Positions 1 through 64,000 of a DNA stretch of 64,000 bases are shown piece by piece. The translations under genes were made by a program, and so were the position numbers. Each line of letters starts with the position of its first letter. Position 1 is the stretch's first letter. The notes under the pieces were generated by a model. It worked only from the letters and a program-made list of their open reading frames with translations, was not told where the DNA came from and did not search any database. Origin of the DNA: Rhodobacteraceae bacterium (ex Bugula neritina AB1). GTDB taxonomy: Bacteria; Pseudomonadota; Alphaproteobacteria; Rhodobacterales; Rhodobacteraceae. The stretch spans positions 96,600 to 160,599 of the forward strand of contig MDLF01000085.1 in the NCBI GenBank assembly GCA_001730095.1, read 5' to 3'.

Positions 1-1140
1 GGTTTCCCGCTGCCACAGCAGCTTGACCATCGGCATCGCCTGATCCAGCACCGCCTGCACTGCATCGGGGCCTTCGGAGCGGATCATATCGTCCGGGTCC
101 TTGCCCTCTGGCATGATGGCAAAGCGCAGGGACTTGCCCGCCTCCAATAGCGGCAACGCAAGATCAATCAGCCGCATCGCGGCGCGGATACCTGCCTTGT
201 CGCCATCCAGCGCAATGATCGGCTCATCCGACATCCGCCACAGCATCTGCAGCTGATTTTCGGTGATCGCAGTGCCCAGCGGTGCCACCGAGGACTGGAA
301 CCCGCCCTCAGCCAGCGCAATCACATCCATATAACCTTCGGCAACGACCAAAGTAGAGCCGCGCCCCGATGCAGAGCGCGCAGGACCATGATTGTAAAGG
401 CTGCGGCCTTTGTCGAACAGCTCAGTCTCGGGCGAATTCAGATATTTGGCGTTGTCATTGGGGTCCATTGCCCGGCCGCCAAAGGCAATCGCCCGGCCGC
501 GCGCATCCCGGATCGGGAACATGATCCGGTTGCGGAAGGTGTCATAGGGCTTGCCGCCCTTGTTCGAGGGTTTCGCCAGCCCCGCGCCGATGATCAGATC
601 CTCGGGCACGTTCTTGCCGCGCAGCGCATCCCACATGTTCTGCCAACCGTCAGGGGCAAAGCCGATTTCCCAACGGTCCAGCGCCTGCGCCGTCAGTCCA
701 CGGCGCTGCAGATAGGCGCGAGCGTCCCCTGCAGCACCCGTTTTCAGCTGCAAGCGGAAGAACTGCACTGCCTGCTCCATGACGTCAGCAAGCAAAGTCC
801 GGCGGTCCTGTTTTTCCTGCGCGCGCGGATCGCGTTTGGGCATCTCCATGCCTGCTTCCTGCGCCAGAATCTCCACCGCTTCCATGAAACCGACATTCTC
901 GGTTTCCTGGACAAACTTCAGCGCATCACCTTTTGCGTGACAGCCGAAGCAATAGTAAAAGCCCTTGCGATCCTCCACATGGAAAGACGCGGTCTTTTCG
1001 TGATGGAAAGGGCACGGGCTCCAAAAATCCCCTTTGCCCGGCTGCGACTTGCGCTGATCCCACATGACTTTGCGCCCGACAACATCAGAGATACTGATGC
1101 GGGTGCGCAATTCATCCAGAAAGCCAGGCGGCAATGACAT
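1..1140 (-). CDS. dnaG: DNA primase DnaG (3' end beyond window)
   Basis: DnaG makes the RNA primers for chromosome replication. The 380 visible residues begin MSLPPGFLDELR. They contain the CHC2 zinc ribbon (CPFHHEKTASF, then CFGC about 20 residues on), the primase core, and the first part of the Toprim domain (VVAEGYMDVIAL and the acidic IIALDGDKAG). The reading frame is open at base 1, so the rest of Toprim and the DnaB-binding C-terminus lie outside. The ATG at 1140 gives the family's usual short N-terminus before the zinc ribbon. Only one base separates it from the stop of the upstream small gene, so the two are probably co-transcribed. Confidence 0.96.
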   Translation of the reverse strand, partial: MSLPPGFLDELRTRISISDVVGRKVMWDQRKSQPGKGDFWSPCPFHHEKTASFHVEDRKGFYYCFGCHAKGDALKFVQETENVGFMEAVEILAQEAGMEMPKRDPRAQEKQDRRTLLADVMEQAVQFFRLQLKTGAAGDARAYLQRRGLTAQALDRWEIGFAPDGWQNMWDALRGKNVPEDLIIGAGLAKPSNKGGKPYDTFRNRIMFPIRDARGRAIAFGGRAMDPNDNAKYLNSPETELFDKGRSLYNHGPARSASGRGSTLVVAEGYMDVIALAEGGFQSSVAPLGTAITENQLQMLWRMSDEPIIALDGDKAGIRAAMRLIDLALPLLEAGKSLRFAIMPEGKDPDDMIRSEGPDAVQAVLDQAMPMVKLLWQRET

Positions 1141-1141
1141 A

Positions 1142-1480
1142 TCAGTTGGACTTCAGCTGTTTCTGCATCGCCTGGATCTGATCCCAGTTCTGCAGGCACT
1201 GTTCCTCGAACAGCGCACCAAGGTCGGTGTTCTTCAAGTCACGCCGCTTCAGTGTGTAAACGTGGCTTGCCAGTTGCGGGATCGCGTTTGAATAAGCATC
1301 GGGCCATTCCGGCTCGCTGTCCAGAATGACCTGCTCCACCTCTTCCTGCTTTACCCGGTCCAGCCGCGCCTGCTGCACTGCGGCCATGACCTGGCCCTGA
1401 TATTTGCAGCTTTGTTCTTTGGTTTCAGAAGCATAGGCCGGAGCCGCCAGCAAGGCGGCTGCAAAGGCGATGCGGATCAT
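1142..1480 (-). CDS. Small secreted/periplasmic protein of unknown function
   Basis: This 112-residue protein begins with a clear signal peptide (MIRIAFAAALLAAPAYA, likely cut after AYA). The mature part is about 95 residues, helical and charged, with two cysteines (SCKYQG and EEQCLQ) that could form a disulfide in the periplasm. I do not recognise a named family. The gene lies between soxG (37 bases upstream) and dnaG (1-base gap downstream), all on the minus strand. The tight spacing suggests dnaG transcription can begin upstream of it, but it does not reveal the function. Confidence 0.7.
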   Translation of the reverse strand: MIRIAFAAALLAAPAYASETKEQSCKYQGQVMAAVQQARLDRVKQEEVEQVILDSEPEWPDAYSNAIPQLASHVYTLKRRDLKNTDLGALFEEQCLQNWDQIQAMQKQLKSN

Positions 1481-1517
1481 AGATGCGCTCCGGGAATCAG
1501 TTGGTGATCCCCAGAGG

Positions 1518-2063
1518 TTACCCCCGCGCCGCGACAGCTTCCATCGCTGTTTTCAAATCATGCACAAGCGTTTTCGCCATTGAGCGGAACACCAGGATCT
1601 GAAGCGCCTGCGGGCCGGTCCTGGTGACCGAGGCCATCATGTGCTTCAGTTCGGTGCGCACGGTATACCTGCGCTTGAAAACCTGAGGCCGCAAATCCAC
1701 CGGCACCAGCCGCGCCAGCACGTCTTCGGCGCCATTGCCATCCAGCTTCACCACCGCCCAGGCATCGCTCTGATCGGTCAGCGCCGCATGTTTGCCCAGC
1801 TTGGCATCCGGCACCGGCCCCATCAGCAGCGCCATGTCCCGGCCAAACCAGACCGCGCGGCTGCCGGCCTTTCCGGTCGTCCGGTTCACAGCCGGAAAAG
1901 CCATGCCATGGGCGGATTCCAGCGCCTTGCTCAGCGCATCCTGCTGCTCTTTGAAGGGGGCAACGATCCACATATTGCCAGGCTGTTCCTCAGTCAGGCT
2001 CATTCCGCCGATAGTCACCGGCAGCAGCCCGTCGCAGGGGCTTTTTGCAGTCAGTTCAGCCAC
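1518..2063 (-). CDS. soxG: Sarcosine oxidase gamma subunit (SoxG)
   Basis: SoxG is the small gamma subunit of heterotetrameric sarcosine oxidase, which oxidatively demethylates sarcosine to glycine and passes the C1 unit to tetrahydrofolate. I chose the GTG at 2063 (VAELTAKSPC..., 181 residues). An AAGGAGG ribosome site lies just upstream, and the start overlaps the soxA stop by 8 bases, a common arrangement for coupled subunits. A longer ATG-started version (2126) would add 21 residues that are only the soxA tail read in another frame. The conserved middle (GMSLTEEQPGNMWIVAP and RAVWFGRDMALLMGP) fits the gamma family. Last gene of soxB-D-A-G. Confidence 0.9.
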   Translation of the reverse strand: MAELTAKSPCDGLLPVTIGGMSLTEEQPGNMWIVAPFKEQQDALSKALESAHGMAFPAVNRTTGKAGSRAVWFGRDMALLMGPVPDAKLGKHAALTDQSDAWAVVKLDGNGAEDVLARLVPVDLRPQVFKRRYTVRTELKHMMASVTRTGPQALQILVFRSMAKTLVHDLKTAMEAVAARG

Positions 2064-5001
2064 GGGCACGCCCTCCTTCAGGGTCAAAGAACACAGGTGA
2101 AACAACCTCGCACAGGGTGTCGACACCGCGCATATGATCGACCAGACGCACGGTTTCGCCGATGCGGTCCGGGCCTTCCTTCAGAAAGGCGAGGCCAATC
2201 GGATGACCCACAGTCGGTGAATAACCTGCCGAGGTCACATAGCCCTGGTCATAGATCCGCTCGACCGGGTCTCCGGGTGTGAACAGATGCGCACCGGCGG
2301 TGATTTCCTTGGCTGCGCCGACGGGTTTCAAACCCACCATGCGCATCCGGTCTTCGGCCATCAGGCCTTCGCGGGTAGACATCGCCTTGCCCAGAAAGGC
2401 CTTCTTCTTGGACATCATCCCCTGCAGACCAAGGTCAAAGGCGGTCACGGTGCCATTGATCTCGGCATGGGTAATCAACCCCTTCTCGATCCGCAGCACA
2501 TTGAGCGCCTCCATGCCATAGACGCCGCCGCCCATCGCTTCGGCCCGTTTCAGCAGTTCGCGGAACAAAGCGGCGCCAAAACGCGCAGGCACGGCAATCT
2601 CATAGGCATGCTCACCCGAGAAGGAGATCCGGAACAGCCGCCCCTTGACCCCCAGCACGGTCGCCTCGCCGCACCCCATAAAAGGCCAGGTCCCGCTGTT
2701 CACGTCCTCGTCCAAAAGACCGTTCAGCAGTTCCTGCGACTTCGGACCAGCCACAGCGAACTGCGCCCATTGCTCAGTCACCGAGGCAAAGCGCACGTCC
2801 CATTCCGGGTGCAGCACCTGAGAGACAAACTCCATATGCGCCATCACCTGTCCCGCCGCAGCGGTTGTGGTGGTCATCACAAAATGGGTCTCACCCAGCC
2901 GCGCGGTGGTGCCGTCATCCATGACAAAACCATCTTCGCGCAGCATCAGCCCATAGCGGACCTTGCCCACCTTCAGCGTGCTGAAGGTGTTGGTGTAGAG
3001 AAAGTCGAGGAACTTGCCCGCGTCGGCGCCCTGGATGTCGATCTTGCCCAGGGTGGAGACATCGCAGATGCCCACCGCATTGCGCACCAGCGTCACCTCG
3101 CGGTCGCAGGACTGGCGCCAATTGGTTTCACCCGGCTTGGGGTAATAGGCCGCACGGTACCACAGGCCCACCTCCAGCTGATGCGCTCCGCGGGTATCAC
3201 TCTCGCCATGCGAGGTCAGGAAGCGCTGCGGCTTCAAGCCCTCATCCACAGCCCCGGCGCCCATGGCGCCAATGGAAACCGGCACAAACGGCGGCCGGAA
3301 AGTAGTGGTGCCGGTTTCGGGAATGGTCCGACCTGTCGCATCTGCCAGCACCGCCAGTGCGGCAACGTTGGAGTTCTTGCCCTGATCCGTCGCCATGCCT
3401 TGGGTGGTGTAGCGCTTCATATGCTCGACCGAGCGGAAGTTCTCCACCGCCGCCTGTTTCACGTCCTTGACAGTCACGTCATTCTGGAAGTCAAGCCAGG
3501 CACGGCCTTTGCCCGGCACGGCCCACAGGGCGGCGATGCGGTAGGGATCATCCTCTGCATCCGGCAAATCAGCCGCAGCGGATTTCAGGCCCAGCGCCTC
3601 CACCACCTTGCCGGCAGCTTCAGCGCCTTCGCGCAGCGCGCCGGCAGTAGAGAAGGTGCCATTGCAGGCCCCAGCCGTGACCATCCCGGGCACGGCACCC
3701 TCAGCCGGAACAAAGGCCAGCGCCTCACGGTTCCATTGCGGGCGACTGTTCAGATGGCAGGTCAGATGCACAGAAGGGTTCCAGCCGCCGGACATTGCCA
3801 GACAGTCGGTCTGAACCTTCTCCTCGCCTTTTACTGAGCGCACAGTAATGCTCTCGATGCGCTGGCGGCCCGCACTGCCGCAAACCTGTGCTCCCTTGAT
3901 CACCTGATACGGGCCATCGACAGGCGCGTCATGGCGGCTGTCGATCACTGCGGCGATGTGAACACCGGCGTCATGCAGGTCGCGGGCGGTGCGGTGGGCC
4001 TGATCGTTGTTGGCAAACAGGGTCACCCGTTCACCCGGCGCTACTCCCCAGCGGTTCAGATAGGCACGCACCGCGCCCGCCATCATGATGCCGGGACGAT
4101 CATTGTTGCGGAACGCCACCGGACGCTCGATCGCGCCTGCTGCCAACACTGCATGCTTGGCCGCAATCCGCCAGAAGCATTCGCGCGGCAGATGGCTGCC
4201 CCGCAGCGAATGCCGCCGCGGCAGGTGGTGCGAGACCCGCTCCAGCGCGCCGTAGGTCCCCTGATCATAGGCACCGGTTACAGCAGTGCGGGTCATCAGC
4301 CGCACATTATCCATTGCCTCCAGCTCGGCCAGCACCTCAGCAGCCCATGCGTGGCCCGGCTTGCCGCCGATCTCCTCGCGTTCGGCCAGCAGGCGCCCCC
4401 CCATGCGGCTGTCCTCCTCCGCCAGGATCACATCCGCCCCGGCCCGGCCCGCAGTCAGCGCAGCCATCAGACCAGCAGGCCCGGAGCCGATCACCAGCAC
4501 GTCACAGAAGGCAAAGGCCTTCTCATAGGTGTCGCGGTCCGCCTCACCCGATAGCGCGCCCAGACCCGCAGCATTGCGGATCATCGGCTCATACAGCTTC
4601 TCCCAGAAGGCCGCAGGCCACATGAAGGTCTTGTAGTAGAACCCGGCGGTAAAGAACGGTGCCGCCAGATCGTTCACCGCCATCACGTCGCGCTCAACAG
4701 AGGGCCAGCAGTTCTGGCTGCGCGCTTCCAGCCCCTCGAACACCTCCTGCTGCGTGGCGCGGATGTTCGGGTCCTGCTCGCCCCCGGTGCCAATGGTCAC
4801 CAGCGCGTTTGGCTCCTCGCTGCCCGCCGTCAGCACCCCGCGCGGGCGGTGATACTTGAATGACCGCCCCATCAGATGCACATCATTTGCCAGCAGCGCC
4901 GAGGCCAGCGTGTCACCTTCCAGCCCCATCATGTGGCGGCCATTAAAGCCAAACGTGACCGGCTTAGCGCCCTGATTCAAACCTTTTCCGGGAAGCCTCA
5001 T
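2056..5001 (-). CDS. soxA: Sarcosine oxidase alpha subunit (SoxA)
   Basis: The largest subunit (981 residues, the usual length) binds NAD+ and tetrahydrofolate. The N-terminal 100 residues form the ferredoxin-like fold (FGFNGRHMMGLEGDTLASAL). A dinucleotide-binding pyridine-nucleotide oxidoreductase domain follows (VLVIGSGPAGLMAALTAGRAGA near residue 170). The C-terminal 370 residues are a GcvT-type aminomethyltransferase/folate domain (CDVSTLGKIDIQGADAGKFLD; SGEHAYEIAVPA), where the C1 unit from sarcosine becomes methylene-THF. The start overlaps the soxD stop by 4 bases (ATGA) and the stop overlaps soxG by 8 bases, so translation of the operon is coupled. Confidence 0.97.
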   Translation of the reverse strand: MRLPGKGLNQGAKPVTFGFNGRHMMGLEGDTLASALLANDVHLMGRSFKYHRPRGVLTAGSEEPNALVTIGTGGEQDPNIRATQQEVFEGLEARSQNCWPSVERDVMAVNDLAAPFFTAGFYYKTFMWPAAFWEKLYEPMIRNAAGLGALSGEADRDTYEKAFAFCDVLVIGSGPAGLMAALTAGRAGADVILAEEDSRMGGRLLAEREEIGGKPGHAWAAEVLAELEAMDNVRLMTRTAVTGAYDQGTYGALERVSHHLPRRHSLRGSHLPRECFWRIAAKHAVLAAGAIERPVAFRNNDRPGIMMAGAVRAYLNRWGVAPGERVTLFANNDQAHRTARDLHDAGVHIAAVIDSRHDAPVDGPYQVIKGAQVCGSAGRQRIESITVRSVKGEEKVQTDCLAMSGGWNPSVHLTCHLNSRPQWNREALAFVPAEGAVPGMVTAGACNGTFSTAGALREGAEAAGKVVEALGLKSAAADLPDAEDDPYRIAALWAVPGKGRAWLDFQNDVTVKDVKQAAVENFRSVEHMKRYTTQGMATDQGKNSNVAALAVLADATGRTIPETGTTTFRPPFVPVSIGAMGAGAVDEGLKPQRFLTSHGESDTRGAHQLEVGLWYRAAYYPKPGETNWRQSCDREVTLVRNAVGICDVSTLGKIDIQGADAGKFLDFLYTNTFSTLKVGKVRYGLMLREDGFVMDDGTTARLGETHFVMTTTTAAAGQVMAHMEFVSQVLHPEWDVRFASVTEQWAQFAVAGPKSQELLNGLLDEDVNSGTWPFMGCGEATVLGVKGRLFRISFSGEHAYEIAVPARFGAALFRELLKRAEAMGGGVYGMEALNVLRIEKGLITHAEINGTVTAFDLGLQGMMSKKKAFLGKAMSTREGLMAEDRMRMVGLKPVGAAKEITAGAHLFTPGDPVERIYDQGYVTSAGYSPTVGHPIGLAFLKEGPDRIGETVRLVDHMRGVDTLCEVVSPVFFDPEGGRARG

Positions 5002-5267
5002 TTCTCACCTCCCAGCCCGGCCTCGGAGGCCAGCTCTACGTCCAGAATCTCATGGGTTGCTGTATTGCGGGTCACTTTCAACCAGGAACCGCAGCCCAAT
5101 TCGTGATACCACAGCTCATCCAGCGGCCCTGCCGGGTTTTCACGCAGATTCACATGTTCATGCCAGGTCTCCAGATCCGCACCCTCAGCCGGGCGCACCA
5201 GAGCGGCGCCTTTGTAATAGAATTCGCGGCGGTCTCTTTCACCGCAGAGCGGACAGGCAATCCTCAT
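4998..5267 (-). CDS. soxD: Sarcosine oxidase delta subunit (SoxD)
   Basis: This 89-residue zinc-binding delta subunit helps bring alpha and beta together. The zinc ligands are visible as CPLCGERD at residues 5-12, with HEL-GCGSWL near residues 55-61. Its size and the conserved stretch WHEHVNLRENPAGPLDELWYHE match the family. It lies between soxB (about 90 bases upstream, with a hairpin in the gap) and soxA (4-base ATGA overlap). It has no enzymatic activity of its own in characterised complexes. Confidence 0.96.
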   Translation of the reverse strand: MRIACPLCGERDRREFYYKGAALVRPAEGADLETWHEHVNLRENPAGPLDELWYHELGCGSWLKVTRNTATHEILDVELASEAGLGGEK

Positions 5268-5281
5268 GACCAGCGCCCTTT

Positions 5282-5339
5282 CATCTTTGCAAAAATACTC
5301 CGGGGGTGAGGCCGCAAGGCCGAGGGGGCAGCGCCCCCT
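5282..5339 (-). repeat. Intercistronic hairpin with GAGTATTT...TGAAAGGGC module (soxB-soxD gap)
   Basis: On the minus strand the soxB-soxD gap carries a GC-rich stem (AGGGGGC, loop, GCCCCCT at 5323-5339) and a smaller GGCC-GCAA-GGCC stem. These are followed by GGAGTATTTTTGCAAAGATG and then AAAGGGC. Nearly the same word, GAGTATTT-N-AAA-N-TGAAAGGGC, occurs on the plus strand at 20326-20349 between glpX and recJ. It could be a dispersed element, an attenuator, or an RNA processing/stability site that sets the subunit ratio. Function is inferred. Confidence 0.5.
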
Positions 5340-5357
5340 GCTGCGGCAGAGATGAAA

Positions 5358-6611
5358 TCAATGCAAGTTATGCTGCGCACCGGTTCCCTCCTCATCCATC
5401 AGGCCCACGCCGCTGCGGAAGCGGTCCAGCTTCAGTTTCGTCGCCGCCCCATGCGGCCGGTCCGTGGCAATCAGATGCGCATAGACATGGCCTGAGCCCG
5501 GTGTCGCCTTGAAACCGCCGTAGCACCAGCCGCAATTCAGGTAGAGACCATCAACGGGTGAATGGTCGATGATGGGCGAGCCGTCCGGCGTCATATCCAT
5601 GATGCCGCCCCAACTGCGCAGCAGCCTGGCCTTACTAAGGGCCGGAACCATCGCCACAAAGCTTTCCATTGTATGCTCCACCATCGGCAGGTTGCCCCGC
5701 GCGGCATAGGAGCTGTAGAAATCCAGATAGCTGCCAAACACCATGCCGCCCTTGTCGGACTGGCTGATGTACAGATGCCCCTCGGCAAAGGTGATCACGT
5801 GATCAACGATTGGTTTCAACCCTTCAGAGACAAAGGCCTGCAGGACGTGGCTCTCGATCGGCAGGGTTAGACCAGCCATTGCCGCCACCTGACCCGACCG
5901 TCCCGCTGCCGCCAGCGCCACCTTCTTGGCCCGGATGGGACCGCGGGCGGTCTGCACCCCGATCACTTTGCCGCCTTCCACGTCAATGCCGGTCACTTCG
6001 CAGTTCTGGATCAGATCGACGCCGCGCATGTCAGCGCCGCGGGCATAGCCCCAGGCCACAGCATCGTGGCGCGCAGTGCCGGCCCGGCGCTGCATCAGCC
6101 CGCCCATGATCGGGAAACGGTTGTTGTCATAGTTCAGGAACGGGGCCAGCTCACGCACCCGCTCGCGGCTCAGAAGTTCGGCATCATCCCCCTGATTGAT
6201 AATCGCATTGCCCCGGCGCACCGCCGCGTCGCGCTGGCCGTCATTGTGGAACAGATTGATGATCCCGCGCTGGGACATCATTGCGTTGTAGTTCAGGTCC
6301 TGCTCCATCCTCTCCCACAGTTTCAGAGAGTGGGAGTAGAACTCGGAATTGCCCGGCAGATAATAGTTGGCCCGCACAATGGTGGTGTTGCGCCCCACAT
6401 TGCCGCCGCCAAGATATCCCCTCTCCAGCACCGCAACATTGGTGATGCCATGCTCTTTGGCCAGGTAATAGGCCGTCGCCAGCCCGTGGCCGCCGCCGCC
6501 GATGATCACGACATCATATTCGGATTTGGGCTCAGGGTCCCGCCAATGAGGTTTCCACCCCTTGTTTCCGGTGAGCCCCTCCTTGAGCACACGCCAGCCC
6601 GAAAACCGCAT
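5358..6611 (-). CDS. soxB: Sarcosine oxidase beta subunit (SoxB)
   Basis: The catalytic flavoprotein subunit (417 residues) oxidises sarcosine at a non-covalent FAD and carries the covalent FMN at the interface with alpha. The Rossmann motif is YDVVIIGGGGHGLATAYYLA near residues 33-52, followed by VLERGYLGGGNVGRN. GTARHDAVAWG supplies the family's conserved His region for flavin attachment. The C-terminus has the substrate-side segment NCGWCYGGFKATPGSG. I use the ATG at 6611 (MRFSGWRVLKEGL), preceded by GGGAGGG; the longer TTG-started frame adds only six residues. First gene of the sox operon; its promoter should lie in 6612-6820. Confidence 0.96.
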   Translation of the reverse strand: MRFSGWRVLKEGLTGNKGWKPHWRDPEPKSEYDVVIIGGGGHGLATAYYLAKEHGITNVAVLERGYLGGGNVGRNTTIVRANYYLPGNSEFYSHSLKLWERMEQDLNYNAMMSQRGIINLFHNDGQRDAAVRRGNAIINQGDDAELLSRERVRELAPFLNYDNNRFPIMGGLMQRRAGTARHDAVAWGYARGADMRGVDLIQNCEVTGIDVEGGKVIGVQTARGPIRAKKVALAAAGRSGQVAAMAGLTLPIESHVLQAFVSEGLKPIVDHVITFAEGHLYISQSDKGGMVFGSYLDFYSSYAARGNLPMVEHTMESFVAMVPALSKARLLRSWGGIMDMTPDGSPIIDHSPVDGLYLNCGWCYGGFKATPGSGHVYAHLIATDRPHGAATKLKLDRFRSGVGLMDEEGTGAQHNLH

Positions 6612-6699
6612 GTCGTCCCTCCCCGTCAATTCACTTTCGCTGGCCGGAAAAACTCCGTCCCGGCCCTGGCCGCATTGCTACCCGCTTTCACGTGCTACT

Positions 6700-6717
6700 C
6701 CTAGTCCCAAGACTAGG
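6700..6717. promoter_or_regulatory. Perfect inverted repeat upstream of soxB
   Basis: CCTAGTC-CCAA-GACTAGG is a perfect 7-base-arm dyad 89 bases upstream of the soxB ATG, in the only non-coding gap between gdh and the sox operon. It could be an operator for a sarcosine/betaine-responsive regulator or a leader hairpin. No regulator gene is adjacent. Confidence 0.35.
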
Positions 6718-6817
6718 GCTACGGCACTTCAGCATGGCTTTGCCGCAAATCACATTAACTATTCACTTATGTCTAGTGCTAATTGCGACGGCAGATGACG
6801 CAATGTGGATCAGTGCC

Positions 6818-6850
6818 AAGAAAACAGGGCAGAGAGTTTCCCCTCTGCCC
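6818..6850 (-). terminator. Rho-independent terminator of the glutamate dehydrogenase gene
   Basis: On the minus strand an 8-bp stem (GGGCAGAG / CTCTGCCC, 8-base loop) is followed by TGTTTTCTTGG, 30 bases after the dehydrogenase stop. Stem plus T-rich tract fits an intrinsic terminator that separates this gene from soxB. Confidence 0.65.
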
Positions 6851-6880
6851 CGCCAGTCATTTGCCACTCTTCAAGCCCGG

Positions 6881-8311
6881 TCAGAGCCCCTTGGCGTGAT
6901 AGCTTTTGGCGACCTTGTCGATCGACACCAGATAGGCGGCAGTACGCAGGTCGGTGACATCATCGCGGCTGTGCCAGACTTCGCGCATCGACTGGTAGGC
7001 CGCCCGCATGGTGTCATCCAGACCGGAGCGCACCAGTTCCAGCTCACCTGCGCCTTTCAGATACTTGTCCTTAAAGTCAGGCGACATCGACCAGGTATTG
7101 CCCAGAACATCGTCCAGGCGCTGCAGCTCGTCGATCACCAGCTGATGGCGCGCCTCTTCCTGGCGGCGCTGCATGCGGCCGAAACGGATATGGCTCAGGT
7201 TCTTCACCCACTCAAAGTAGGATACGGTCACACCGCCTGCATTGGCATACATGTCGGGTATGATCACACAGCCTTTGTCGCGCAGGATTTCATCCGCGCC
7301 GGCAGTCACAGGGCCATTCGCCGCCTCAATGATCAACGGCGCTTTGACACGTTCAGCATTGGACAGGTTGATCACCCCTTCCAGGGCCGCCGGGATCAGG
7401 ATGTCGCACTCCTCCTCCAGCAGAACGGAGCCATCTTCCATGTACTGCGCATCCGGGTAGCCCGACACACCGCCGTGCTTGACAATCCAATTGCGCACCG
7501 CCTCTACGTCCAGGCCATCTGCACTGAACAGACCGCCGTCGCGTTCAATGATCCCGGTAATCAGCGACCCGTCTTCCTCGGACAGGAACTTGGCTGCGTG
7601 GTAACCCACATTGCCGAGCCCCTGGACAATGACCCGCTTGCCATCCAATTTCCCTGTCAGCCCGGCTGCAGCCTTGTCTTCCTCATAGCGGAAGAACTCT
7701 CGCAGCGCGTATTGCACACCGCGACCCGTCGCCTCGACACGGCCAGCGATACCACCTGCGTTCAGCGGCTTGCCGGTGACACAGGCCTTGGCGTTGATGT
7801 CAGTTGTATTCATCCGCGCATATTGGTCTGCAATCCAGGCCATCTCGCGCTCGCCGGTGCCCATATCGGGCGCAGGCACGTTTTGCGACGGGTTGATCAG
7901 ATCGCGCTTGGCCAGTTCGTAAGCAAAGCGGCGGGTGATCAGCTCCAGTTCATGTTCCTCGTACTCGCGCGGATCAATGCACAAGCCGCCCTTGGAGCCA
8001 CCGAACGGTGCCTCAACCAAGGCGCATTTATAGGTCATCAGCGCCGCCAGCGCCTCGACCTCATCTTGATTTACACCGGTGGCATAGCGGATACCGCCCT
8101 TTACGGGCTCCATATGCTCGGAATGCACCGACCGGTAACCGACAAATGTATGCATGGAACCGCGCAGGCGCACACCAAAGCGCACTGTATAGGTCGCATT
8201 GCACACTCTGATCTTCTCTTCCAGCCCCGGCGGCAGGTCCATCAGTTTTACCGCCCGGTTAAACATCAGGTCCACGCTCTCGCGGAAGCTCGGCTCTGTG
8301 CGGCTGCTCAT
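6881..8311 (-). CDS. Glu/Leu/Phe/Val-type dehydrogenase (glutamate dehydrogenase)
   Basis: This 476-residue enzyme of the amino-acid dehydrogenase family probably interconverts glutamate and 2-oxoglutarate plus ammonium. The substrate-binding domain holds PVKGGIRYATGVNQDEVEALA and the catalytic-lysine region TYKCALVEAPFGGSKGG. The cofactor domain has the Rossmann motif VQGLGNVG, and the dimerisation region is IIPDMYANAGGVTVSYFEW. I choose the ATG at 8311 (MSSRTEPSF), preceded by GGAGAA at good spacing, over the ATG eight codons upstream. NAD versus NADP specificity cannot be read with confidence. It is divergent from the Tad-like genes. Confidence 0.93.
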   Translation of the reverse strand: MSSRTEPSFRESVDLMFNRAVKLMDLPPGLEEKIRVCNATYTVRFGVRLRGSMHTFVGYRSVHSEHMEPVKGGIRYATGVNQDEVEALAALMTYKCALVEAPFGGSKGGLCIDPREYEEHELELITRRFAYELAKRDLINPSQNVPAPDMGTGEREMAWIADQYARMNTTDINAKACVTGKPLNAGGIAGRVEATGRGVQYALREFFRYEEDKAAAGLTGKLDGKRVIVQGLGNVGYHAAKFLSEEDGSLITGIIERDGGLFSADGLDVEAVRNWIVKHGGVSGYPDAQYMEDGSVLLEEECDILIPAALEGVINLSNAERVKAPLIIEAANGPVTAGADEILRDKGCVIIPDMYANAGGVTVSYFEWVKNLSHIRFGRMQRRQEEARHQLVIDELQRLDDVLGNTWSMSPDFKDKYLKGAGELELVRSGLDDTMRAAYQSMREVWHSRDDVTDLRTAAYLVSIDKVAKSYHAKGL

Positions 8312-8390
8312 AAAAAATTCTCCGTGCTCAAACATCGACTCGCTGCCGATGATGCTCTCACTCTATGCAGAGAAGCTTAAGGAGTGCGAC

Positions 8391-8416
8391 CTTTTTGACC
8401 CTTTTCGATCAAAAAG
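8391..8416. promoter_or_regulatory. Inverted repeat in the gdh / tad divergent promoter region
   Basis: CTTTTTGA-N10-TCAAAAAG is a perfect 8-base-arm dyad, 80 bases upstream of the dehydrogenase start and about 230 bases upstream of the TadG-like start. Its place in an otherwise AT-rich 330-base intergenic region (8312-8645) makes it a candidate operator, most likely for the dehydrogenase promoter. The binding protein is unknown. Confidence 0.4.
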
Positions 8417-8645
8417 ATTCGCATCCCTGCGACCGCGCAAGTTTCACCCGTGCCGTTCAGGCGATTGTTCCGCCTTTCGCCACAACATCGTGAAATCGCC
8501 CAAGATTAGAATTTCCACGCAATACAATCGCGAGCAATTTGACCCATTTCCGCCGCAATTCCGCCCATTTTACCAAGCAATAATTAATGGAATTCCGCTG
8601 CAGAAGCCGGGCTGGCCTGTTCCCCAGCCGCAAGGGGGTATTTAG

Positions 8646-10265
8646 ATGAGTATGCACCACAAGAATTCTACCGCGCTGAGCAATCCGCTCAGGCTGCGCT
8701 GCCCAACCAAGATACGCTCCTTCCTGCGGGAAGAGGACGGCGTTCTGGCAAAGCCGATGATCGGCACCCTGATCCTTATGCTGGCCATCGGCGGCATCGG
8801 CGTCGATCTGATGCGGATGGAGCGTGACCGCACCACCCTGCAATACACGCTGGACCGGGCCGTTCTGGCCGCTGCTGACCTGGATCAGGTGCTTGAACCT
8901 GAAGATGTTGTTCAGGACTACCTGAGCAAAGCAGGTCTAGGCGACTATTACAGCACACCGAATGTACAGGAATCACTGGGCTACAAGAGTGTTGAAAGCA
9001 CTGTAAGTGCTACCTTCCCCACCCATCTGGCAAAGTTCGCCGGTCTCGACGACCTGCCGATTTATGCCAATTCGCGCGCGGAAGAGAGCATCGACGGTGT
9101 CGAAATCTCGATGGTTCTGGACGTTTCAGGTTCCATGAGGTCCAACAACCGGCTGACCAACCTGAAAGTCGCGGCGAAAGATTTTGTCGATACGATGGTG
9201 GCAAACACAACCGACGGCAAAATGTCGATTTCCATCGTACCCTACGCGACCCAGGTATCGCTGCCAGAAGACCTGTACAATCAGTATAATATCTCCACGC
9301 CGGGTGACACGATCTACTCGCGTTGTGCAAATTTTGCAGGCTCGGATTTCGAGTCCGCATCTCTTTCACAGGAAGATGAGCTGGACGGCACCATGCACTT
9401 CACCCCCTGGGGCAGTACGAGGCGTGACAACCGGACTTACTATTCCAACCCCCAGTTGGTGAGTTCGCCGGTGTGCGAAGACGATCCCACCCGGGAAATT
9501 CTGCCATTCCAAAAGGATGCCACGGTTCTCAAGAGTTACATCGATAGTTTTTGGGGCGGCGGCAACACTTCGATCGACATCGGCATGAAATGGGGCACGA
9601 CCCTACTGGATCCTTCAGCACGGCCTGCCATCAGCGCCCTGACCACAGGCACAGAGGCATCGGTGCCGGATGATTTTGCGGCACGTCCTTCGGAATATAC
9701 AGATACCGATACCGTAAAAGTCATCGTGTTGATGACAGACGGCCAGAACACTTCGCAATACTATGTTGAAAGCGATCACCGCGAAGGTGACTCAAACGTC
9801 TGGTACGACGCGGCGACCAAACGCTATTCAACTTACAACCCGTCGAACGGAAAGTATTACTGGCATGATGTGTCTTCGTATTGGAAGACACAGCCATACG
9901 GCGACGCCCCGCAAAGGCTAGGCTATTCTGACCTGTTTGCCTCGACGTCACTGAAATATCTTTACTATAACCTCTACCGCGACTGGATGGGCACCAGCTC
10001 TGCCCGCAGTGCCTGGTACTATGGTGTCTATGACTACTATGGCAATTCGACCAAAAATGCGCGCACTCGCAGCATTTGCCAGGCAGCCAAAGATCAGGGG
10101 ATAATAGTCTATACAATCGGCTTTGAAGCCCCCAGCAACGGGGTAGCGGTCCTGCAGGATTGCGCCAGTTCCGACTCCCATTATTTCGACGTTGACGGGC
10201 TTGAAATCAGTGACGCGTTCGCATCGATTGCAACGTCCATCCGCCAGCTGAGGTTGACCCAATGA
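8646..10265 (+). CDS. TadG-like pilus assembly protein with VWA domain
   Basis: This 539-residue protein has one N-terminal membrane helix (GTLILMLAIGGIGVDLMRM, residues 39-57) typical of TadE/TadG proteins, followed by a long extracytoplasmic part. The von Willebrand A domain begins near residue 155 with the metal-ion-dependent adhesion motif DVSGS. Its second acidic segment is VIVLMTDGQNT, and the domain ends with IVYTIGFEAPSNG. AAGGGGG precedes the ATG. TadG-type proteins are secreted or membrane-anchored parts of Flp/Tad pilus systems. Its stop overlaps the next gene's ATG (ATGA), making a three-gene minor-pilin-like operon with no Tad ATPase or secretin in the window. Confidence 0.85.
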   Translation: MSMHHKNSTALSNPLRLRCPTKIRSFLREEDGVLAKPMIGTLILMLAIGGIGVDLMRMERDRTTLQYTLDRAVLAAADLDQVLEPEDVVQDYLSKAGLGDYYSTPNVQESLGYKSVESTVSATFPTHLAKFAGLDDLPIYANSRAEESIDGVEISMVLDVSGSMRSNNRLTNLKVAAKDFVDTMVANTTDGKMSISIVPYATQVSLPEDLYNQYNISTPGDTIYSRCANFAGSDFESASLSQEDELDGTMHFTPWGSTRRDNRTYYSNPQLVSSPVCEDDPTREILPFQKDATVLKSYIDSFWGGGNTSIDIGMKWGTTLLDPSARPAISALTTGTEASVPDDFAARPSEYTDTDTVKVIVLMTDGQNTSQYYVESDHREGDSNVWYDAATKRYSTYNPSNGKYYWHDVSSYWKTQPYGDAPQRLGYSDLFASTSLKYLYYNLYRDWMGTSSARSAWYYGVYDYYGNSTKNARTRSICQAAKDQGIIVYTIGFEAPSNGVAVLQDCASSDSHYFDVDGLEISDAFASIATSIRQLRLTQ

Positions 10266-10798
10266 TTAGACGCATGAAACGAAACCTGCGCCATTTCCGG
10301 GTGCATGAAGATGGCAATGCTTCGCTAGAGTTCGCCATTGTCATCCCCGCCTTTCTATTGATCTTGATGACGACAGTTGAGCTGGGGATGATCAACCTGC
10401 GCCACTCGCAACTGGAACGCGCTCTTGACCAGACTGTCCGCGACATCCGCCTGACTACCGGCGCAAGCCCACAGCATGACGATATCCGCGATGCAGTATG
10501 CGAGCGCTCGGGCTTCATTAACGATTGCAGCACGTCGCTGCGGCTGGAGATGGTACAGGTTGATCCGTTCAACTGGACGCCGATCAGCTCCACTGCGGAC
10601 TGTGTCAACCGTATCGAGGATGTCCAGCCTGTCCGGAACTTCGTCAACGGCCAATCGAATGAGCTGATGCTGATCCGCGCCTGCATGAAATTCAAACCGC
10701 TTTTCCCGACTTGGGGTCTGGGGGACAGCTTGGCCAAGGACGAAGACGGCCGTATCGCCCTGACCGCATCATCCGCATTTGTTCAGGAACCGAGGTGA
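10262..10798 (+). CDS. TadE/TadF-like pseudopilin
   Basis: This 178-residue protein has the class III pseudopilin pattern. A short basic N-terminus (MIRRMKRNLRHF) precedes DGNASLEFAIVIPAFLLILMTTVELGM, where a small residue, then E, then a hydrophobic helix mark the TadE family. The rest is extracytoplasmic and carries four cysteines (CERSGFINDC, ADCVNR, RACMKF), which could form disulfides. It overlaps the TadG-like gene by 4 bases and is followed 3 bases later by a second TadE-like gene, so the three should be co-expressed. TadE proteins are processed minor pilins of Flp pili. Confidence 0.82.
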   Translation: MIRRMKRNLRHFRVHEDGNASLEFAIVIPAFLLILMTTVELGMINLRHSQLERALDQTVRDIRLTTGASPQHDDIRDAVCERSGFINDCSTSLRLEMVQVDPFNWTPISSTADCVNRIEDVQPVRNFVNGQSNELMLIRACMKFKPLFPTWGLGDSLAKDEDGRIALTASSAFVQEPR

Positions 10799-10801
10799 CC
10801 T

Positions 10802-11413
10802 ATGCTGACTGCTCTTAAACAATTCCTACCCGAGCGTCTGCGCAGCTTTCGGCGCCTCACTGATGGCAACGTCTCGATCGAGTTTGCGCTTTATGCTCCG
10901 CTCCTGCTTGTCGTGTTTGCAGCGATCTATACTTTTTTCGATGCATTCCGCCGCGACAGCGTCAATCTGAAAGCCGCCTTTACGATCTCCGATCTGATCT
11001 CCCGAGAGACCACGGCGATCAACGACGACTATCTCGACAGCATGTATGAGATGGCCAAATTGCTGATCCGTCAGGATACTGAGCTGGGCATGCGGGTTTC
11101 AGTCGTGCACTGGGACGAAGACGATGCCAAATTCTACGTCGACTGGTCCGAAGTACGTGGCACCTCTGACTCCAGCTGGACAGACGGAACGATCAACAAC
11201 GTCTCGGAACAATTGCCGGACATGCCAGACCAGGAGCGTGTCATTCTGGTGGAAACCTTCAACGAAGTTGACCCATTCTTCGATGTCGGTCTGCCAACTC
11301 TCAACTTGGACAACTTCGTCTTCACCCGTCCGCGCTTTGCTCCGCTCGTCCCCTTTGAGGGAAGCGCCACCGGTTCCGGCAGCCACAATGACGACACCGA
11401 CGGCATCGACTAA
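10802..11413 (+). CDS. TadE-like pilus protein
   Basis: This 203-residue protein has the TadE-like N-terminus DGNVSIEFALYAPLLLVVFAAIYTFF, a glutamate at the start of a single transmembrane helix, followed by an acidic extracytoplasmic domain without cysteines. It lies 3 bases after the previous pseudopilin gene and ends the operon; the next gene is convergent. Likely a minor or accessory Flp-pilus component. The main Tad machinery must be encoded elsewhere, or these three proteins act with a distant tad locus. Confidence 0.78.
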   Translation: MLTALKQFLPERLRSFRRLTDGNVSIEFALYAPLLLVVFAAIYTFFDAFRRDSVNLKAAFTISDLISRETTAINDDYLDSMYEMAKLLIRQDTELGMRVSVVHWDEDDAKFYVDWSEVRGTSDSSWTDGTINNVSEQLPDMPDQERVILVETFNEVDPFFDVGLPTLNLDNFVFTRPRFAPLVPFEGSATGSGSHNDDTDGID

Positions 11414-11438
11414 GGTTGACCCAAGAACTGTACAAAGC

Positions 11439-11912
11439 TCACTGGCCGCGCTGCACCAGCATCGCGGCCAGAATTTCTGACATCGCCTTGCCTTGCGATC
11501 CGGGTGTCACACCGCCAATGCCGATCCGGCGGCCAGATCGCCACCAAAGCCCGGGCATCCAGACCCTGGCCTCTGTTGTTTTGGTACGGATCAGAAAACC
11601 GTTCGATGGTTTGAAGGCAAAAAAGCCACGGTCGATGGCTTCGATGTCCTTTACCTGTGCAATGACCCGCCCATCAGAACACCGCAGCACTTCTGTCGTC
11701 AGCTCGATCCTGTGAACGGTCGCTTGCCACATCCGCACCGACAGCCACAAAGCCGCAAATCCAACCGCAAGCAGGAACACCAGCCAGGGTGGAGAAGGCG
11801 GCGCCGCAAAAACGACAAATATCAGAAGGCAACCGGTCAGCCCCAGCATTGCCGTTCCCATCACACGCCGCCCGGCCGAGGCTTCAATAGCAGCCAAAAC
11901 GTCCCCGTTCAT
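11439..11912 (-). CDS. Two-TM membrane protein of unknown function
   Basis: This 157-residue protein starts at the ATG at 11912, preceded by AAGGGAG. The longer frame to 12071 reads through the terminator of the upstream gene and is rejected. Two adjacent hydrophobic segments (GTAMLGLTGCLLIFVVFAA and WLVFLLAVGFAALWLSV, residues 20-60) form a membrane hairpin. A soluble beta-rich domain follows (IELTTEVLRCSDGRVIAQVKDIEAIDRG...), resembling small PH-like membrane-associated domains. It is convergent with the Tad-like operon. No function can be assigned. Confidence 0.72.
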   Translation of the reverse strand: MNGDVLAAIEASAGRRVMGTAMLGLTGCLLIFVVFAAPPSPPWLVFLLAVGFAALWLSVRMWQATVHRIELTTEVLRCSDGRVIAQVKDIEAIDRGFFAFKPSNGFLIRTKTTEARVWMPGLWWRSGRRIGIGGVTPGSQGKAMSEILAAMLVQRGQ

Positions 11913-11954
11913 CCGTTGCTCCCTTTTCTGCCCTGCCGGGCATAGACCGTATCG

Positions 11955-11989
11955 GAAAAAGAAAACAGCCCCCGGCGCACCGGGGGCTG
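11955..11989 (-). terminator. Rho-independent terminator of the beta-hydroxyacid dehydrogenase gene
   Basis: A perfect 10-bp stem (CAGCCCCCGG / CCGGGGGCTG, 4-base loop) is followed on the minus strand by TTTTCTTTTT, 26 bases after the dehydrogenase stop. This is a strong intrinsic terminator. Confidence 0.85.
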
Positions 11990-12015
11990 ACTGCAGCCGT
12001 GCCGTTTGGGGAAAC

Positions 12016-12984
12016 TTATTCCGCAGCAGCGCGGCGCACGACCACCTCGTAACCGGGTTCTTCCGGCTCATCGTCGATCAGTTCCTGCGGGAAGCCCGGT
12101 GCAGTGATTGACAGGCCAGTGGCTTCTTCCAGGCGTTCGATCATCCGGTCGGACTGCGCCCGCTCGCCATAGCGGCTCTGCCCGTCCTTCATCATCTCGA
12201 TCATCAGAGGCGACAGCTCAAGCGGCACGTTGTTGCGGTCGGCCAGGGTCTGGAACAGACCGATGTCCTTCATCACCAGATCCATGGTGAAATTCACATC
12301 GCGCGACCCCGACAGGATCAGCTGGCTTTCGGTTTCATGCGCAAAGGACGTGCCTGAAGACATCGAGATCGCCTCAAACGTCATGCCCAGATCCATGCCG
12401 CAGGCCTTCATGACTGTCAGTGCTTCCATGACCGCCAGCAGGTTCAGGTTGGCCAGATAGTTGGTCATCACCTTCAGGGTTGAGGAATTGCCGATATCGC
12501 CCACATGCAGGATGCGGCGGCCCATGGTGGTCAGGATTGGCAGGATGCGTTCAAAGGTCGCGCGCTCACAGCCTGCGTAGATCGAGATATTGCCGGTGCC
12601 CGCCCGGTGGCAGCCGCCGGAAACCGGGCAGTCAACCGGCTCGCCGCCGCGCTCTGCCACCAAGGCGCCGAGGCGCTTCACTTCTTCCACGTCGGTGGTG
12701 GACATTTCCATCCAGACCTTACCGGGCTGCACATGCGGGATCATTTCGGACACCACTGCGTCAGACGCCGCCGGGCTCGGCAGGCAGGTGATCACCGCAT
12801 CGCAATCCTGCATCATCTGTGCCGGGCTGCCACCCGCCTTTGCGCCGCGCTCCACAAAGGATTGCACCAGATCCGCATCCAGGTCGTGCACGCTCACGTC
12901 CAAGCCGTTGCGCACCAGGCTGCCTGCCAGTTTACCGCCAACGTTGCCAAGGCCGATAAAGCCGACTTTCATGTCCGTTGCCAT
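12016..12984 (-). CDS. NAD(P)-dependent beta-hydroxyacid dehydrogenase (3-hydroxyisobutyrate dehydrogenase family)
   Basis: The 322-residue protein starts at the ATG at 12984, preceded by GAGGAG; upstream in-frame sequence runs into the divergent LysR gene and is rejected. The N-terminus has the family Rossmann motif KVGFIGLGNVGGKLAGSLV. The substrate signature PVSGGCHRAGTGN and the catalytic-lysine segment NSSTLKVMTNYLANLNLL follow at family positions. The family oxidises 3-hydroxyisobutyrate, 2-hydroxy-3-oxopropionate and related beta-hydroxyacids; the exact substrate cannot be told from sequence. A LysR gene is divergent across a 106-base gap, which suggests local regulation. Confidence 0.88.
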   Translation of the reverse strand: MATDMKVGFIGLGNVGGKLAGSLVRNGLDVSVHDLDADLVQSFVERGAKAGGSPAQMMQDCDAVITCLPSPAASDAVVSEMIPHVQPGKVWMEMSTTDVEEVKRLGALVAERGGEPVDCPVSGGCHRAGTGNISIYAGCERATFERILPILTTMGRRILHVGDIGNSSTLKVMTNYLANLNLLAVMEALTVMKACGMDLGMTFEAISMSSGTSFAHETESQLILSGSRDVNFTMDLVMKDIGLFQTLADRNNVPLELSPLMIEMMKDGQSRYGERAQSDRMIERLEEATGLSITAPGFPQELIDDEPEEPGYEVVVRRAAAE

Positions 12985-13090
12985 TTTGTATCTCCTCACA
13001 GGGGAATTCATTTGCGGCATGGCTAGCTTGACCCCCGCCAAAATTAAAACGAATAATATCGCAGTCTGACCCCATGAAATTTTGCAACAC

Positions 13091-13966
13091 ATGTCTGATC
13101 TGCCCAATCTCGTCTGGCTGCGTGCATTTGAGGCCGCCGCCCGCCTGCAAAGCTTCACGGCCGCCGCCGAAGAACTGGGGCTGACCCAAGCCGCCGTCAG
13201 CCACCAGGTCCGCAGCCTGGAAAAAAGCTTTGGCATCACGCTGTTCATCCGCCGTTCGCGGCATTTGGAGCTGACGCAACTGGGCCATGCCTATTACCCC
13301 TCTGTTGCCCAGGCTCTTACCGATATCGCATATTCTACCCGCGGGCTGCTGGGGCATGCGCAGACGCGTACGGTGACACTAAGAGCGCCTGTATCGACCG
13401 CTGTTTTGTGGATCGCCCCGCGGCTGGGTTCGTTCCATACCGCCTATCCGCATATACGCATCCGGCTGATTTCGGCCGTCTGGGCCGACAGCACCCAGGA
13501 CGAAGACGTGGATATCGACCTGAGGCTGGGACCATCCGGCTGGTTCGACCGGCGCGCCCATCTGCTGTCTGCCGAAAGCGTGATCCCGGTGGCGCAGCCA
13601 CAGCTGGCGCAGCAGTTGCAATCGGTTGACCAACTGTTTGACCAGACACTCATCCACATTCACGGATATCAGGACCACTGGCTGCGCCTTTCGGAACAGG
13701 AGGGCGTGCCGCTGAAAAACCGATCTGCGCCGCTCTATGTGGACACGTCGCTCGCCGCAATTGAAATGGCAGCCTCCGGCCCCGGGGTTGCGATGCTGAT
13801 GCGACGCTATGCCGAGCTATCCCTGTCGCAAGGACGGCTGACACAGGTGCTGAAGGCCGAGATCCCCATGGGACAGGGGCATTATCTGATGCCTGCTGCA
13901 GGCGAAGCCCCAAACAGCGCCGAGGTCGCCATGGTGCGGGATTGGGTTGTCTCCTTGTTCTGTTGA
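13091..13966 (+). CDS. LysR-family regulator (GcvA-like)
   Basis: This 291-residue protein has an N-terminal winged HTH with the signature AFEAAARLQSFTAAAEELGLTQAAVSHQVRSLE at residues 12-44. A periplasmic-binding-like effector domain follows (VTLRAPVSTAVLWIAPRLGSF...). The pattern LPNLVWLRAFEAAAR and the GPGVAMLMRRYA region are typical of the GcvA-like branch. The ATG at 13091 fits the family N-terminus; the TTG three codons upstream is the alternative. Divergent from the beta-hydroxyacid dehydrogenase, its most likely target because LysR regulators usually control the divergent neighbour and themselves. Confidence 0.88.
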   Translation: MSDLPNLVWLRAFEAAARLQSFTAAAEELGLTQAAVSHQVRSLEKSFGITLFIRRSRHLELTQLGHAYYPSVAQALTDIAYSTRGLLGHAQTRTVTLRAPVSTAVLWIAPRLGSFHTAYPHIRIRLISAVWADSTQDEDVDIDLRLGPSGWFDRRAHLLSAESVIPVAQPQLAQQLQSVDQLFDQTLIHIHGYQDHWLRLSEQEGVPLKNRSAPLYVDTSLAAIEMAASGPGVAMLMRRYAELSLSQGRLTQVLKAEIPMGQGHYLMPAAGEAPNSAEVAMVRDWVVSLFC

Positions 13967-14019
13967 CTCCCCCCGCGCCCGCTCTTGCCCATATCTGAAT
14001 TGACCGATAGCGTCCGCCC

Positions 14020-15207
14020 ATGCCCTGGCCCCAAAATACCCCGCCCCAGCGCGACGGCGATGCAGCCGCCGGAATCGAAGTCACCGATGATTTCGAGCGT
14101 TTCTCACAGCGAAACGACGTCTTCACCCGTGCCTTCTGGGACGAGAAGGTCAAATCCAAACACACCGCCAAGTTCTTTTCCTCCTACCGGATGGAGGCTG
14201 CACCGCGGCGCGGCGACGGGTTTACCCAGCGCGACTTTGCCCTGCGCAATGCCGCGTGGCTGATCTCTGATGTGGTTTCCAGCCGCCGCGCCAAGGACGG
14301 TATCCGCGAAGGCTTCCAAGCCGCCATCCAGCCTGACACACCGGTGGCCAAGGACGCGCTGGAAGTTGACGATCCTGCCAAAATGTCAGCCGAGGTGAAG
14401 CGCATTGCAAAATTCTTTGGCGCTGATCTCTGCGGCATCACGGATATGGACGAGCGCTGGCTATACAGCGCCCGCGTCGATGCCCGCGATATGTCCGAGG
14501 CGCCGCATGACCTGCCCGAAGGGCTGAACAGTGTCATCGTGCTGGGCCATGAGATGGACAAGGAGCTGGTCGCCACCTACCCCTCTGCCCTGGCAGGCGC
14601 TGCAACCGGGCGGGAATACAGTCATGAAGCCTCCATCGTGATGCAGCTTGCCGCCTATGTGCGGAACCTGGGGTATGAGGCGGTGCCATCGATGAATGAC
14701 ACCGGCCTGGTCATTCCCTATGCGGTGAAGGCAGGCCTGGGCGAATACGCCCGGAACCAGATGGTCATCACGCCAGAGTTCGGGCCGCGCCTGCGGTTTT
14801 CCAAGATCTTTACCAACCTGCCGCTGGCCCATGATGTGCCGCAACCCTCAGGGGTGAAGGATTTTTGCGGCATCTGCACCAAATGCGCCGATGCCTGCCC
14901 GGTGAAAGCGCTGCCTTACGGGCCGCCCTCTGCCGAGACTGCCAATGTCTCAGCCATCAAGGGCGTCAAAAAATGGACATCGGATGCCGAGAAATGCTTC
15001 TCCTTCTGGGCCAAGATGGCTTCGGACTGCGCGATCTGCATGCGGGTCTGCCCCTTCAACCGCGACTATTCCAAACGCCGCAACCGGCTGTGGCTGAAAC
15101 TGGCGCTGAGCCCGCTGCGCAAACTGGCACTGCGGCTGGCAGCAAAGCACGGCGGGCGGAAGAAGCCAGCTGAGTGGTGGGCCGGCTCCGCCTCTGAACA
15201 GGACTGA
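14020..15207 (+). CDS. Cytoplasmic reductive-dehalogenase-like protein with two 4Fe-4S clusters
   Basis: This 395-residue protein has the C-terminal half of corrinoid reductive dehalogenases. LGEYARNQMVITPEFGPRLR and IFTNLPLAHD match the RdhA core. They are followed by CGICTKCADACP (first cluster), and CFSFWAKMASDCAICMRVCP, whose last three cysteines with an upstream one form the second cluster. There is no twin-arginine signal and no adjacent RdhB membrane anchor, so it should be cytosolic, unlike respiratory enzymes. No flavin/ferredoxin reductase domain is fused. QueG (epoxyqueuosine reductase) is the main alternative, but the ITPEFGP and TNLPL motifs favour RdhA-like. The corrinoid would come from cobalamin synthesis, part of which is encoded at 56904-64000. 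Substrate unknown. Confidence 0.7.
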   Translation: MPWPQNTPPQRDGDAAAGIEVTDDFERFSQRNDVFTRAFWDEKVKSKHTAKFFSSYRMEAAPRRGDGFTQRDFALRNAAWLISDVVSSRRAKDGIREGFQAAIQPDTPVAKDALEVDDPAKMSAEVKRIAKFFGADLCGITDMDERWLYSARVDARDMSEAPHDLPEGLNSVIVLGHEMDKELVATYPSALAGAATGREYSHEASIVMQLAAYVRNLGYEAVPSMNDTGLVIPYAVKAGLGEYARNQMVITPEFGPRLRFSKIFTNLPLAHDVPQPSGVKDFCGICTKCADACPVKALPYGPPSAETANVSAIKGVKKWTSDAEKCFSFWAKMASDCAICMRVCPFNRDYSKRRNRLWLKLALSPLRKLALRLAAKHGGRKKPAEWWAGSASEQD

Positions 15208-15411
15208 GGCATCCGGCAACAAGGCAGCAACTCCCGCCCGTCCTTGGCGCCTCCGGCGCCGCGTTCCGTTGGGCCGGGCAGCCCTGCGGGCTGCAGAGCC
15301 CCTGGCACCCTCCCGTTCACCAACGCACAGTTCATGTGGCTTGCGGCTGGTTCTATCCCATGTGCGCACAGGCTATTTTGACTGTAGCAACGATGATCAG
15401 GAGACAAGAAG

Positions 15412-16323
15412 ATGTCGCTCAGACCCATTCTTGAAAGCCGCCCAGCCCAGCCTCATACCGAAGGCGCCGGTGTCAAACTGCACCGCGCCTTCGGATTTCA
15501 GGATCCGTCGGAGCTGGATCCGTATCTGCTGTTTGACGACTTTCGCAACGAAAACCCAGAAGATTACCTGCGCGGTTTCCCCTGGCATCCGCACCGGGGC
15601 ATCGAAACCATAACTTACGTGCTGGCAGGATCAGTCGAACACAGCGACTCGCTTGGCAATGCGGGCACCCTGGGCGCAGGCGATGTGCAGTGGATGACAG
15701 CCGGGTCCGGCATCCTGCATCAGGAAATGCCTTCAGGCAACGCCAAGGGGCAGATGCATGGGTTTCAGCTGTGGGGCAACCTGCCTGCGGCCGAAAAAAT
15801 GACTGCTCCGCGATATCAGGATATGCGCGGCGCGGATATTCCCGAAGTGATTGACGACGACGGCACAAGGGTAAAGGTGATCACCGGCGAATTCTGGGGC
15901 AAGCGCGGCCCGGTGGACGGGATAGCCGCCGATCCGCAGTATCTGGATGTTTTCCTGCCGGCAGGTGTGAAAAAGACCCTGCCAATAGACACCTACCGCC
16001 GTGCCTTTGCCTATGTGTTCGAGGGTAAAGCAGCTTTTGCCGATGCCTCAGCGCCACAGGGTGTTCTCCTGGAAAAGGAAGTTGCCGGCGAAGAGGTCAA
16101 CATCCGCGACATGTCCGGCGACCGCACCCTGATCCGTTTTGGCAGCGGCGATGAAATCACCGTGCAGGCAGGGCCGGAGGGCGTGCGTTTTCTGTTGATC
16201 TCGGGTGCGCCGATCAATGAACCGGTTGCCTGGCACGGGCCCATCGTGATGAACACCCAGGCCGAGCTGCGCCAGGCGTTCCGCGATTTGCGCAACGGCA
16301 CCTTCATCAAGCCCGCACACTGA
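15412..16323 (+). CDS. Pirin-family cupin protein
   Basis: This 303-residue bicupin of the pirin family has the N-terminal metal site HPHRGIETITYVLAG and GDVQWMTAGSGILHQEMP, giving the three His and one Glu iron ligands. The RVKVITGEFWG segment starts the second half. Some pirins act as quercetinases or bind transcription factors; most bacterial members have no known substrate. The ATG at 15412 follows GGAGACAAGAAG. It is a single gene, with about 200 bases of GC-rich non-coding DNA before it and 405 bases after it. Confidence 0.92.
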   Translation: MSLRPILESRPAQPHTEGAGVKLHRAFGFQDPSELDPYLLFDDFRNENPEDYLRGFPWHPHRGIETITYVLAGSVEHSDSLGNAGTLGAGDVQWMTAGSGILHQEMPSGNAKGQMHGFQLWGNLPAAEKMTAPRYQDMRGADIPEVIDDDGTRVKVITGEFWGKRGPVDGIAADPQYLDVFLPAGVKKTLPIDTYRRAFAYVFEGKAAFADASAPQGVLLEKEVAGEEVNIRDMSGDRTLIRFGSGDEITVQAGPEGVRFLLISGAPINEPVAWHGPIVMNTQAELRQAFRDLRNGTFIKPAH

Positions 16324-16728
16324 CCGGAAAAACCCGCTGCCCCTGTTGTGCCATGCGGTGCAGGCTACGCCTCCTTGCGCCCATGACGCACTGCGCTTTC
16401 CCTGGCCAGCGACTGCTGGGGAAAGTGATGATTGTCCCGGCGTTTCGCGCCGCAGCCAGGGGCGACAAGATCCAGCTCTTCAAGGCCTTTGTGATGAACA
16501 CCGCCCTGCCAAAAGTGACCCGCCCCGAATAGTTTCAAAGGGCCATGGCTTTGGCTTGCGACGATAGCGCCTGCAGGAACCCAGATTATACACCGCTATC
16601 TGCTGCCCCCAGGGATCCGACCGACGGCCCCCCGACAGCTTTCGGCGCAAACAGATCCGGCAATTCCCCAGCGACAAGATCCTGCCGCGGCACTGCCCGC
16701 CTGCGGCCGGACTTAAATGTCTGCAGGC
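16324..16728. other. Gene-poor stretch after pirin
   Basis: Across these 405 bases I see no frame with a credible start, ribosome site and protein-like composition. A 34-codon plus-strand frame from 16428 (MIVPAFRAAARGDK...) is the best remnant-like piece, but it has no recognisable homology. The stretch could hold a decayed gene or the transcript ends of pirin and the convergent TetR gene. Confidence 0.4.
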
Positions 16729-17316
16729 TCACGTGCTGACTGATTTTTGCACCATGCTCCAATAAACCCGCTCCACTTCATCCAAAGACAAGCGGCCCTC
16801 AGAGCGGTACCAGGTATTGACGCCGTTCAGCATCGCAATCACCGCCAGCGTCGCAACCTTGGTGTCGGGAATGTCGAATTCGCCCTGCTCCATTCCCTGT
16901 TTCAGGATATCTTCCACCCCGTTCTCGTAGTTCCGGCGCAGCGATTCGATGACAGCGAAGTTTTTCTCTGTCAGGTTGCGCAGCTCCATGTAGGCAATGA
17001 ACACCGCATCCGGGCGTTCCAGATGAAAGCGGATGTGAAAACCGGTAAAGCCGCGCAAACGCTCCAACGCACTGTCGGCCTGAGGCACGGCGTCCCAGGC
17101 AGTTTGCAAGTCCGCCATATGGCCCGCCATGAGGTTGAACAGCAGGCTTTGCTTGTCTGGCGTGTAATTATACAGCGCTCCGGCTTGCACCCCGACTTCC
17201 TTGGCGATCTGGCGCATAGAAACCGCCGCATAGCCATGCTGCGCAAACAGCCGCAATGCCGCCTCGCGAATACGGGGGCCAGTGATGTCGGAATGAGAAC
17301 CTTGGGTGCGTGCCAT
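16729..17316 (-). CDS. TetR/AcrR-family transcriptional regulator
   Basis: This 195-residue repressor has the TetR helix-turn-helix at residues 10-55 (IREAALRLFAQHGYAAVSMRQIAKEVGVQAGALYNYTPDKQSLL) and an all-helical ligand domain (PDAVFIAYMELRNLTEKNFAVIESLRRNYENG). The ATG at 17316 is chosen because it lies just inside the operator-promoter region and gives the normal N-terminus; the longer frame to 17574 would read through the operator. A perfect palindrome 14 bases upstream of the start is the expected self-operator. The divergent gene is a small lipoprotein. The FadR/PaaR-like ligand domain pattern hints at acyl-CoA control, but this is weak. Confidence 0.9.
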   Translation of the reverse strand: MARTQGSHSDITGPRIREAALRLFAQHGYAAVSMRQIAKEVGVQAGALYNYTPDKQSLLFNLMAGHMADLQTAWDAVPQADSALERLRGFTGFHIRFHLERPDAVFIAYMELRNLTEKNFAVIESLRRNYENGVEDILKQGMEQGEFDIPDTKVATLAVIAMLNGVNTWYRSEGRLSLDEVERVYWSMVQKSVST

Positions 17317-17329
17317 AGTCCGAGAATAA

Positions 17330-17345
17330 CTGAACGATCGTTCAG
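17330..17345. promoter_or_regulatory. TetR operator (perfect palindrome)
   Basis: CTGAACGATCGTTCAG is a perfect 16-base palindrome, 14 bases upstream of the TetR-family start codon. The TGAACG-N-CGTTCA form is common for TetR-family sites. Its position predicts direct autorepression and possibly control of the divergent lipoprotein gene at 17486. Confidence 0.75.
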
Positions 17346-17485
17346 AAAAAAGGGAATATGCGCCATTATTGCTGATCCGCTGAGCTGCTGCAACAGCGGC
17401 CATCTGCCAGCAGCGGCGGAAAATCAATTGCCGCCCCCCGCGGTTGCGCCTAAAACCAATTTTGCAAAGCAAAGGACGACAGGCA

Positions 17486-17740
17486 ATGCAGCTTGGCTCA
17501 GCAATCGCATTTATTCTGGCTGCAGCGGCAGCCACCGCCTGCACCCGTGTGCCAGAGCTGGAGGACAGGCTCACCCCCGATCTGCGGGGGGCGGCATATC
17601 CGAAACTGCTGCCGCTGGACGGCGCGCTGGAGCCGCTGGACCCACCGCAACTGGCGGGCCAGGATCTTCAGGATGAGCTCGACGCCCGCAGCGCCCGCCT
17701 GAAACGCCGCGCCGAAGCTGTAAAAAACGCCGAACTCTGA
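17486..17740 (+). CDS. Small putative lipoprotein
   Basis: This 84-residue protein has a hydrophobic signal (MQLGSAIAFILAAAAATAC) whose cysteine at residue 19 lies in an ATAC lipobox-like site, suggesting a lipid anchor. The mature part is short, proline-rich and then helical and charged (LQDELDARSARLKRRAEAVKNAE), possibly a coiled coil. AGGACGACAGGCA precedes the ATG. It is divergent from the TetR gene across 169 bases and 115 bases upstream of hom. Function unknown; conserved short lipoproteins next to hom are plausible in this lineage, but I cannot confirm it. Confidence 0.6.
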   Translation: MQLGSAIAFILAAAAATACTRVPELEDRLTPDLRGAAYPKLLPLDGALEPLDPPQLAGQDLQDELDARSARLKRRAEAVKNAEL

Positions 17741-17854
17741 CCGCATCGCGGCATTCCTGCCCGTATCACCCCGCCATGTTCCGCAGCAGCGTTGCACGCC
17801 TGCGCTGAACCGGCTAAGGCGGAGCGGAAAATTTCGGACAAAGGACCCCCAGCC

Positions 17855-19141
17855 ATGACAGAACCGCTACGCCTTGGGATTGCAGGCTTGGGCACCGTCG
17901 GCATCGGCGTGGTGAAGATCATCCGCCGCCACGCGGCGCTGCTGGAGGCGCGGACAGGACGCCCGGTCGTAATCTCCGCTGTGTCGGCACGCGATCCGGA
18001 CAAGGATCGTGGTGTTTCGCTCAAGGACTATGCTTGGGAACGCGACCCGATGGCGCTGGCCGTGCGTGATGATGTCGATGTCTTTGTCGAGCTGATGGGC
18101 GGCCATGAAGGCGCGGCCAAGACCGCAACCGAGGCAGCGCTGGCGGCGGGCAAGGATGTTGTCACCGCCAACAAGGCGCTGCTGGCAATCCACGGACAGG
18201 CGCTGGCCGAACAGGCCGAGGGCGCAGGGCGGGTGATCCGCTTTGAAGCAGCCGTTGCCGGTGGCATTCCAGTCATCAAGTCACTGACCGAAGGGCTGGC
18301 CGGAAATGAGATCACCCGTGTCATGGGGGTCATGAACGGTACCTGCAACTACATCCTGACCCAGATGCAGGCCACTGAGCAGGGCTATAACGCACTGTTC
18401 GAAGAATGCGGCCGCCTGGGCTATCTCGAAGCGGACCCGAACCTTGACGTCGGCGGCATCGACGCAGGCCACAAGCTGGCGCTTCTGGCCTCTATTGCCT
18501 TCGGCACCAAACCTTCTTTCGACGATGTCGAACTGGAAGGCATCCAGCGCATCCAGCTCGAAGACATTCACGCCGCCGCCGACATGGGCTACCGCATCAA
18601 GCTTTTGGGCGTGGCACAGCGCACCGCCCGCGGCCTGGAACAGCGGATGTCCCCCTGCCTGGTGCCGGACAACTCCCCGCTTGGCCAGCTGGAAGGCGGC
18701 ACCAATATGGTGGTAATCGAAGGCGACTCGATCGAGCAGGTCGTGCTGCGCGGCCCGGGCGCCGGCGAAGGCCCGACTGCCAGTGCCGTGATGGGCGATA
18801 TTATGGATCTTGCCCGCGGCTTCCGCTTGTCGACCTTTGGCCAGCCTGCTGACACCCTGCAGGAAGTGCCTGCCGCCCAAACCGGCCTGCCTGCCCCCTT
18901 CTATCTGCGCATGGCTCTGCTGGACAAACCCGGCGCCCTGGCAAAAGTGGCCTCTGTTCTGGGCGATGCTGGTGTCTCGATTGACCGCATGCGTCAATAC
19001 GGTCACTCCGAACCGACAGCGCCGGTGCTGATCGTCACCCACAAATGCACCCGCGCCACTTTGGATGCTGCACTGGAGGGCCTCGCCGCCACTGACGTTG
19101 TCGATGGTGCCCCCGTCGCCTTGCGCATCGAAGAGGTCTGA
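17855..19141 (+). CDS. hom: Homoserine dehydrogenase
   Basis: This enzyme reduces aspartate semialdehyde to homoserine, the branch point to threonine and methionine. The 428-residue protein shows the Rossmann motif LGIAGLGTVGIGVVKII, the catalytic segment VVTANKALLAIHG, the family signature GIPVIKSLTEGLAGNEITRVMGVMNGTCNYIL, and DPNLDVGGIDAGHKLALLASIAFG. The C-terminal ACT domain (FYLRMALLDKPGALAKVASVLGDAGVSIDRM) gives feedback control by threonine in characterised enzymes. The ATG at 17855 fits the family N-terminus and follows AAAGGACC. It is followed by glpX and recJ. Confidence 0.96.
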   Translation: MTEPLRLGIAGLGTVGIGVVKIIRRHAALLEARTGRPVVISAVSARDPDKDRGVSLKDYAWERDPMALAVRDDVDVFVELMGGHEGAAKTATEAALAAGKDVVTANKALLAIHGQALAEQAEGAGRVIRFEAAVAGGIPVIKSLTEGLAGNEITRVMGVMNGTCNYILTQMQATEQGYNALFEECGRLGYLEADPNLDVGGIDAGHKLALLASIAFGTKPSFDDVELEGIQRIQLEDIHAAADMGYRIKLLGVAQRTARGLEQRMSPCLVPDNSPLGQLEGGTNMVVIEGDSIEQVVLRGPGAGEGPTASAVMGDIMDLARGFRLSTFGQPADTLQEVPAAQTGLPAPFYLRMALLDKPGALAKVASVLGDAGVSIDRMRQYGHSEPTAPVLIVTHKCTRATLDAALEGLAATDVVDGAPVALRIEEV

Positions 19142-19176
19142 ACCGCCTTAAACGGCCAGATTTTGCGATTTTATGG

Positions 19177-19203
19177 ACCGCGGCAGGGCTTTCCTGCCGC
19201 GGT
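19177..19203 (+). terminator. Hairpin between hom and glpX
   Basis: A perfect 11-bp stem (ACCGCGGCAGG / CCTGCCGCGGT, 5-base loop) lies 35 bases after the hom stop. No T tract follows, so it may be a partial terminator or an mRNA-stability hairpin between hom and glpX. Confidence 0.5.
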
Positions 19204-19296
19204 GACCGCTATCGCCCCTTGCGAGCCTGCCCTGCCCCGCGCTATTCGGCTTGGAACGCCCATTCACATCTTTCCCGTTGAAACAGGAATTCCGGT

Positions 19297-20283
19297 ATGA
19301 CTTCGAACACCTCTGACGCGCCCTTTCACGACCGTATGCTGTCACTGGGGCTGGCCCGCGTTGCCGAGCAGGCCGCTCTGGCTTCCGCTTCGCTGATCGG
19401 CCGCGGCGACGAGAAGGCCGCCGATCAGGCAGCCGTGAACGCCATGCGCGAACAGCTGAACCTGCTGGACATCGCGGGCGTGGTTGTGATCGGCGAAGGC
19501 GAGCGTGACGAGGCCCCGATGCTGTACATCGGCGAGGAAGTCGGCACAGGCAACGGCCCGGGCGTCGATATCGCACTGGACCCGCTGGAAGGCACCACTC
19601 TTACCGCCAAGGACATGCCGAACGCGCTGACCGTGATCGCCATGGGCCCGCGCGGCTCCATGCTGCACGCGCCGGACACCTATATGGACAAATTGGCAGT
19701 TGGCCCGGGCTACCCGGAAGGCGTTGTCTCTCTGGACATGTCTCCGCGCGCGCGTGTCGAGGCGCTGGCAGCCGCCAAAGGCTGCGCACCCTCCGACATC
19801 ACCGTCTGTATCCTGGAGCGCCCCCGCCATGAAGCCATGATCGCGGAAGTTCGCGAAACCGGCGCCTCGATCCGTCTGATCACCGACGGCGACGTGGCTG
19901 GCGTGATGCATTGCGCCGAATCGGAAACCACGGGCATCGATATGTACATGGGCCAGGGCGGCGCGCCGGAAGGCGTTCTGGCAGCCGCTGCGCTGAAATG
20001 CATGGGCGGCCAGATCTTCTGCCGCCTGGTGTTCCGCAACGAAGACGAGAAGGCCCGCGCCGCCAAGGCCGGCATCACCGATCTGGACCGTATCTACACC
20101 CGCGACGAGATGGTCACCCAGGACGTGATTTTTGCCGCCACAGGTGTGACCGGCGGTTCGCTGCTGCCCAGCATCAAGCGTACCCCCGGCTGGGTTGAAA
20201 CCACCACTCTGCTGATGCGTTCCAAAACCGGTTCGGTGCGCCGCATGACCTACCGCACCCCGCTGGCACCGCATCAGACGTAA
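19297..20283 (+). CDS. glpX: Class II fructose-1,6-bisphosphatase (GlpX)
   Basis: This 328-residue enzyme hydrolyses fructose-1,6-bisphosphate (some alphaproteobacterial members also sedoheptulose-1,7-bisphosphate) in gluconeogenesis. The motifs are the Li+-sensitive phosphatase metal site VIGEGERDEAPMLYIGEEVG with DIALDPLEGTT, the N-terminal SLIGRGDEKAADQAAVNAMR, and YMDKLAVGPG. The size is normal for the class. The ATG at 19297 follows a weak GGAATTCCGGT site. It lies between hom and recJ, an order I regard as typical for this bacterial family. Confidence 0.96.
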   Translation: MTSNTSDAPFHDRMLSLGLARVAEQAALASASLIGRGDEKAADQAAVNAMREQLNLLDIAGVVVIGEGERDEAPMLYIGEEVGTGNGPGVDIALDPLEGTTLTAKDMPNALTVIAMGPRGSMLHAPDTYMDKLAVGPGYPEGVVSLDMSPRARVEALAAAKGCAPSDITVCILERPRHEAMIAEVRETGASIRLITDGDVAGVMHCAESETTGIDMYMGQGGAPEGVLAAAALKCMGGQIFCRLVFRNEDEKARAAKAGITDLDRIYTRDEMVTQDVIFAATGVTGGSLLPSIKRTPGWVETTTLLMRSKTGSVRRMTYRTPLAPHQT

Positions 20284-20325
20284 GCCTGGCGCACGGTAGC
20301 GGCTTGTGCCGCTGCCTTCGGCAAG

Positions 20326-20375
20326 AGTATTTAGAGAAAAGTGAAAGGGCCGGATCCACATGGGGTCCGGCCTTT
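20326..20375 (+). terminator. GAGTATTT module plus terminator-like hairpin after glpX
   Basis: The word AGAGTATTTAGAGAAAAG followed by TGAAAGGGC overlaps the start of an imperfect stem (AAAGGGCCGGATCC pairing with GGGGTCCGGCCTTT, 20344-20375). The stem ends in a short T run and probably terminates glpX transcripts. The leading word closely matches the minus-strand word in the soxB-soxD gap. Confidence 0.55.
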
Positions 20376-20392
20376 GCATATGGGGGCAGAAG

Positions 20393-22132
20393 ATGAGCTT
20401 TTTAGGTGTTGAGCAATCCTTGACCGGACGCCGCTGGGTCGGCCCCGGGGTTGAAATCGACCGGGCATCGGAAATGATGACGCAGCAAACCGGCCTGCCC
20501 CGATCAGTCTGCCAGGTTCTGGCTCGCCGCGGGGTGCCTGCGATGGAAGCCAAAGGGTTTCTAGAGCCCAAGCTGAAGGAGCTGCTGCCCGACCCCCGTG
20601 ACATGAAGGACATGGAAGCCGCCGCCGCGCGCTTCCTGCAGGCCGTGCAGAAGCGCCAGCGGATTGCGGTCTTTGCCGACTACGACGTGGATGGCGGCAG
20701 CTCTGCAGCGCTGCTGCTTGTGTGGCTGCGGCAGATGGGGCTGGAGGCCACACTTTATATCCCCGACCGTATTGACGAGGGGTATGGCCCCAATGTGCCG
20801 GCAATGCAGGAACTGGCAGCGGCGCATGACCTGATCATCTGCGTCGATTGCGGCACTCTCAGCCACGAGCCGATTGCAGCCGCCAAGGGCGCCGACGTCA
20901 TTGTGTTGGACCACCACCTGGGCGGCGAGACGCTGCCGGACTGTGTGGCGGTGGTGAACCCCAACCGTCAGGATGAAAGCGGCGATCTGGGCTATTTCTG
21001 TGCGGCGGGCGTGGTGTTCCTGATGCTGGTCGAGGCCGGGCGCCAGATGCGCGAGGCCGGCGCCAAGGGTCCCGACCTGATGGCGCTGCTGGACCTTGTG
21101 GCGCTGGCCACAGTGGCAGATGTGGCGCCGCTGATCGGCGCCAACCGGGCGCTGGTGCGCCAAGGCCTGAAAGTGATGGCTGGGCGCAAACGCGTCGGCC
21201 TTGTAGCCTTGGCAGATGTGTCTCGCATGGATTCGGCCCCTTCCGCCTATCATCTGGGGTTTCTTCTGGGGCCGCGCGTCAATGCAGGCGGGCGCATCGG
21301 CAAGGCGGACCTAGGCGCGCGCCTCCTATCCACAGACAACCCGCATGAGGCCGCAGCCCTAGCCGAACGGCTGGATGAGCTGAACACCGAGCGCCGCGAT
21401 ATCGAAAACGCCGTGCGCGCAGCCGCCCTGGATCAGGCGGAGGACCGCGGACTGGAAGCACCGCTGGTCTGGGCCGCAGGCGAAGGCTGGCACCCCGGTG
21501 TAGTCGGCATTGTTGCGTCCCGGCTGAAAGAAGCCGCAAACCGTCCCGCCGTCGTAATCGGTTTTGACGGGGAGGAGGGCAAAGGATCCGGGCGGTCCGT
21601 GTCCGGCGTCGACCTCGGCGCCTCTATCCAGCGGCTGGTTGCCGAAGGCCTGTTGGTCAAGGGCGGCGGGCACAAAATGGCAGCAGGCCTTACGGTGATG
21701 CGCGACAAACTGGAACCGGCAATGGAGCGGCTGACAGAGCTGCTGGCCAAGCAAGGTGCCGGACAGGGCGGTCCGGCAGACCTGAAACTGGACGGTGCCC
21801 TGATGCCCGGAGCTGCCAAAGTGGATCTGATTGAACAGATTGAGCAGGCAGGCCCCTTTGGTGCAGGCGCCCCTGCCCCGCGCTATGCGCTGCCGGACCT
21901 GCAGGTGCGCTTTGCCAAGAAAATTGGCGAAAGCCACCTAAAGCTCTCGCTTACGGATGGCATGGGCGGCACTGTAGACGCGATCTGCTTTGGCGCCTTT
22001 GACAGCCCATTGGGACCGCGACTTCTTGAACACGGCGGCGCCCGTTTTCACTTTGCCGGACGGCTGGAAGTGAACAGCTGGGGCGGCCGCCAAAACCCCC
22101 AGCTACGCCTGGAAGATGTAGCTGAAGCCTGA
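20393..22132 (+). CDS. recJ: Single-stranded-DNA exonuclease RecJ
   Basis: RecJ degrades single-stranded DNA 5' to 3' in recombination and repair. The 579-residue protein has the DHH-family motifs: IAVFADYDVDGGSSAALL (motif I), IICVDCGT (motif II), VIVLDHHLGGE (motif III, DHH), and the DHHA1 domain with GGGHKMAAGLTV. The OB-fold region lies near residues 470-570 (LPDLQVRFAKKIGESHLKLSL). The ATG at 20393 is chosen as the first with a purine-rich site (GGGGGCAGAAG); an upstream in-frame ATG at 20360 lies inside the terminator hairpin. Confidence 0.96.
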   Translation: MSFLGVEQSLTGRRWVGPGVEIDRASEMMTQQTGLPRSVCQVLARRGVPAMEAKGFLEPKLKELLPDPRDMKDMEAAAARFLQAVQKRQRIAVFADYDVDGGSSAALLLVWLRQMGLEATLYIPDRIDEGYGPNVPAMQELAAAHDLIICVDCGTLSHEPIAAAKGADVIVLDHHLGGETLPDCVAVVNPNRQDESGDLGYFCAAGVVFLMLVEAGRQMREAGAKGPDLMALLDLVALATVADVAPLIGANRALVRQGLKVMAGRKRVGLVALADVSRMDSAPSAYHLGFLLGPRVNAGGRIGKADLGARLLSTDNPHEAAALAERLDELNTERRDIENAVRAAALDQAEDRGLEAPLVWAAGEGWHPGVVGIVASRLKEAANRPAVVIGFDGEEGKGSGRSVSGVDLGASIQRLVAEGLLVKGGGHKMAAGLTVMRDKLEPAMERLTELLAKQGAGQGGPADLKLDGALMPGAAKVDLIEQIEQAGPFGAGAPAPRYALPDLQVRFAKKIGESHLKLSLTDGMGGTVDAICFGAFDSPLGPRLLEHGGARFHFAGRLEVNSWGGRQNPQLRLEDVAEA

Positions 22133-22236
22133 TGTTTCAAGGACTTACCATCTGTGGATAAGAATCTTTCCAAAGGTGTCTTTTTCCCCTTGCGAGTTTG
22201 CGCGCTTGCCACTAAACAGCCGCTCACGCACAGAGT

Positions 22237-22311
22237 GGCCCGTTCGTCTATCGGTTAGGACGCCAGGTTTTCAACCTGGAAAGAGGGGTTCGATTCCCCT
22301 ACGGGCTGCCA
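22237..22311 (+). tRNA. tRNA-Glu (anticodon TTC)
   Basis: The cloverleaf is complete. The acceptor stem is GGCCCGT pairing with ACGGGCT, with G-U at the end pair. The D arm contains GGTTAGGAC, the anticodon stem CCAGG/CCTGG holds loop TTTTCAA (anticodon TTC at 22270-22272), and the T arm contains GGTTCGATTCC. The discriminator base is G and CCA is encoded at 22309-22311. It lies about 100 bases downstream of recJ on the same strand. Confidence 0.97.
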
Positions 22312-22883
22312 CTTCTGCACTTCATACCCCTACTAGAGATTTCAGATCTAATAATATTGCAAGATGCTGGCTTGAGCATTTGAGGCGTTTCTTGCCGTGC
22401 ATTCGGTCCAACAAGAGAAACAGCCGGTCGGCACCAGGCCGTCTGACAGCAGACGCCGGACAAACGCGCATTCCTGCAGAGAGACCACCTCTGGCCTGCT
22501 GCCTCTGTCAGCTCAATTTCTGTTGATGAAGGATATGCCGCCCCCAAATGCGCCGGTCCGGCGCAGGCCAGCGTTTCCATTGCGGCGAATACCAGACGCC
22601 TCCCGCCGTATTACACTGGTGCCGGTTCCGTTTCCCACGAGCGGCACCTTAGAACCGCCGGTATCAGCCCCGAAAACCTGATACGTCTCTGCGCCATTGC
22701 ATGGGTCTTAGCCGCCCTGCTGGCTGAAACAGCAGTCCCAGAGGCCCTCATTCTTGCGAAGCGCGCAGGGCCGTACCGCCCTGCCAACATTGCCCTACAC
22801 CGCCGACCTTCGGTGAGGTGCTGAACAAAGGCTCCGCTTGGTTTCACAAGCTTCCTGAGATCAGCTGTGGCGAAACCTTTGCC
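22312..22883. other. 572-base stretch without a recognisable gene
   Basis: Several open frames of 60-95 codons exist on both strands, but none has a ribosome site, sensible composition or recognised motif. The region separates tRNA-Glu from the convergent diguanylate cyclase. A tRNA 3' end is a usual integration site, so a decayed insertion is possible, but I see no integrase and no repeat of the tRNA end here. Confidence 0.4.
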
Positions 22884-23936
22884 TCAGGTGGCGGGGCCAC
22901 GCGCCGCAGCAGGGTACGGCCCCGCCATGCCCCGGTCTGCTGTGGCGTCCGCCTTTTCGATACCTTCACGGTAAAAGCAATGCTGAGCCCGGCCGGCCCG
23001 TTTGGCGGCATAGAGCGCCAGATCCGCCTGGTTCAGAAGCTTCTGTGCATCCGGGTCTTTTTCCCAGCTGGACAGCGTGGTCCCTGCACTGGCGGAAATC
23101 CGGCAGATCTGGCCGCCAAAGGGGATAGGCTCCTCCAACCGCTGGATGAGGCGATTCGCAATCGTTTCAAGCCTGCCGGTATCCATTACGCCTTCAAGGA
23201 TCATCACGAATTCATCGCCACCGACCCTGGCTACTGTGTCCGATTGGCGGGTGCATTCCACCATCAGCCGCGCGGCCTGCTGCAGCACCGCATCCCCTGC
23301 CGCATGCCCCAGAGTGTCATTGACCTGTTTGAAGAAATCCAGGTCCAGATGCATCAGCGCAAATTCACGGCCACTGGCAATCAGCCGCTCCAGCACATGA
23401 TCCATGGCACGGCGGTTCTTCAGGCCCGTCAAAGTATCAGTAAAGGCCTGCTCTTCTGCTGCAATCTTGGCCCCCTGCAAACGCAGGTTCAGCTGTCGCG
23501 AGGCTTCCATCGCAGCAGATTTTGCCTCTACAAGATACAGCATCTCAATCGTCAGATCGGTTGGAGAGAAATCTGCACTGGTCAAATCGTAATCGCGCAC
23601 CGCCTCCAGCACGGAAATCCCAAACGACAGGTTTACAAAAACCCCTTGCCCATCCGGCAATGGCGTGCACCCCCCCTTGAGCCCGGTTTGCGGCGCGTCC
23701 CGAAACTGCAGATGCAGCTTGCTGCCTGCAAAACGTGCCAGATCCTCCACCGAACGTACTGAGCGCGGCCGGGACAGGTCGAATACCCTGAAAAACCGGC
23801 GCCCTTCCCAGTTCAGCTGAGGGCGCAGTTTTTTGAGGGTCGGGCCTGCGGAAACAATTCTCCCGTGGTTGTCGACGATGACAAACATCGGGCAAATAAC
23901 ATTCGCCATGCCGGTCAGCTGCTCGAATGTCATCAT
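22884..23936 (-). CDS. HNOBA-GGDEF diguanylate cyclase (H-NOX partner)
   Basis: This 350-residue protein probably makes cyclic di-GMP. Residues 1-160 match the HNOBA domain found in soluble guanylate cyclases and H-NOX partners (VICPMFVIVDNHGRIVSAGPTL; FSPTDLTIEMLYLVEAKSAAME, leading into a helical linker). The GGDEF domain follows, with LTGLKNRRAMD, the active site RVGGDEF, and an intact inhibitory I-site RQSD five residues before it. Its start overlaps the stop of the H-NOX gene by 4 bases (ATGA), so the two proteins are translationally coupled and very likely interact. No EAL domain is present. Confidence 0.93.
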   Translation of the reverse strand: MMTFEQLTGMANVICPMFVIVDNHGRIVSAGPTLKKLRPQLNWEGRRFFRVFDLSRPRSVRSVEDLARFAGSKLHLQFRDAPQTGLKGGCTPLPDGQGVFVNLSFGISVLEAVRDYDLTSADFSPTDLTIEMLYLVEAKSAAMEASRQLNLRLQGAKIAAEEQAFTDTLTGLKNRRAMDHVLERLIASGREFALMHLDLDFFKQVNDTLGHAAGDAVLQQAARLMVECTRQSDTVARVGGDEFVMILEGVMDTGRLETIANRLIQRLEEPIPFGGQICRISASAGTTLSSWEKDPDAQKLLNQADLALYAAKRAGRAQHCFYREGIEKADATADRGMAGPYPAAARGPAT

Positions 23937-24520
23937 AGCGAATGTGCCCCCAGATCGAATTCCCGCCCGGCAGCGAATTCCGTTTCCACCAAGGTGATCG
24001 AAATCCTCTCGGCACCGTCGTGGGTGCCGCTATGGTTCAAAAACACCAGATCACCATAGTCATCCGCCATGGCCCTCAAAACCCCCATCAGAACATGCGC
24101 ATACCCTGGCAGCCCCTGCTGGCAGACAAGTTCGAACTGGTCCGGGGCCTGCTCCAGCAGCTCCAGTCCAGGAAGGTGCAGGTCCGAAACCGCCAGCCGT
24201 GCCCGGTCCGACAGATCATCCAATGAGTGCAGGAATTCCACATACGTTACGCCGCCAAAGCGCAACAGCCGCCGCAACGCCTCGACTTGCGGATTGGACA
24301 CAAGGAATGTCCCCATGTCCTCAAGCATTTCCGGCAGCGGGCGCGCCAGAACCTTTTCCATCGCCGCCAACATCCGGCCAGATTGCTCTTCGGTGTAATA
24401 CAGCATGGCTTCGAACTCGGCGAACCCGAGCTCAGCCTCTTCCATGACCTCTTCCCAGCGGTCAGCCCCGTAGGTACTCGTCACAAAAGCCTGAATCGCC
24501 TTATTGATCAGACCGTGCAT
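23933..24520 (-). CDS. H-NOX (haem-NO-binding fold) protein with altered haem-ligand positions
   Basis: This 195-residue protein has the family N-terminus MHGLINKAIQAFVTSTYG and the core LEDMGTFLVSNPQVEALRRLLRFGG and FLHSLDDLSDRARLAVSDLHLP. H-NOX proteins bind haem and sense NO or O2 through a proximal His and a Tyr-x-Ser-x-Arg motif. Here the proximal-His position appears to be Ser104 (LDDLS where characterised proteins have D-E-V-H), and the Y/S/R positions read Leu131, Cys133 and Gln135. The fold is likely kept but classical haem binding is doubtful. ATG at 24520, after GAGGGG; upstream codons to 24547 are rejected. It is coupled to the cyclase. Confidence 0.88.
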   Translation of the reverse strand: MHGLINKAIQAFVTSTYGADRWEEVMEEAELGFAEFEAMLYYTEEQSGRMLAAMEKVLARPLPEMLEDMGTFLVSNPQVEALRRLLRFGGVTYVEFLHSLDDLSDRARLAVSDLHLPGLELLEQAPDQFELVCQQGLPGYAHVLMGVLRAMADDYGDLVFLNHSGTHDGAERISITLVETEFAAGREFDLGAHSL

Positions 24521-24850
24521 GCATTGGCCCCTCTTTGCCCATGGCACAGTCTTGACGACAGCTGGTTAAGAAAGGCCCAACAAAGCCTCCGCACCGGGTA
24601 AATAACACACATCCCCTCGTTTTTACTCTCATTTGCACGGCAACAGCACCCTCAGCGTCAGCCCTACGCTTACTCAAACCCCGCCAATAGAAGTCAACAT
24701 CTAATGGCCAATCACTTCTCATCCAGCCGCACCCCTGCACCGCCGCCCGGAAAAAATTCTCCTTTTCTCCTACTGAAGGCGAAGCCCAGTCAAAGCAAGT
24801 CCCGCGTCCATCTCCCAGTTCAGAACCGGCGGATTTCCACCTTCCCCTCC
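24521..24850. other. Intergenic region upstream of the H-NOX operon
   Basis: These 330 bases hold the H-NOX promoter (minus strand) and the 3' region of the MttB-family gene. No credible gene is seen on either strand. The part near 24560-24640 is relatively AT-rich, as expected for a promoter. Confidence 0.4.
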
Positions 24851-24883
24851 AAAAAAGTGAAGCTGAGGCCAGGCCTCAGCTTC
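24851..24883 (-). terminator. Rho-independent terminator of the MttB-family gene
   Basis: A perfect 12-bp stem (GAAGCTGAGGCC / GGCCTCAGCTTC) is followed on the minus strand by ACTTTTTT, 18 bases after the MttB-family stop. Strong intrinsic terminator. Confidence 0.88.
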
Positions 24884-24900
24884 TTCATTCTCTGCTCAGC

Positions 24901-26460
24901 TCAGAAGTCAGTGGGCGCCCCGCCCTCTGCCTTTCGGCGTGCGACGAAATCCGCCAGCTCCTCCCGAACCGCGACATCCATGGGCGGCTCTTCGAAATCG
25001 GCAATAATATCCTTGAACACCTTGTGGGCGCGTTCTGCAGTCCAGGTGGCACCTGCGGCTTCCCAGGCCTCGAAATTGCGCCAATCACTGAGGAAAGGCT
25101 GATAAAACGCCGATGTGTAGCGGTCCTGCGTGTGCTGGATACCGAAGAAATGGCCGTCGTTGCCGACTTCGCGGATCGCATCCAGTGCAATTTCATCCGG
25201 GCCGGTGGCATTGACCGACGGGTCCATATAACGCTGAATCATCTGCAGGATCTCGCAGTCCATGATGAACTTCTCGGGGCTGGCAATCAGCCCACCTTCC
25301 AGCCAACCGGCCGCATGGTAGATCATGTTGCTGCCCGACTGCACCGCAGACCACAGCGAATTGGAGGTCTCCCACATTGCCTGCCCGTCCGGAACATTGG
25401 CCGCGCAGACGCCAGACGCCCGCATTGGCAGCCCGTAGAACCGCGCCATTTGCCCCGTCATCTGGGTCGAACGCATGTATTCCGGGGTGCCAAAAGCAGG
25501 CGCACCGGATTTCATGTCCACGTTTGATGTGAACGTGCCGATCGCCACCGGGCACCCCGGCGCCACATACTGGAACAGTGCAATCGCACAAAGGGATTCC
25601 GCAATGGATTGCGCCACCGCCCCGGCCATTGTCACCGGTGCCATAGCACCCGCGAGCGTGAACGGTGTCACCACCACCCCCTGGCCGCGGCGGCACAGCC
25701 GCAGTGATCCGTCAATCATCGGTTCGTCATGCTTCAGCGGCGACGTGGAGTTTATGTTGGTGTACATGCGCGGTGTCGCATCGAATTCTTCATGGCTGTG
25801 ACCGCCCGCGATGCGGACCATCTCCATAACGTCCTCGACCCGCTCCTTGCCCAGAGAATAGGCATGCATCGCCTTGTCGGTAATCGTCAGCTTGTCAAAA
25901 AGCACATCCAGATGCCGTACCGAGGCATGAACATCCACCGGCTCCACCGGATAGCCGCCGGCGAAATGGATGCAGTTGAAATACTGCGTCAGCTTCAACA
26001 GATTGCGGCACTGCTCGCGGGTGCCAGCGGTCTTCTTGTTCTGCTCCAGGTCCCAGTAGTTAGGGGGCGAGGAGACATTGCCGAACAGCATGACGTCGCC
26101 GCCCACTGTGATCTTGCGCTCTGGGTTGCGCGGGGTGAGCGTCCATTCCCGCGGCGCCTTGGCCACCATTTCCATCACGAAATCCCGGTCCATCCGAACC
26201 AGGTCGCCTTCGACCTTGACGCCGGCCTGCCGGAAAATCGCCAGCGCCTCCTCGTTGTAGAACTGGATGCCGATATCCTCCAGGATCCGCATGGCGCCTT
26301 CGTGGATCGCCTGCACGCCCTCTTCGGTCAGCGGTTCTGTCGGGCGATCGATGTTCCTGGGCGGGTTCCAGGGCATCTGCTCCAGAACTGCACTGCCGCG
26401 CCGCGCCGCTGCGCCGGCCCGGCCTCCGCCTCTGCGTTTGCGTGCGCTTGTTTCTGCCAT
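24901..26460 (-). CDS. Trimethylamine methyltransferase (MttB) family protein, non-pyrrolysine
   Basis: The 519-residue protein belongs to the MttB superfamily, corrinoid-dependent methyltransferases that demethylate quaternary or tertiary amines. Visible family regions include GIQFYNEEALAIFRQAGVKVEG, NYWDLEQNKKTAGTREQC, the TIM-barrel core (PFTLAGAMAPVTMAGAVAQSIAE, VAIGTFTSNVDMKSGAPAFGTPE), and EVGNDGHFFGIQHT near the C-terminus. There is no in-frame amber codon, so it is a non-pyrrolysine member like the glycine betaine methyltransferases. The N-terminal 25 residues are Arg/Ala-rich and disordered. No corrinoid protein or reactivase lies beside it. Substrate not determined; a betaine or dimethylglycine-type substrate is plausible given the carnitine and sarcosine genes in this window. 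Confidence 0.88.
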   Translation of the reverse strand: MAETSARKRRGGGRAGAAARRGSAVLEQMPWNPPRNIDRPTEPLTEEGVQAIHEGAMRILEDIGIQFYNEEALAIFRQAGVKVEGDLVRMDRDFVMEMVAKAPREWTLTPRNPERKITVGGDVMLFGNVSSPPNYWDLEQNKKTAGTREQCRNLLKLTQYFNCIHFAGGYPVEPVDVHASVRHLDVLFDKLTITDKAMHAYSLGKERVEDVMEMVRIAGGHSHEEFDATPRMYTNINSTSPLKHDEPMIDGSLRLCRRGQGVVVTPFTLAGAMAPVTMAGAVAQSIAESLCAIALFQYVAPGCPVAIGTFTSNVDMKSGAPAFGTPEYMRSTQMTGQMARFYGLPMRASGVCAANVPDGQAMWETSNSLWSAVQSGSNMIYHAAGWLEGGLIASPEKFIMDCEILQMIQRYMDPSVNATGPDEIALDAIREVGNDGHFFGIQHTQDRYTSAFYQPFLSDWRNFEAWEAAGATWTAERAHKVFKDIIADFEEPPMDVAVREELADFVARRKAEGGAPTDF

Positions 26461-26695
26461 TCCCGCCTCCCTGGTTCCGAATTTGCGATGCGCTAGTCGA
26501 CGCCAACTGAGCCAATCCGGCCCGCTTGGAGCTGTCCGTTCCCGACCAACCCTGTCGTTTTTGCTCCATTAGTTGCCGGAAAGAACCCTTTCTGTACACA
26601 TATGCCCAGACTGACACAAAGAAAGTCCAGCGCCAAGGGCGGTGTGTCGGCGGGATCGCCCCAGACGGAGCTGAAACCAGGGAATCAACAGCGGG

Positions 26696-27385
26696 TCAGC
26701 GGTCCAGCCAGCTTGGAATATGGCCGATATCCGGCAGGACGATATCCGCATGCGGCAGCAGCTCTGTCCGCAAGGCCATTCCAGTCAGAACCGCAATCCG
26801 CTGCATACCCGCCGCAGCGCCGGCTTCCATGTCATGGCGGCTGTCGCCGACCATGGCAGTGCGGTCCGGTGACACGCCCGCCGCCTTGCAGAACGCCAGC
26901 AGCGGGTCCGGGTCCGGCTTTGCCCCGTGACCGCTGTCGCAGCCTGCAACAAATGCAAACCGGTCCAGCACGCCAGCCCGCTGCAATTGGCTCCTGGCCG
27001 AAACCTCCGCGTCATTGGTCATGACGCCCAGCACCTTGCCGCGATCCAGCAACCCATCCAGGAAATCCGCCAGCGGCACTGCCGGAGCAATGTCCGCTTC
27101 AGACGCGCTTTCAGCCAAAAAGGCAGTCAGATCAGAAAGCTCCCTATTCTTGACATAGGGGGCAAGCGCCGCGGCAACCTCATCATTTGAACCGGCAATC
27201 ACCAGACTGTCCGGATTGAACGCCCCGCGCTCCAGATCAAAGCTGATCGCATCAGCCATCGCTTCTTTTGCAGCCTGATCCCCCTGGGCCAGGGTCTCCA
27301 GAAGGCTTGCGGCCCAGCCGTTCCAGGTGGCTGCAAAGTCGAACAGGGTTCCGTCCTTGTCGAACAGAAAGGCATCAACGGGCAT
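26696..27385 (-). CDS. HAD-family phosphatase (phosphoglycolate phosphatase-like)
   Basis: The 229-residue HAD hydrolase has motif I FLFDKDGTLFD (Asp nucleophile and acid/base Asp), motif II VMTNDA, motif III with GAKPDPDPLLAF, and motif IV VGDSRHDMEAGAAAGM. The alpha-helical C1 cap lies at residues 15-85. The overall pattern is that of Gph-like phosphoglycolate phosphatases, but substrate specificity in this superfamily cannot be read from motifs. Single gene, 57 bases downstream of the DUF3572 gene on the same strand, so possibly co-transcribed with it. Confidence 0.9.
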   Translation of the reverse strand: MPVDAFLFDKDGTLFDFAATWNGWAASLLETLAQGDQAAKEAMADAISFDLERGAFNPDSLVIAGSNDEVAAALAPYVKNRELSDLTAFLAESASEADIAPAVPLADFLDGLLDRGKVLGVMTNDAEVSARSQLQRAGVLDRFAFVAGCDSGHGAKPDPDPLLAFCKAAGVSPDRTAMVGDSRHDMEAGAAAGMQRIAVLTGMALRTELLPHADIVLPDIGHIPSWLDR

Positions 27386-27442
27386 AGCAGGTCCTTCTTG
27401 CGCTGGGGTCGTGCAAAAACCTAGGCACAGGCCCCCAGGATC

Positions 27443-27736
27443 TCAAGTCCAGTTCACCTGATCGCCGCCCGGAAGCGACATCCGTGCCTGCATCGGCAGC
27501 TCATAGGGCAGACCTTCGGAATCGCAGAACTGCATCACCCAGGCATCGTCCATCGTTAAGAAATCAAGCACCGACCCCAAAAAAGCGGGTTCACCGGCCT
27601 GCGCCCGCAAATCCGCCTCGCTGGCGCCGGTCGCCCCCAGAAACACCGGTAATAACTCATCATTCCCGGCCAGCCAGGCCAAAGCCTTCAACGCAAGGGT
27701 CTCTGCTGCTTCGGCGGAAATCCGCATATTCTCCAT
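27443..27736 (-). CDS. DUF3572 family protein
   Basis: This 97-residue acidic helical protein matches the alphaproteobacterial DUF3572 pattern (ETLALKALAWLAGNDELLPVFLGATGASEADLRAQA, FLGSVLDFLTMDDAWVMQFCD). In this bacterial group the family often sits next to pleD; here a PleD-like gene is divergent across about 106 bases, and the HAD phosphatase follows on the same strand. No catalytic residues are evident and the function is unknown. Confidence 0.88.
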   Translation of the reverse strand: MENMRISAEAAETLALKALAWLAGNDELLPVFLGATGASEADLRAQAGEPAFLGSVLDFLTMDDAWVMQFCDSEGLPYELPMQARMSLPGGDQVNWT

Positions 27737-27842
27737 ACTCCTGCCGTCTTGCGGCCAATTTAGTAAAAATCCGAAAGGGTTTCTTAACCAGTCTCAGCAA
27801 AATTGGAAGACATAGGATTTGCAAGGGGCGAAAGGATACCGC

Positions 27843-29231
27843 GTGCAAGGCACTATCCTGGTCATCGACGGCGTCTCCACCAACCGCATCATGCTGAAGG
27901 TGCAGCTTACGGCCGCCTATTACGATACCGTTCAGGCAGGCAGCGTCGCTGAGGTCCTGTCCACTGCACGTCAATGCCGCCCCGATCTGGTTCTGACCGC
28001 GATGTCGCTGCCAGACGGCAGCGCCGCCGATGTCAAACGCGCACTGGCCGGGGATGAAACACTGTCCGACCTGCCGGTGATCGCGGTTGCCGACTGGGAA
28101 GGACACAAGGCGCGGCTGCAGGCTCTTGCCGCAGGGATCGACGACGTGCTGCGGCAGCCGGTGGACGATGTGATCCTGCAGGCGCGCATCCGCAGCCTGC
28201 TGCGGGCCCGCAGCGCCAATGAGGAACTGAACCTGCAGCGCGACGCCTCACATGGTTTCATCCTGCCGCTGTGCGACCGTGCCCGCACCGAGGATCTACG
28301 CGACGCCACGGTTGCACTGGTTGCAGACGACCTACACTCCGCTATGGCCTGGCGCGACCGCCTGTCCGGCCACCTGCCCTACGCGCTTCGCACCCATGCC
28401 ATCAGCGACATCCAGGGGCTGATGCAAGCGCCGGCGGCCGATGCTATCGTCATTGAGCTGAATGAGGCCTCAGCCGGTCCGGGCCTGCGCCTGCTGGCCG
28501 ATCTGCGCGCCCGTGCCGCCACCCGTCAGTCAGTGGTGATCGCCGTGCCTACCCCCGCTGACCCCAATATCGCGGCAGAGGCTTTGGATCGTGGCGCGCA
28601 TGACGTTCTCCAAACCGGCTTCGATGTCGAGGAACTGGGCCTGCGCCTGAACACACAGCTGCAGCAAAAGGCCCGCAACGACCTGATGCGTGTCAGTGTT
28701 CGCAACGGGCTGCGCGCAGCCAATTTGGACCCGATGACCGGGCTGTACAACCGCCGCTATGCCAAGCCTTTCCTGGACCGGGTGGCGCATTCCTCTGCCG
28801 AATCCGGTGAAAAATTCGCCGTCATGCTGGCGGACCTCGACCATTTCAAGCGGATCAATGATGTCTACGGCCACCCGGCCGGCGACGCGGTGCTGATCGA
28901 GGCCGCCCGCCGCATGCAGGCCGTGCTGCAGCCTTCGGACCTGCTGGCGCGCGTCGGCGGCGAAGAATTCATGGCCGTCCTGCCCGGCGCCACCGAAGCC
29001 GAAGCCGGCCTGGCCGCGATCGCCCTTTGCAACGCCATCAACTGCACGCCGTTCCAAGTTCCCGGCGCAGCTGAACCCGTCAAGGTGACGATCAGCATCG
29101 GAGCAGTCATGGGCGGTCAGGACCGCAGCACCGCAGCGCTGGTCAACAAGGCCGATCAGGCGCTGTACGACGCCAAGAACGCCGGCCGCAACCAGGTGAC
29201 GTTACCCAAAGAATGCACCGAAGCGGCCTGA
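27843..29231 (+). CDS. PleD-like protein: two degenerate receiver domains plus GGDEF
   Basis: This 462-residue protein has the REC-REC-GGDEF order of PleD, the cell-cycle diguanylate cyclase. I use the GTG at 27843, which follows AAAGGA and gives the PleD-like N-terminus VQGTILVIDG. The GGDEF domain begins near DPMTGLYNRRYAKPFL, with active site RVGGEEF. In the first receiver the acidic pair reads IDG, the phospho-acceptor position is Thr (DLVLTAMSLPD) and the conserved Lys is Arg (VLRQP). The second receiver has Glu in place of Asp (AIVIELN). The I-site position reads QPSD rather than RxxD. It is divergent from the DUF3572 gene. Probably an active cyclase with altered control. Confidence 0.88.
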   Translation: MQGTILVIDGVSTNRIMLKVQLTAAYYDTVQAGSVAEVLSTARQCRPDLVLTAMSLPDGSAADVKRALAGDETLSDLPVIAVADWEGHKARLQALAAGIDDVLRQPVDDVILQARIRSLLRARSANEELNLQRDASHGFILPLCDRARTEDLRDATVALVADDLHSAMAWRDRLSGHLPYALRTHAISDIQGLMQAPAADAIVIELNEASAGPGLRLLADLRARAATRQSVVIAVPTPADPNIAAEALDRGAHDVLQTGFDVEELGLRLNTQLQQKARNDLMRVSVRNGLRAANLDPMTGLYNRRYAKPFLDRVAHSSAESGEKFAVMLADLDHFKRINDVYGHPAGDAVLIEAARRMQAVLQPSDLLARVGGEEFMAVLPGATEAEAGLAAIALCNAINCTPFQVPGAAEPVKVTISIGAVMGGQDRSTAALVNKADQALYDAKNAGRNQVTLPKECTEAA

Positions 29232-29281
29232 CGTTTTCCCTTTCGCCAAGGATCCGGCCGCCAGCAGCCGTCTGCGGCGCC

Positions 29282-29830
29282 TCAGTTCCCGGAATCCTTG
29301 GGCAGATCAGTTCCGCCCGTCCCGCTTGCCGCCTCCGTGCGTACCGGATGCTGACCAAACCAGCGCATTCGCTGTTCCATACGGTCCGCAAAAACAGCAC
29401 GTTCAGCTGGTGTCATCGCCGCCAGTTTGCGCACCCAGGTTTCTTGAACTCTGGTGTGGAAAACATGGCGTGATTCTGCCTGGGTACGGAGCACTGCCAG
29501 CAACGCAGCAGCGTCGAAATCACTGCTGCGCAGGGCCGCAATGACCGCTGCACCTTCCGCATGGCGGCGCTGCATGAAACTGCCATGGCCACCGCCCGCC
29601 TGCCGCCGCAGCGACTCGCGGGTTTCAGCGTCCAGTTGGCGAAAGATCATCGCCCCGACCGACGGCGGCGGCCGCCGGTGCCAATCCCTATCCTTGTCGC
29701 CATAGCGCAAAGCCGCCCCCGCAGCGATGCCGATCATTGCCAGGTTCAGCGCCAGCGATCCTGCCAGCAGCAGTTTCAGCCACTTCTTCATTGCAGGCTT
29801 GTTCATTGCAGGCGTGCCTTCTGTGTTCAT
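29282..29830 (-). CDS. Periplasmic metal-sensor/Spy-CpxP-like membrane-anchored protein
   Basis: This 182-residue protein has an N-terminal membrane anchor or signal (LKLLLAGSLALNLAMIGIAAGAAL) and a helical, His/Arg-rich periplasmic domain (DRDWHRRPPPSVGAMIFRQLDAETRESLRRQAGG) of the CnrX/Spy-like 'heavy-metal sensor' type. In such systems this protein holds an ECF sigma/anti-sigma pair inactive until a metal or envelope stress signal arrives. Its ATG overlaps the stop of the putative anti-sigma gene by 4 bases; a start at 29791 (MKKWLKLLL) is possible. Last gene of the sigma operon. Confidence 0.75.
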   Translation of the reverse strand: MNTEGTPAMNKPAMKKWLKLLLAGSLALNLAMIGIAAGAALRYGDKDRDWHRRPPPSVGAMIFRQLDAETRESLRRQAGGGHGSFMQRRHAEGAAVIAALRSSDFDAAALLAVLRTQAESRHVFHTRVQETWVRKLAAMTPAERAVFADRMEQRMRWFGQHPVRTEAASGTGGTDLPKDSGN

Positions 29831-30189
29831 TGCAGGTCCTCGTTCAGCATCACAGCCATCTCATAGCTGCCGTCTCCCAGCACATTGCTGCTGTCCTCAT
29901 AGCCCGCCAGCACCACCGGGTCCGGCACGAATGAGGGCGGCGCCAAGCCGATCCAAACGCCTGCGGCACTGGCAGCCGCCAGCCCGCCCAGAGCCGGCCA
30001 GCCGCCGATCGCATCGGCCAGTTGCCGCCACAGCGGCAACCTGCCCTGCCGCACCACAGCCCCTGGCTGCGCGCGGGCGGCATCCGCCAAAATGGCTGCG
30101 CTCAGATGATGCGGCAGCTCCGGCCGGTCCTCCCGCGCCGCCGCGAACAGATCTTCAAGCTCCTGCAGTGTCTTATCCTCGTCAGCCAT
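29827..30189 (-). CDS. Putative anti-sigma factor (single TM)
   Basis: The 120-residue protein has a short acidic helical cytosolic part (DEDKTLQELEDLFAAAREDRPELPHHL), a membrane segment (WPALGGLAAASAAGVWIGLA, residues 65-84) and a short periplasmic tail (EDSSNVLGDGSYEMAVMLNEDLQ). It overlaps the ECF sigma gene by 8 bases and the next gene by 4. Position, topology and size fit an anti-sigma factor, but the zinc-binding ZAS motif (H-x3-C-x2-C) is absent, so this rests on context. Confidence 0.65.
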   Translation of the reverse strand: MADEDKTLQELEDLFAAAREDRPELPHHLSAAILADAARAQPGAVVRQGRLPLWRQLADAIGGWPALGGLAAASAAGVWIGLAPPSFVPDPVVLAGYEDSSNVLGDGSYEMAVMLNEDLQ

Positions 30190-30763
30190 CGCTATATCCC
30201 AACTCCTCGCGCCGCCCGGCCAAGGCTGCCGCCAGCGCCCGCTTGCCCCGGGCAGTCAAACTTTCCACCGCCTCGATGCTGATGTCCATGATCCCGGCAA
30301 TCTCCGGGTTTGGCAGCTCTTCCAGATGCCGCAGCACCACCGCTTGCCGCTGCCGCTCCGGCAATTGCATCAGGGCCCGCTGCAAAGCGTCCTGCCGTGC
30401 TCCGTCCTGCATCTGCTCTGCCGCGGTGCGGCCGGTATCCGGCGGCTCCGGCACCGCGTCCAGGTCCACATGCCCGCCGCGGGCCCGCCGTTTGCGGTCG
30501 ATACACAGGTTCATCGCCACCCGGTACAGCCAGGTCGAGACCTGGGCCTCGCCGCGGCGCCATTCCGGCGCCATCCGCCACAGCCGCAGCATCGCCTCCT
30601 GGGTCACATCCTCGGCGTCGGCCCGGTTGCCAAGCACCCGCATGGCCACACCAAGGACGCGTGGCCCCAGCCGCGCAGTCAGCTCTTCTGCCGCCCGGCT
30701 GTCGCCATTCACATACAACACAAGAAGCGAATCGTCAGAGACGTCCTCTGCCGTTGTGCTCAT
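30182..30763 (-). CDS. ECF-type RNA polymerase sigma factor
   Basis: The 193-residue sigma-70 ECF factor has region 2 (VLGNRADAEDVTQEAMLRLWRMAPEWRRGEAQVSTWLYRVAMNLCIDRKRR) and region 4 (LPERQRQAVVLRHLEELPNPEIAGIMDISIEAVESLTARGKRAL). The ATG at 30763 (MSTTAEDVSDD) is chosen over an upstream frame to 30991 that overlaps the EF-hand gene. It is followed by an overlapping anti-sigma gene and a periplasmic sensor, the layout of metal/envelope-stress sigma systems. Its own promoter would lie in the 67-base gap after the EF-hand gene or upstream of that gene. Confidence 0.92.
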   Translation of the reverse strand: MSTTAEDVSDDSLLVLYVNGDSRAAEELTARLGPRVLGVAMRVLGNRADAEDVTQEAMLRLWRMAPEWRRGEAQVSTWLYRVAMNLCIDRKRRARGGHVDLDAVPEPPDTGRTAAEQMQDGARQDALQRALMQLPERQRQAVVLRHLEELPNPEIAGIMDISIEAVESLTARGKRALAAALAGRREELGYSDG

Positions 30764-30830
30764 GGGCGCCGGTCCCTGCTGCGGGATCCGGCGCCGAGAT
30801 ATGTTGGCTTTTTGCAGCACGCGTCGGTGA

Positions 30831-31301
30831 TCAGTTCTGCTCCGTTTCTTCCCCGCGGCCATGTCGGCGCTCGCCGCCACGGCGCTTGCGGGCTTCCTCG
30901 AACTCTTCTTTCGAAATCCCGCCGCTATCGTCCGCATCCAGCCGGTCGAACATCCTGCCCGCGCGGCGCGGCTGCGGAAGCTCTTCTGCACTCAACGCCC
31001 CATCGCCGTCCGTGTCAAAGCGTTCCAGCATCCGGGCCGCGCGTTTATTTGCACGCTCCTGCGCCCGTGCCTGCATCTCTTCCAGCGTCACCTTGCCATC
31101 TCCGTCAGCATCTGCCTTGCTGAAACGGGCTTTTTTCATGGCCTGGATTTCCGCCTTTGTGATCTCGCCATTGCCGTCTGCGTCAATTTCCTCAAAGGAC
31201 ATCTTCGGCCCGTGGTGGCCTTTTCCTTTGGCCATGGCCATGCCGCCTGCGGCAACACTTGCTGCGGCAACCAGCGCGGCGATGAACGTGACGTGTTTCA
31301 T
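30831..31301 (-). CDS. Secreted four-EF-hand calcium-binding protein
   Basis: The 156-residue protein has a signal peptide (MKHVTFIAALVAAASVAAGG...AMA, residues 1-24) and four EF-hand loops at residues 40-51, 64-75, 96-107 and 122-133. All carry the D-x-D-x-[DNS]-G pattern and an acidic twelfth position, so all four could bind Ca2+. Arg/Lys-rich linkers separate the pairs. The ATG at 31301 is chosen for the signal peptide. It lies 67 bases upstream of the ECF sigma gene on the same strand and may be part of, or a target of, that stress system. Confidence 0.9.
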   Translation of the reverse strand: MKHVTFIAALVAAASVAAGGMAMAKGKGHHGPKMSFEEIDADGNGEITKAEIQAMKKARFSKADADGDGKVTLEEMQARAQERANKRAARMLERFDTDGDGALSAEELPQPRRAGRMFDRLDADDSGGISKEEFEEARKRRGGERRHGRGEETEQN

Positions 31302-31501
31302 ATCGTCTTTCCTTTGTCTTTCGGCAGCCTCTTGCTGCCCGATGTATAAGAAAAACGCAGCCGCCCGGCAGATCCGTCGCAAAAACCCTAAATTAATTCC
31401 TTACCCCGCACGTTGCGGCAAACCGGCGCAATTCCCGGCCTTTCCCCTTTCGCCGCAGCCGCGATGCGCGCAAAGATATGTCCAGCACACAGGATGTTTC
31501 C

Positions 31502-31948
31502 ATGACCAAGTCTCAGGCTGAACCTCTGGCCGAACCTCTGGCCGCAATGCCGCCAGGCGCAGATACCGACCGCCCCACCATGCCCGCCCTGGGCAAAGGC
31601 TGGCGCTGCAAATGCCCCGAATGCGGCAAGGGCAACCTGCTGCATTCCTATCTGAAGGTGAACAACAGCTGCAGCCACTGCGGCCTGGACCTGACACATG
31701 CGCGCGCCGATGACGGCCCCGCCTACCTCACGATCCTGATCGTCGGCCATCTCATGGCGCCCCTGATGCATGTGGCCTATTTCTCTTGGCGGCCCGAACC
31801 GCTGGTGATGTTCACGGTTTTCACGATTGGCTGTGTCGCCTCCTCCTTGTATCTTCTGCCGCGGATGAAGGGGATTGTCATTGCCTATCAATGGGCGCGG
31901 CGCATGCACGGGTTCGACAAGAGTTCCCCGGCAAACAAGGGGCAGTGA
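31502..31948 (+). CDS. DUF983 family membrane protein
   Basis: This 148-residue protein has a zinc-ribbon-like N-terminal part (CKCPECGKGNLL, then CSHCGLDLTHARADDGPAY at residues 36-72) followed by two transmembrane helices (LTILIVGHLMAPLMHVAYF and PLVMFTVFTIGCVASSLYLL). DUF983 proteins are widespread in Alphaproteobacteria and have no known function. The start at 31502 is preferred (AGGA seven bases upstream); 31478 is an alternative. It is 4 bases upstream of the NUDIX gene and co-transcribed with it. Confidence 0.88.
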   Translation: MTKSQAEPLAEPLAAMPPGADTDRPTMPALGKGWRCKCPECGKGNLLHSYLKVNNSCSHCGLDLTHARADDGPAYLTILIVGHLMAPLMHVAYFSWRPEPLVMFTVFTIGCVASSLYLLPRMKGIVIAYQWARRMHGFDKSSPANKGQ

Positions 31949-31952
31949 AGAT

Positions 31953-32684
31953 ATGAGCGACACGTTTCTCAGCGGCAAAACCACCACCGACAAGACCGCG
32001 ATCCGCAATGCGGCGACCGTCATCGCCATGCGCGGCCGGATGTCAGAAGACCCGCAGGTGCTGATGGGCCAGCGCGGCGCCAAGGCTGCCTTTATGCCGA
32101 ACAAATTTGTCTTTCCCGGCGGTGCCGTCGATCTGGCGGATGCAGATATTGCGCTGGCCTCGCCGATTTCCCCGGTCTGCCAGCAGCGCCTCGCAGACAA
32201 GGCGTCCGAAAACGCCCACCACGCGCTCGCCGTTGCTGCCGTACGGGAGTTATGGGAGGAAACCGGCCTGATCCTGGGTGAGCAAGGCCACTGGCAGGGC
32301 GATATCCCCGAAGACTGGCAGGGATTTGCTGCCACCGGCCACATTCCGTCAGCCCGCGCCATGCAATTCGTGTTCCGCGCCCTGACCCCACCGGGCCGCC
32401 CGCGCCGCTTTGATGCGCGGTTCTTTCTGGTTGATGCTGACCAGATCACCGGCGATCTGGATGATTTCTCCCGCGCCGCGGATGAACTGTCGCACCTGCA
32501 GTGGATTCCGCTCAGCCAGGTGCGCAGCTTTGACCTGCCCTTCATCACCGAAGTGGTGCTGGCCGAAGTCACCGCCCGCGTCCGCGACGCCGAGCCGCCG
32601 CAAAGCGTGCCCTATTTCCATAACAATGACGAGGCCAGCCTGTTCCTGCGCCTCAAGGGCTATCCGATGCCTGCCGACGGGTAG
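31953..32684 (+). CDS. NUDIX hydrolase
   Basis: The 243-residue protein carries a Nudix-box core (ALAVAAVRELWEETGLIL, the R-E-x2-E-E-x-G-L part, residues 89-106); the glycine that usually starts the box is not obvious. FVFPGGAVD precedes it, and a long insertion separates box and C-terminus. This is the NUDT19/CoA-pyrophosphatase-like long type common next to DUF983 in this group. It would hydrolyse a nucleoside diphosphate linked to another moiety; the substrate is unknown. The ATG at 31953 lies 4 bases after the DUF983 stop. Confidence 0.87.
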   Translation: MSDTFLSGKTTTDKTAIRNAATVIAMRGRMSEDPQVLMGQRGAKAAFMPNKFVFPGGAVDLADADIALASPISPVCQQRLADKASENAHHALAVAAVRELWEETGLILGEQGHWQGDIPEDWQGFAATGHIPSARAMQFVFRALTPPGRPRRFDARFFLVDADQITGDLDDFSRAADELSHLQWIPLSQVRSFDLPFITEVVLAEVTARVRDAEPPQSVPYFHNNDEASLFLRLKGYPMPADG

Positions 32685-32741
32685 CCTTTTGGGGGCCGGA
32701 GTTTTCACATCACTGCGGCTGTCCGACTGCACACCAGCCGT

Positions 32742-33644
32742 CTACAGCGCCAGAACCAGCACCAGGATCGATACGACCAGCAGCCCCATGCCCGTCAGCT
32801 CACGGACCGTGACCTTCTCCTTGAAGAACAGGACTGACGCCAGAAGCGACAACAGCAGTTCCACCTGCCCCACCGCCTTGACATAGGCCGCGTTCTGCAA
32901 CGTGAAGGCCCAGAACCAGCAGAACGAGCCGCCCATGCTGGTCAGCCCGACCCAGACCGCCACCCGGCGCGCGGCCCAGACGCGGGCAATCTCACCCCGG
33001 TCCCGCAGGCCCAGCCAAACAAACATAAACAGCGTCTGCAGGCTGACAACCGCCGCCAATGTCACCCCTGCGCGAAACACCGGCTCCAGATCGCCCAGTT
33101 GCAACGACGCACCACGATAGCTGACGGCCGAAAAGGCAAACAGCACCCCCGACCCCAGTCCCAGCTGCGAGGCACGGTTGGTCAGATGCCGCCACCAGGG
33201 GCCGGCTGCGTCCGGTGTCTTTGACAGGATCAGCACCGCCGTCAGCCCGATCAGAATCGCCGCCCAGCCGCCAAGGCTGACAGGATCGCCCAGCACCGCC
33301 AGCCCGACAATCGCGGTCTGGATCACTTCGGTTTTCTTAAAGGTGATACCGACCGCAAAATTGCGCTGCTTGAACAGGACCACCACGCAGACGGTGGCCA
33401 GGATCTGCGCGATGCCACCAATGGTCGCGAACATCCAGAATTGCGCCCCCAGGTCCGGCAGAGATCGCCCTGACACCGCCAGATACACTGCCAGCCCCGC
33501 CAGAATGAACGGTGCGGAATAGAAAAACCGGGCGAAGGTGGCTCCGCCCGGCGACAAGGTGACGCTGCTCAGGACCTTCTGCAGCATAAACCGCACGGTC
33601 TGAAAGGAAGCAGCGGCAATCGAAACGGGAATCCAGGCTAACAT
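32742..33644 (-). CDS. EamA/DMT-family transporter
   Basis: The 300-residue integral membrane protein has about ten hydrophobic segments arranged as two EamA repeats, e.g. APFILAGLAVYLAVS, MFATIGGIAQILATVCVVVLF, AAILIGLTAVLILS and LTGMGLLVVSILVLVLAL at the C-terminus. The family exports or imports small metabolites; the substrate cannot be predicted. Convergent with the NUDIX gene. The ATG at 33644 gives a normal N-terminus (MLAWIPVSIAAASFQTVRF). Confidence 0.88.
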   Translation of the reverse strand: MLAWIPVSIAAASFQTVRFMLQKVLSSVTLSPGGATFARFFYSAPFILAGLAVYLAVSGRSLPDLGAQFWMFATIGGIAQILATVCVVVLFKQRNFAVGITFKKTEVIQTAIVGLAVLGDPVSLGGWAAILIGLTAVLILSKTPDAAGPWWRHLTNRASQLGLGSGVLFAFSAVSYRGASLQLGDLEPVFRAGVTLAAVVSLQTLFMFVWLGLRDRGEIARVWAARRVAVWVGLTSMGGSFCWFWAFTLQNAAYVKAVGQVELLLSLLASVLFFKEKVTVRELTGMGLLVVSILVLVLAL

Positions 33645-33662
33645 GCTCCCGCTTATGCGCGC

Positions 33663-34577
33663 TTATTCGCCCTGCTGCCAGAGCGGATGCGGCACCGGGT
33701 CTTTGGCACGAAACAGGTAGTTGCGGAAAATCTGCAGATAGTTGCGATAGACATAGCCGTCATTGGCCGCCACGAAGTCTGGTTTGCGGGCCCGGTAAAG
33801 CCGCGGCAGCGCGTACCATGGCACACCCGGATGCATGTGGTGCACAATATGATAGTTGTTGTTCAGGAACAAAAGCGCCCAAAATCCGCGGTCCTCGACC
33901 ACCACCGTGCGGCCCCGGCAATCTTCATGCGCCCGATGCTCCAGAAAGGTGCGCACCTTGATCAGCCCCAGGCCAATGTAGGCGGCCAAGACTGCCGCCC
34001 AAAGAGGCGCGGAGGATTGCACGACCAGCCACAGGACAGGCACCAGTCCAAGAACGTGCAGCACCCAGTCGCGGACAATGCCCGGTCTGCCAGCGCGTGC
34101 CAGCTTCCATTCACCCGCCATGAAACAGATCTGCCCCATCAGCGGACCGATCAGCACCCGGCCCAGCATGGTATTGTTGAAACGCAAGAGCCGTTTGCGC
34201 CAACCGGGCAATCGCGCCCAGACTGCCGGGTCCTGAAAATTGGCCTCCGGATCATCATAAGGGTCGGTCAACAGCTCGTCCCGGTGGTGATCCAGATGCG
34301 TGTCCCGGAACCGACCATAGGGAATGAACAGAGTCAGCGGCAAGAACATCAGCGCCTCATTCAGGAACCGGCTTCGGAATGGATGCCCGTGCAGCGCTTC
34401 ATGGGTCAGCGAGGAATGCAGCGCCGCCATCAGCCCCATCCCCGCGATTGCCAGCAGCAGGTTGACCTCCGGCAGCAGCCACAGTGCTGCCAGCCAGACC
34501 ACGTAGCAGCCAATCATCAGGGCCAGCGTGCCCCATTCCACGCGGCCAGGCATATAGTCGCGGCAGGTCTCAGACAT
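33663..34577 (-). CDS. Membrane fatty acid desaturase/hydroxylase family protein
   Basis: The 304-residue membrane protein has the three histidine clusters of di-iron desaturases: SLTHEALHGH (residues 56-65 region), DTHLDHHRDE, and YHIVHHMHPGVPW. Four hydrophobic segments surround them. It could desaturate or hydroxylate membrane lipid acyl chains or a related substrate. The ATG at 34577 overlaps the DUF2061 gene's stop by 8 bases, so they form a small operon divergent from the XRE regulator at 34891. Confidence 0.88.
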   Translation of the reverse strand: MSETCRDYMPGRVEWGTLALMIGCYVVWLAALWLLPEVNLLLAIAGMGLMAALHSSLTHEALHGHPFRSRFLNEALMFLPLTLFIPYGRFRDTHLDHHRDELLTDPYDDPEANFQDPAVWARLPGWRKRLLRFNNTMLGRVLIGPLMGQICFMAGEWKLARAGRPGIVRDWVLHVLGLVPVLWLVVQSSAPLWAAVLAAYIGLGLIKVRTFLEHRAHEDCRGRTVVVEDRGFWALLFLNNNYHIVHHMHPGVPWYALPRLYRARKPDFVAANDGYVYRNYLQIFRNYLFRAKDPVPHPLWQQGE

Positions 34578-34776
34578 GGCGTCGTCCCCAGCTGATCTGC
34601 GCCCAGACACGCTCGTAGATCAAATAGATGGTGAAACCGATGCCAGTGTTGACCAGCGCCATAATCCCGCCTGTCTTGGCCGATCCGGTGGCAATCAGCC
34701 CCACCAGCGTCATCATGGCCAGCCCCATGATGTTCCAGATCACCGCTTTCACAATGGAGCGCCTGCGCGTTTCCAT
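34570..34776 (-). CDS. DUF2061 family small membrane protein
   Basis: The 68-residue protein has two hydrophobic helices (AVIWNIMGLAMMTLVGLIATG and GGIMALVNTGIGFTIYLIYERVW), the typical DUF2061 layout ending in YERVWAQISWG. The ATG at 34776 follows AGGAGG, which decides the start over an ATG 13 codons upstream. Overlap with the desaturase gene suggests co-translation. Function unknown. Confidence 0.85.
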   Translation of the reverse strand: METRRRSIVKAVIWNIMGLAMMTLVGLIATGSAKTGGIMALVNTGIGFTIYLIYERVWAQISWGRRHV

Positions 34777-34824
34777 CTTGCCTCCTGACGTTCTGTGGTA
34801 AGTGCCTGTTTCCAAAGTACCGCG

Positions 34825-34836
34825 ACAGGCGCCTGT
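34825..34836. promoter_or_regulatory. Palindrome in desaturase / XRE divergent promoter
   Basis: ACAGGCGCCTGT is a perfect 12-base palindrome about 50 bases upstream of the DUF2061-desaturase start and 55 bases before the XRE start, with an extra half-site TGCCTGT at 34803. It is a good candidate operator for the adjacent XRE protein. Confidence 0.45.
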
Positions 34837-34873
34837 GCAGAATTCCGAATGCAGTTAACAAAATCCAGCAGAT

Positions 34874-34887
34874 GTGATAAAAATCAC
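34874..34887. promoter_or_regulatory. CRP/FNR-like dyad immediately before the XRE start
   Basis: GTGAT-AAAA-ATCAC ends 3 bases before the XRE ATG, where a ribosome site would be expected but none is seen. The spacing resembles FNR/CRP-family sites (TTGAT-N4-ATCAA or TGTGA-N6-TCACA), with mismatches. It may be fortuitous. Confidence 0.3.
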
Positions 34888-34890
34888 TGC

Positions 34891-35751
34891 ATGATAGAAA
34901 ATATCGACAAACGGATCCGGGCAGAGCAGTTCCGGCAAAGGCTGAACCGGGCCTTGCGCGACAGCGGTCTTAGTCAAAGCGCCCTGGCGCGGGCCATCAG
35001 CGTTGACCGCTCCACCATTTCGCAGCTGCTGACGGACGAAGGCGCCCGGCTGCCCAACGCCCATGTGGTCGGCGCCTGCGCTGGCGCGCTTGGCGTCTCT
35101 GCCGACTGGCTCCTTAGCCTCTCGGACCGTCCCGAAAGCGCTGCTGAGCTGCTGGCCTCCAGTCTCACCCTCTCCGAGGCCCCCCGCGCGCTGGTGGATG
35201 AGCGGATCTTTGACTGGCATCAGGAGGCCGAGGGCTACAAGATCCGCCATGTCCCCGCCGCGCTGCCCGACATGCTGAAAACCCGCGCCTTGCTGGAATG
35301 GGAATATGCCCCGCATCTGGGCCGTACCGCCGATCAGGCCATTGGCGCCTCCGAAGACCGGCTCACCTGGATGCGCCAGTCGCCATCAGACTATGAAATC
35401 GCCATGCCGCTCTATGAGCTCGACAGCTTTGCCCATGGCGTTGGCTATTATGAAGGCCTGCCGCTGGAGATCCGGCTGGAGCAGCTGCAGCAATTCGAAC
35501 GTCTCTGCGAGCAACTCTACCCCCGACTGCGCATCTACCTGTTTGATGCCAAACGTCTTTATTCCTCACCGATCACGATCTTCGGGCCGCTTCTGTGCGT
35601 GTTCTACGCCGGCACCCATTATCTGGCCTTTCGCGACAAGGAGCGGATCGCGACCTTCACCAGCCATTTCGACAATCTGGTGCGCGAGGCCGATATCACA
35701 GCACGGCAGCTGCCGGGGCGGCTCAGGGCGCTGCGGGCAGCGATTTCCTGA
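34891..35751 (+). CDS. XRE-family transcriptional regulator
   Basis: The 286-residue protein has an N-terminal Cro/CI-type HTH (FRQRLNRALRDSGLSQSALARAISVDRSTISQLLTDE, residues 13-49), followed by an alpha/beta domain of about 200 residues without a named family (DYEIAMPLYELDSFAHGVGYYEGLPLEIR; LRIYLFDAKRLYSSPITIFG). The long C-terminus may bind a ligand. Start at 34891 chosen for the typical short lead before the HTH; an ATG at 34849 is the alternative. Divergent from the desaturase operon, its likely target. Confidence 0.83.
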   Translation: MIENIDKRIRAEQFRQRLNRALRDSGLSQSALARAISVDRSTISQLLTDEGARLPNAHVVGACAGALGVSADWLLSLSDRPESAAELLASSLTLSEAPRALVDERIFDWHQEAEGYKIRHVPAALPDMLKTRALLEWEYAPHLGRTADQAIGASEDRLTWMRQSPSDYEIAMPLYELDSFAHGVGYYEGLPLEIRLEQLQQFERLCEQLYPRLRIYLFDAKRLYSSPITIFGPLLCVFYAGTHYLAFRDKERIATFTSHFDNLVREADITARQLPGRLRALRAAIS

Positions 35752-35881
35752 CACGCCCAGTTGGTGGGTAAATTGCCACTAAGGGCGGCACCCCGTGCGG
35801 GGCGGGGCGGGCGCTGCCCGGTCTGGCGACCGGGCGAAGCAGTTTTCCGTAGGGTGGGCGGTTCCTGCCACCGCCCAAACC

Positions 35882-36655
35882 TCACACCTTGGGGTCCGGG
35901 TTCTCTGTATGGCCGTCGACAGCAATCACTTGCCCCGAAACCAGCCGTGCCGCGTCTGACCCCAGAAACACTGCCATATTGGCGATGTCGCTTGCCTCCA
36001 CGAACCGCCCCATCGAGGTGCCCGCCGCATATCCCGCATAAACTTCATCCCGGGTCATGCCCTTGGCGGCGGCCTCGCGTTCCAGAACCCCTTCCATCCG
36101 CGGCCCTTCCACCGCGCCGGGACAGATCACATTGGCACGGATGCCAAACGGACCCAGCTCCATCGCCAGCGTCTTCATCAGGCCGATCACGGCCCATTTC
36201 GCCGAAGCATAAGGCGCCCGGTTCGGGTAGCCATACTGCCCGGCAGTCGAAGACGTCACAATGATCGACCCCGCTTTCGCCGCCTTCATCATCGGCGCTG
36301 CGTATTTGGCAGCCAGGAAACAGCCCTCCAAGTTGACGCTCACGCATGTGCGCCAGTCTTCCAGCGCAATGTCCTCGATCAGCGCTGTGGGTCCGGCAAT
36401 TCCAGCATTGGCGCAAAGCACATCCAGCCCGCCCCAGGTGTCAGCGATCTCCGCAAACAGCGCCTTGACGCCCACTTCATCGGTGGCATCCACCGCCGTT
36501 GTCCGCCAGCCCTCCGGCACGTCTGCCAGCGCCACCGCGCTGACATCCGTGATCCAGACCTGATGCCCGGCGGCGGCAAATCCCTCGGCCATCGCACGGC
36601 CGATGCCGGACCCGCCAGCAGTGACCAGAACCCGGCGTCCCCCATTTGCAGTCAT
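35882..36655 (-). CDS. Short-chain dehydrogenase/reductase in carnitine cluster
   Basis: The 257-residue classical SDR has the cofactor motif VTAGGSGIGRAMAEG, NAG (CANAGIAG), catalytic Ser in SIIVTSSTAGQYG, YxxxK as YASAK, and the C-terminal GQVIAVDGHTEN. It is coupled to the carnitine dehydrogenase gene by an ATGA overlap, so it should act in the same pathway. A role with a C4 3-hydroxy or 3-keto acid, such as reduction of the acetoacetate released by the BKACE step, would fit but is inference. Confidence 0.88.
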   Translation of the reverse strand: MTANGGRRVLVTAGGSGIGRAMAEGFAAAGHQVWITDVSAVALADVPEGWRTTAVDATDEVGVKALFAEIADTWGGLDVLCANAGIAGPTALIEDIALEDWRTCVSVNLEGCFLAAKYAAPMMKAAKAGSIIVTSSTAGQYGYPNRAPYASAKWAVIGLMKTLAMELGPFGIRANVICPGAVEGPRMEGVLEREAAAKGMTRDEVYAGYAAGTSMGRFVEASDIANMAVFLGSDAARLVSGQVIAVDGHTENPDPKV

Positions 36656-38124
36656 CTGGGCGCCCCAATCGCACGGCCCAGCCCGTCCGGTGTCGGCAGC
36701 GCCGCATGGGCCTCTGCCAGTTTTGCCAGATTGGCCTCAATATGCGGTGCAGGCGGGGCGGAGCGGCGGGTCGCAAGATCCACATGCAGCAGCATATGCT
36801 CACCCGTCGCCAGCAGCCGCTCGCCACAGACCATCTCGTGCCACAGGTGCATTTTCTTGCCCGCGCCCATGATCACCCGGGTGCGCACCTGGATCGGGTC
36901 GCCCGCATGCACCTCGTCAATATGGCGGATATGGGTCTCGGCGGTGAAATAGCTGCCACCATTGGCAATATACTCCGCGTCACAGCCGATGATCAACATC
37001 AGCCGGTCGGTGGACTGTGCAAAGGCATCCAGAAAACGGCTCTCGGTCATATGCCCATTGTAATCTGTCCAGTCCAGCGGCACCACGCGGCTCTGGGTCA
37101 GCACCGGCTGACTCAGGTCTTCCAGATCCGTGACCGAGCGCACCAGCCCGACCTCACCCTCGCGATTCTGGTCATGGACATTCTGCAATGCACCCGTGCC
37201 CCAGTTGTTGGCGCCCAGCGCCCGCATCATGCCCACCAGGTTGTCGTCCCGGTGCCGCTCCAACTCACGGATCGAATATTGGCCAGACTGTTCATCAGAC
37301 TGCCCCGCAATCAGGTCCACCAGCTCGTCAGTGAAGTCCGGCACATCCATCAGCTTGGTCCAGGGCCAGCTGAGAGCCGGGCCGAACTGCGCCATGAAAT
37401 GCTTCATGCCTGCTTCGCCGCCCGCAACCCGGTAGGTCTCGAACAGACCCATCTGCGCCCAGCGGATGCCAAAACCATAGCGGATCGCGTTGTCGATCTC
37501 CTCGGTGGTAGCAATGCCGTCCTTGACCAGCCACAGCGCTTCACGCCAGACGGCTTCCAGGAAACGGTCGGCCACATGGGCGTCGATTTCTTTCTTCAGA
37601 TGCAGCGGGTACATGCCGATGCCAGAGATAATCTCCTTGGCCCGCTCGATCACACCTGCCGGGTTGGCCGCCGTCGTGACCAGTTCCACCAGGGGCAGCA
37701 GATAGACCGGGTTGAACGGATGCGTCACCACAATCTGCCCCGGCGCCTCCCGCCCGTCCTGCAGCTGCGATGGTTTGAACCCCGAGGTTGAGGAGCCAAT
37801 GACCGCATCCGGCGCGCAATGAGCCTGCAGCCCGGCATAGACCTTCTGCTTCAGATCCAGCCGCTCCGGCACGCTTTCCTGAATCCATTCCGCCCCCTCC
37901 ACAGCCTCGGCAAGGGTGTCATGGAACGTCAGGCTGCCCTCTGCGGGCAGTGCCACATTGCCAAGCCCGGGCAGCGAGCGACGCGCATTGCCCAGCACTT
38001 CGCTGATCTTGCGCTCCGCATCCGGGTGCGGGTCGAACACCCGCACATTCCAGCCGTTCAGGAGGAACCGCGCCGCCCAGCCGCCGCCGATTACGCCGCC
38101 GCCAATGATTGCTGCTGTTTTCAT
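36652..38124 (-). CDS. lcdH: L-carnitine 3-dehydrogenase fused to betainyl-CoA thioesterase
   Basis: The 490-residue protein is a fusion. Residues 1-315 are a 3-hydroxyacyl-CoA-dehydrogenase-like carnitine dehydrogenase, with AAIIGGGVIGGGWAARFLL, ESVPERLDLK, and SSTSGFKPSQLQ; it oxidises L-carnitine to 3-dehydrocarnitine with NAD+. The C-terminal 165 residues are a hotdog thioesterase (VVPLDWTDYNGHMTESRFLDAF, GAGKKMHLWHEM), which would hydrolyse the betainyl-CoA made by the BKACE enzyme. The ATG at 38124 overlaps the upstream membrane gene by 4 bases, and the stop overlaps the SDR by 4 bases. This fusion is known from rhizobia and roseobacters. Confidence 0.9.
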   Translation of the reverse strand: MKTAAIIGGGVIGGGWAARFLLNGWNVRVFDPHPDAERKISEVLGNARRSLPGLGNVALPAEGSLTFHDTLAEAVEGAEWIQESVPERLDLKQKVYAGLQAHCAPDAVIGSSTSGFKPSQLQDGREAPGQIVVTHPFNPVYLLPLVELVTTAANPAGVIERAKEIISGIGMYPLHLKKEIDAHVADRFLEAVWREALWLVKDGIATTEEIDNAIRYGFGIRWAQMGLFETYRVAGGEAGMKHFMAQFGPALSWPWTKLMDVPDFTDELVDLIAGQSDEQSGQYSIRELERHRDDNLVGMMRALGANNWGTGALQNVHDQNREGEVGLVRSVTDLEDLSQPVLTQSRVVPLDWTDYNGHMTESRFLDAFAQSTDRLMLIIGCDAEYIANGGSYFTAETHIRHIDEVHAGDPIQVRTRVIMGAGKKMHLWHEMVCGERLLATGEHMLLHVDLATRRSAPPAPHIEANLAKLAEAHAALPTPDGLGRAIGAPR

Positions 38125-38456
38125 GTCAGAATACTCATCCAAGTCCAGGTCCATAGCGTGGCAATACCGACAAGAAATGCCACGCCTCCTACTTTTCCCG
38201 CTGTACTGAATCGCTTGCCGATCAAACCGATCACTGCGCCCGCCAACACCAATGCACCAGCGTTGAAGCCGCTTCCCACGAGAAACGCAATTTGCCCATT
38301 CTGTTGCCAGCCCTCATGAAGAAATGCCGGAGCGGCCAACGCTGCAGCCATCATGGCTACCGCGGCGGCAAAGTACCTCCATCCGCCATCGCTTGCCTGA
38401 AGTAAGGCAGAAAGACCAACAATCCCTGCAAACGGAAGCGTCATTACCAAAACCAT
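38121..38456 (-). CDS. Small membrane protein in carnitine cluster
   Basis: The 111-residue protein has three to four hydrophobic helices (VMTLPFAGIVGLSALLQA, WRYFAAAVAMMAAALAAPAFL, FLVGSGFNAGALVLAGAVIGLIG, VGGVAFLVGIATLWTWTWMSIL). It overlaps the carnitine dehydrogenase start by ATGA, which argues that it is a real translated gene of the pathway. No family recognised; too small for a typical transporter, so possibly a partner subunit. An ATG at 38444 is an alternative start. Confidence 0.65.
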   Translation of the reverse strand: MVLVMTLPFAGIVGLSALLQASDGGWRYFAAAVAMMAAALAAPAFLHEGWQQNGQIAFLVGSGFNAGALVLAGAVIGLIGKRFSTAGKVGGVAFLVGIATLWTWTWMSILT

Positions 38457-38548
38457 GCTGAAATCCCCTTGTTGGTTATCATTCGCATCATTGGGTTTTC
38501 GCTCCCAAGTTCAAGCAGGACCCAATGGCCGGTGCACAGGGGGTGTAC

Positions 38549-38573
38549 AGGGGGTGCACGCATGGCACCCCCT
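38549..38573 (-). terminator. Hairpin between the BKACE gene and the upstream membrane gene
   Basis: AGGGGGTGC pairs with GCACCCCCT (9-bp perfect stem, 7-base loop) in the gap upstream of the membrane gene and downstream of the BKACE stop. No T tract follows on the minus strand, so it may reduce read-through from BKACE or stabilise its mRNA. Confidence 0.45.
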
Positions 38574-38584
38574 CGAAAATCCGC

Positions 38585-39502
38585 TTACTTCGCCACCGGC
38601 GCGCGCTTGGTCAACCCCAGCTTCTCGCGCACTTCGGCGGGGCCGATCACCCGCGCGCCCATGTTCGAAACGATGGTGTTGGCCCGCTCGACCAGCTGCC
38701 AGTTTTCTGCCAGCACGCCCTTGTCGAGCCACAGGTTATCTTCCAAACCGACCCGCACATTGCCGCCCGCCAGCACTGATTGTGCCGCATAGGCCATCTG
38801 GTTGCGGCCCAGCGCAAAGGCCGAGAAGGTCCAGTCGTCCGGCACGTTATTGACCATCGCCATAAAGGTATTCAGATCATCCGGCGCGCCCCACGGCACC
38901 CCCATGCACAGCTGCACCAGCGCATTCGGCTCCAGAACCCCCTCTTTGACCAATTGCTTGGCAAACCACAGGTGGCCGGTGTCAAAGGCCTCGATCTCCG
39001 GCTTCACCCCCAGATCGGTCATCATCTGACCCATCGCCCGCAGCATGCCGGGCGTGTTGGTCATCACGTAATCGGCTTCGGCAAAGTTCATTGTGCCGCA
39101 GTCCAGCGTGCAGATTTCCGGCAGGCATTCGGCGATATGGGCCATCCGCTCGGTCGCGCCTACCATGTCGGTGCCCGTCTCTTTCACCGGCAGCGGGTTC
39201 TCGGTGCTGCCAAACACCATGTCGCCGCCCATGCCCGCAGTCAGGTTCAGCACCACATCCACATCCGCATCGCGGATCCGATCGGTCACTTCGCGGTACA
39301 GATCCAGGCGGCGGCTCGGCACCCCGGTCTCTGGATCCCGCACATGGCAGTGCACAACAGCGGCCCCGGCCTTGGCCGCAGCGATGGCGCTGTCGGCGAT
39401 TTCCTTGGGCGAACGCGGCACATGCGGGCTGCGGTCCTGGGTGCCGCCAGAGCCGGTCACGGCACAGGTGATGAAGACGTTCCGGTTCATTTCCAGAGGC
39501 AT
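38585..39502 (-). CDS. BKACE family beta-keto acid cleavage enzyme (dehydrocarnitine cleavage)
   Basis: The 305-residue TIM-barrel enzyme of the DUF849/BKACE family has NVFITCAVTGSGGTQ, AGAAVVHCHVRDPETGVPSRR (zinc His ligands HCH) and PEICTLDCGTMNFAEADYVMTN. With acetyl-CoA, family members split a beta-keto acid to acetoacetate and a CoA ester; beside a carnitine dehydrogenase-thioesterase fusion the substrate is very likely 3-dehydrocarnitine, giving betainyl-CoA. The ATG at 39502 gives the standard N-terminus. It is divergent from the CdhR-like regulator. Confidence 0.9.
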   Translation of the reverse strand: MPLEMNRNVFITCAVTGSGGTQDRSPHVPRSPKEIADSAIAAAKAGAAVVHCHVRDPETGVPSRRLDLYREVTDRIRDADVDVVLNLTAGMGGDMVFGSTENPLPVKETGTDMVGATERMAHIAECLPEICTLDCGTMNFAEADYVMTNTPGMLRAMGQMMTDLGVKPEIEAFDTGHLWFAKQLVKEGVLEPNALVQLCMGVPWGAPDDLNTFMAMVNNVPDDWTFSAFALGRNQMAYAAQSVLAGGNVRVGLEDNLWLDKGVLAENWQLVERANTIVSNMGARVIGPAEVREKLGLTKRAPVAK

Positions 39503-39635
39503 TTTGCTTTTCCCTTCGATGTACAGGGTTGTGCCATGGGTTATCCCCAGGCTCTTCCCCAGATTCCGATTTGCGCTGAAGCCGACTCTGCCCCAGCCTT
39601 TTGCGGCACAGTTTACACCAGGCGAATCGAAGTTG

Positions 39636-40619
39636 ATGAAATCCGCAAAAAACATCCTGCAGCCCGAGAACCGGCCACTTAAAACAGCGGTCCTGGTTCT
39701 GGATGAATGCAACACCCTGTCCTTTGCCGCCGCGGTGGACCCGATGCGTGCGGCCAACCGGCTGGCAGGCCGCGCCGCCTTTGACTGGGACTATGTCAGT
39801 GCCACGGCCGAGCCGCCGATGCTGACCAGCGGCCTCACCGTGCCCAGCTTCCCGCTGGCCCGGCTGCAGGGTTGCGAACTGCTGATCGTCATTGCCGGGT
39901 TCCAGCTCGCCCGCCACGCCACCCCCAGCCTGCTCGCGGGGCTGCGCCGCATTGCCGCCACCGGCGCCACGATCGCAGGCATCGACGGCGGCCCCTGGCT
40001 CTTGGCCGAAGCAGGCCTTCTGGACGGCCACCCCGCCACCACCCACTGGGAGGACCTCGAGAACTTCGCCACCCGTTTCCCGGACGTGGATGCCCGCAAT
40101 GACCGCTTCACCGTCTCGGACGCCCGCCTGACCTCCGGCGGCGCCACCCCTGCGGTCGAAATGATGCTGCACATCATCGGCGCCCGCCATGGTGCGGGCT
40201 TTGCCTCCCGGGTTGCCGGGCTGTTCCTGTTCGACGGCCCCTCTGCCCTGCCGCGGCCGCAAAGCCGCCTGGGCGGCCGCGCCCACAGCACTCTGACCGC
40301 CAAGGCCAATGCGCTGATGGAGGCCTCGCTGGAGGAGCCGCTGCCGCTGGCGATGATTGCCGAAACCCTTGGCACCAGCCCGCGCAGCCTGCAGCAGCAG
40401 TTCCGGCTCAAGCTCAACACCACGCCGCAGGACCATTACCTGCAGCTGCGCCTGGCCGAAGCCCGCCGCCTGGTCACGGACACCGCGATGCCGCTGATGG
40501 AGGTGGCAATGGCAACCGGCTTCACCTCCCAGTCCAGTTTCGCACGCGCGTTCCGCACTGCGCATGGCACCTCTGCCCGCGACCTGCGCCAGGAACAGGC
40601 CCGGCCAACGGCCCATTAG
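39636..40619 (+). CDS. GlxA/CdhR-like AraC-family regulator of carnitine catabolism
   Basis: The 327-residue protein has an N-terminal DJ-1/PfpI-like class I glutamine amidotransferase domain without the nucleophile Cys (CELLIVIAGFQLARHATP, IAGIDGGPWLLAEAG) and a C-terminal AraC HTH domain (LPLAMIAETLGTSPRSLQQQFRLKL and PLMEVAMATGFTSQSSFARAFR). This architecture matches CdhR/GlxA regulators, and its position divergent from the carnitine cleavage gene argues that it activates that operon in response to carnitine. Start at the ATG at 39636; the in-frame sequence upstream overlaps the BKACE gene and is rejected. Confidence 0.88.
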   Translation: MKSAKNILQPENRPLKTAVLVLDECNTLSFAAAVDPMRAANRLAGRAAFDWDYVSATAEPPMLTSGLTVPSFPLARLQGCELLIVIAGFQLARHATPSLLAGLRRIAATGATIAGIDGGPWLLAEAGLLDGHPATTHWEDLENFATRFPDVDARNDRFTVSDARLTSGGATPAVEMMLHIIGARHGAGFASRVAGLFLFDGPSALPRPQSRLGGRAHSTLTAKANALMEASLEEPLPLAMIAETLGTSPRSLQQQFRLKLNTTPQDHYLQLRLAEARRLVTDTAMPLMEVAMATGFTSQSSFARAFRTAHGTSARDLRQEQARPTAH

Positions 40620-40702
40620 GGCCACGCGGGTCAAGGGCCGCACAGCGGCGGTGCGAAAGCACCGTTCACCCTTGACGCGCAATCCTAGAACACAATTGCA
40701 TT

Positions 40703-40735
40703 GGCGCTTCAGGGCAAGCTTGCCCCTGAAGCGCC
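40703..40735. terminator. Bidirectional hairpin between convergent genes
   Basis: GGCGCTTCAGGG and CCCCTGAAGCGCC form a 12-bp stem around CAAGCTTG, in the 219-base gap between the convergent CdhR-like and aldo/keto reductase genes. No long T tract, but position and stem fit a shared transcript end. Confidence 0.5.
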
Positions 40736-40838
40736 TCTCAGCAAACTCTTCTCTGCGCTGCGCCAGCAGCGCCCGGCCCAACCGGGCCAGGGCATGTCAA
40801 TGCCCGCAGGCCGGGCGGGAGCGCCTCCGCCGTAGGGG

Positions 40839-41882
40839 TCAATAGGGCATCGGATGTGCCCGGTGGGCCGCGTTGATCTCCTCCAGCACCTCCGGGCTCA
40901 ATTCCAGCTCCACCGATTTCAGCAAATGCTCCAGCTGCGGCAGATGGGTGGCACCGAAAATTGCCGAGGCCATGAAGGGCCGTATCCGGCACCAGGCCAG
41001 CGCCATATGCACCGGGTCCAGCCCGTGCCGCCCCGCTATCTCCAGATAGGCCGCCACCGCATCATAGACCCGCGGACTGTGGCGCCCGCCCAGCTCCGGG
41101 TTGATGGCTTTGCGCGACCCTTCCGGAACCGCCCCTTCCTGGTATTTCCCGGTCAAAAGACCGGTTCCCAGCGGCGAAAACGCCAGCAGACCCACATCCT
41201 CATTGACGCTCAGCTCTGCCAGATCGGTGTCATACATCCGGCAGACCAGTGAATATTCGTTCTGGATCGACGCCACCCGCGGCCAGCCCCGGTCCTCCGC
41301 GATCCGCAGCCATTGCGCTGTGCCCCAGGCGCTTTCGTTCGACAGGCCAAAAGCCCGGATGGTGCCGCGCTCCACTTCGCGCTGCAGCGCCTCCAGGCAA
41401 TCCTCCATATTGGCCAGCGTCTCTTCTCGGTTCTGGCCGGAGGGGTCATAGCTCCAGTTCTGCCGAAACATGTAGCTGCCACGGTTTGGCCAGTGGAACT
41501 GGTAAAGGTCGATGTAATCCGTCTTCAGCCGCCTCAGCGAGGCCTCGATGGTGGGCGCGATGGTCTTTGACGAGATCGGCGCCCCGTCGCGCACATGTTT
41601 CATACCTGCGCCGGAATGCTTGGTCGCCAGGATGTAATCCCCGCGCCGCCCGCTCTTTGCGTTCCAGCTGCCGACGATCCGCTCGCTGTTGCCCAGGGTC
41701 TCGGCGCTGACCGGGTTGACCGGATACATCTCGGCCGTGTCGACAAAATTCACCCCTGCTTCCAGCGCTGTATCAATCTGCGCATGGGCCTCTGCTTCGC
41801 TGGTCTGAGTGCCGAAGGTCATCGTGCCCAGGCACAATTCGGACACCATCATGCCGGTGCGGCCCAACGGATTCATTTTCAT
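40839..41882 (-). CDS. Aldo/keto reductase (Tas-like)
   Basis: The 347-residue AKR has GVNFVDTAEMYP (catalytic Asp and Tyr), DYILATKHSG (Lys), and DYIDLYQFHWPNRG (His), plus the NADPH-phosphate-binding C-terminal region LGTGLLTGKYQ. The length and the long loop after TLGNSERIVG fit the Tas-like subgroup. The substrate is unknown. Convergent with the carnitine regulator and divergent from the rhodanese gene. Confidence 0.92.
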   Translation of the reverse strand: MKMNPLGRTGMMVSELCLGTMTFGTQTSEAEAHAQIDTALEAGVNFVDTAEMYPVNPVSAETLGNSERIVGSWNAKSGRRGDYILATKHSGAGMKHVRDGAPISSKTIAPTIEASLRRLKTDYIDLYQFHWPNRGSYMFRQNWSYDPSGQNREETLANMEDCLEALQREVERGTIRAFGLSNESAWGTAQWLRIAEDRGWPRVASIQNEYSLVCRMYDTDLAELSVNEDVGLLAFSPLGTGLLTGKYQEGAVPEGSRKAINPELGGRHSPRVYDAVAAYLEIAGRHGLDPVHMALAWCRIRPFMASAIFGATHLPQLEHLLKSVELELSPEVLEEINAAHRAHPMPY

Positions 41883-42003
41883 CTTGCGCTCTCCCCTTAT
41901 GCGGATCTGCCCGCGACCCTAACTGGCAGGGCCGCAAGTGCAAGCCGCTTGCACCCGCGCCGCAAACCCGCCAGCCTGCGGCCAATTCAGGAAAGGAGAC
42001 TCA

Positions 42004-42405
42004 ATGCCGCAAACCATCACCAAGGGCGTCAAGGCGCTGCTGGCGGAGGCAAACAGCCTTGTCGAGACCATGAGTGTCGAGGACGCCAAACAGAAAGTGC
42101 TGGATGAGAACTATGTTTTCATCGACCTGCGCGACATCCGCGAACTGCAGCGCAGCGGCATGATCCCTGGCGCGTTTTCCTGCCCGCGCGGGATGCTGGA
42201 GTTCTGGATCGACCCGGACAGCCCTTACCACAAGCCGGTGTTCAATCAGGACAAGACTTATGTGTTTTACTGTGCCAGCGCCTGGCGTTCCGCACTGGGC
42301 GCCAAAGCCGCGATGGAGATGGGGCTGACCCCTGTGATGCATCTCGAGGGCGGCTTTAGCGGATGGGCAGAGCAGGGCGGCCCAGTGATCCCGCGCGAGA
42401 GCTGA
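42004..42405 (+). CDS. Single-domain rhodanese-like protein
   Basis: The 133-residue sulfurtransferase-like protein has VFIDLRDIRELQRSGMIPGA (CH2A-type motif) and the active-site loop YVFYCASAWRSALGAK, with the catalytic Cys in CASAWR. GGFSGWAEQGGP is the CH2B-like end. AGGAAAGGAGACTCA precedes the ATG at 42004. It could move a sulfane sulfur or detoxify cyanide/thiosulfate. Single gene upstream of the SOS-boxed imuA-like gene. Confidence 0.92.
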   Translation: MPQTITKGVKALLAEANSLVETMSVEDAKQKVLDENYVFIDLRDIRELQRSGMIPGAFSCPRGMLEFWIDPDSPYHKPVFNQDKTYVFYCASAWRSALGAKAAMEMGLTPVMHLEGGFSGWAEQGGPVIPRES

Positions 42406-42467
42406 ACTTGGCGGCGGGCAGTGCAGACTGCCCGCGCAACGGCTCGGAGAGCTGCAGGAATAATTGA

Positions 42468-42482
42468 GAACAAAATAGGAAC
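42468..42482 (+). promoter_or_regulatory. LexA (SOS) box upstream of imuA-like gene
   Basis: GAAC-AAAATAG-GAAC matches the alphaproteobacterial LexA consensus GAAC-N7-GAAC exactly. It lies 16 bases upstream of the ImuA-like start, where LexA would block transcription. This predicts induction by DNA damage. Confidence 0.9.
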
Positions 42483-42498
42483 ATGCTATTTTGCCAGC

Positions 42499-43245
42499 AT
42501 GCCGACTCACCTGCTCTCCCGCCACAGCCGCAAACCCCGCCCGGTGCTGTCCCTGACACAGGGGATCGGGCTGGAACTGGGGCGCGTGCATGAAGCCTGC
42601 GGCCCTGCCCGCCTTCGTTTTGCACTGTGGCTGGCAGCAATTGCCCCGGGACCCGTCCTGTGGCTGTCTTCCCTCCAGATCGGCACGCCGCCGGCCGCCG
42701 ACGGGATAGCGGGCTGTGCCAGCCCTTCCCGGTTCCTGTTTGTGCAAACCACCCGGACAGAGGATCTGCTCTGGGCGATGGAAGAAGCCCTGCGCAGCGG
42801 TGCGGCGGCGCTGGTGGTGGCAGACATGGCCGACCCTCCTGCCATGACCCCGGTGCGGCGGCTGCATCTGGCGGCAGAGAGGGGCGGACGTTTCGGCCCG
42901 GCGCCGCTGGGCCTGCTGCTGACCTCTGGCCAGGGCGGGGCCCAAGGCATCGAAAGCCGCTGGCATCTGGCCCCGGCCCATCACCTCCCCGTCCATGAGG
43001 TTCCATCCGGCGGCAGCGCAGCGCGCATGCGGGCGCCTTCGTTTCTGCCGGGCTGCTGGCGTCTGCAGCGCCTGCGCGCCCGCACCCTGCCGCCCCGCAG
43101 CTGGCAGATCAGCCAGGACGCGGCAGACGCTCCGCTGCGGGCCATGCCAGCCGCCGGACCCGCTTCTGCCGCAGCCAGCGGGCCCTCCGCTTCCGGGGCG
43201 CTCCCGCAGCCGCAGGCCCCGCTGGCAATGCCCGCACGGCCTTAG
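42499..43245 (+). CDS. imuA: ImuA-like SOS mutagenesis protein
   Basis: The 248-residue protein resembles the RecA-like accessory protein ImuA of alphaproteobacteria (ACGPARLRFALWLAAIAPGPVLWL, TEDLLWAMEEALRSGAAALVVADM, TPVRRLHLAAERGG, GIESRWHLAP), which acts with ImuB and DnaE2 in damage-induced mutagenesis. The ATG at 42499 is decided by the LexA box just upstream. The last 55 residues are Ala/Pro-rich with low complexity (PAAGPASAAASGPSASGALPQ), probably beyond the conserved domain. No imuB or dnaE2 follows; a hairpin pair comes next. Confidence 0.75.
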   Translation: MPTHLLSRHSRKPRPVLSLTQGIGLELGRVHEACGPARLRFALWLAAIAPGPVLWLSSLQIGTPPAADGIAGCASPSRFLFVQTTRTEDLLWAMEEALRSGAAALVVADMADPPAMTPVRRLHLAAERGGRFGPAPLGLLLTSGQGGAQGIESRWHLAPAHHLPVHEVPSGGSAARMRAPSFLPGCWRLQRLRARTLPPRSWQISQDAADAPLRAMPAAGPASAAASGPSASGALPQPQAPLAMPARP

Positions 43246-43250
43246 CGGCT

Positions 43251-43314
43251 TTGGGCCCGGCACCGGGCACAGCCCGGTGCCGGGCCCAACAGGCAAAGGC
43301 TTTTATCAAAAGCC
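43251..43314 (+). terminator. Two perfect hairpins after imuA
   Basis: The first has a perfect 18-bp stem: TTGGGCCCGGCACCGGGC (43251-43268), loop ACA, and its complement (43272-43289). The second is GGCTTTT-ATC-AAAAGCC (43298-43314). Together they could end the imuA transcript or be remains of a repeat at a deletion point. They begin 5 bases after the imuA stop. Confidence 0.6.
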
Positions 43315-43460
43315 GGCGGCTGGCGGGAGTGCTCCCGTGGCCTCACACGCAGGCGCGCAAACGTGAGCGACCCGTGGCAGGAAACCTGCTAGGCTCTGCC
43401 TGCCGCCGGACACCCCGCTCCTCAGACCAGCGCCCTTGCAAACACAGAAAGACCAACCCT

Positions 43461-44066
43461 ATGGCCAGCCCCCGGATGACACGCCGCCCGTTTCTGGCCA
43501 CTCTCGCCGCCGCCATACTGTCTCCACAACAGCTGCTGGCCGCCCCGCTGCCCTACCGCCTGGTTTCCGAAGCCACGGACGTGCGCTTCACCTTCCTGCT
43601 AAGCGGCCAGCCGCAGCAGGGCCGGGTTCCGGTTTCTGCAGCCCGCATCCGCATCGACCTGCAAAACCTTGCCCGCAGCCAGGCGGATATCACTCTGGAC
43701 GCACAGCGCGCCCGCACCGGGCTGATCTTTGCCACCGAAGCACTGAAAAGCCCTGCCGTGCTCAACACCGCCCGCTTCCCGCAGATCCGCTTCCGCTCCA
43801 CCCAGGTTCGGCTGGGGCCGGACGGGCGGCTTTCCGGCGGCGCGCAGATCGCGGGCGACCTCACCCTGCGCGGCACCACCCGCCCGCTTGTCCTGCAGGC
43901 CGCGCTCTACCGCCGCCCGGGCGCTGCGACGGATGATCTCAGCGCACTGGACGTGCATCTGCACGGCCAGCTCAGCCGCGCCGCCTATGGCGCCAGCGGA
44001 TATGCAGGCCTGGTTGCTGATCACGTCAGCCTTTCGATCAAGGCCCGCATTCTGCGCAACAACTGA
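43461..44066 (+). CDS. YceI-family periplasmic lipid-binding-like protein
   Basis: The 201-residue protein has a signal peptide (MTRRPFLATLAAAILSPQQLLAA, residues 6-28, with a cut after LAA) and a YceI beta-barrel (YRLVSEATDVRFTFLLSGQPQQGRVPV, ALKSPAVLNTARFPQIRFRST, IAGDLTLRGTTRPLVL). YceI proteins bind isoprenoid-like lipids in the periplasm or outer membrane. The ATG at 43461 is chosen for the signal peptide. Single gene. Confidence 0.88.
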   Translation: MASPRMTRRPFLATLAAAILSPQQLLAAPLPYRLVSEATDVRFTFLLSGQPQQGRVPVSAARIRIDLQNLARSQADITLDAQRARTGLIFATEALKSPAVLNTARFPQIRFRSTQVRLGPDGRLSGGAQIAGDLTLRGTTRPLVLQAALYRRPGAATDDLSALDVHLHGQLSRAAYGASGYAGLVADHVSLSIKARILRNN

Positions 44067-44180
44067 GCGCCGGCGCCCCCCCTGAACCGGACCCAAAAAC
44101 AACCCCTGCGTAAAAATGCGACACGGCTTTGACGGAAAACGGCTGGCAAAGCCTGCAAAGCCTGTCATGGTCGCATTGTT

Positions 44181-45404
44181 ATGCGCCTGATCATTTCCTT
44201 TGCCGCCCTGTTTCTTTCCGTCATCCTGCTGCAGCTATCCTCCGGAGGCGTCGGCCCGCTGGATGCCATTTCCGGCTCGGTTCTGAACTTCACAACAACG
44301 CAGATCGGCCTTCTGGGCACGGGGCATTTCGCCGGTTTCTTCATCGGCTGCTGGTGGGCGCCGCGACTGATGGGCAATGTCGGCCATTCCCGCGCCTTCG
44401 CAGTCTGCACGGCGCTTGGCGCCATGGGCCTGCTGGGTCATACCCTGACCGAAAACCCCTACGCCTGGGCGGCGATGCGGATTGCCTCGGGCCTTTGTGT
44501 GGCAGGCGCATATACAGTGATCGAAGCCTGGCTCAACGCCAAGGTCACCAATGAAAACCGCGGCCGTGCCATGGGCACCTACCGGATTGTTGATATGGGC
44601 GCTTCGCTGGCAGCACAGCTGATCATCGCGGTACTGCCGCCTGCCGTCTATGTCTCTTACAACCTGCTGGCCGTTCTGTGCTGTGCGGCACTGCTGCCGC
44701 TGACCCTGACCAAAGCCAGCCAGCCGGATACCCCCGACGCGCCACGGCTGCGCCCCAAGCTGGCCTGGCGCTGCTCGCCGTTGGCTGTGGCAGGCGTGAT
44801 CGTTGCCGCGCTCAGCTCGGCTTCCTTCCGCATGGTCGGCCCGGTTTACGGACAAGAGGTCGGCCTGGCCGTGGACCAGATTGCCTTCTTCCTGGCCGCC
44901 TTTGTGGCGGGCGGCGCACTGGCGCAATACCCGATGGGATGGCTGGCCGATAAATACGATCGCCGCTGGGTGCTGATCTGGCTGTCCGGCATCGCGATCC
45001 TCAGCTGCGGCATCACCATGGTTGCAAGCAGCACCGGCACCCTGGGCGTGATGCTGGCCGCCGGCTTCTTCGGCTTCACCACCTTCCCGATCTTCTCAGT
45101 CTCCGCCGCGCATGCCAACGACTTTGCTACCTCGGCTGAGAGGGTCGAACTGTCGGCGGCGCTGATGTTCTGGTACGCGCTTGGCGCCATCGCCTCGCCC
45201 TATGTCTCCTCGGCCCTGATTGAGGCCTATGGCCCTGCAGCGCTGTTTGCCTATGTCGCCTGCGGCCATGTGTTGCTGATCGTCTTTGGCCTCAGCCGGA
45301 TGAAAGTCCGCGCCACCCCGGAAGAGCGCACCGGCTATGTCTATGCACCGCGCACATCCTTCACCATCGGCCGCCTGCTGAAACGGTCACGCCAAAAACA
45401 GTAG
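44181..45404 (+). CDS. MFS transporter (YcaD-like)
   Basis: This 407-residue protein has about twelve hydrophobic segments in two six-helix halves. Visible features include the first helix IISFAALFLSVILLQLS, MFS-type loops (WWAPRLMGNVGH between helices 2 and 3), and MGWLADKYDRRWVLI in the second half, a clear A-like motif. It resembles the YcaD group of small-solute MFS proteins, with unknown substrate. The upstream and downstream genes point to no pathway. The ATG at 44181 is the first good start. Confidence 0.88.
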   Translation: MRLIISFAALFLSVILLQLSSGGVGPLDAISGSVLNFTTTQIGLLGTGHFAGFFIGCWWAPRLMGNVGHSRAFAVCTALGAMGLLGHTLTENPYAWAAMRIASGLCVAGAYTVIEAWLNAKVTNENRGRAMGTYRIVDMGASLAAQLIIAVLPPAVYVSYNLLAVLCCAALLPLTLTKASQPDTPDAPRLRPKLAWRCSPLAVAGVIVAALSSASFRMVGPVYGQEVGLAVDQIAFFLAAFVAGGALAQYPMGWLADKYDRRWVLIWLSGIAILSCGITMVASSTGTLGVMLAAGFFGFTTFPIFSVSAAHANDFATSAERVELSAALMFWYALGAIASPYVSSALIEAYGPAALFAYVACGHVLLIVFGLSRMKVRATPEERTGYVYAPRTSFTIGRLLKRSRQKQ

Positions 45405-45766
45405 CCAGCCATCACGCCTGCCTTTGGACCCCGACCGGGGCAAAAAAACCGCTGCAGTTTGAAACGCAGCCCTCGCAAGGTCTCCAGCACCGCCACCGAC
45501 CGGCCGGACCGGCCGATCATACCAGCCCCGCCGACCATGCAGGCCGAAACCACCGGCGCCTTGTGCGACAGCGCTCTGTCGGCTTCAGCACCGGCATCTT
45601 TAAATGCGGCGCATAGGCCCGGTTCACCGCATGGCTCACTCGTCAACAGTTTCCGGCGCGAAAAAGCAGGCCTGCTTCCATAATTCATGGGAATCACACC
45701 GGCGGGGTTCCCGCCGGCCCCGCCATGGGTTAGACGGGCCTTTGACGCATTACCTGGATGGATGGC
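45405..45766. other. Intergenic region before metG
   Basis: In these 362 bases I find no credible gene. The largest frames (minus 45341-45820 and plus 45459-45683) have no ribosome site or motif. It should hold the metG promoter; I see no T-box or SAM-type leader motif. Confidence 0.45.
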
Positions 45767-47485
45767 ATGGCACGCATTCTGATCACCTCGGCAATCCCCT
45801 ATATCAACGGCATCAAGCATCTGGGCAATCTGGTGGGCTCACAGCTGCCCGCCGATTTATACGCCCGGTTCCAACGCGGACGCGGCAATGAGGTGATGTT
45901 CCTCTGCGCCACCGACGAGCACGGTACCCCCGCTGAACTGGCGGCTGCCAAGGCTAACAAACCAGTGGCGGAATACTGCGCTGCGATGCATGAAACACAG
46001 GCGGAAATCGCCAAGGGCTTTGCCCTGTCGTTCGACCATTTCGGCCGGTCTTCCAGCCCGCAGAACCACGCGTTGACCCAGCATTTTGCGGGCAAGCTGG
46101 CCGAGGCCGGACTGATCCGTGAAGTGACCGAGAAACAGGTCTATTCCAACGCCGACGGCCGTTTTCTGCCGGACCGCTATATTGAGGGCACCTGCCCCAA
46201 CTGCGGCTACGAAAAAGCCCGCGGCGACCAGTGCGAGGAATGCACCAAACAGCTGGATCCGACCGACCTGGTCAATCCGCGCTCTGCCGTCTCCGGCTCC
46301 ACCGACCTGGAAGTGCGTGAGACCAAACACCTGTATCTGTGCCAGTCGCAGCTGAAGGACCAGCTGGATGCCTGGATCGACGGCAAGAAAGACTGGCCCA
46401 TCCTGACCACCTCGATTGCCAAAAAGTGGCTGCATGACGGCGACGGGCTGCAGGACCGCGGCATCACCCGCGACCTGGACTGGGGCGTGCCGGTCAAGAA
46501 GGGCGGCGAGGACTGGCCCGGCATGGAAGGCAAGGTCTTCTATGTCTGGTTCGACGCGCCAATCGAATATATCGCCGCCTCGCGCGAATGGGCCGACGCC
46601 AACGGCAAAACGGATGCTGACTGGCAGCGCTGGTGGCGCACCGACAAAGGTGCCGAAGACGTCAAATACGTCCAGTTCATGGGCAAGGACAACGTGCCCT
46701 TCCACACCCTGTCTTTCCCGGCCACCATTCTGGGCTCTGGCGAGCCGTGGAAGATGGTCGACCACCTGAAGAGCTTCAACTACCTGAACTATGATGGTGG
46801 CCAGTTCTCCACCTCACAAGGGCGCGGCGTTTTCATGGACCAGGCGCTGGAAATCCTGCCCGCCGACTACTGGCGCTGGTGGCTCCTCAGCCATGCGCCG
46901 GAGAGCAGCGATTCCGAATTCACCTGGGAGAACTTCCAGCAGTCGGTGAACAAGGATCTGGCGGATGTGCTGGGCAACTTTGTCAGCCGCATCACCAAGT
47001 TCTGCCGCTCCAAATTCGGCGAGGAAGTCCCCTCGGCTGGTGAATACGACGCGCAGGAGCAGGCGCTGATTGCCGAGCTTACCACCCGCATCCGCGCCTA
47101 TGAGGGCCATATGGAGGCGATGGAGGTCCGCAAATCGGCGCAGGAGCTGCGGGCGATCTGGGTCGCCGGCAATGAATATCTGCAGTCCGCCGCCCCCTGG
47201 TCGGTGTTTAAGCAGGACCCCGAGCGCGCCGCCGCACAGGTGCGTCTGGGCCTGAACCTGATCCGCCTCTATGCGGTGCTGTCTGCCCCCTTCATCCCGC
47301 AGGCCACGGACAAGCTGATGGCAGCGCTGAATTCAGACGACCGCAGCTGGCCCGAAGACGTTGCAGCGGCGCTATCGTCCCTGCCTGCAGGTCATGCCTT
47401 CACGGTTCCTGACGTCCTGTTTGCCAAGATCACCGACGAGCAGCGCGAAGAATGGCAAGAGCGTTTTTCCGGCACCCGAAGCTAA
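45767..47485 (+). CDS. metG: Methionyl-tRNA synthetase
   Basis: The 572-residue enzyme charges tRNA-Met. It has the HIGH-like HLGN at residues 18-21 ([14 protein letters not shown]), the zinc knuckle [17 protein letters not shown] near 145, [11 protein letters not shown], and the anticodon-binding helices at 420-560. The KMSKS loop reads QFSTS (residues near 346), i.e. the first Lys is Gln and the second is Thr; the altered KFSTS-type loop is known in some MetRS lineages, but a Gln at the first position is less usual. ATG at 45767 is the family start ([11 protein letters not shown]); an ATG three codons earlier exists. A strong terminator follows. Confidence 0.96.
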
Positions 47486-47507
47486 GTTCAGTACAGCAGA
47501 ATTCTCC

Positions 47508-47539
47508 AAGACCGCCCACCGGGCGGTCTTTTCTTTTTC
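47508..47539 (+). terminator. Rho-independent terminator of metG
   Basis: AAGACCGCCC-ACC-GGGCGGTCTT, a perfect 10-bp stem, is followed by TTCTTTTT, 22 bases after the metG stop. Confidence 0.92.
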
Positions 47540-47597
47540 GGCGCATCATGTTGTCAGATCATAAAAATACAATTCCGACTAAAAAACTCGGATTGAC

Positions 47598-47622
47598 ATA
47601 CCTGAGCAATTAATTCAGGTAT
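47598..47622 (+). promoter_or_regulatory. Iron-box-like dyad upstream of the hemP operon
   Basis: ATACCTGA-N9-TCAGGTAT is a perfect 8-base-arm dyad in the promoter region of the hemP operon; it contains TGA-N9-TCA, the reported RirA 'IRO box' form in Alphaproteobacteria. TTGACA at 47593-47598 abuts it, suggesting the site covers the promoter. The target genes (HemP, imelysin) agree with iron repression. The regulator (RirA, Irr or IscR) is not in the window. Confidence 0.6.
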
Positions 47623-47690
47623 ACAGCATCCCAGCCAGCCTGACTCGCTTCAGGCGAGCCGGTGTCATGTTATTCAATCGAGATCGCCCC

Positions 47691-47858
47691 ATGCCGAACG
47701 GAGACAACCGCCTGCGCGGCCGCCTGAACAGAGATCCGGAAGCAGATGAGATGCGCCAGATATGGCAGCAGGTCTTTGCCCCCTCCGGTGCTCTGTCCGG
47801 GTTTTGTCTGGAATGGCTTCTGGACAGGGCGGAATTCATCAATGGGCGCAAGTCATGA
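47691..47858 (+). CDS. Small protein translationally coupled to HemP
   Basis: A 55-residue frame (MPNGDNRLRGRLNRDPEADE...) ends in FLEWLLDRAEFINGRKS-like sequence (GFCLEWLLDRAEFINGRKS) and its stop overlaps the hemP ATG by ATGA. It has no signal peptide and a charged N-terminal half plus an amphipathic C-terminal helix. It starts downstream of the iron-box-like dyad, so it would be the first gene of the iron operon. A start at 47667 (63 residues) is possible. No family recognised; coupling is the main reason to believe it. Confidence 0.55.
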   Translation: MPNGDNRLRGRLNRDPEADEMRQIWQQVFAPSGALSGFCLEWLLDRAEFINGRKS

Positions 47859-48025
47859 ACCAGATTACATCCAAACCTGTCGCGACCGAGGCCACCGCCG
47901 AGGTCTTCCCGACCTACCACGCCGAAGACCTGACCCGCGGCGGCACCCAGGCCCGAATCCTTCTGAACGGCCAGATCTATTCCCTGCGCATCACCCGTGC
48001 GGGCAAGCTGATCCTGACCAAATGA
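47855..48025 (+). CDS. hemP: Hemin uptake protein HemP
   Basis: This 56-residue protein has the HemP family core GTQARILLNGQIYSLRITRAGKLILTK at its C-terminus, preceded by a variable N-terminus. HemP is a small, iron-regulated protein found with haem uptake genes and reported to act in regulating them; its mechanism is poorly known. The start overlaps the upstream small gene and the stop overlaps the next gene, both as ATGA. No haem receptor gene lies in the window. Confidence 0.9.
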   Translation: MNQITSKPVATEATAEVFPTYHAEDLTRGGTQARILLNGQIYSLRITRAGKLILTK

Positions 48026-48501
48026 GCAGCACCGCCATGCATCCCCGTGGCGGCGTGACGGTCGGCACGTTGTCGGAATTGCCGCCGCTGGAGGCTGGCG
48101 CGGTGATCTACTTGCGTCATTGGTTTTCCGGCAGCGAGACCCGCGAACAGATGCGCCGCGACTTCGAAGTAAACTTCGGCCCGGAAATGGCCGAAGCCGC
48201 GTTTGAGGCCTTTGGCTATCTCTGCAATTTCTGCGCCACGCATGGCCGCCGCCCGCTGGTGCGGCATGGTGTGACCTGCAAATGCCTTGGCGCAGACGAG
48301 AACTGCTTTGCCAACCTGCTGGCCTCCGCTGCCGAGGGCCAGGATGGTGACGCGCATATCCTTGCATCGCTGATCGTCACCCCGCGCAAGGCGCAGGAAC
48401 TGGCCCATTTGGCCTCTGATTGCGGACTGATTTTGCAGCAAATCATGACCCCGCAGCCTGTGCATCAACCTGCACGGCCCGCTGCTGCCACCCTGCATTG
48501 A
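48022..48501 (+). CDS. Cysteine-containing protein of the hemP operon, unknown function
   Basis: The 159-residue protein is coupled to hemP by an ATGA overlap. It has a helical region (YLRHWFSGSETREQMRRDFEVNFGPEMAEAAFEAFGYLCNF) and cysteines in CNFC, CKC and ENC between residues 69 and 95, which could bind a metal or an iron-sulfur cluster. No named family recognised. Its place between hemP and the imelysin gene implies a role in iron or haem metabolism. Confidence 0.75.
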   Translation: MSSTAMHPRGGVTVGTLSELPPLEAGAVIYLRHWFSGSETREQMRRDFEVNFGPEMAEAAFEAFGYLCNFCATHGRRPLVRHGVTCKCLGADENCFANLLASAAEGQDGDAHILASLIVTPRKAQELAHLASDCGLILQQIMTPQPVHQPARPAAATLH

Positions 48502-48531
48502 CCCCCTTTCAAAACCTTAAGGACTGAGCTG

Positions 48532-49800
48532 ATGAAATCCCTGTTTCTTACGGGCACCGCCCTCGCCGGTCTCGCCTTTGGCGCCACCACGGCCTGTGCC
48601 GCCGACAAAGCAGCAGTGCTGACCAACTACGCCAATATTGCCGAAGCGAAATACCAGGACAGCCTGACCACGGCCCAAGCGCTGAAAACCGCGGTTGACG
48701 CGCTGGTCACAGATCCATCAGCCGAAAACCTGGAGGCCGCCCGCGCCGCCTGGATTGCCGCCCGCGTTCCCTATCAGCAATCCGAGGTCTTCCGCTTCGG
48801 CAACGCCATCGTCGATGACTGGGAGGGCAAGGTGAACGCCTGGCCGCTGGACGAAGGGCTGATCGACTACGTCGACGCCTCCTACGGTGGCCCGAGCGAC
48901 GAAAACACCCTGGCCGCGCTGAATGTGATCGCCACCCCCAGCTTTGCGCTGTCGGGGAAAATCATCGACGCGGCCAAGATTACCCCCGAACTGCTGGAAG
49001 GCGCCCTGCACGAGGCCGATGGGGTCGAGGCCAATGTCGCCACCGGTTACCACGCCATCGAATTTCTGCTCTGGGGCCAGGACCTGAAAGGCACAGAGCA
49101 CGGCGCCGGCGACCGCCCCTGGACCGACTACGCAGCAGGTGAGGCCTGCACCGGCGGCAATTGCGACCGCCGCGGCGAATACCTGCAGGCGGCAACCGAC
49201 CTTCTGATCTCCGACCTGGAGTGGATCGCCACGCAATGGGGCACCAAGGGCGACGCCCGCACCGCGCTGCTGGCGGATGAAAACGCTGGCATCACCGCCA
49301 TGCTGACCGGCATGGGCTCGCTGTCTTATGGCGAACAGGCGGGCGAGCGGATGCGTCTGGGCCTGATGCTGAACGACCCCGAGGAAGAGCATGACTGCTT
49401 TTCCGACAACACCCACAACAGCCACTACTATGACGGGCTGGGTGTGCAGAACGTCTACTTGGGCGAATACGTCCGGGTGAACGGCGAGCTGGTCTCGGGC
49501 GCCTCGCTGGCGGATCTGGTTGCGGCCAAGGATGCGGGTCTGGACACCGAAATGCGCAGCAAGCTGGCGACCACCATGCAGGCGCTTGGCCGGATCAAGA
49601 CCGCCGCCGAGGCCGGACTGTCCTATGATCAGATGCTGGCCCAGGGCAACACCGCTGGCGAAGCACTTGTGATGGGCGGCGTCAACGGGCTGATCGATCA
49701 GACACGGTCAATCGAACGTGTGGTCACCGCTCTGGATCTCGGTGGCGTCGCCATCGAAGGCTCCGACAGTCTCGACAACCCTTCGGCTGTCTTTGAGTAA
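48532..49800 (+). CDS. Imelysin-family periplasmic iron-uptake protein (IrpA-like)
   Basis: The 422-residue protein has a signal peptide (MKSLFLTGTALAGLAFGATTACA) and the imelysin fold, with the conserved GxHxxE motif as GYHAIEFLLWG near residue 180 and a DEGLIDYVD region before it. Imelysins are iron-regulated periplasmic or outer-membrane-associated proteins, related to EfeO and used in iron acquisition; they are probably not active peptidases. It is the last gene of the hemP operon, followed by a terminator. Length is typical of IrpA. Confidence 0.9.
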   Translation: MKSLFLTGTALAGLAFGATTACAADKAAVLTNYANIAEAKYQDSLTTAQALKTAVDALVTDPSAENLEAARAAWIAARVPYQQSEVFRFGNAIVDDWEGKVNAWPLDEGLIDYVDASYGGPSDENTLAALNVIATPSFALSGKIIDAAKITPELLEGALHEADGVEANVATGYHAIEFLLWGQDLKGTEHGAGDRPWTDYAAGEACTGGNCDRRGEYLQAATDLLISDLEWIATQWGTKGDARTALLADENAGITAMLTGMGSLSYGEQAGERMRLGLMLNDPEEEHDCFSDNTHNSHYYDGLGVQNVYLGEYVRVNGELVSGASLADLVAAKDAGLDTEMRSKLATTMQALGRIKTAAEAGLSYDQMLAQGNTAGEALVMGGVNGLIDQTRSIERVVTALDLGGVAIEGSDSLDNPSAVFE

Positions 49801-49821
49801 GATCCGAAACATCACGCAATG

Positions 49822-49852
49822 ACGGGCTGCAGCTTCTGCGGCCCGTTTTTTT
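49822..49852 (+). terminator. Rho-independent terminator after imelysin
   Basis: ACGGGC pairs with GCCCGT around an inner TGCAG/CTGC extension, followed by seven T's (49846-49852), 21 bases after the imelysin stop. It separates the hemP operon from bfd-bfr. Confidence 0.85.
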
Positions 49853-49997
49853 GTGCATCCGGTTGCAGCTGGTATCTTTGCACCGAAATCCCAAGTATTT
49901 TACTCTGGATATCTCTTGAAAACCCAGTAATTTTGTCAGATATATTTCCCAACGGAATCACTCGGCCTTTTGCGCCAATGGGCAAGGACGCAGCAGC

Positions 49998-50291
49998 ATG
50001 ATCGTCTGCCACTGCACGAATATTTCGGACCATGACATCCGGGCAGCCATCGACTGGATGCGAAATGCCGACCCTGAAACGATAATCACCCCAGGCAAGA
50101 TTTATCATGCGCTGGGGAAAGCCGCCGATTGCGGTGGCTGCATGCCACTTTTCCTCGACACGATGCGGTCCAGCAGTAAGCTGGAAGTACCTGCGCAGCT
50201 TGCAAATTTGCGCGCGGCATCAATTCAGGAGAACATTCATGCAGGGCGACGCCAAAGTTATCGACTATCTCAACAAAGCGCTGCGCCATGA
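49998..50291 (+). CDS. bfd: Bacterioferritin-associated ferredoxin (Bfd)
   Basis: The 97-residue [2Fe-2S] ferredoxin has the four Cys ligands as CHC at residues 4-6 and DCGGCMPLF near 45-53, with the family helix [13 protein letters not shown]. Bfd reduces bacterioferritin to release stored iron. The C-terminal 17 codons overlap the bfr start by 53 bases in another frame, unusually long. The ATG at 49998 opens the frame; the 145-base gap after the terminator should carry an iron-responsive promoter. Confidence 0.92.
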
Positions 50292-50727
50292 GCTGACAGC
50301 GGTCAGCCAGTACTGGCTGCACTACCGGTTGCAGGACGATTGGGGCCTGGGCAGCATGGCCCAGAAAAGCCGCGAGGAAAGCATCGAAGAGATGCAGCAT
50401 GCGGATAAACTGATTGAAAGGATTCTATTCCTCGGCGGCCACCCGAACCTGCAAAAACTTGACCCGCTGCGGATCGGCCAGACCCCGAAAGAAACCCTCG
50501 AATGCGACCTTGCCGCCGAAGTGGATGCGCGCGCGCTTTACAAGGAAGCCCGCGATGCCTGCAACACAGCCGGCGACTATGTCACGCAGAAACTGTTTGA
50601 AGACTTGATGGCGGACGAAGAGGGCCACATTGATTTCCTCGAAACCCAGCTTGACCTGCACGATCGGATCGGTGCCGAAAACTATGCCCAGCTCAACGCG
50701 ACAAAAATGGCCGAGATCGAAGACTAA
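50239..50727 (+). CDS. bfr: Bacterioferritin
   Basis: The 162-residue bacterioferritin stores iron as a 24-mer. It shows the ferroxidase ligands in [19 protein letters not shown] (Glu18), [21 protein letters not shown] (Glu51, His54), and EEGHIDFLE (Glu127, His130 pattern); Met52-like haem ligation lies in EEMQHAD. AGGAGAAC precedes the ATG at 50239, inside the bfd coding region. Normal length. The 3' end overlaps the next gene. Confidence 0.95.
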
Positions 50728-52246
50728 CCTTTTTCTGGCTGCCGCTTTTGCGGCGGCCACGCCCGTTGCGGCGCTGGACCTGGCCAGCCAGTATCAGGCA
50801 GAGCCGCATCTCTCCCCCCTCCCCCGCACAGACGCCGAACGCACCCGGATTGAGACCGTCACCGCCCCAGCCACGGATTTCACCGCGCCGGAACGCTTTG
50901 AAGACCTGCCCGCTGGTGCGGCCACTGTGCGTGCGCGCCAAGACGACGAGGCATTCTCGCAGCACTCTGCCAACCTCAGCTTCGAGCAGGAGCTGGAATT
51001 CAAACTGGGCAACGGGCTGTTCAAGAAGATCTGGGTGTTCTCGCCCGCGTCCACTCTGGCATCCGACGGGCTGGGGCCGCTCTACAACGCCCGCTCCTGC
51101 CAGCGCTGCCACCTGAAGGACGGCCGCGGCCATGTGCCGGATCAGCCGGAGTATGCGTCCACCACGATGTTCCTGCGGGTGTCCATTCCCGGTCCGGTGC
51201 CGCCGAAATTGCAGGAAATCCATGACTACATCGGCACCGCGCCGGATCCGAACTATGGCACCCAGCTGCAGGACTTCTCTGCCCCCGGCATCGCGCCTGA
51301 ATACAAGTTGCAGGTGGAATACGAAGAATTCGAGATTGCCCTGAACGGCGGCGAGCATGCCACTTTGCGCAGGCCCCGCTACACCGCCGCAAACCTGGGC
51401 TACGGCCCCTTGGCCGAAGATGCGATGCTCAGCCCGCGCGTGGCACCGCCGATGATCGGTCTTGGCCTTCTGGAGGCAATCCCGACAGCCGACATCCTCG
51501 CCCACGCAGACGCAGATGACGCCAATGGCGACGGCATCTCTGGCCGCGCCAACCTGGTCTGGTCGCGGGAATTCAGCGGGATCATGCTGGGCCGTTTTGG
51601 CCTCAAGGCCGGTATGGCGACAGTGCACGAACAATCCGCAGGCGCGTTTTCCGGTGACATCGGCATTTCCACCCCGCTGTTCCCGGCCCATGCGGGCGAA
51701 TGCACGGATCTGCAAACCGCCTGCCAATCCGCCCCACACGGCGGCGGTGATTCCCGTGAAACCGAAATTGACCAGCCCAATATGGACCTGGTCACCTTCT
51801 ACAGCCGCAATCTGGGCGTGCCCGCCCGCCGCAATACCGCAGACCCAAAGGTGCTGCGCGGCAAGCAAGTGTTCTATGACAGCGGCTGCACCTCCTGCCA
51901 TGTGCCAAAATACGTGACCCACCGGCTAGAGGACCGGCCTGAACAAAGCTTCCAGCTGATCTGGCCCTATTCTGATCTCTTGCTGCACGACATGGGCGAA
52001 GACCTGGCCGACCACCGCCCCGAGGCCCGCGCAACGGGGCGTGAATGGCGCACAGCGCCGCTGTGGGGCATCGGTCTGACGCAGCAGGTCTCCCCTCGCG
52101 CAACCTTCCTGCATGACGGTCGCGCCCGCACCCTGCTGGAGGCGATTTTGTGGCACGGCGGCGAGGCCGAAGCGGCAAAGCGCCGCGTGGTTGACCTGGA
52201 ACCAAAGGACCGCGCCGCTCTCATTTCGTTTCTGGGCAGCCTCTGA
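50684..52246 (+). CDS. DUF1111 (di-haem oxidoreductase-like) periplasmic protein
   Basis: The 520-residue protein has a signal peptide ([14 protein letters not shown] near residues 17-31) and two c-type haem motifs, CQRCH near residue 142 and CTSCH near residue 404, in a DUF1111/thiol-oxidoreductase fold. I place the start at the ATG at 50684 to give a basic n-region before the hydrophobic core; this overlaps bfr by 44 bases. No better start exists in frame. In this neighbourhood the DUF1111 protein is an iron-regulated electron-transfer partner of imelysins, perhaps for ferric reduction. Confidence 0.88.
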
Positions 52247-53241
52247 TGCGTGTGCTGGCCCTGATCCTGTCCCTGGTCGCCGCCCCGGCCATGGCCTCTG
52301 ACCTCTCCAGCGAAATCACCGACCAGCTGATCCTTCCGGCATTTGAGGAACTGACAGCAGATGCCGCAGAACTCGCAACAGCGGCCAAGGCTGATTGCAG
52401 CCCGCAATCGGGCTCCCTGCGCGCGGCCTATGGCAACGCCTTCGACGCCTGGATTGCCGCCAGCCACTACCGCTTTGGCCCGACCGAGACAGACAACCGC
52501 GCCTTTGCACTGGCCTTCTGGCCCGACAGCCGCAGCAAGACGCCCAAGGCGCTTGGCAATCTGATCCGCAGCGAGGATGCAGGCATCAGTGATCCGGTGA
52601 AATTCGCCAGCCATTCCATCGCCGCCCGCGGCTTTTATGCTCTGGAATACCTGCTCTACGACCCGGACCTTTCAACCGCCGGCAGCCCGGATTACCGCTG
52701 CGCCCTGACCCGCGCCATCAGCGCTGACATTGCCGCCACCTCGCAGGCCATCGCTGCGGACTGGACAGAACGCTTCGCTGCCGAAATGCGTGCGCCCACC
52801 CGCCGCTACCGCAGCGAAGAGGAAATCACACAGGAATTGCTGAAAGCGCTGACCACCGGACTTCAAGTGCTGGACGACATGCGCCTGGGCCGCCCACTGG
52901 GCACATTCGACAAGCCCCGCCCCAACCGCGCCGAGGCCCGCCGCTCCGGGCGCAGCCTGCGCCACCTGCTGCTGTCGCTGAACGCAATGGAACCCCTGGC
53001 GCTTGCCCTTGCGCAGCAGGATGCGGGGTTGAGAGCAGACCTCAGCCAAAGTTTCGAGAAGGCCCGCACCCGGGCCGAAACACTGGATGATCCGGTCTTT
53101 GCCGGTGTCGCAGACCCCGGCGCGCGCATCCGGATCGAAGCTTTGCGCCAGGAAGTGAAAGACCTGCGCGCCATCGTGTCAAAGCGGCTCAGCCCATCGC
53201 TGGGCGTCGCTGCCGGGTTCAATTCGCTAGATGGCGACTGA
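52246..53241 (+). CDS. Second imelysin-family protein
   Basis: The 331-residue protein has a signal peptide ([17 protein letters not shown]) and an imelysin-like all-helical fold (LRAAYGNAFDAWIAASHYRFGP, ARGFYALEYLLYDP, ITQELLKALTTGLQVLDDMRLGRPLG). The GxHxxE motif reads GFYALE, with Tyr for His. It overlaps the DUF1111 stop by one base (TGATG) and the DUF1513 start by 11 bases, so the three genes are coupled. Likely a periplasmic part of the iron uptake group, with altered metal binding. Confidence 0.85.
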   Translation: MRVLALILSLVAAPAMASDLSSEITDQLILPAFEELTADAAELATAAKADCSPQSGSLRAAYGNAFDAWIAASHYRFGPTETDNRAFALAFWPDSRSKTPKALGNLIRSEDAGISDPVKFASHSIAARGFYALEYLLYDPDLSTAGSPDYRCALTRAISADIAATSQAIAADWTERFAAEMRAPTRRYRSEEEITQELLKALTTGLQVLDDMRLGRPLGTFDKPRPNRAEARRSGRSLRHLLLSLNAMEPLALALAQQDAGLRADLSQSFEKARTRAETLDDPVFAGVADPGARIRIEALRQEVKDLRAIVSKRLSPSLGVAAGFNSLDGD

Positions 53242-54337
53242 ACGAAAGACGCAGAACATGACGTCCCGCCGCGGTTTCCTGACTGGCGTTATCGCCGCCA
53301 CCCTCGCCCCGCAGGCCAGCTGGGCCAGCGCCAGAAACCCTGCCTTTCTATCGGCTGGCAGGGATGGCGCCGGAAACTTCCTGCTCGCTGGCCTGGCAGA
53401 AACCGGCGACATCCTGTTCCGCCACCCGCTGCCAGAGCGCGGCCATGCCGCGGCCGCCCATCCGATCCGTCCCCAAGCGGTTGCTTTCGCCCGCCGTCCG
53501 GGCCGCTTTGCTGATGTGATTGACTGCTGTACCGGCGCAGCTCTCGCGCGGCTGGAACCGCCTGCTGGCCACCATTTCTATGGCCACGGCGTGTTCTCAG
53601 CCGACGGCAGCCGCCTGTTTACCACCGAAAACGACTATGACAACGCCCGCGGAATAATCGGCGTCTGGGATGCTGCGGACGACTACCGGCGCATCACCGC
53701 CTTCTCCTCTGGCGGCATTGGCCCGCATGACATGGCCCTGCGCCGCGACGCGCCGGGACTGGTTGTGGCCAATGGCGGTATTGAAACCCACCCCGACAGC
53801 GGTCGCGCCAAGCTGAACCTGCCGGATATGCGCCCGAACCTCAGCTACCTAAGCCTGGACGGAGACTTGCAAGACCAGATGGAGCTGCCGCAGGAATTGC
53901 ATCTGAACTCGATCCGACACTTGGCCATACGCGCCGACGGCACCGTTGGCTTTGCCATGCAATGGCAGGGTGATCTGGGTGAACAGGTTCCCACAGCAGG
54001 CCTGCACAAACCCGGCGGCGGTCCGTTCCTGCTGGCAGAGGATGATCCGCGGGTGCTGAACATGAATGGCTATGGCGGTTCCACTGCCTTCTCTGCGGAC
54101 GGCACCCTGCTTGGTGTCACCTCCCCACGCGGCGGCGTCCTGCAAATCATCGACACAGTCAGTGGCGCGCTGCTGCACGAACACAAAGAGACCGACATCT
54201 GCGGTTTGGCCCCTGCCCCCGGCGGCTTCACCGCCAGCACCGGCACCGGGCAACTGCTGACAATCTCGGAAACCGGCCTGACCATGCTGCAACCTGCGGA
54301 TCTCGCCTGGGACAACCATCTGATCCGGCTCAGCTGA
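53231..54337 (+). CDS. DUF1513 periplasmic beta-propeller-like protein
   Basis: The 368-residue protein has a twin-arginine signal (TSRRGFLTGVIAATLAPQASWA), then repeated propeller-like segments (HHFYGHGVFSADGSRLFTTEND, IGPHDMALRRDAPGLVVANGG, GSTAFSADGTLLGVTSPRGGVLQIID). DUF1513 accompanies imelysin/DUF1111 genes in iron-regulated operons. Start at 53231 overlaps the previous gene by 11 bases; 53258 (MTSRRGF) is an alternative. The last gene of the iron set, 138 bases before glpR. Confidence 0.88.
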   Translation: MATERKTQNMTSRRGFLTGVIAATLAPQASWASARNPAFLSAGRDGAGNFLLAGLAETGDILFRHPLPERGHAAAAHPIRPQAVAFARRPGRFADVIDCCTGAALARLEPPAGHHFYGHGVFSADGSRLFTTENDYDNARGIIGVWDAADDYRRITAFSSGGIGPHDMALRRDAPGLVVANGGIETHPDSGRAKLNLPDMRPNLSYLSLDGDLQDQMELPQELHLNSIRHLAIRADGTVGFAMQWQGDLGEQVPTAGLHKPGGGPFLLAEDDPRVLNMNGYGGSTAFSADGTLLGVTSPRGGVLQIIDTVSGALLHEHKETDICGLAPAPGGFTASTGTGQLLTISETGLTMLQPADLAWDNHLIRLS

Positions 54338-54411
54338 CCCACGCAATGCAAGCAGCTTGCAAGAGGTACCCATTGCGGCGCCCCTTTCGTTTGAGGAATT
54401 TTCGAAAGCAT

Positions 54412-54423
54412 TTCGAAAACGAA
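54412..54423 (+). promoter_or_regulatory. GlpR-like operator upstream of glpR-glpD
   Basis: TTCG-AAAA-CGAA is a dyad matching the core of DeoR/GlpR operators (TTCG-N4-CGAA), 52 bases before the glpR start. TTTCG half-sites at 54385 and 54400 suggest a cluster, consistent with cooperative binding and autorepression. Confidence 0.6.
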
Positions 54424-54475
54424 TAGTGACTCTTCCTGCCGGGCGCGCTAAGGAAACGCAGCGAAAGGAAAGCAG

Positions 54476-55261
54476 ATGGATGCCCTCGGCCGTCAAAACG
54501 AAATCATCGCCCTCCTGAACCGGCAGGACCGGGTCGAGGTTGAGGATCTCTCTCGCCACTTCGGCGTGTCCTTGCAGACCGTGCGCACCGATCTGCGCGA
54601 TCTGTCGGCCCGCGGCGCACTGTCGCGCGTACATGGAGGGGCCGTTCGCCTAAGCTCTGCCGCCAGCCAGGGCTACGAGGACCGGCGCAAGCTGAACGCT
54701 GGCAACAAACTGGCGATGGCTGCTCTGGCGGCAGAGCTGGTCCCCGACAACTGCTCGCTCTCTCTCAACATCGGCACGTCCACTGAACAGGTTGCCCGGG
54801 CGTTGTCCGGCCACAGCGGCCTCACAGTCATTTCCAACAATATTAACATTATCAACATGATGATGGGCCATCAGGCCAAGGAATTGATCCTGGCAGGCGG
54901 CACTGTTCGGCAAAGTGACGGCGCCATCGTGGGGGAGGACGCGGTGGATTTCTTTGCCCGATACAAGGTGGATTTCGCCGTCATCGGAGCCTCGGCGCTG
55001 GATGCCGACGGCGCGGTGATGGACCACGACGCCCGCGAGGTTTCAGTCGCCCGTGCCATCCTGAAAAATGCCCGCCAACGGGTGCTGGTCTGCGATGGCA
55101 GCAAGTTCACCCGCTCTGCTCCGGTGCGGATCTGTGACGTTGCGGATTTGGACGTGGTGATCACCGACCGTCCCGTGCCGGAAGATTTTGCCAAGGCCGC
55201 ACAGGCCGCCGGCACCCGTATCCTGACCGCAGGAAAAAACGAAAGCAGCGAAAATGACTGA
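54476..55261 (+). CDS. glpR: DeoR-family repressor GlpR
   Basis: The 261-residue DeoR regulator has the N-terminal HTH (RQNEIIALLNRQDRVEVEDLSRHFGVSLQTVRTDLRDLSARG) and a C-terminal sugar-phosphate-binding domain (LSLNIGTSTEQVARAL, VISNNINIINMM, VCDGSKFTRSAPVRICDVADLDVVITD). The gene overlaps glpD by 8 bases, so it is probably the glycerol-3-phosphate-responsive GlpR that represses this operon. Confidence 0.92.
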   Translation: MDALGRQNEIIALLNRQDRVEVEDLSRHFGVSLQTVRTDLRDLSARGALSRVHGGAVRLSSAASQGYEDRRKLNAGNKLAMAALAAELVPDNCSLSLNIGTSTEQVARALSGHSGLTVISNNINIINMMMGHQAKELILAGGTVRQSDGAIVGEDAVDFFARYKVDFAVIGASALDADGAVMDHDAREVSVARAILKNARQRVLVCDGSKFTRSAPVRICDVADLDVVITDRPVPEDFAKAAQAAGTRILTAGKNESSEND

Positions 55262-56897
55262 CACGCCCATATCGGATCTTTTCATCATCGGCGGCGGCAT
55301 CAATGGCTGCGGCATAGCCCGCGACGCAGCGGGTCGTGGCCTGTCGGTGACCCTGGCCGAGATGAACGATCTGGCCTCCGCCACCTCCTCTGCCTCCACC
55401 AAACTGTTCCACGGCGGCCTACGCTATCTCGAATACTTCGAGTTCCGGCTGGTGCGCGAAGCATTGATCGAACGCGAGGTGCTGCTCAAGGCGATGCCGC
55501 ATATCTCCTGGCCGATGCGGTTTGTGCTGCCGTTCCACAGGGATATGCGGTTCGACAGCGAGACACCAACCTCAAAACTTTTGACAACCCTCATGCCCTG
55601 GATGAAAGGACGCCGCCCGGCCTGGCTGATCCGGCTGGGGCTGTTTCTATACGACTCTCTAGGTAAGCGCGGCATTCTGCCCGGAACCGCGAAACTGGAT
55701 TTGGCCGCCGACCCGGCAGGACGGCCGCTGAAAGACATGTTCAAAACCGCTTTTGAATATTCCGACTGCTGGATCGAGGACGCCCGACTGGTGGTGCTGA
55801 ACGCCCGCGATGCACAGGCCCGCGGCGCCGAAATCCTGACCCGGACCGAAGTGCTGTCAGCCGTGCGCCACTCTGATCACTGGATTGTCACGGTGAAGGA
55901 TCACGCCACTGGCCTGGAACAAGAACACCGGGCCAAGATGCTGGTCAACGCAGGCGGGCCTTGGGTCGCCGATGTGCTGAAACAAAAACTGGGTCAGAAC
56001 AGCCGTGAAAATGTCCGGCTGGTGCGTGGCAGCCATATCGTTGTGCCGAAACTGTTCGACCATGGCCGCTGCTACTTCTTTCAAGGTACTGACGGGCGGA
56101 TCATCTTTGCCATTCCTTACGAGGAAGACTTCACCCTGATCGGCACCACCGACGCCGACCACCCGGATCCGGACACAGCACCGGAATGCACTGCGGCAGA
56201 GCAGGACTATCTGATTGATTTCGCGTCCGGATATTTCAATCAACCGCTCACGCGCGAAGACATTGTCTGGACCTATTCCGGCGTGCGCCCGCTTTATGAC
56301 GACGGTGCCAGCTCAGCCACCGCAGCGACTCGCGAATATGTTCTGACACTGGATCAGGCGCAGGCACCGCTGCTGAATGTCTTCGGCGGCAAGATCACCA
56401 CCTACCGCAAGCTGGCCGAGGCGGCACTTGCAAAGATCGGCAAAGTGTTCCCGCAATTGCCTGCGGACTGGACGGCAGGTGCTGCCCTGCCTGGTGGCGA
56501 CTTCGCGGTGGCAGATGTGGATAAGCTGCGCAGCGCGCTGGCGGTGGAGTATCCATTCCTCACCCCCTACTGGACCCGCCGCCTGATCCGCGCCTACGGC
56601 ACCGAGTCCTGGGACGTGCTGGGCACAGCCAAATCCGCAGAGGACCTGGGCCGGAACTTCGGCGCGACCATCACCGCGCGGGAACTGGATTGGGCCATTG
56701 CCCGCGAATGGGTACGCTCCGGCGAAGATTACCTGTGGCGGCGCACCAAACTGGGCCTGCGGCTGGATGATGCAGAGCGCGCGGCAGTCGATATCTACAT
56801 CAGCGAGAAGACCGCCCGCACGGCATCATCAGCCCGCCCCCCGGCGATTTGCAAAGCAAAGCGCAAAACCTCAGGCCTGCTCAAGATTGCGATCTGA
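55254..56897 (+). CDS. glpD: FAD-dependent glycerol-3-phosphate dehydrogenase
   Basis: GlpD oxidises glycerol-3-phosphate to dihydroxyacetone phosphate at the inner membrane, passing electrons to quinone. The 547-residue protein has the FAD motif DLFIIGGGINGCGIARDAAGRG, KLFHGGLRYLE, and the C-terminal FGGKITTYRKLAEAAL and WTRRLIRAYG. The last 25 residues are basic (AICKAKRKTSGLLKIAI). Coupled to glpR; no glpF, glpK or ugp genes follow in the window, as a convergent cob gene comes next. Confidence 0.95.
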   Translation: MTDTPISDLFIIGGGINGCGIARDAAGRGLSVTLAEMNDLASATSSASTKLFHGGLRYLEYFEFRLVREALIEREVLLKAMPHISWPMRFVLPFHRDMRFDSETPTSKLLTTLMPWMKGRRPAWLIRLGLFLYDSLGKRGILPGTAKLDLAADPAGRPLKDMFKTAFEYSDCWIEDARLVVLNARDAQARGAEILTRTEVLSAVRHSDHWIVTVKDHATGLEQEHRAKMLVNAGGPWVADVLKQKLGQNSRENVRLVRGSHIVVPKLFDHGRCYFFQGTDGRIIFAIPYEEDFTLIGTTDADHPDPDTAPECTAAEQDYLIDFASGYFNQPLTREDIVWTYSGVRPLYDDGASSATAATREYVLTLDQAQAPLLNVFGGKITTYRKLAEAALAKIGKVFPQLPADWTAGAALPGGDFAVADVDKLRSALAVEYPFLTPYWTRRLIRAYGTESWDVLGTAKSAEDLGRNFGATITARELDWAIAREWVRSGEDYLWRRTKLGLRLDDAERAAVDIYISEKTARTASSARPPAICKAKRKTSGLLKIAI

Positions 56898-56921
56898 AAG
56901 GGGTTAGAACTCCACCCCTTT
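56897..56921. terminator. Bidirectional hairpin at the glpD/cobO convergence
   Basis: AAAGGGGT pairs with ACCCCTTT (perfect 8-bp stem). It overlaps the glpD stop and the cobO stop, with T-rich ends in both directions, and can act as a shared terminator. Confidence 0.6.
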
Positions 56922-57539
56922 CTGCGCCTTCACGCCTGCACGGAACGGGTGCTTGATCTGGCCCATCTCAGTCACCAGATCCGCGATCTCGATCAGCTCT
57001 TCCTTGGCGTTCCGGCCTGTCAGCACCACATGCGTCATCGGCGGCTTCTGCTCCACCAGAAATTCCAGCACCTCATCCAGGTCCAGATACTCATAGCGCA
57101 GCGCGATATTGATCTCGTCGAGCAGAACCATGGTGTTTTTCTCGTCCAGGATCATCTCCTTGGCCTTCTCCCAGCCTTTTTGCGCGGCAGCGATGTCGCG
57201 GGCCTTGTCCTGGGTTTCCCAGGTAAAGCCTTCCCCCATCGCATAGAACTGACACAGATCGCTGAAGTTTTCCTCGATCAGCGTCCGTTCGCCAGTTTGC
57301 CAGGCGCCCTTGATGAACTGCACCACCGCAGATGGCATCCCATGGGCAATACAGCGCATAATCATGCCAAAGCCGGACGAAGACTTACCCTTGCCCGGCC
57401 CGGTATGGACGATGATCAGGCCTTTCTCGCCCTCCTTGGTTTTCATCATCCGGTCGCGCGCGGCCTTCTTCTTGGCCATTTTGGACGCGTGACGGGCGGC
57501 TTCATCCTCCGAGATGCCGGTTTCAGACTTTTCACTCAT
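56904..57539 (-). CDS. cobO: Cob(I)yrinic acid a,c-diamide adenosyltransferase (CobO/BtuR)
   Basis: The 211-residue enzyme adenosylates cob(I)yrinic acid a,c-diamide or cobalamin. It has a P-loop GPGKGKSSSGFGMIMRCI, LLDEINIALRYEYLD and HVVLTGRNAKEELIEIADLVTEM, all CobO signatures, with a helical N-terminal extension (ARHASKMAKKKAARDRMMKTKE). The ATG at 57539 is chosen; the long frame to 58259 would pass through the riboswitch. Convergent with glpD and divergent from the DUF1636-cobW-cobN operon. Confidence 0.95.
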   Translation of the reverse strand: MSEKSETGISEDEAARHASKMAKKKAARDRMMKTKEGEKGLIIVHTGPGKGKSSSGFGMIMRCIAHGMPSAVVQFIKGAWQTGERTLIEENFSDLCQFYAMGEGFTWETQDKARDIAAAQKGWEKAKEMILDEKNTMVLLDEINIALRYEYLDLDEVLEFLVEQKPPMTHVVLTGRNAKEELIEIADLVTEMGQIKHPFRAGVKAQKGVEF

Positions 57540-57606
57540 GGTGTGCTCCAGCTGTTTGCCCCCATGTCTTGACAAAGAAGCCCGCCATAGCGCAAGGGGG
57601 GTCAGC

Positions 57607-57783
57607 TGGTTCCTGTGAAAACAGGCGAAGAGGGAATGTGAAGGCCTGCCAAGGCTCAAGCACAGCCGCCCCCGCGACCGTGACCGGATGAGGCCGCCAT
57701 GCCACTGGGAGAACACCCGGGAAGGCAGGATAGCCAGCAAGGCCCCGCGCCTTGGCATCCGCAAGCCGGGAGACCTGCCAGCG
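57607..57783 (+). promoter_or_regulatory. Cobalamin riboswitch
   Basis: The conserved elements are in order: CTGTGAAAACAGGCGAAGAG with GGAATGTG, GCCGCCCCCGCGACCGTGAC, GCCACTGGGAGA, CGGGAAGGC, and the B12-box-like end GCCGGGAGACCTGCC at 57766-57780. It lies upstream of DUF1636-cobW-cobN-cobG-cobH. Binding of adenosylcobalamin would reduce expression. Confidence 0.9.
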
Positions 57784-57826
57784 ACGACGAGATCAACGGG
57801 CAGACGGGGTGTTCTGCAACCGGTTG

Positions 57827-57850
57827 AGGAGCTGGCACGAGACAGCTCCT
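57827..57850 (+). terminator. Expression-platform hairpin of the cobalamin riboswitch
   Basis: AGGAGCTG pairs with CAGCTCCT (8-bp perfect stem, 8-base loop), followed by TTCTGG. It lies 44 bases after the aptamer and 43 bases before the DUF1636 start. It may act as a terminator, or partner with an anti-terminator in the aptamer; the T tract is short. Confidence 0.5.
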
Positions 57851-57893
57851 TTCTGGCCATCCCACAAGCCCAGCCGCGACAGGAGACGCGAAG

Positions 57894-58304
57894 ATGGCTG
57901 ACGAAATGGCGGACAATGCTGCCCGCACCCCGGGACCGGTCACCCTGACCGTATGCCTGACCTGCCGGAACGAAGGTGCCGACCCCGAGGCGACCCGCCC
58001 GGGCACCCTGCTGCATGATGCACTGAAAGAGGCCGGCATGCCCGAGGGCGTGACGCTCCGCGGCGTCAAATGCCTGTCGGCCTGCTCGCGCAGCTGCACC
58101 GTGCTGCTGACCGGCGGCGAAGAACGCTGGAGCTACGTCTACGGCGACATGGACCCGGACGTGCATATCCCAGAGATTCTGGCAGGCACCGCCGCCTATG
58201 CTGCCACCGCCGACGGCCTTGTGCCCTGGCGCGAGCGCCCCACAGCTTTCCGCAAACAATCCGTTGCCCGCATCCCGCCGGCCGCCTTCCCTTCCGAGGA
58301 GTAA
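57894..58304 (+). CDS. DUF1636 metal-binding (thioredoxin-like ferredoxin) protein
   Basis: The 136-residue protein has a thioredoxin-like 2Fe-2S ferredoxin pattern: CLTC near residue 20 and KCLSACSRSC near residue 57. It follows the cobalamin riboswitch and precedes cobW by 2 bases, so it is part of the cobalamin operon. AGGAGACGCGAAG precedes the ATG. DUF1636 proteins have been proposed to help cobalt handling or reduction; direct evidence is limited. Confidence 0.87.
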   Translation: MADEMADNAARTPGPVTLTVCLTCRNEGADPEATRPGTLLHDALKEAGMPEGVTLRGVKCLSACSRSCTVLLTGGEERWSYVYGDMDPDVHIPEILAGTAAYAATADGLVPWRERPTAFRKQSVARIPPAAFPSEE

Positions 58305-58306
58305 TC

Positions 58307-59341
58307 ATGAGCGATCTCAACAAGATCCCCGTCACCGTCATCACCGGCTTTCTCGGCGCGGGCAAAACCACGCTGATCCGCCATCTGATGCAGAACCCGC
58401 AAGGCAAACGGCTGGCTGTTGTGGTGAATGAATTCGGCACCGCCGGCGTCGACGGCGACATCCTGAAATCCTGCGCCGATGAAAACTGCCCGGCGGAAAA
58501 CATCATGGAACTGGCCAACGGCTGCATCTGCTGCACCGTGGCCGATGACTTCATCCCCACCATCGAACAGCTGATGGAGCTGCCGGAAAAACCCGACCAC
58601 ATCGTGATCGAAACCTCTGGCCTCGCCCTGCCCAAGCCGCTGCTGAAAGCCTTCGACTGGCCCGTGATCCGTTCGCGCATCACAGTCGACGGCGTGATTG
58701 CGCTGGCCGATGCCGAAGCAGTTGCCAAGGGCCAGTTCGCCCCCGATCTGGACGCCGTGCAGGCTCAGCGCGAAGCGGATGACAGCATCGACCATGAAAC
58801 CCCGCTCAGCGAAGTCTTCGAAGACCAGATTTCCTGCGCTGACATCGTGCTTCTGTCCAAGGCCGACCTGGCCGGAGACGCAGGCGTCGAAAAAGCCCGC
58901 GCAGTGATCGAGGCCGAAGCGCCCCGCAAGCTGCCGATCCTGCCGATGAGCGAAGGTGTGATTGACCCGCGCATTATCCTGGGTCTGGAAGCGGCCGCCG
59001 AAGACGACCTCGACGCCCGCCCCAGCCATCACGACGGCCATCACGACCACGAACACGACGATTTTGAAAGCATCGTTGTCGAAATGGGCGAAGTATCCGA
59101 TCCGGAATCGCTGCAGAATGCCATCGTGAAACTCGCCCGCGAACGCAATATCCTGCGCGTCAAAGGCTATGTCGCGGTGGAGGGAAAACCGATGCGGATG
59201 CTGGTTCAGGCCGTGGGTGAGCGCCTGCGCGCGCAATATGATCAGCCCTGGGGCGCGCAGCCGCGCAAGACTGCCCTGGTGGTTATCGCCGAGCATGACG
59301 ATATCGACGAACAGGCGATCCGCGCCGAGCTGGGGGCCTGA
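58307..59341 (+). CDS. cobW: CobW GTPase (cobalt chaperone)
   Basis: The 344-residue G3E GTPase has GFLGAGKTTLIRHLM (P-loop), the metal site NGCICCTVADDF (CxCC motif), ETSGLALP, and SKADL. A His-rich stretch (HHDGHHDHEHDD, near residues 238-249) lies before the C-terminal CobW_C domain (ILRVKGYVAVEGKPMRMLVQAVG). CobW is thought to deliver Co2+ to CobN-dependent cobaltochelatase in the aerobic pathway. It lies directly after DUF1636 and upstream of cobN. Confidence 0.95.
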   Translation: MSDLNKIPVTVITGFLGAGKTTLIRHLMQNPQGKRLAVVVNEFGTAGVDGDILKSCADENCPAENIMELANGCICCTVADDFIPTIEQLMELPEKPDHIVIETSGLALPKPLLKAFDWPVIRSRITVDGVIALADAEAVAKGQFAPDLDAVQAQREADDSIDHETPLSEVFEDQISCADIVLLSKADLAGDAGVEKARAVIEAEAPRKLPILPMSEGVIDPRIILGLEAAAEDDLDARPSHHDGHHDHEHDDFESIVVEMGEVSDPESLQNAIVKLARERNILRVKGYVAVEGKPMRMLVQAVGERLRAQYDQPWGAQPRKTALVVIAEHDDIDEQAIRAELGA

Positions 59342-59406
59342 GCTGATGCCCCGGACCCGTAACCTTCATGAGCGGAAAGGATCGCGCCCGTTCCGGGGTG
59401 GGCGCA

Positions 59407-59460
59407 ATCGCGCCCGCCCATCGGGGCGGGTCGGGCGCGATCCGGGGCTTGCGCCCCGGG
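59407..59460 (+). repeat. Two GC-rich hairpins between cobW and cobN
   Basis: ATCGCGCCCG (59407-59416) pairs with CGGGCGCGAT (59432-59441), and CCGGGGC (59442-59448) pairs with GCCCCGG (59453-59459). They sit in the 153-base gap between cobW and cobN. They could tune cobN expression or mark a small repeat element. Confidence 0.5.
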
Positions 59461-59494
59461 ACACCGTTTTGCTGGCCGGGAAAGGCAGAAACTG

Positions 59495-62400
59495 ATGCAC
59501 GTCGTCTTCCGCGAAAGCCACGGCCTTGACGAGACCGACACCCCGCAGGATCTGGGACAGACCCCTGCGGACCTTGTGGTGTTGTCTTTCTCCGACAGCG
59601 ACCTTGGTGCCTTTGCCGCAGGCTGGCACCGGGCAGACGGCAAGCTGCCCAGCCTCAGGGTTGCCAACCTCGTCGCGCTGAAACACCCGCTCTCCGTCGA
59701 CGTCTACGCGGAACAGACACTTGAGGGCGCCAAGGGCGTCCTTGTCCGTCTCATCGGCGGCGAAAGCTATTGGTCCTACGGGCTCGCAACCCTGCAGGAT
59801 CTCGCCCGCCGCAAAGGCATTGCGCTGGCGGTTCTGCCTGCTGACGGCCGCGAAGACTCGCGCCTGGACGAACTGTCCACCCTGCCCGTCTCCACTCTGC
59901 GCCGCCTGCAATCCCTGTGCGACGCCGGCGGCGCCGTTGCCGCCCAGGCCGCCCTCGCCCAGCTGTCGCTCGCCGCAGGCCTCTACGCAGGCCCTGTCCT
60001 TGGCGTGAAATCCATGCCCCAGCATGGCTTCTACGATCCCGCCAGGGGCGTGCTGGCCGACCTCCCTCCGCAGGACAAACCGCTGGTTCTGGTCAGCTTC
60101 TACCGTTCCTATCTCACCGCAGCCGACACCGCCCCGGTGGATGCGCTGATCGAAGAACTCCGCGCCCGCGGATACGCTGCCTACGGCGCCTTTGCTGCCA
60201 GCCTCAAGGCACCTGCCGCCACGGAATGGCTGCGCGCAAAACTCCCGGAGCTGGCTCCCGCCGCCATCATCAACGCCACCGCCTTCTCGGCACAGGGCAC
60301 TGACGGCAGCGCCTCACCGCTCTCCACAACCGGATGCCCGGTATTCCAGGTCGCCCTCTCCACCGCGCGGCGCAAGGACTGGGCGGATGCCGGTCGCGGC
60401 CTCTCGCCTGCCGACCTTGCCATGCATGTTGTGCTGCCCGAGGTCGACGGCCGCATCTTTGCAGGTGTTGTCAGTTTCAAATCACCGGGCAAGAAAGATC
60501 CGGACCTGCAGTATTCCCGCTTTGCCCATCGCGCCGATCCGGACCGCGTCAAGGCGGCTGTAGACCGCGTCGAAGGCTGGCTGCGTCTCGCCAGGCTCCC
60601 CAATGCGGACAAGCGCCTTGCCTTGGTTCTGTCCACCTACCCCGGCCGCGACCACAATCTCGCCCATGCCGTTGGCCTCGACGCACTGGCGTCCTGCGAC
60701 GAAATCCTGCGTGAACTCTGGGACCAGGGCTATACCGTCGAGCCGCAGGAAGACTCCGGCCTGCGGCTGATGAAAGAAACGCTGAGCGTCTCCCTCACAG
60801 AGTACAAAGCCGCCCTGACCACCCTGCCGCAAGAGCTGCAGAACACTCTGACCGAGGCCTGGGGCCGTCCCGAACAGGACATCGACTGCCGCGATGATGC
60901 CTTTCATTTCAAGGCTCTGCGTGCAGGCAAAGCATTGATCGCCCTGCAGCCGGAACGCGGCGAAGTGAAAACCCGGGTCGACGAGTACCATGACCTGGAC
61001 CGCACCCCGCGCCACGCCTATGTCGCATTTTACCTGTGGCTGCGCAGCCAAACCGACGCGCTGGTTCACATCGGCGCCCATGGCACGCTGGAATGGCTGC
61101 CCGGCAAGGCGGTGGCATTGTCCGGCACCTGCTGGCCCGAGGTGCTGACCGGCCCTTTGCCGGTCACCTACCCCTTTATCGTCAACGATCCCGGCGAGGC
61201 CGCCCAGGCCAAACGCCGCATCGGCGCCGTGACCATCGGCCACCTACCGCCGCCGCTGGCACAGACCAACCTGCCCGAGGGCATGTCCCGGCTCGAAAAC
61301 CTGCTGGATGAATACTCCACCGCCGACGGGCTGGACCCCGCCCGCCGCGACCGGCTGATTGATGATATCCGCGCCGAGGCACAGGGAACCGGTGTCGAGG
61401 CCGACCTCGGCCTCACTCCCGACACATCACCTGCCGAGGCCATCACCCGCATCGACGCCTTTGTCTGCGACATCAAGGAAAGCCAGTACGGCGAGGGGCT
61501 GCATATCTTCGGCACCGGCCAATGCGGGGCTGAGGAACGCGCCGGGCTGATTGCTGCGCTGGACGGCCGGATCGTCCCCCCCGGCCCCTCCGGCTCCCCC
61601 TTCCGGGGCCGCTCCGATGTGATCCCCACCGGGCGCAACCTCTTTACCACCGACCCGCGGGCGGTGCCGTCGCGGGGGGCGCAGGCCCAAGGGGTCAAAC
61701 TGGCGGAAGAGCTGCTGCGCCGCCACCTCCAGGACCACGGCGACTGGCCCAAGGGGCTGGTGATCGACCTCTGGGGCTCCGCCACCATGCGCACCGCAGG
61801 CGAGGAATTTGCCATGGCGCTGCATCTTGCGGGCCTCGCGCCCAAGTGGGACGAGGGGTCCGAGCGCGTCTCCGGTTTCGAGGTGCTGCCGCTGTCGATG
61901 CTGAACCGCCCGCGCATTGATGTGACCCTGCGGGTCTCCGGCCTGTTCCGCGATGTCTTCCCCGGCCTTGCTCAGATGTTCGAAACCGCGGCGGCCGCTT
62001 TGGCCCAGCGCGAGGAAACCCAGGCCGACAACCCCTATCTCACCGAAACCCCTCGCGTTTTCGGTCCCAAACCCGGTCAATACGGCCTCTCGATGAATCC
62101 GCATCTGGACGACTTCACCGACGAGGCCCGGGCCGCAGCAGGCGAGGCCTGGCTCGATGCATCTTCGCACGCGATTGATGCCAAGGGCGATATCAGCAAC
62201 GCCCGCGCAGCGCTGGAAACCCGGCTGCAGGGCGCCGACAGTTTCGTGCATTTGCAGGATCTGCCGGAAACCGACCTGCTGGTAGCCTCGGATTATGCGG
62301 CACATGAGGCCGGCTTTGCCGCCGCCATGGCGCGCATCGGCCAAAAGGCACCGGCGCTTTACCACATGGATGCCACCCGCCCGGACAAACCGCAGGCACG

Positions 62401-62740
62401 CAGCTTGGGCGAGGAAATCGCCCGCGTCACCCGCGCCCGCGCCGCCAATCCGGACTGGGCAACCTCGATGATGAACCACGGTTTTCGCGGCGCAGCTGAA
62501 GTCGCCGCCACGCTGGACCATATGGCCGCCTTCGCCCATCTCGCACAGGTGGTGCAGCCGCATCTGTTTGACCTTTACTTCGAGGCCACTCTGGGCCGTG
62601 ACGACCTGGTCGCATTCATGGAGCGCGAAAACCCCGCCGCCCTGCAGGCCATGCGCGACCGCTTCCGCGCCCTCTTTGACGCAGGTCTCTGGAGCACCCG
62701 CCGCAATTCGATCATGGCCGAACTGGAGGGCGCCGCATGA
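59495..62740 (+). CDS. cobN: Cobaltochelatase subunit CobN
   Basis: CobN, with CobS and CobT, inserts Co2+ into hydrogenobyrinic acid a,c-diamide using ATP. The 1081-residue protein has the BchH/CobN family core: DALVHIGAHGTLEWLPGKAVALSG, FIVNDPGEAAQAKRRIGAVTIGHLPPPL, GLHIFGTGQ, PTGRNLFTTDPRAVPS and VIDLWGSATMRTAGEEFAMAL, and MMNHGFRGAAEVAATLDHM near the C-terminus. It is about 150-200 residues shorter than CobN of Pseudomonas denitrificans, a shortening I think is usual in this family. ATG at 59495 after AAAGGCAGAAACT. The stop overlaps cobG by ATGA. Confidence 0.95.
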   Translation: MHVVFRESHGLDETDTPQDLGQTPADLVVLSFSDSDLGAFAAGWHRADGKLPSLRVANLVALKHPLSVDVYAEQTLEGAKGVLVRLIGGESYWSYGLATLQDLARRKGIALAVLPADGREDSRLDELSTLPVSTLRRLQSLCDAGGAVAAQAALAQLSLAAGLYAGPVLGVKSMPQHGFYDPARGVLADLPPQDKPLVLVSFYRSYLTAADTAPVDALIEELRARGYAAYGAFAASLKAPAATEWLRAKLPELAPAAIINATAFSAQGTDGSASPLSTTGCPVFQVALSTARRKDWADAGRGLSPADLAMHVVLPEVDGRIFAGVVSFKSPGKKDPDLQYSRFAHRADPDRVKAAVDRVEGWLRLARLPNADKRLALVLSTYPGRDHNLAHAVGLDALASCDEILRELWDQGYTVEPQEDSGLRLMKETLSVSLTEYKAALTTLPQELQNTLTEAWGRPEQDIDCRDDAFHFKALRAGKALIALQPERGEVKTRVDEYHDLDRTPRHAYVAFYLWLRSQTDALVHIGAHGTLEWLPGKAVALSGTCWPEVLTGPLPVTYPFIVNDPGEAAQAKRRIGAVTIGHLPPPLAQTNLPEGMSRLENLLDEYSTADGLDPARRDRLIDDIRAEAQGTGVEADLGLTPDTSPAEAITRIDAFVCDIKESQYGEGLHIFGTGQCGAEERAGLIAALDGRIVPPGPSGSPFRGRSDVIPTGRNLFTTDPRAVPSRGAQAQGVKLAEELLRRHLQDHGDWPKGLVIDLWGSATMRTAGEEFAMALHLAGLAPKWDEGSERVSGFEVLPLSMLNRPRIDVTLRVSGLFRDVFPGLAQMFETAAAALAQREETQADNPYLTETPRVFGPKPGQYGLSMNPHLDDFTDEARAAAGEAWLDASSHAIDAKGDISNARAALETRLQGADSFVHLQDLPETDLLVASDYAAHEAGFAAAMARIGQKAPALYHMDATRPDKPQARSLGEEIARVTRARAANPDWATSMMNHGFRGAAEVAATLDHMAAFAHLAQVVQPHLFDLYFEATLGRDDLVAFMERENPAALQAMRDRFRALFDAGLWSTRRNSIMAELEGAA

Positions 62741-63900
62741 GCGCCGCCGCCGAACCCAAGGTCTATGGCTGGTGCCCAGGCGCTTTGCGGCCGATGATGT
62801 CCGGCGACGGGCTGGTGGTGCGGGTGCGCGCACCACTGGGGCGGCTGACACAGGATCAGGCCCGCGGCGTAGCGCAACTGTCACAAACACACGGAAACGG
62901 CCTCCTCGACATATCCGCCCGTGCCAATCTGCAAATGCGCGGCATCCGCGAAGACCGCCACCAAGAGCTGATCACAGGCTTGCGCGATCTCGGCCTGATC
63001 GACCTCGACGCACAGGCCGAAGCTCGCCGCAATGTCCTGCTTGCTCCCTTCTGGCGCACAGGAGACGATACACAGGCCATTGCACGGGACCTGAGTGCAG
63101 CGCTTACGGCTGTAACGGACTTTACCCTACCGGGAAAATTCGGCTTTGCCGTCGACTGCGGCGCGGAACCTGTCCTGCAAGACACCGCCGCTGACATCCG
63201 CATCGAACGCGCTGGCAACACCCTGATCCTGCGCGCCGACGGAGCAGAAACCGGCACGCCCGTCACACGTGAATCCGCCGTTCCAGAAGCTCTGGCCCTG
63301 GCCCGCTGGTTCCTTGACCAGGGCGGCGCGCCCGAGGGCCGTGGCAGGATGCACCGTCTCATCGCGCGCCGCGGCCCACCGGAGGCGCATACCGCAGCCA
63401 TGGCAAAGGTCGGCTTCTGTGCGAAACCAGGCGCTGTCCCCGCAGGGAGGCTGGCGGCCCTGGAATTCGGCCAAATGCCCGCTGCCACTCTGGCAGCCCT
63501 TGCGGACCTCGGCCCGCTCCGCCTCACCCCTTGGCGCGCGCTGCTGGTGGAAGGCGCCGGCCAGCTGCCGCCCCTGCCGGGCCTGATCCTGGGTGCAACA
63601 GATCCGCGCCTGCAAGTGGTTGCTTGCACCGGAGCGCCCGGCTGCCTGCAGGCGCTTTCGCCCACACGTGATCTGGCACGGGCGTTGGCGCCGCATGTCC
63701 CTGCCGGCACCAAACTGCATGTTTCAGGCTGCACCAAAGGCTGCGCCTGTCCCGGTCCTGCACCGCTCACCCTGACCGCAACCGGTCCAGACAACTTCTC
63801 CCTGATCCGCCATGGCACAGCCGCGGATCAGCCGTTAAAGACCCGCCTGAGCGCCGCTGCCTTGCGCGCCGCTCCCGAACTTCTGAAAGAGGGCAGCTGA
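62737..63900 (+). CDS. cobG: Precorrin-3B synthase CobG
   Basis: CobG performs the O2-dependent ring contraction preparation, hydroxylating precorrin-3A to precorrin-3B. The 387-residue protein has the nitrite/sulfite-reductase ferredoxin-like half-domains (MSGDGLVVRVRAPLGRLTQDQARGVAQLS, ISARANLQMRGIREDRHQELITGL) and the cluster ligands CTGAPGC near 294 and HVSGCTKGCACPGPAPLTL. Its presence marks the aerobic pathway. It overlaps cobN by 4 bases and is followed 1 base later by cobH. Confidence 0.93.
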   Translation: MSAAAEPKVYGWCPGALRPMMSGDGLVVRVRAPLGRLTQDQARGVAQLSQTHGNGLLDISARANLQMRGIREDRHQELITGLRDLGLIDLDAQAEARRNVLLAPFWRTGDDTQAIARDLSAALTAVTDFTLPGKFGFAVDCGAEPVLQDTAADIRIERAGNTLILRADGAETGTPVTRESAVPEALALARWFLDQGGAPEGRGRMHRLIARRGPPEAHTAAMAKVGFCAKPGAVPAGRLAALEFGQMPAATLAALADLGPLRLTPWRALLVEGAGQLPPLPGLILGATDPRLQVVACTGAPGCLQALSPTRDLARALAPHVPAGTKLHVSGCTKGCACPGPAPLTLTATGPDNFSLIRHGTAADQPLKTRLSAAALRAAPELLKEGS

Positions 63901-63901
63901 T

Positions 63902-64000
63902 ATGCTCCACACCTATGAAACCAACGGCGCCGCGATCTATGCCGAAAGCTTTGCCACCATCCGCCGCGAAGCCGATCTGGCACGCTTCAACAAGGACGAG
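63902..64000 (+). CDS. cobH: Precorrin-8X methylmutase CobH (5' part only)
   Basis: The first 33 residues (MLHTYETNGAAIYAESFATI, then RREADLARFNKDE) match the N-terminus of CobH, which converts precorrin-8X to hydrogenobyrinic acid. The frame is open to the window end. It begins one base after the cobG stop, so it is in the same operon. Confidence 0.88.
   Translation, partial: MLHTYETNGAAIYAESFATIRREADLARFNKDE

Follow-up and report, generated by a model that had tools for sequence, protein, structure and literature searches.

The hnox gene of a Leisingera strain, Rhodobacteraceae bacterium (ex Bugula neritina AB1), encodes a protein that has the H-NOX fold and has lost the residues that hold haem in canonical members. 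It belongs to a single clade of such proteins, is under purifying selection, and is paired almost constantly across that clade with an enzyme carrying an intact GGDEF motif; these points are observed directly. On balance, the sequence comparisons favour a regulatory partner of the adjoining diguanylate cyclase that is free of a haem ligand and most likely acts without NO. The gene lies in a 64,000-nucleotide stretch of contig MDLF01000085.1 that was analysed as a whole and is here called the window. The core of the finding, loss of the proximal His in an H-NOX paired with a cyclase, is already known in print (Kumar & Spiro 2017; Lee-Lopez & Yukl 2022).

The H-NOX Protein and Its Haem Site

The hnox reading frame (24520–23933, minus strand) is intact and encodes a 195-residue protein of the group that we call class B, which matches the published 'Group 5' (discussed below). 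The list of open reading frames also offers a longer GTG start, which is less likely than the ATG at 24520; we prefer the latter because the Met-His-Gly beginning is conserved. The HNOB profile (PF07700) matches residues 2–157 with an E-value of 1e-21 and a score of 78 bits, against a curated cut-off of 25.5. An AlphaFold2 model (78 sequences; mean pLDDT 88.8) has its best PDB matches in Nostoc H-NOX, the top hit having a TM-score of 0.79 by query length and 0.85 by target length; sGC beta-1 provides the next closest structures, and the Foldseek matches to the sGC alpha subunit (9oxn_A and 8hbe_A) are weak (TM 0.44). A profile score above the curated cut-off together with the matching fold places the protein in the H-NOX/HNOB fold, as the initial annotation of this DNA had claimed. 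A profile search found no second HNOB gene in the window genome.

Phmmer against the PDB aligned the protein to Nostoc H-NOX with an E-value of 6e-17 and a single one-residue gap, near position 36. In both the pairwise and the MAFFT alignments, the column of Nostoc His105, the proximal ligand, is occupied by Ser104 (codon TCG; 24209–24211, minus strand), as had been annotated; in the remaining 20 genus genomes the codon is CCG or CCC (Pro). In the same alignments, the columns of Nostoc Tyr134, Ser136, and Arg138, which make up the YxSxR haem-propionate motif, hold Cys133, Gln135, and Leu137 (codons 133–137, Cys-Gln-Gln-Gly-Leu; 24110–24124, minus strand). The initial annotation was right that this motif is lost, but it had read the columns as Leu131, Cys133, and Gln135, off by two. 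It had also held that another His at the proximal site, together with an equivalent of YxSxR, would speak against the loss of haem; by alignment there is neither, the histidines of the protein lying at positions 2, 98, 115, 142, 163, 167, and 193, outside the proximal column. The protein therefore has neither the proximal His (Ser104) nor the YxSxR motif (Cys133-x-Gln135-x-Leu137) of a haem-binding H-NOX sensor, and the absence of the former makes haem binding unlikely, as judged from the alignments. Cys133 is its sole Cys, and the three-Cys zinc motif of the Vibrio cholerae type is absent.

The Adjoining Cyclase and Gene Neighbourhood

Adjoining hnox on the same strand is a gene for a 350-residue diguanylate cyclase of the Dgc1/DgcA type (22884–23936, minus strand), assigned by HNOBA and GGDEF profile matches and a structural model; the two genes share 4 bases (ATGA) where its start meets the hnox stop. 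The GGDEF domain has an intact GGDEF motif. The HNOBA match, at residues 10–66, is weak and just above cut-off; of 64 near-relative cyclases in an alignment, 63 have HNOBA. The model contains a mixed alpha/beta N-terminal domain, a long helix (residues 128–164), and the GGDEF domain. In the PDB it best matches PAS-GGDEF-EAL and other GGDEF enzymes, although these superpose badly over the full length (rmsd above 20 for the leading hits). The N-terminal domain may be PAS-like. In soluble guanylate cyclase the order of parts is H-NOX, HNOBA, long helix, and cyclase; the window has the same parts in the same order, but divided between two genes.

The linkage to a diguanylate cyclase that was first noticed in the window extends across the clade. 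Among the matches listed, 124 of the 125 class B loci have a cyclase gene next to hnox on the same strand, and the one that does not is truncated by its contig end; 123 of the 124 linked cyclases have an intact GGDEF motif.

Upstream of hnox and on the same strand, a profile match identifies a gene of the MTTB family (trimethylamine methyltransferase-like; 24901–26460, minus strand), beyond which are HAD and DUF3572 genes. MTTB genes occur near hnox in 66 of 80 near loci (best 80 of 571, 2.5 kb flanks) and in 40 of 100 family loci (2 kb flanks); as a frequent neighbour, the MTTB gene is a candidate associate only. A PleD-like receiver-GGDEF gene lies on the opposite strand (27819–29231, plus strand), about 3.3 kb from the hnox start, and is perhaps a second diguanylate cyclase, the counterpart of Dgc2/DgcB. 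A search of the window genome for NosP/FIST, as a substitute NO sensor, gave no match. The genome encodes a copper nitrite reductase, scoring well above cut-off, and the organism therefore probably produces NO.

Distribution of the Residue Losses

Every one of the 21 genus genomes has HNOB, as do 181 of the 248 that were sampled from the family. The 151 loci that we aligned comprise 125 of class B, including the window, and 26 of class A. The class B loci are the better-scoring part of the matches, from whose listing 30 loci and 100 further places were taken. Among these listed matches, the proximal residue is Pro in 92 of the 125, His in 11, Ala, Arg, and Gln in 4 each, Ser and Asn in 3 each, Thr in 2, and Asp and Lys in 1 each, and YxSxR is kept in none. 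The suggestion that the protein is a lineage-wide variant of Rhodobacteraceae is thus borne out, 114 of the 125 class B loci among the matches listed being without His.

A wider tally covered 207 distinct proteins including the canonical L263, removal of which leaves 206 distinct class B proteins. Their proximal residues are Pro (153), Ser (18), His (11), Ala (8), Gln (4), Arg (4), Asn (3), Thr (2), Asp (2), and Lys (1), and the Tyr and Ser of YxSxR occur together in none of the 206. The nearest named loci (best 80 of 571) include no His; they have Pro in 62, Ser in 13, Ala in 3, and Thr and Asp in 1 each, and the four Phaeobacter records and one Ruegeria pomeroyi record within this set all have Pro. 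An extra sample of 30 hand-chosen genomes, mostly weaker matches, yielded 22 usable class B rows, two of them with His. The exact residue set of the window, Ser/Leu/Cys/Gln, had been thought possibly conserved, and it is not: among the 21 genus genomes, Ser104 and Gln135 occur only in the window genome, and the other 20 have Pro104 and Pro135.

Class A (L022–L046 and L053) is a second, canonical H-NOX class in Rhodobacteraceae. All 26 loci keep His and YxSxR, except for Gln in place of His in L046 and His in place of Ser in L053. The class A neighbours are hybrid histidine kinases in all three cases examined, and one class A locus has a same-strand cyclase match. Some genomes, such as G076, G117, G230, and G250, have one H-NOX of each class.

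Two further observations concern individual loci. L288, a class B locus of genus g24, has Gly at the proximal site and Glu, Asp, and Val in the YxSxR columns; the same genus also has a His-keeper, L282, and represents a fast-evolving corner of class B. L161 (JAHVJD010000007.1) is titled Nocardioides marinus, a title that is probably wrong, as its protein is 86% identical to that of the window.

Phylogeny and Probable Order of Losses

Class B forms a single clade, with an SH-aLRT of 99 in a tree of 125 rows and bootstrap/SH-aLRT values of 100/100 in a tree of 62 rows whose bootstrap had not settled. The latter includes 44 of the 151 earlier loci, which were hand-chosen and contain all 11 earlier His-keepers, so that it is enriched in His; it omits L275, L278, L286, L294, and L297, which are fragments, split, or partial. 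The nearest canonical relatives of class B are L263 and L293, from the same family, in which His and YxSxR are present; support for this placement is moderate (88/62). In L263, the canonical H-NOX (1483–2046) is partnered by an HNOBA-GGDEF-EAL enzyme (1986–3503). L293 also has a cyclase match, and L295 and L296 have one nearby (102–103 bits). A class-level search of 337 genomes, at least five of them from the window's family, found four matches outside the family, all canonical by motif and three of the four with a cyclase match.

The His-retaining rows are scattered within class B, with at least 8 changes between His and other residues in the first tree and 10 in a later tree with more rows, counts that rest on trees with many weak inner branches; the later tree omits nineteen near-identical Leisingera rows. 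The most parsimonious order has YxSxR lost on the stem and His lost repeatedly thereafter, with regains possible. The Ser of the window is nested in a well-supported Pro clade and reflects a CCG to TCG change.

Dinoroseobacter shibae is represented by L114, whose 8-kb genome piece matches the DFL 12 plasmid NC_009955 at 100%. L114 lies in the class B clade, which places the window protein in the clade of D. shibae Hnox-Dgc1. The D. shibae pair (Dshi_2815 and Dgc1) shares with that of the window its clade, its gene arrangement, and the loss of YxSxR, but D. shibae H-NOX has retained its proximal His, with Trp in the Ser column. It is catalogued among the sensors that detect NO through haem, and its NO-bound form is reported to inhibit Dgc1 (PMC8846402; PMC7232146), which indicates that NO sensing was not lost on the class B stem. 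For haem, it appears to be enough in this clade that the His is kept, even where YxSxR is gone.

Trp or His occurs at column 136 in 10 of 13 His-keepers vs 8 of 115 others (Fisher p 4.6e-8, uncorrected for relatedness and with the grouping of Trp and His chosen after inspection of the table), and Trp136 is the strongest single-residue association with His105 in a scan of columns 90–155. A tree-based sign test of the two columns was not significant, with only 4 independent pairs on well-supported branches; we regard the association as suggestive. We saw no sign of a link between His retention and NO production: of 13 genomes with a His-keeper, 2 encode a copper nitrite reductase that scores above cut-off, as do 8 of 56 His-less ones.

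Selection and Conservation

The hnox gene is under purifying selection, with a median dN/dS of 0.043 within the genus (208 of 210 pairs, the other two falling outside the chosen dS range). In His-less class B proteins, the most conserved positions are the hinge-Gly columns, the Pro117 column, and those around residues 83–90 and 148–158, and the former haem-site columns rank 98–163 of 195. Neither the two hinge-Gly columns nor that of Pro117 vary among the 206 class B proteins; we take these residues to be the hinge Gly and haem-facing Pro of the window protein. The principle behind this assignment is described in PMC7108781. The scaffold and, probably, the hinge are kept while haem-contact residues vary, save for a preference for Pro at position 104. 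Pro occupies the former His column in 78% of His-less members, a dominance that points to preference there and not pure relaxation.

Proposed Mechanism

The starting point was probably a canonical haem H-NOX working with an HNOBA-GGDEF(-EAL) cyclase. According to the parsimony order, YxSxR would have been lost on the stem of the Rhodobacteraceae clade while His stayed for a time; most lineages would then have given up the His as well, usually for Pro and in the window for Ser. Lacking the Fe-His tether and, we presume, haem, the proximal helix would be expected to lie near the 'His-released' state that NO binding makes in ordinary H-NOX. Among the structure matches is the Shewanella H103G structure (2kil), which has reportedly been put forward as a mimic of the NO-bound form. 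When NO binds canonical H-NOX, the proximal His is displaced, helix F shifts position, and the subdomains rotate about two Gly hinges (PMC7108781). By contact with the HNOBA domain of the cyclase, the His-less protein would keep the enzyme in the same state as an NO-bound H-NOX does, which in D. shibae is reported to be an inhibited one. It would then act on the cyclase most likely without NO, as a standing restraint on c-di-GMP synthesis, and any modulation may come from partner binding, expression, or another ligand.

Published work on Paracoccus denitrificans bears on this proposal from both sides. As described by Kumar & Spiro 2017 (PMC5588039, citing earlier papers), the H-NOX of P. denitrificans lacks His, as in Rhodobacter sphaeroides; an hnoX mutant forms less biofilm and a dgcAB mutant more, and the authors suggest that DgcA is inhibited by H-NOX. 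They still propose that NO acts via the His-less H-NOX, in addition to an H-NOX-independent NO route. As the researchers working on P. denitrificans are reported to have been unable to detect c-di-GMP (PMC12582929), inhibition of the cyclase is unproven there. We count in favour of our reading these mutant phenotypes, which fit inhibition of the cyclase by H-NOX, together with the fold, the residue losses, the purifying selection, the near-constant pairing with a GGDEF enzyme, the HNOBA of the linked cyclases, the cyclase-linked nearest canonical relative (support 88/62), the conserved hinge Gly and Pro117, and the middling-to-poor conservation of the haem-site columns. We count against it the NO sensing of D. 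shibae, the NO model of Kumar & Spiro, the preference for Pro, and the copper nitrite reductase.

More tentatively, we suggest a scenario for the whole of Rhodobacteraceae, a major family of marine bacteria; we give this scenario not quite even prospects. A haem-based NO sensor may have been converted into a haem-independent cyclase subunit, first by loss of YxSxR, after which His was either kept, in most cases accompanied by Trp or His where the Ser had been, as a second haem-holding arrangement like that of D. shibae, or lost to Pro, Ser, or other residues together with NO sensing. If this is true, the NO-responsive D. shibae member is not representative of most orthologues.

Alternative Explanations

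Haem might still be bound through another residue, such as His98, His115, or Cys133, or by the pocket alone, so that the protein would remain an NO sensor with unusual coordination. This is unlikely. In its favour, the D. shibae member of the clade is listed as binding haem and NO despite the loss of YxSxR, the His98 and His2 columns hold His in 161 and 196 of the 207 tallied proteins, respectively, and the hinge glycines and Pro117 column do not vary. However, the D. shibae protein keeps its proximal His, and the haem-site columns of class B are at best of middling conservation. His98 precedes the proximal site by six residues and, from helix geometry, would not be on the same face; it is also found in 7 of 12 His-keepers (with the canonical L263 counted) and is therefore not a replacement. 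We reject it as a substitute proximal ligand on this ground.

That the emptied pocket binds a different small molecule which regulates the cyclase seems to us improbable. In the list of Nostoc haem-pocket-lining columns that we assume here, the Trp74 column is Leu in about 100% of His-less class B proteins and the Met144 column is Val in 88%, and the purifying selection on hnox is compatible with a ligand-binding role. The same Leu and Val prevail in His-retaining members, however, and so are not tied to the loss of His, and this explanation comes without a candidate ligand.

A thiol, redox, or S-nitrosation sensor based on Cys133, the redox form of which was raised in the initial annotation, has a similarly small or slightly smaller chance. 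In its favour, Cys133 is the only Cys of the protein and is matched by Cys in 80 of 80 of the nearest named loci (best 80 of 571), and the haem-free H-NOX of V. cholerae is activated by Cys oxidation (PMC7108781). The V. cholerae mechanism, however, uses a three-Cys zinc site (PMC12329717) that is absent here, and the authors of the Group 5 analysis describe that group as being without a conserved Cys (PMC8738867). Across the clade, the column is Cys in 155 of 207 tallied proteins, about one quarter of class B having another residue, and 8 of the 206 class B proteins are entirely without Cys; this weakens the idea as a general mechanism, and we reject Cys133 as a general redox switch of the clade.

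Decay to a gene without function, to which the lost ligand residues and a few damaged or split matches (one in-frame TAA in L277, a match in two pieces in G056) might point, is very improbable given the low dN/dS, the pairing with a cyclase in 124 of 125 loci among the matches listed, the phenotypes of the P. denitrificans hnoX mutant (PMC5588039), and the CtrA-dependent expression of hnox and a dgc gene in Phaeobacter inhibens (PMC12363192).

In the last of these studies, CtrA-pathway mutants, whether of P. inhibens or of D. shibae, expressed hnox and one dgc gene at lower levels (PMC12363192). CtrA-like sites (TTAA-N7-TTAA, at most one mismatch) occur upstream of hnox in 24 of 125 class B loci among the matches listed, vs 4.7 in single-base shuffles, at about -50 to -63. 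They are found in 13 of 26 class A upstream regions (1.75 expected), so that we reject the site as a mark of class B. In 79 near relatives there are 7 vs 4.5 expected, with no clear excess, and the upstream regions of the window gene and of D. shibae hnox have no such site.

Relation to Known Systems

Group 5 of Lee-Lopez & Yukl 2022 (PMC8738867) is described as having His in fewer than 10% of its members and mostly Pro, and the neighbour families in its figure legend include GGDEF, MTTB, and HAD. The window genes agree with this description in having a non-His proximal residue (Ser in the window genome and Pro in the remaining 20 of the 21 genus genomes) and GGDEF and MTTB neighbours. Group 5, including P. 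denitrificans Pden_3719/DgcA, shares with the window the H-NOX fold, the missing His, and an adjoining or overlapping GGDEF gene, but it has mostly Pro where the window protein has Ser. The Group 5 section of that paper presents a similarity network, without a tree, an order of losses, or detail on His-keepers beyond 'fewer than 10%'.

Canonical H-NOX proteins linked to GGDEF-EAL enzymes, such as L263 and that of Shewanella woodyi SwDGC (PMC8846402), resemble the window pair in fold, in having a c-di-GMP enzyme as partner, and, for L263, in the presence of HNOBA. They differ in that L263 has His and YxSxR and the partner adds an EAL domain. The alpha subunit of soluble guanylate cyclase has an H-NOX-like domain that is haem-less and serves a nucleotide cyclase, in one chain beside the haem-bearing beta subunit. 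The window protein is alike in being, as predicted, a haem-less H-NOX-fold domain serving a cyclase; it differs from the alpha subunit, which works beside a haem-bearing partner. The redox switch of V. cholerae H-NOX (PMC7108781) is another case of an H-NOX able to signal without haem, but it is one of a set of sequences in which the proximal His is always kept, and it relies on a Cys zinc site, whereas the window protein has one Cys.

In the literature within our reach, which excludes most subscription journals, we found no account of class B as one clade nearest to canonical cyclase-linked H-NOX, of YxSxR being lost before His, or of D. shibae H-NOX as a rare His-keeper; such absence is weak evidence of novelty. 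In the literature, genes of this type are handled as NO-sensing hnox genes, and the result from D. shibae has been carried over to homologues, for example that of Rhodobacter capsulatus (PMC7232146). About nine in ten of the sampled members, among the matches listed, are without the iron ligand, and NO control of c-di-GMP through hnox should therefore not be assumed in most Rhodobacteraceae. The clade also holds natural intermediates in which His is kept and YxSxR lost, and its close orthologues allow a comparison that bears on the sensing question of the 2022 review.
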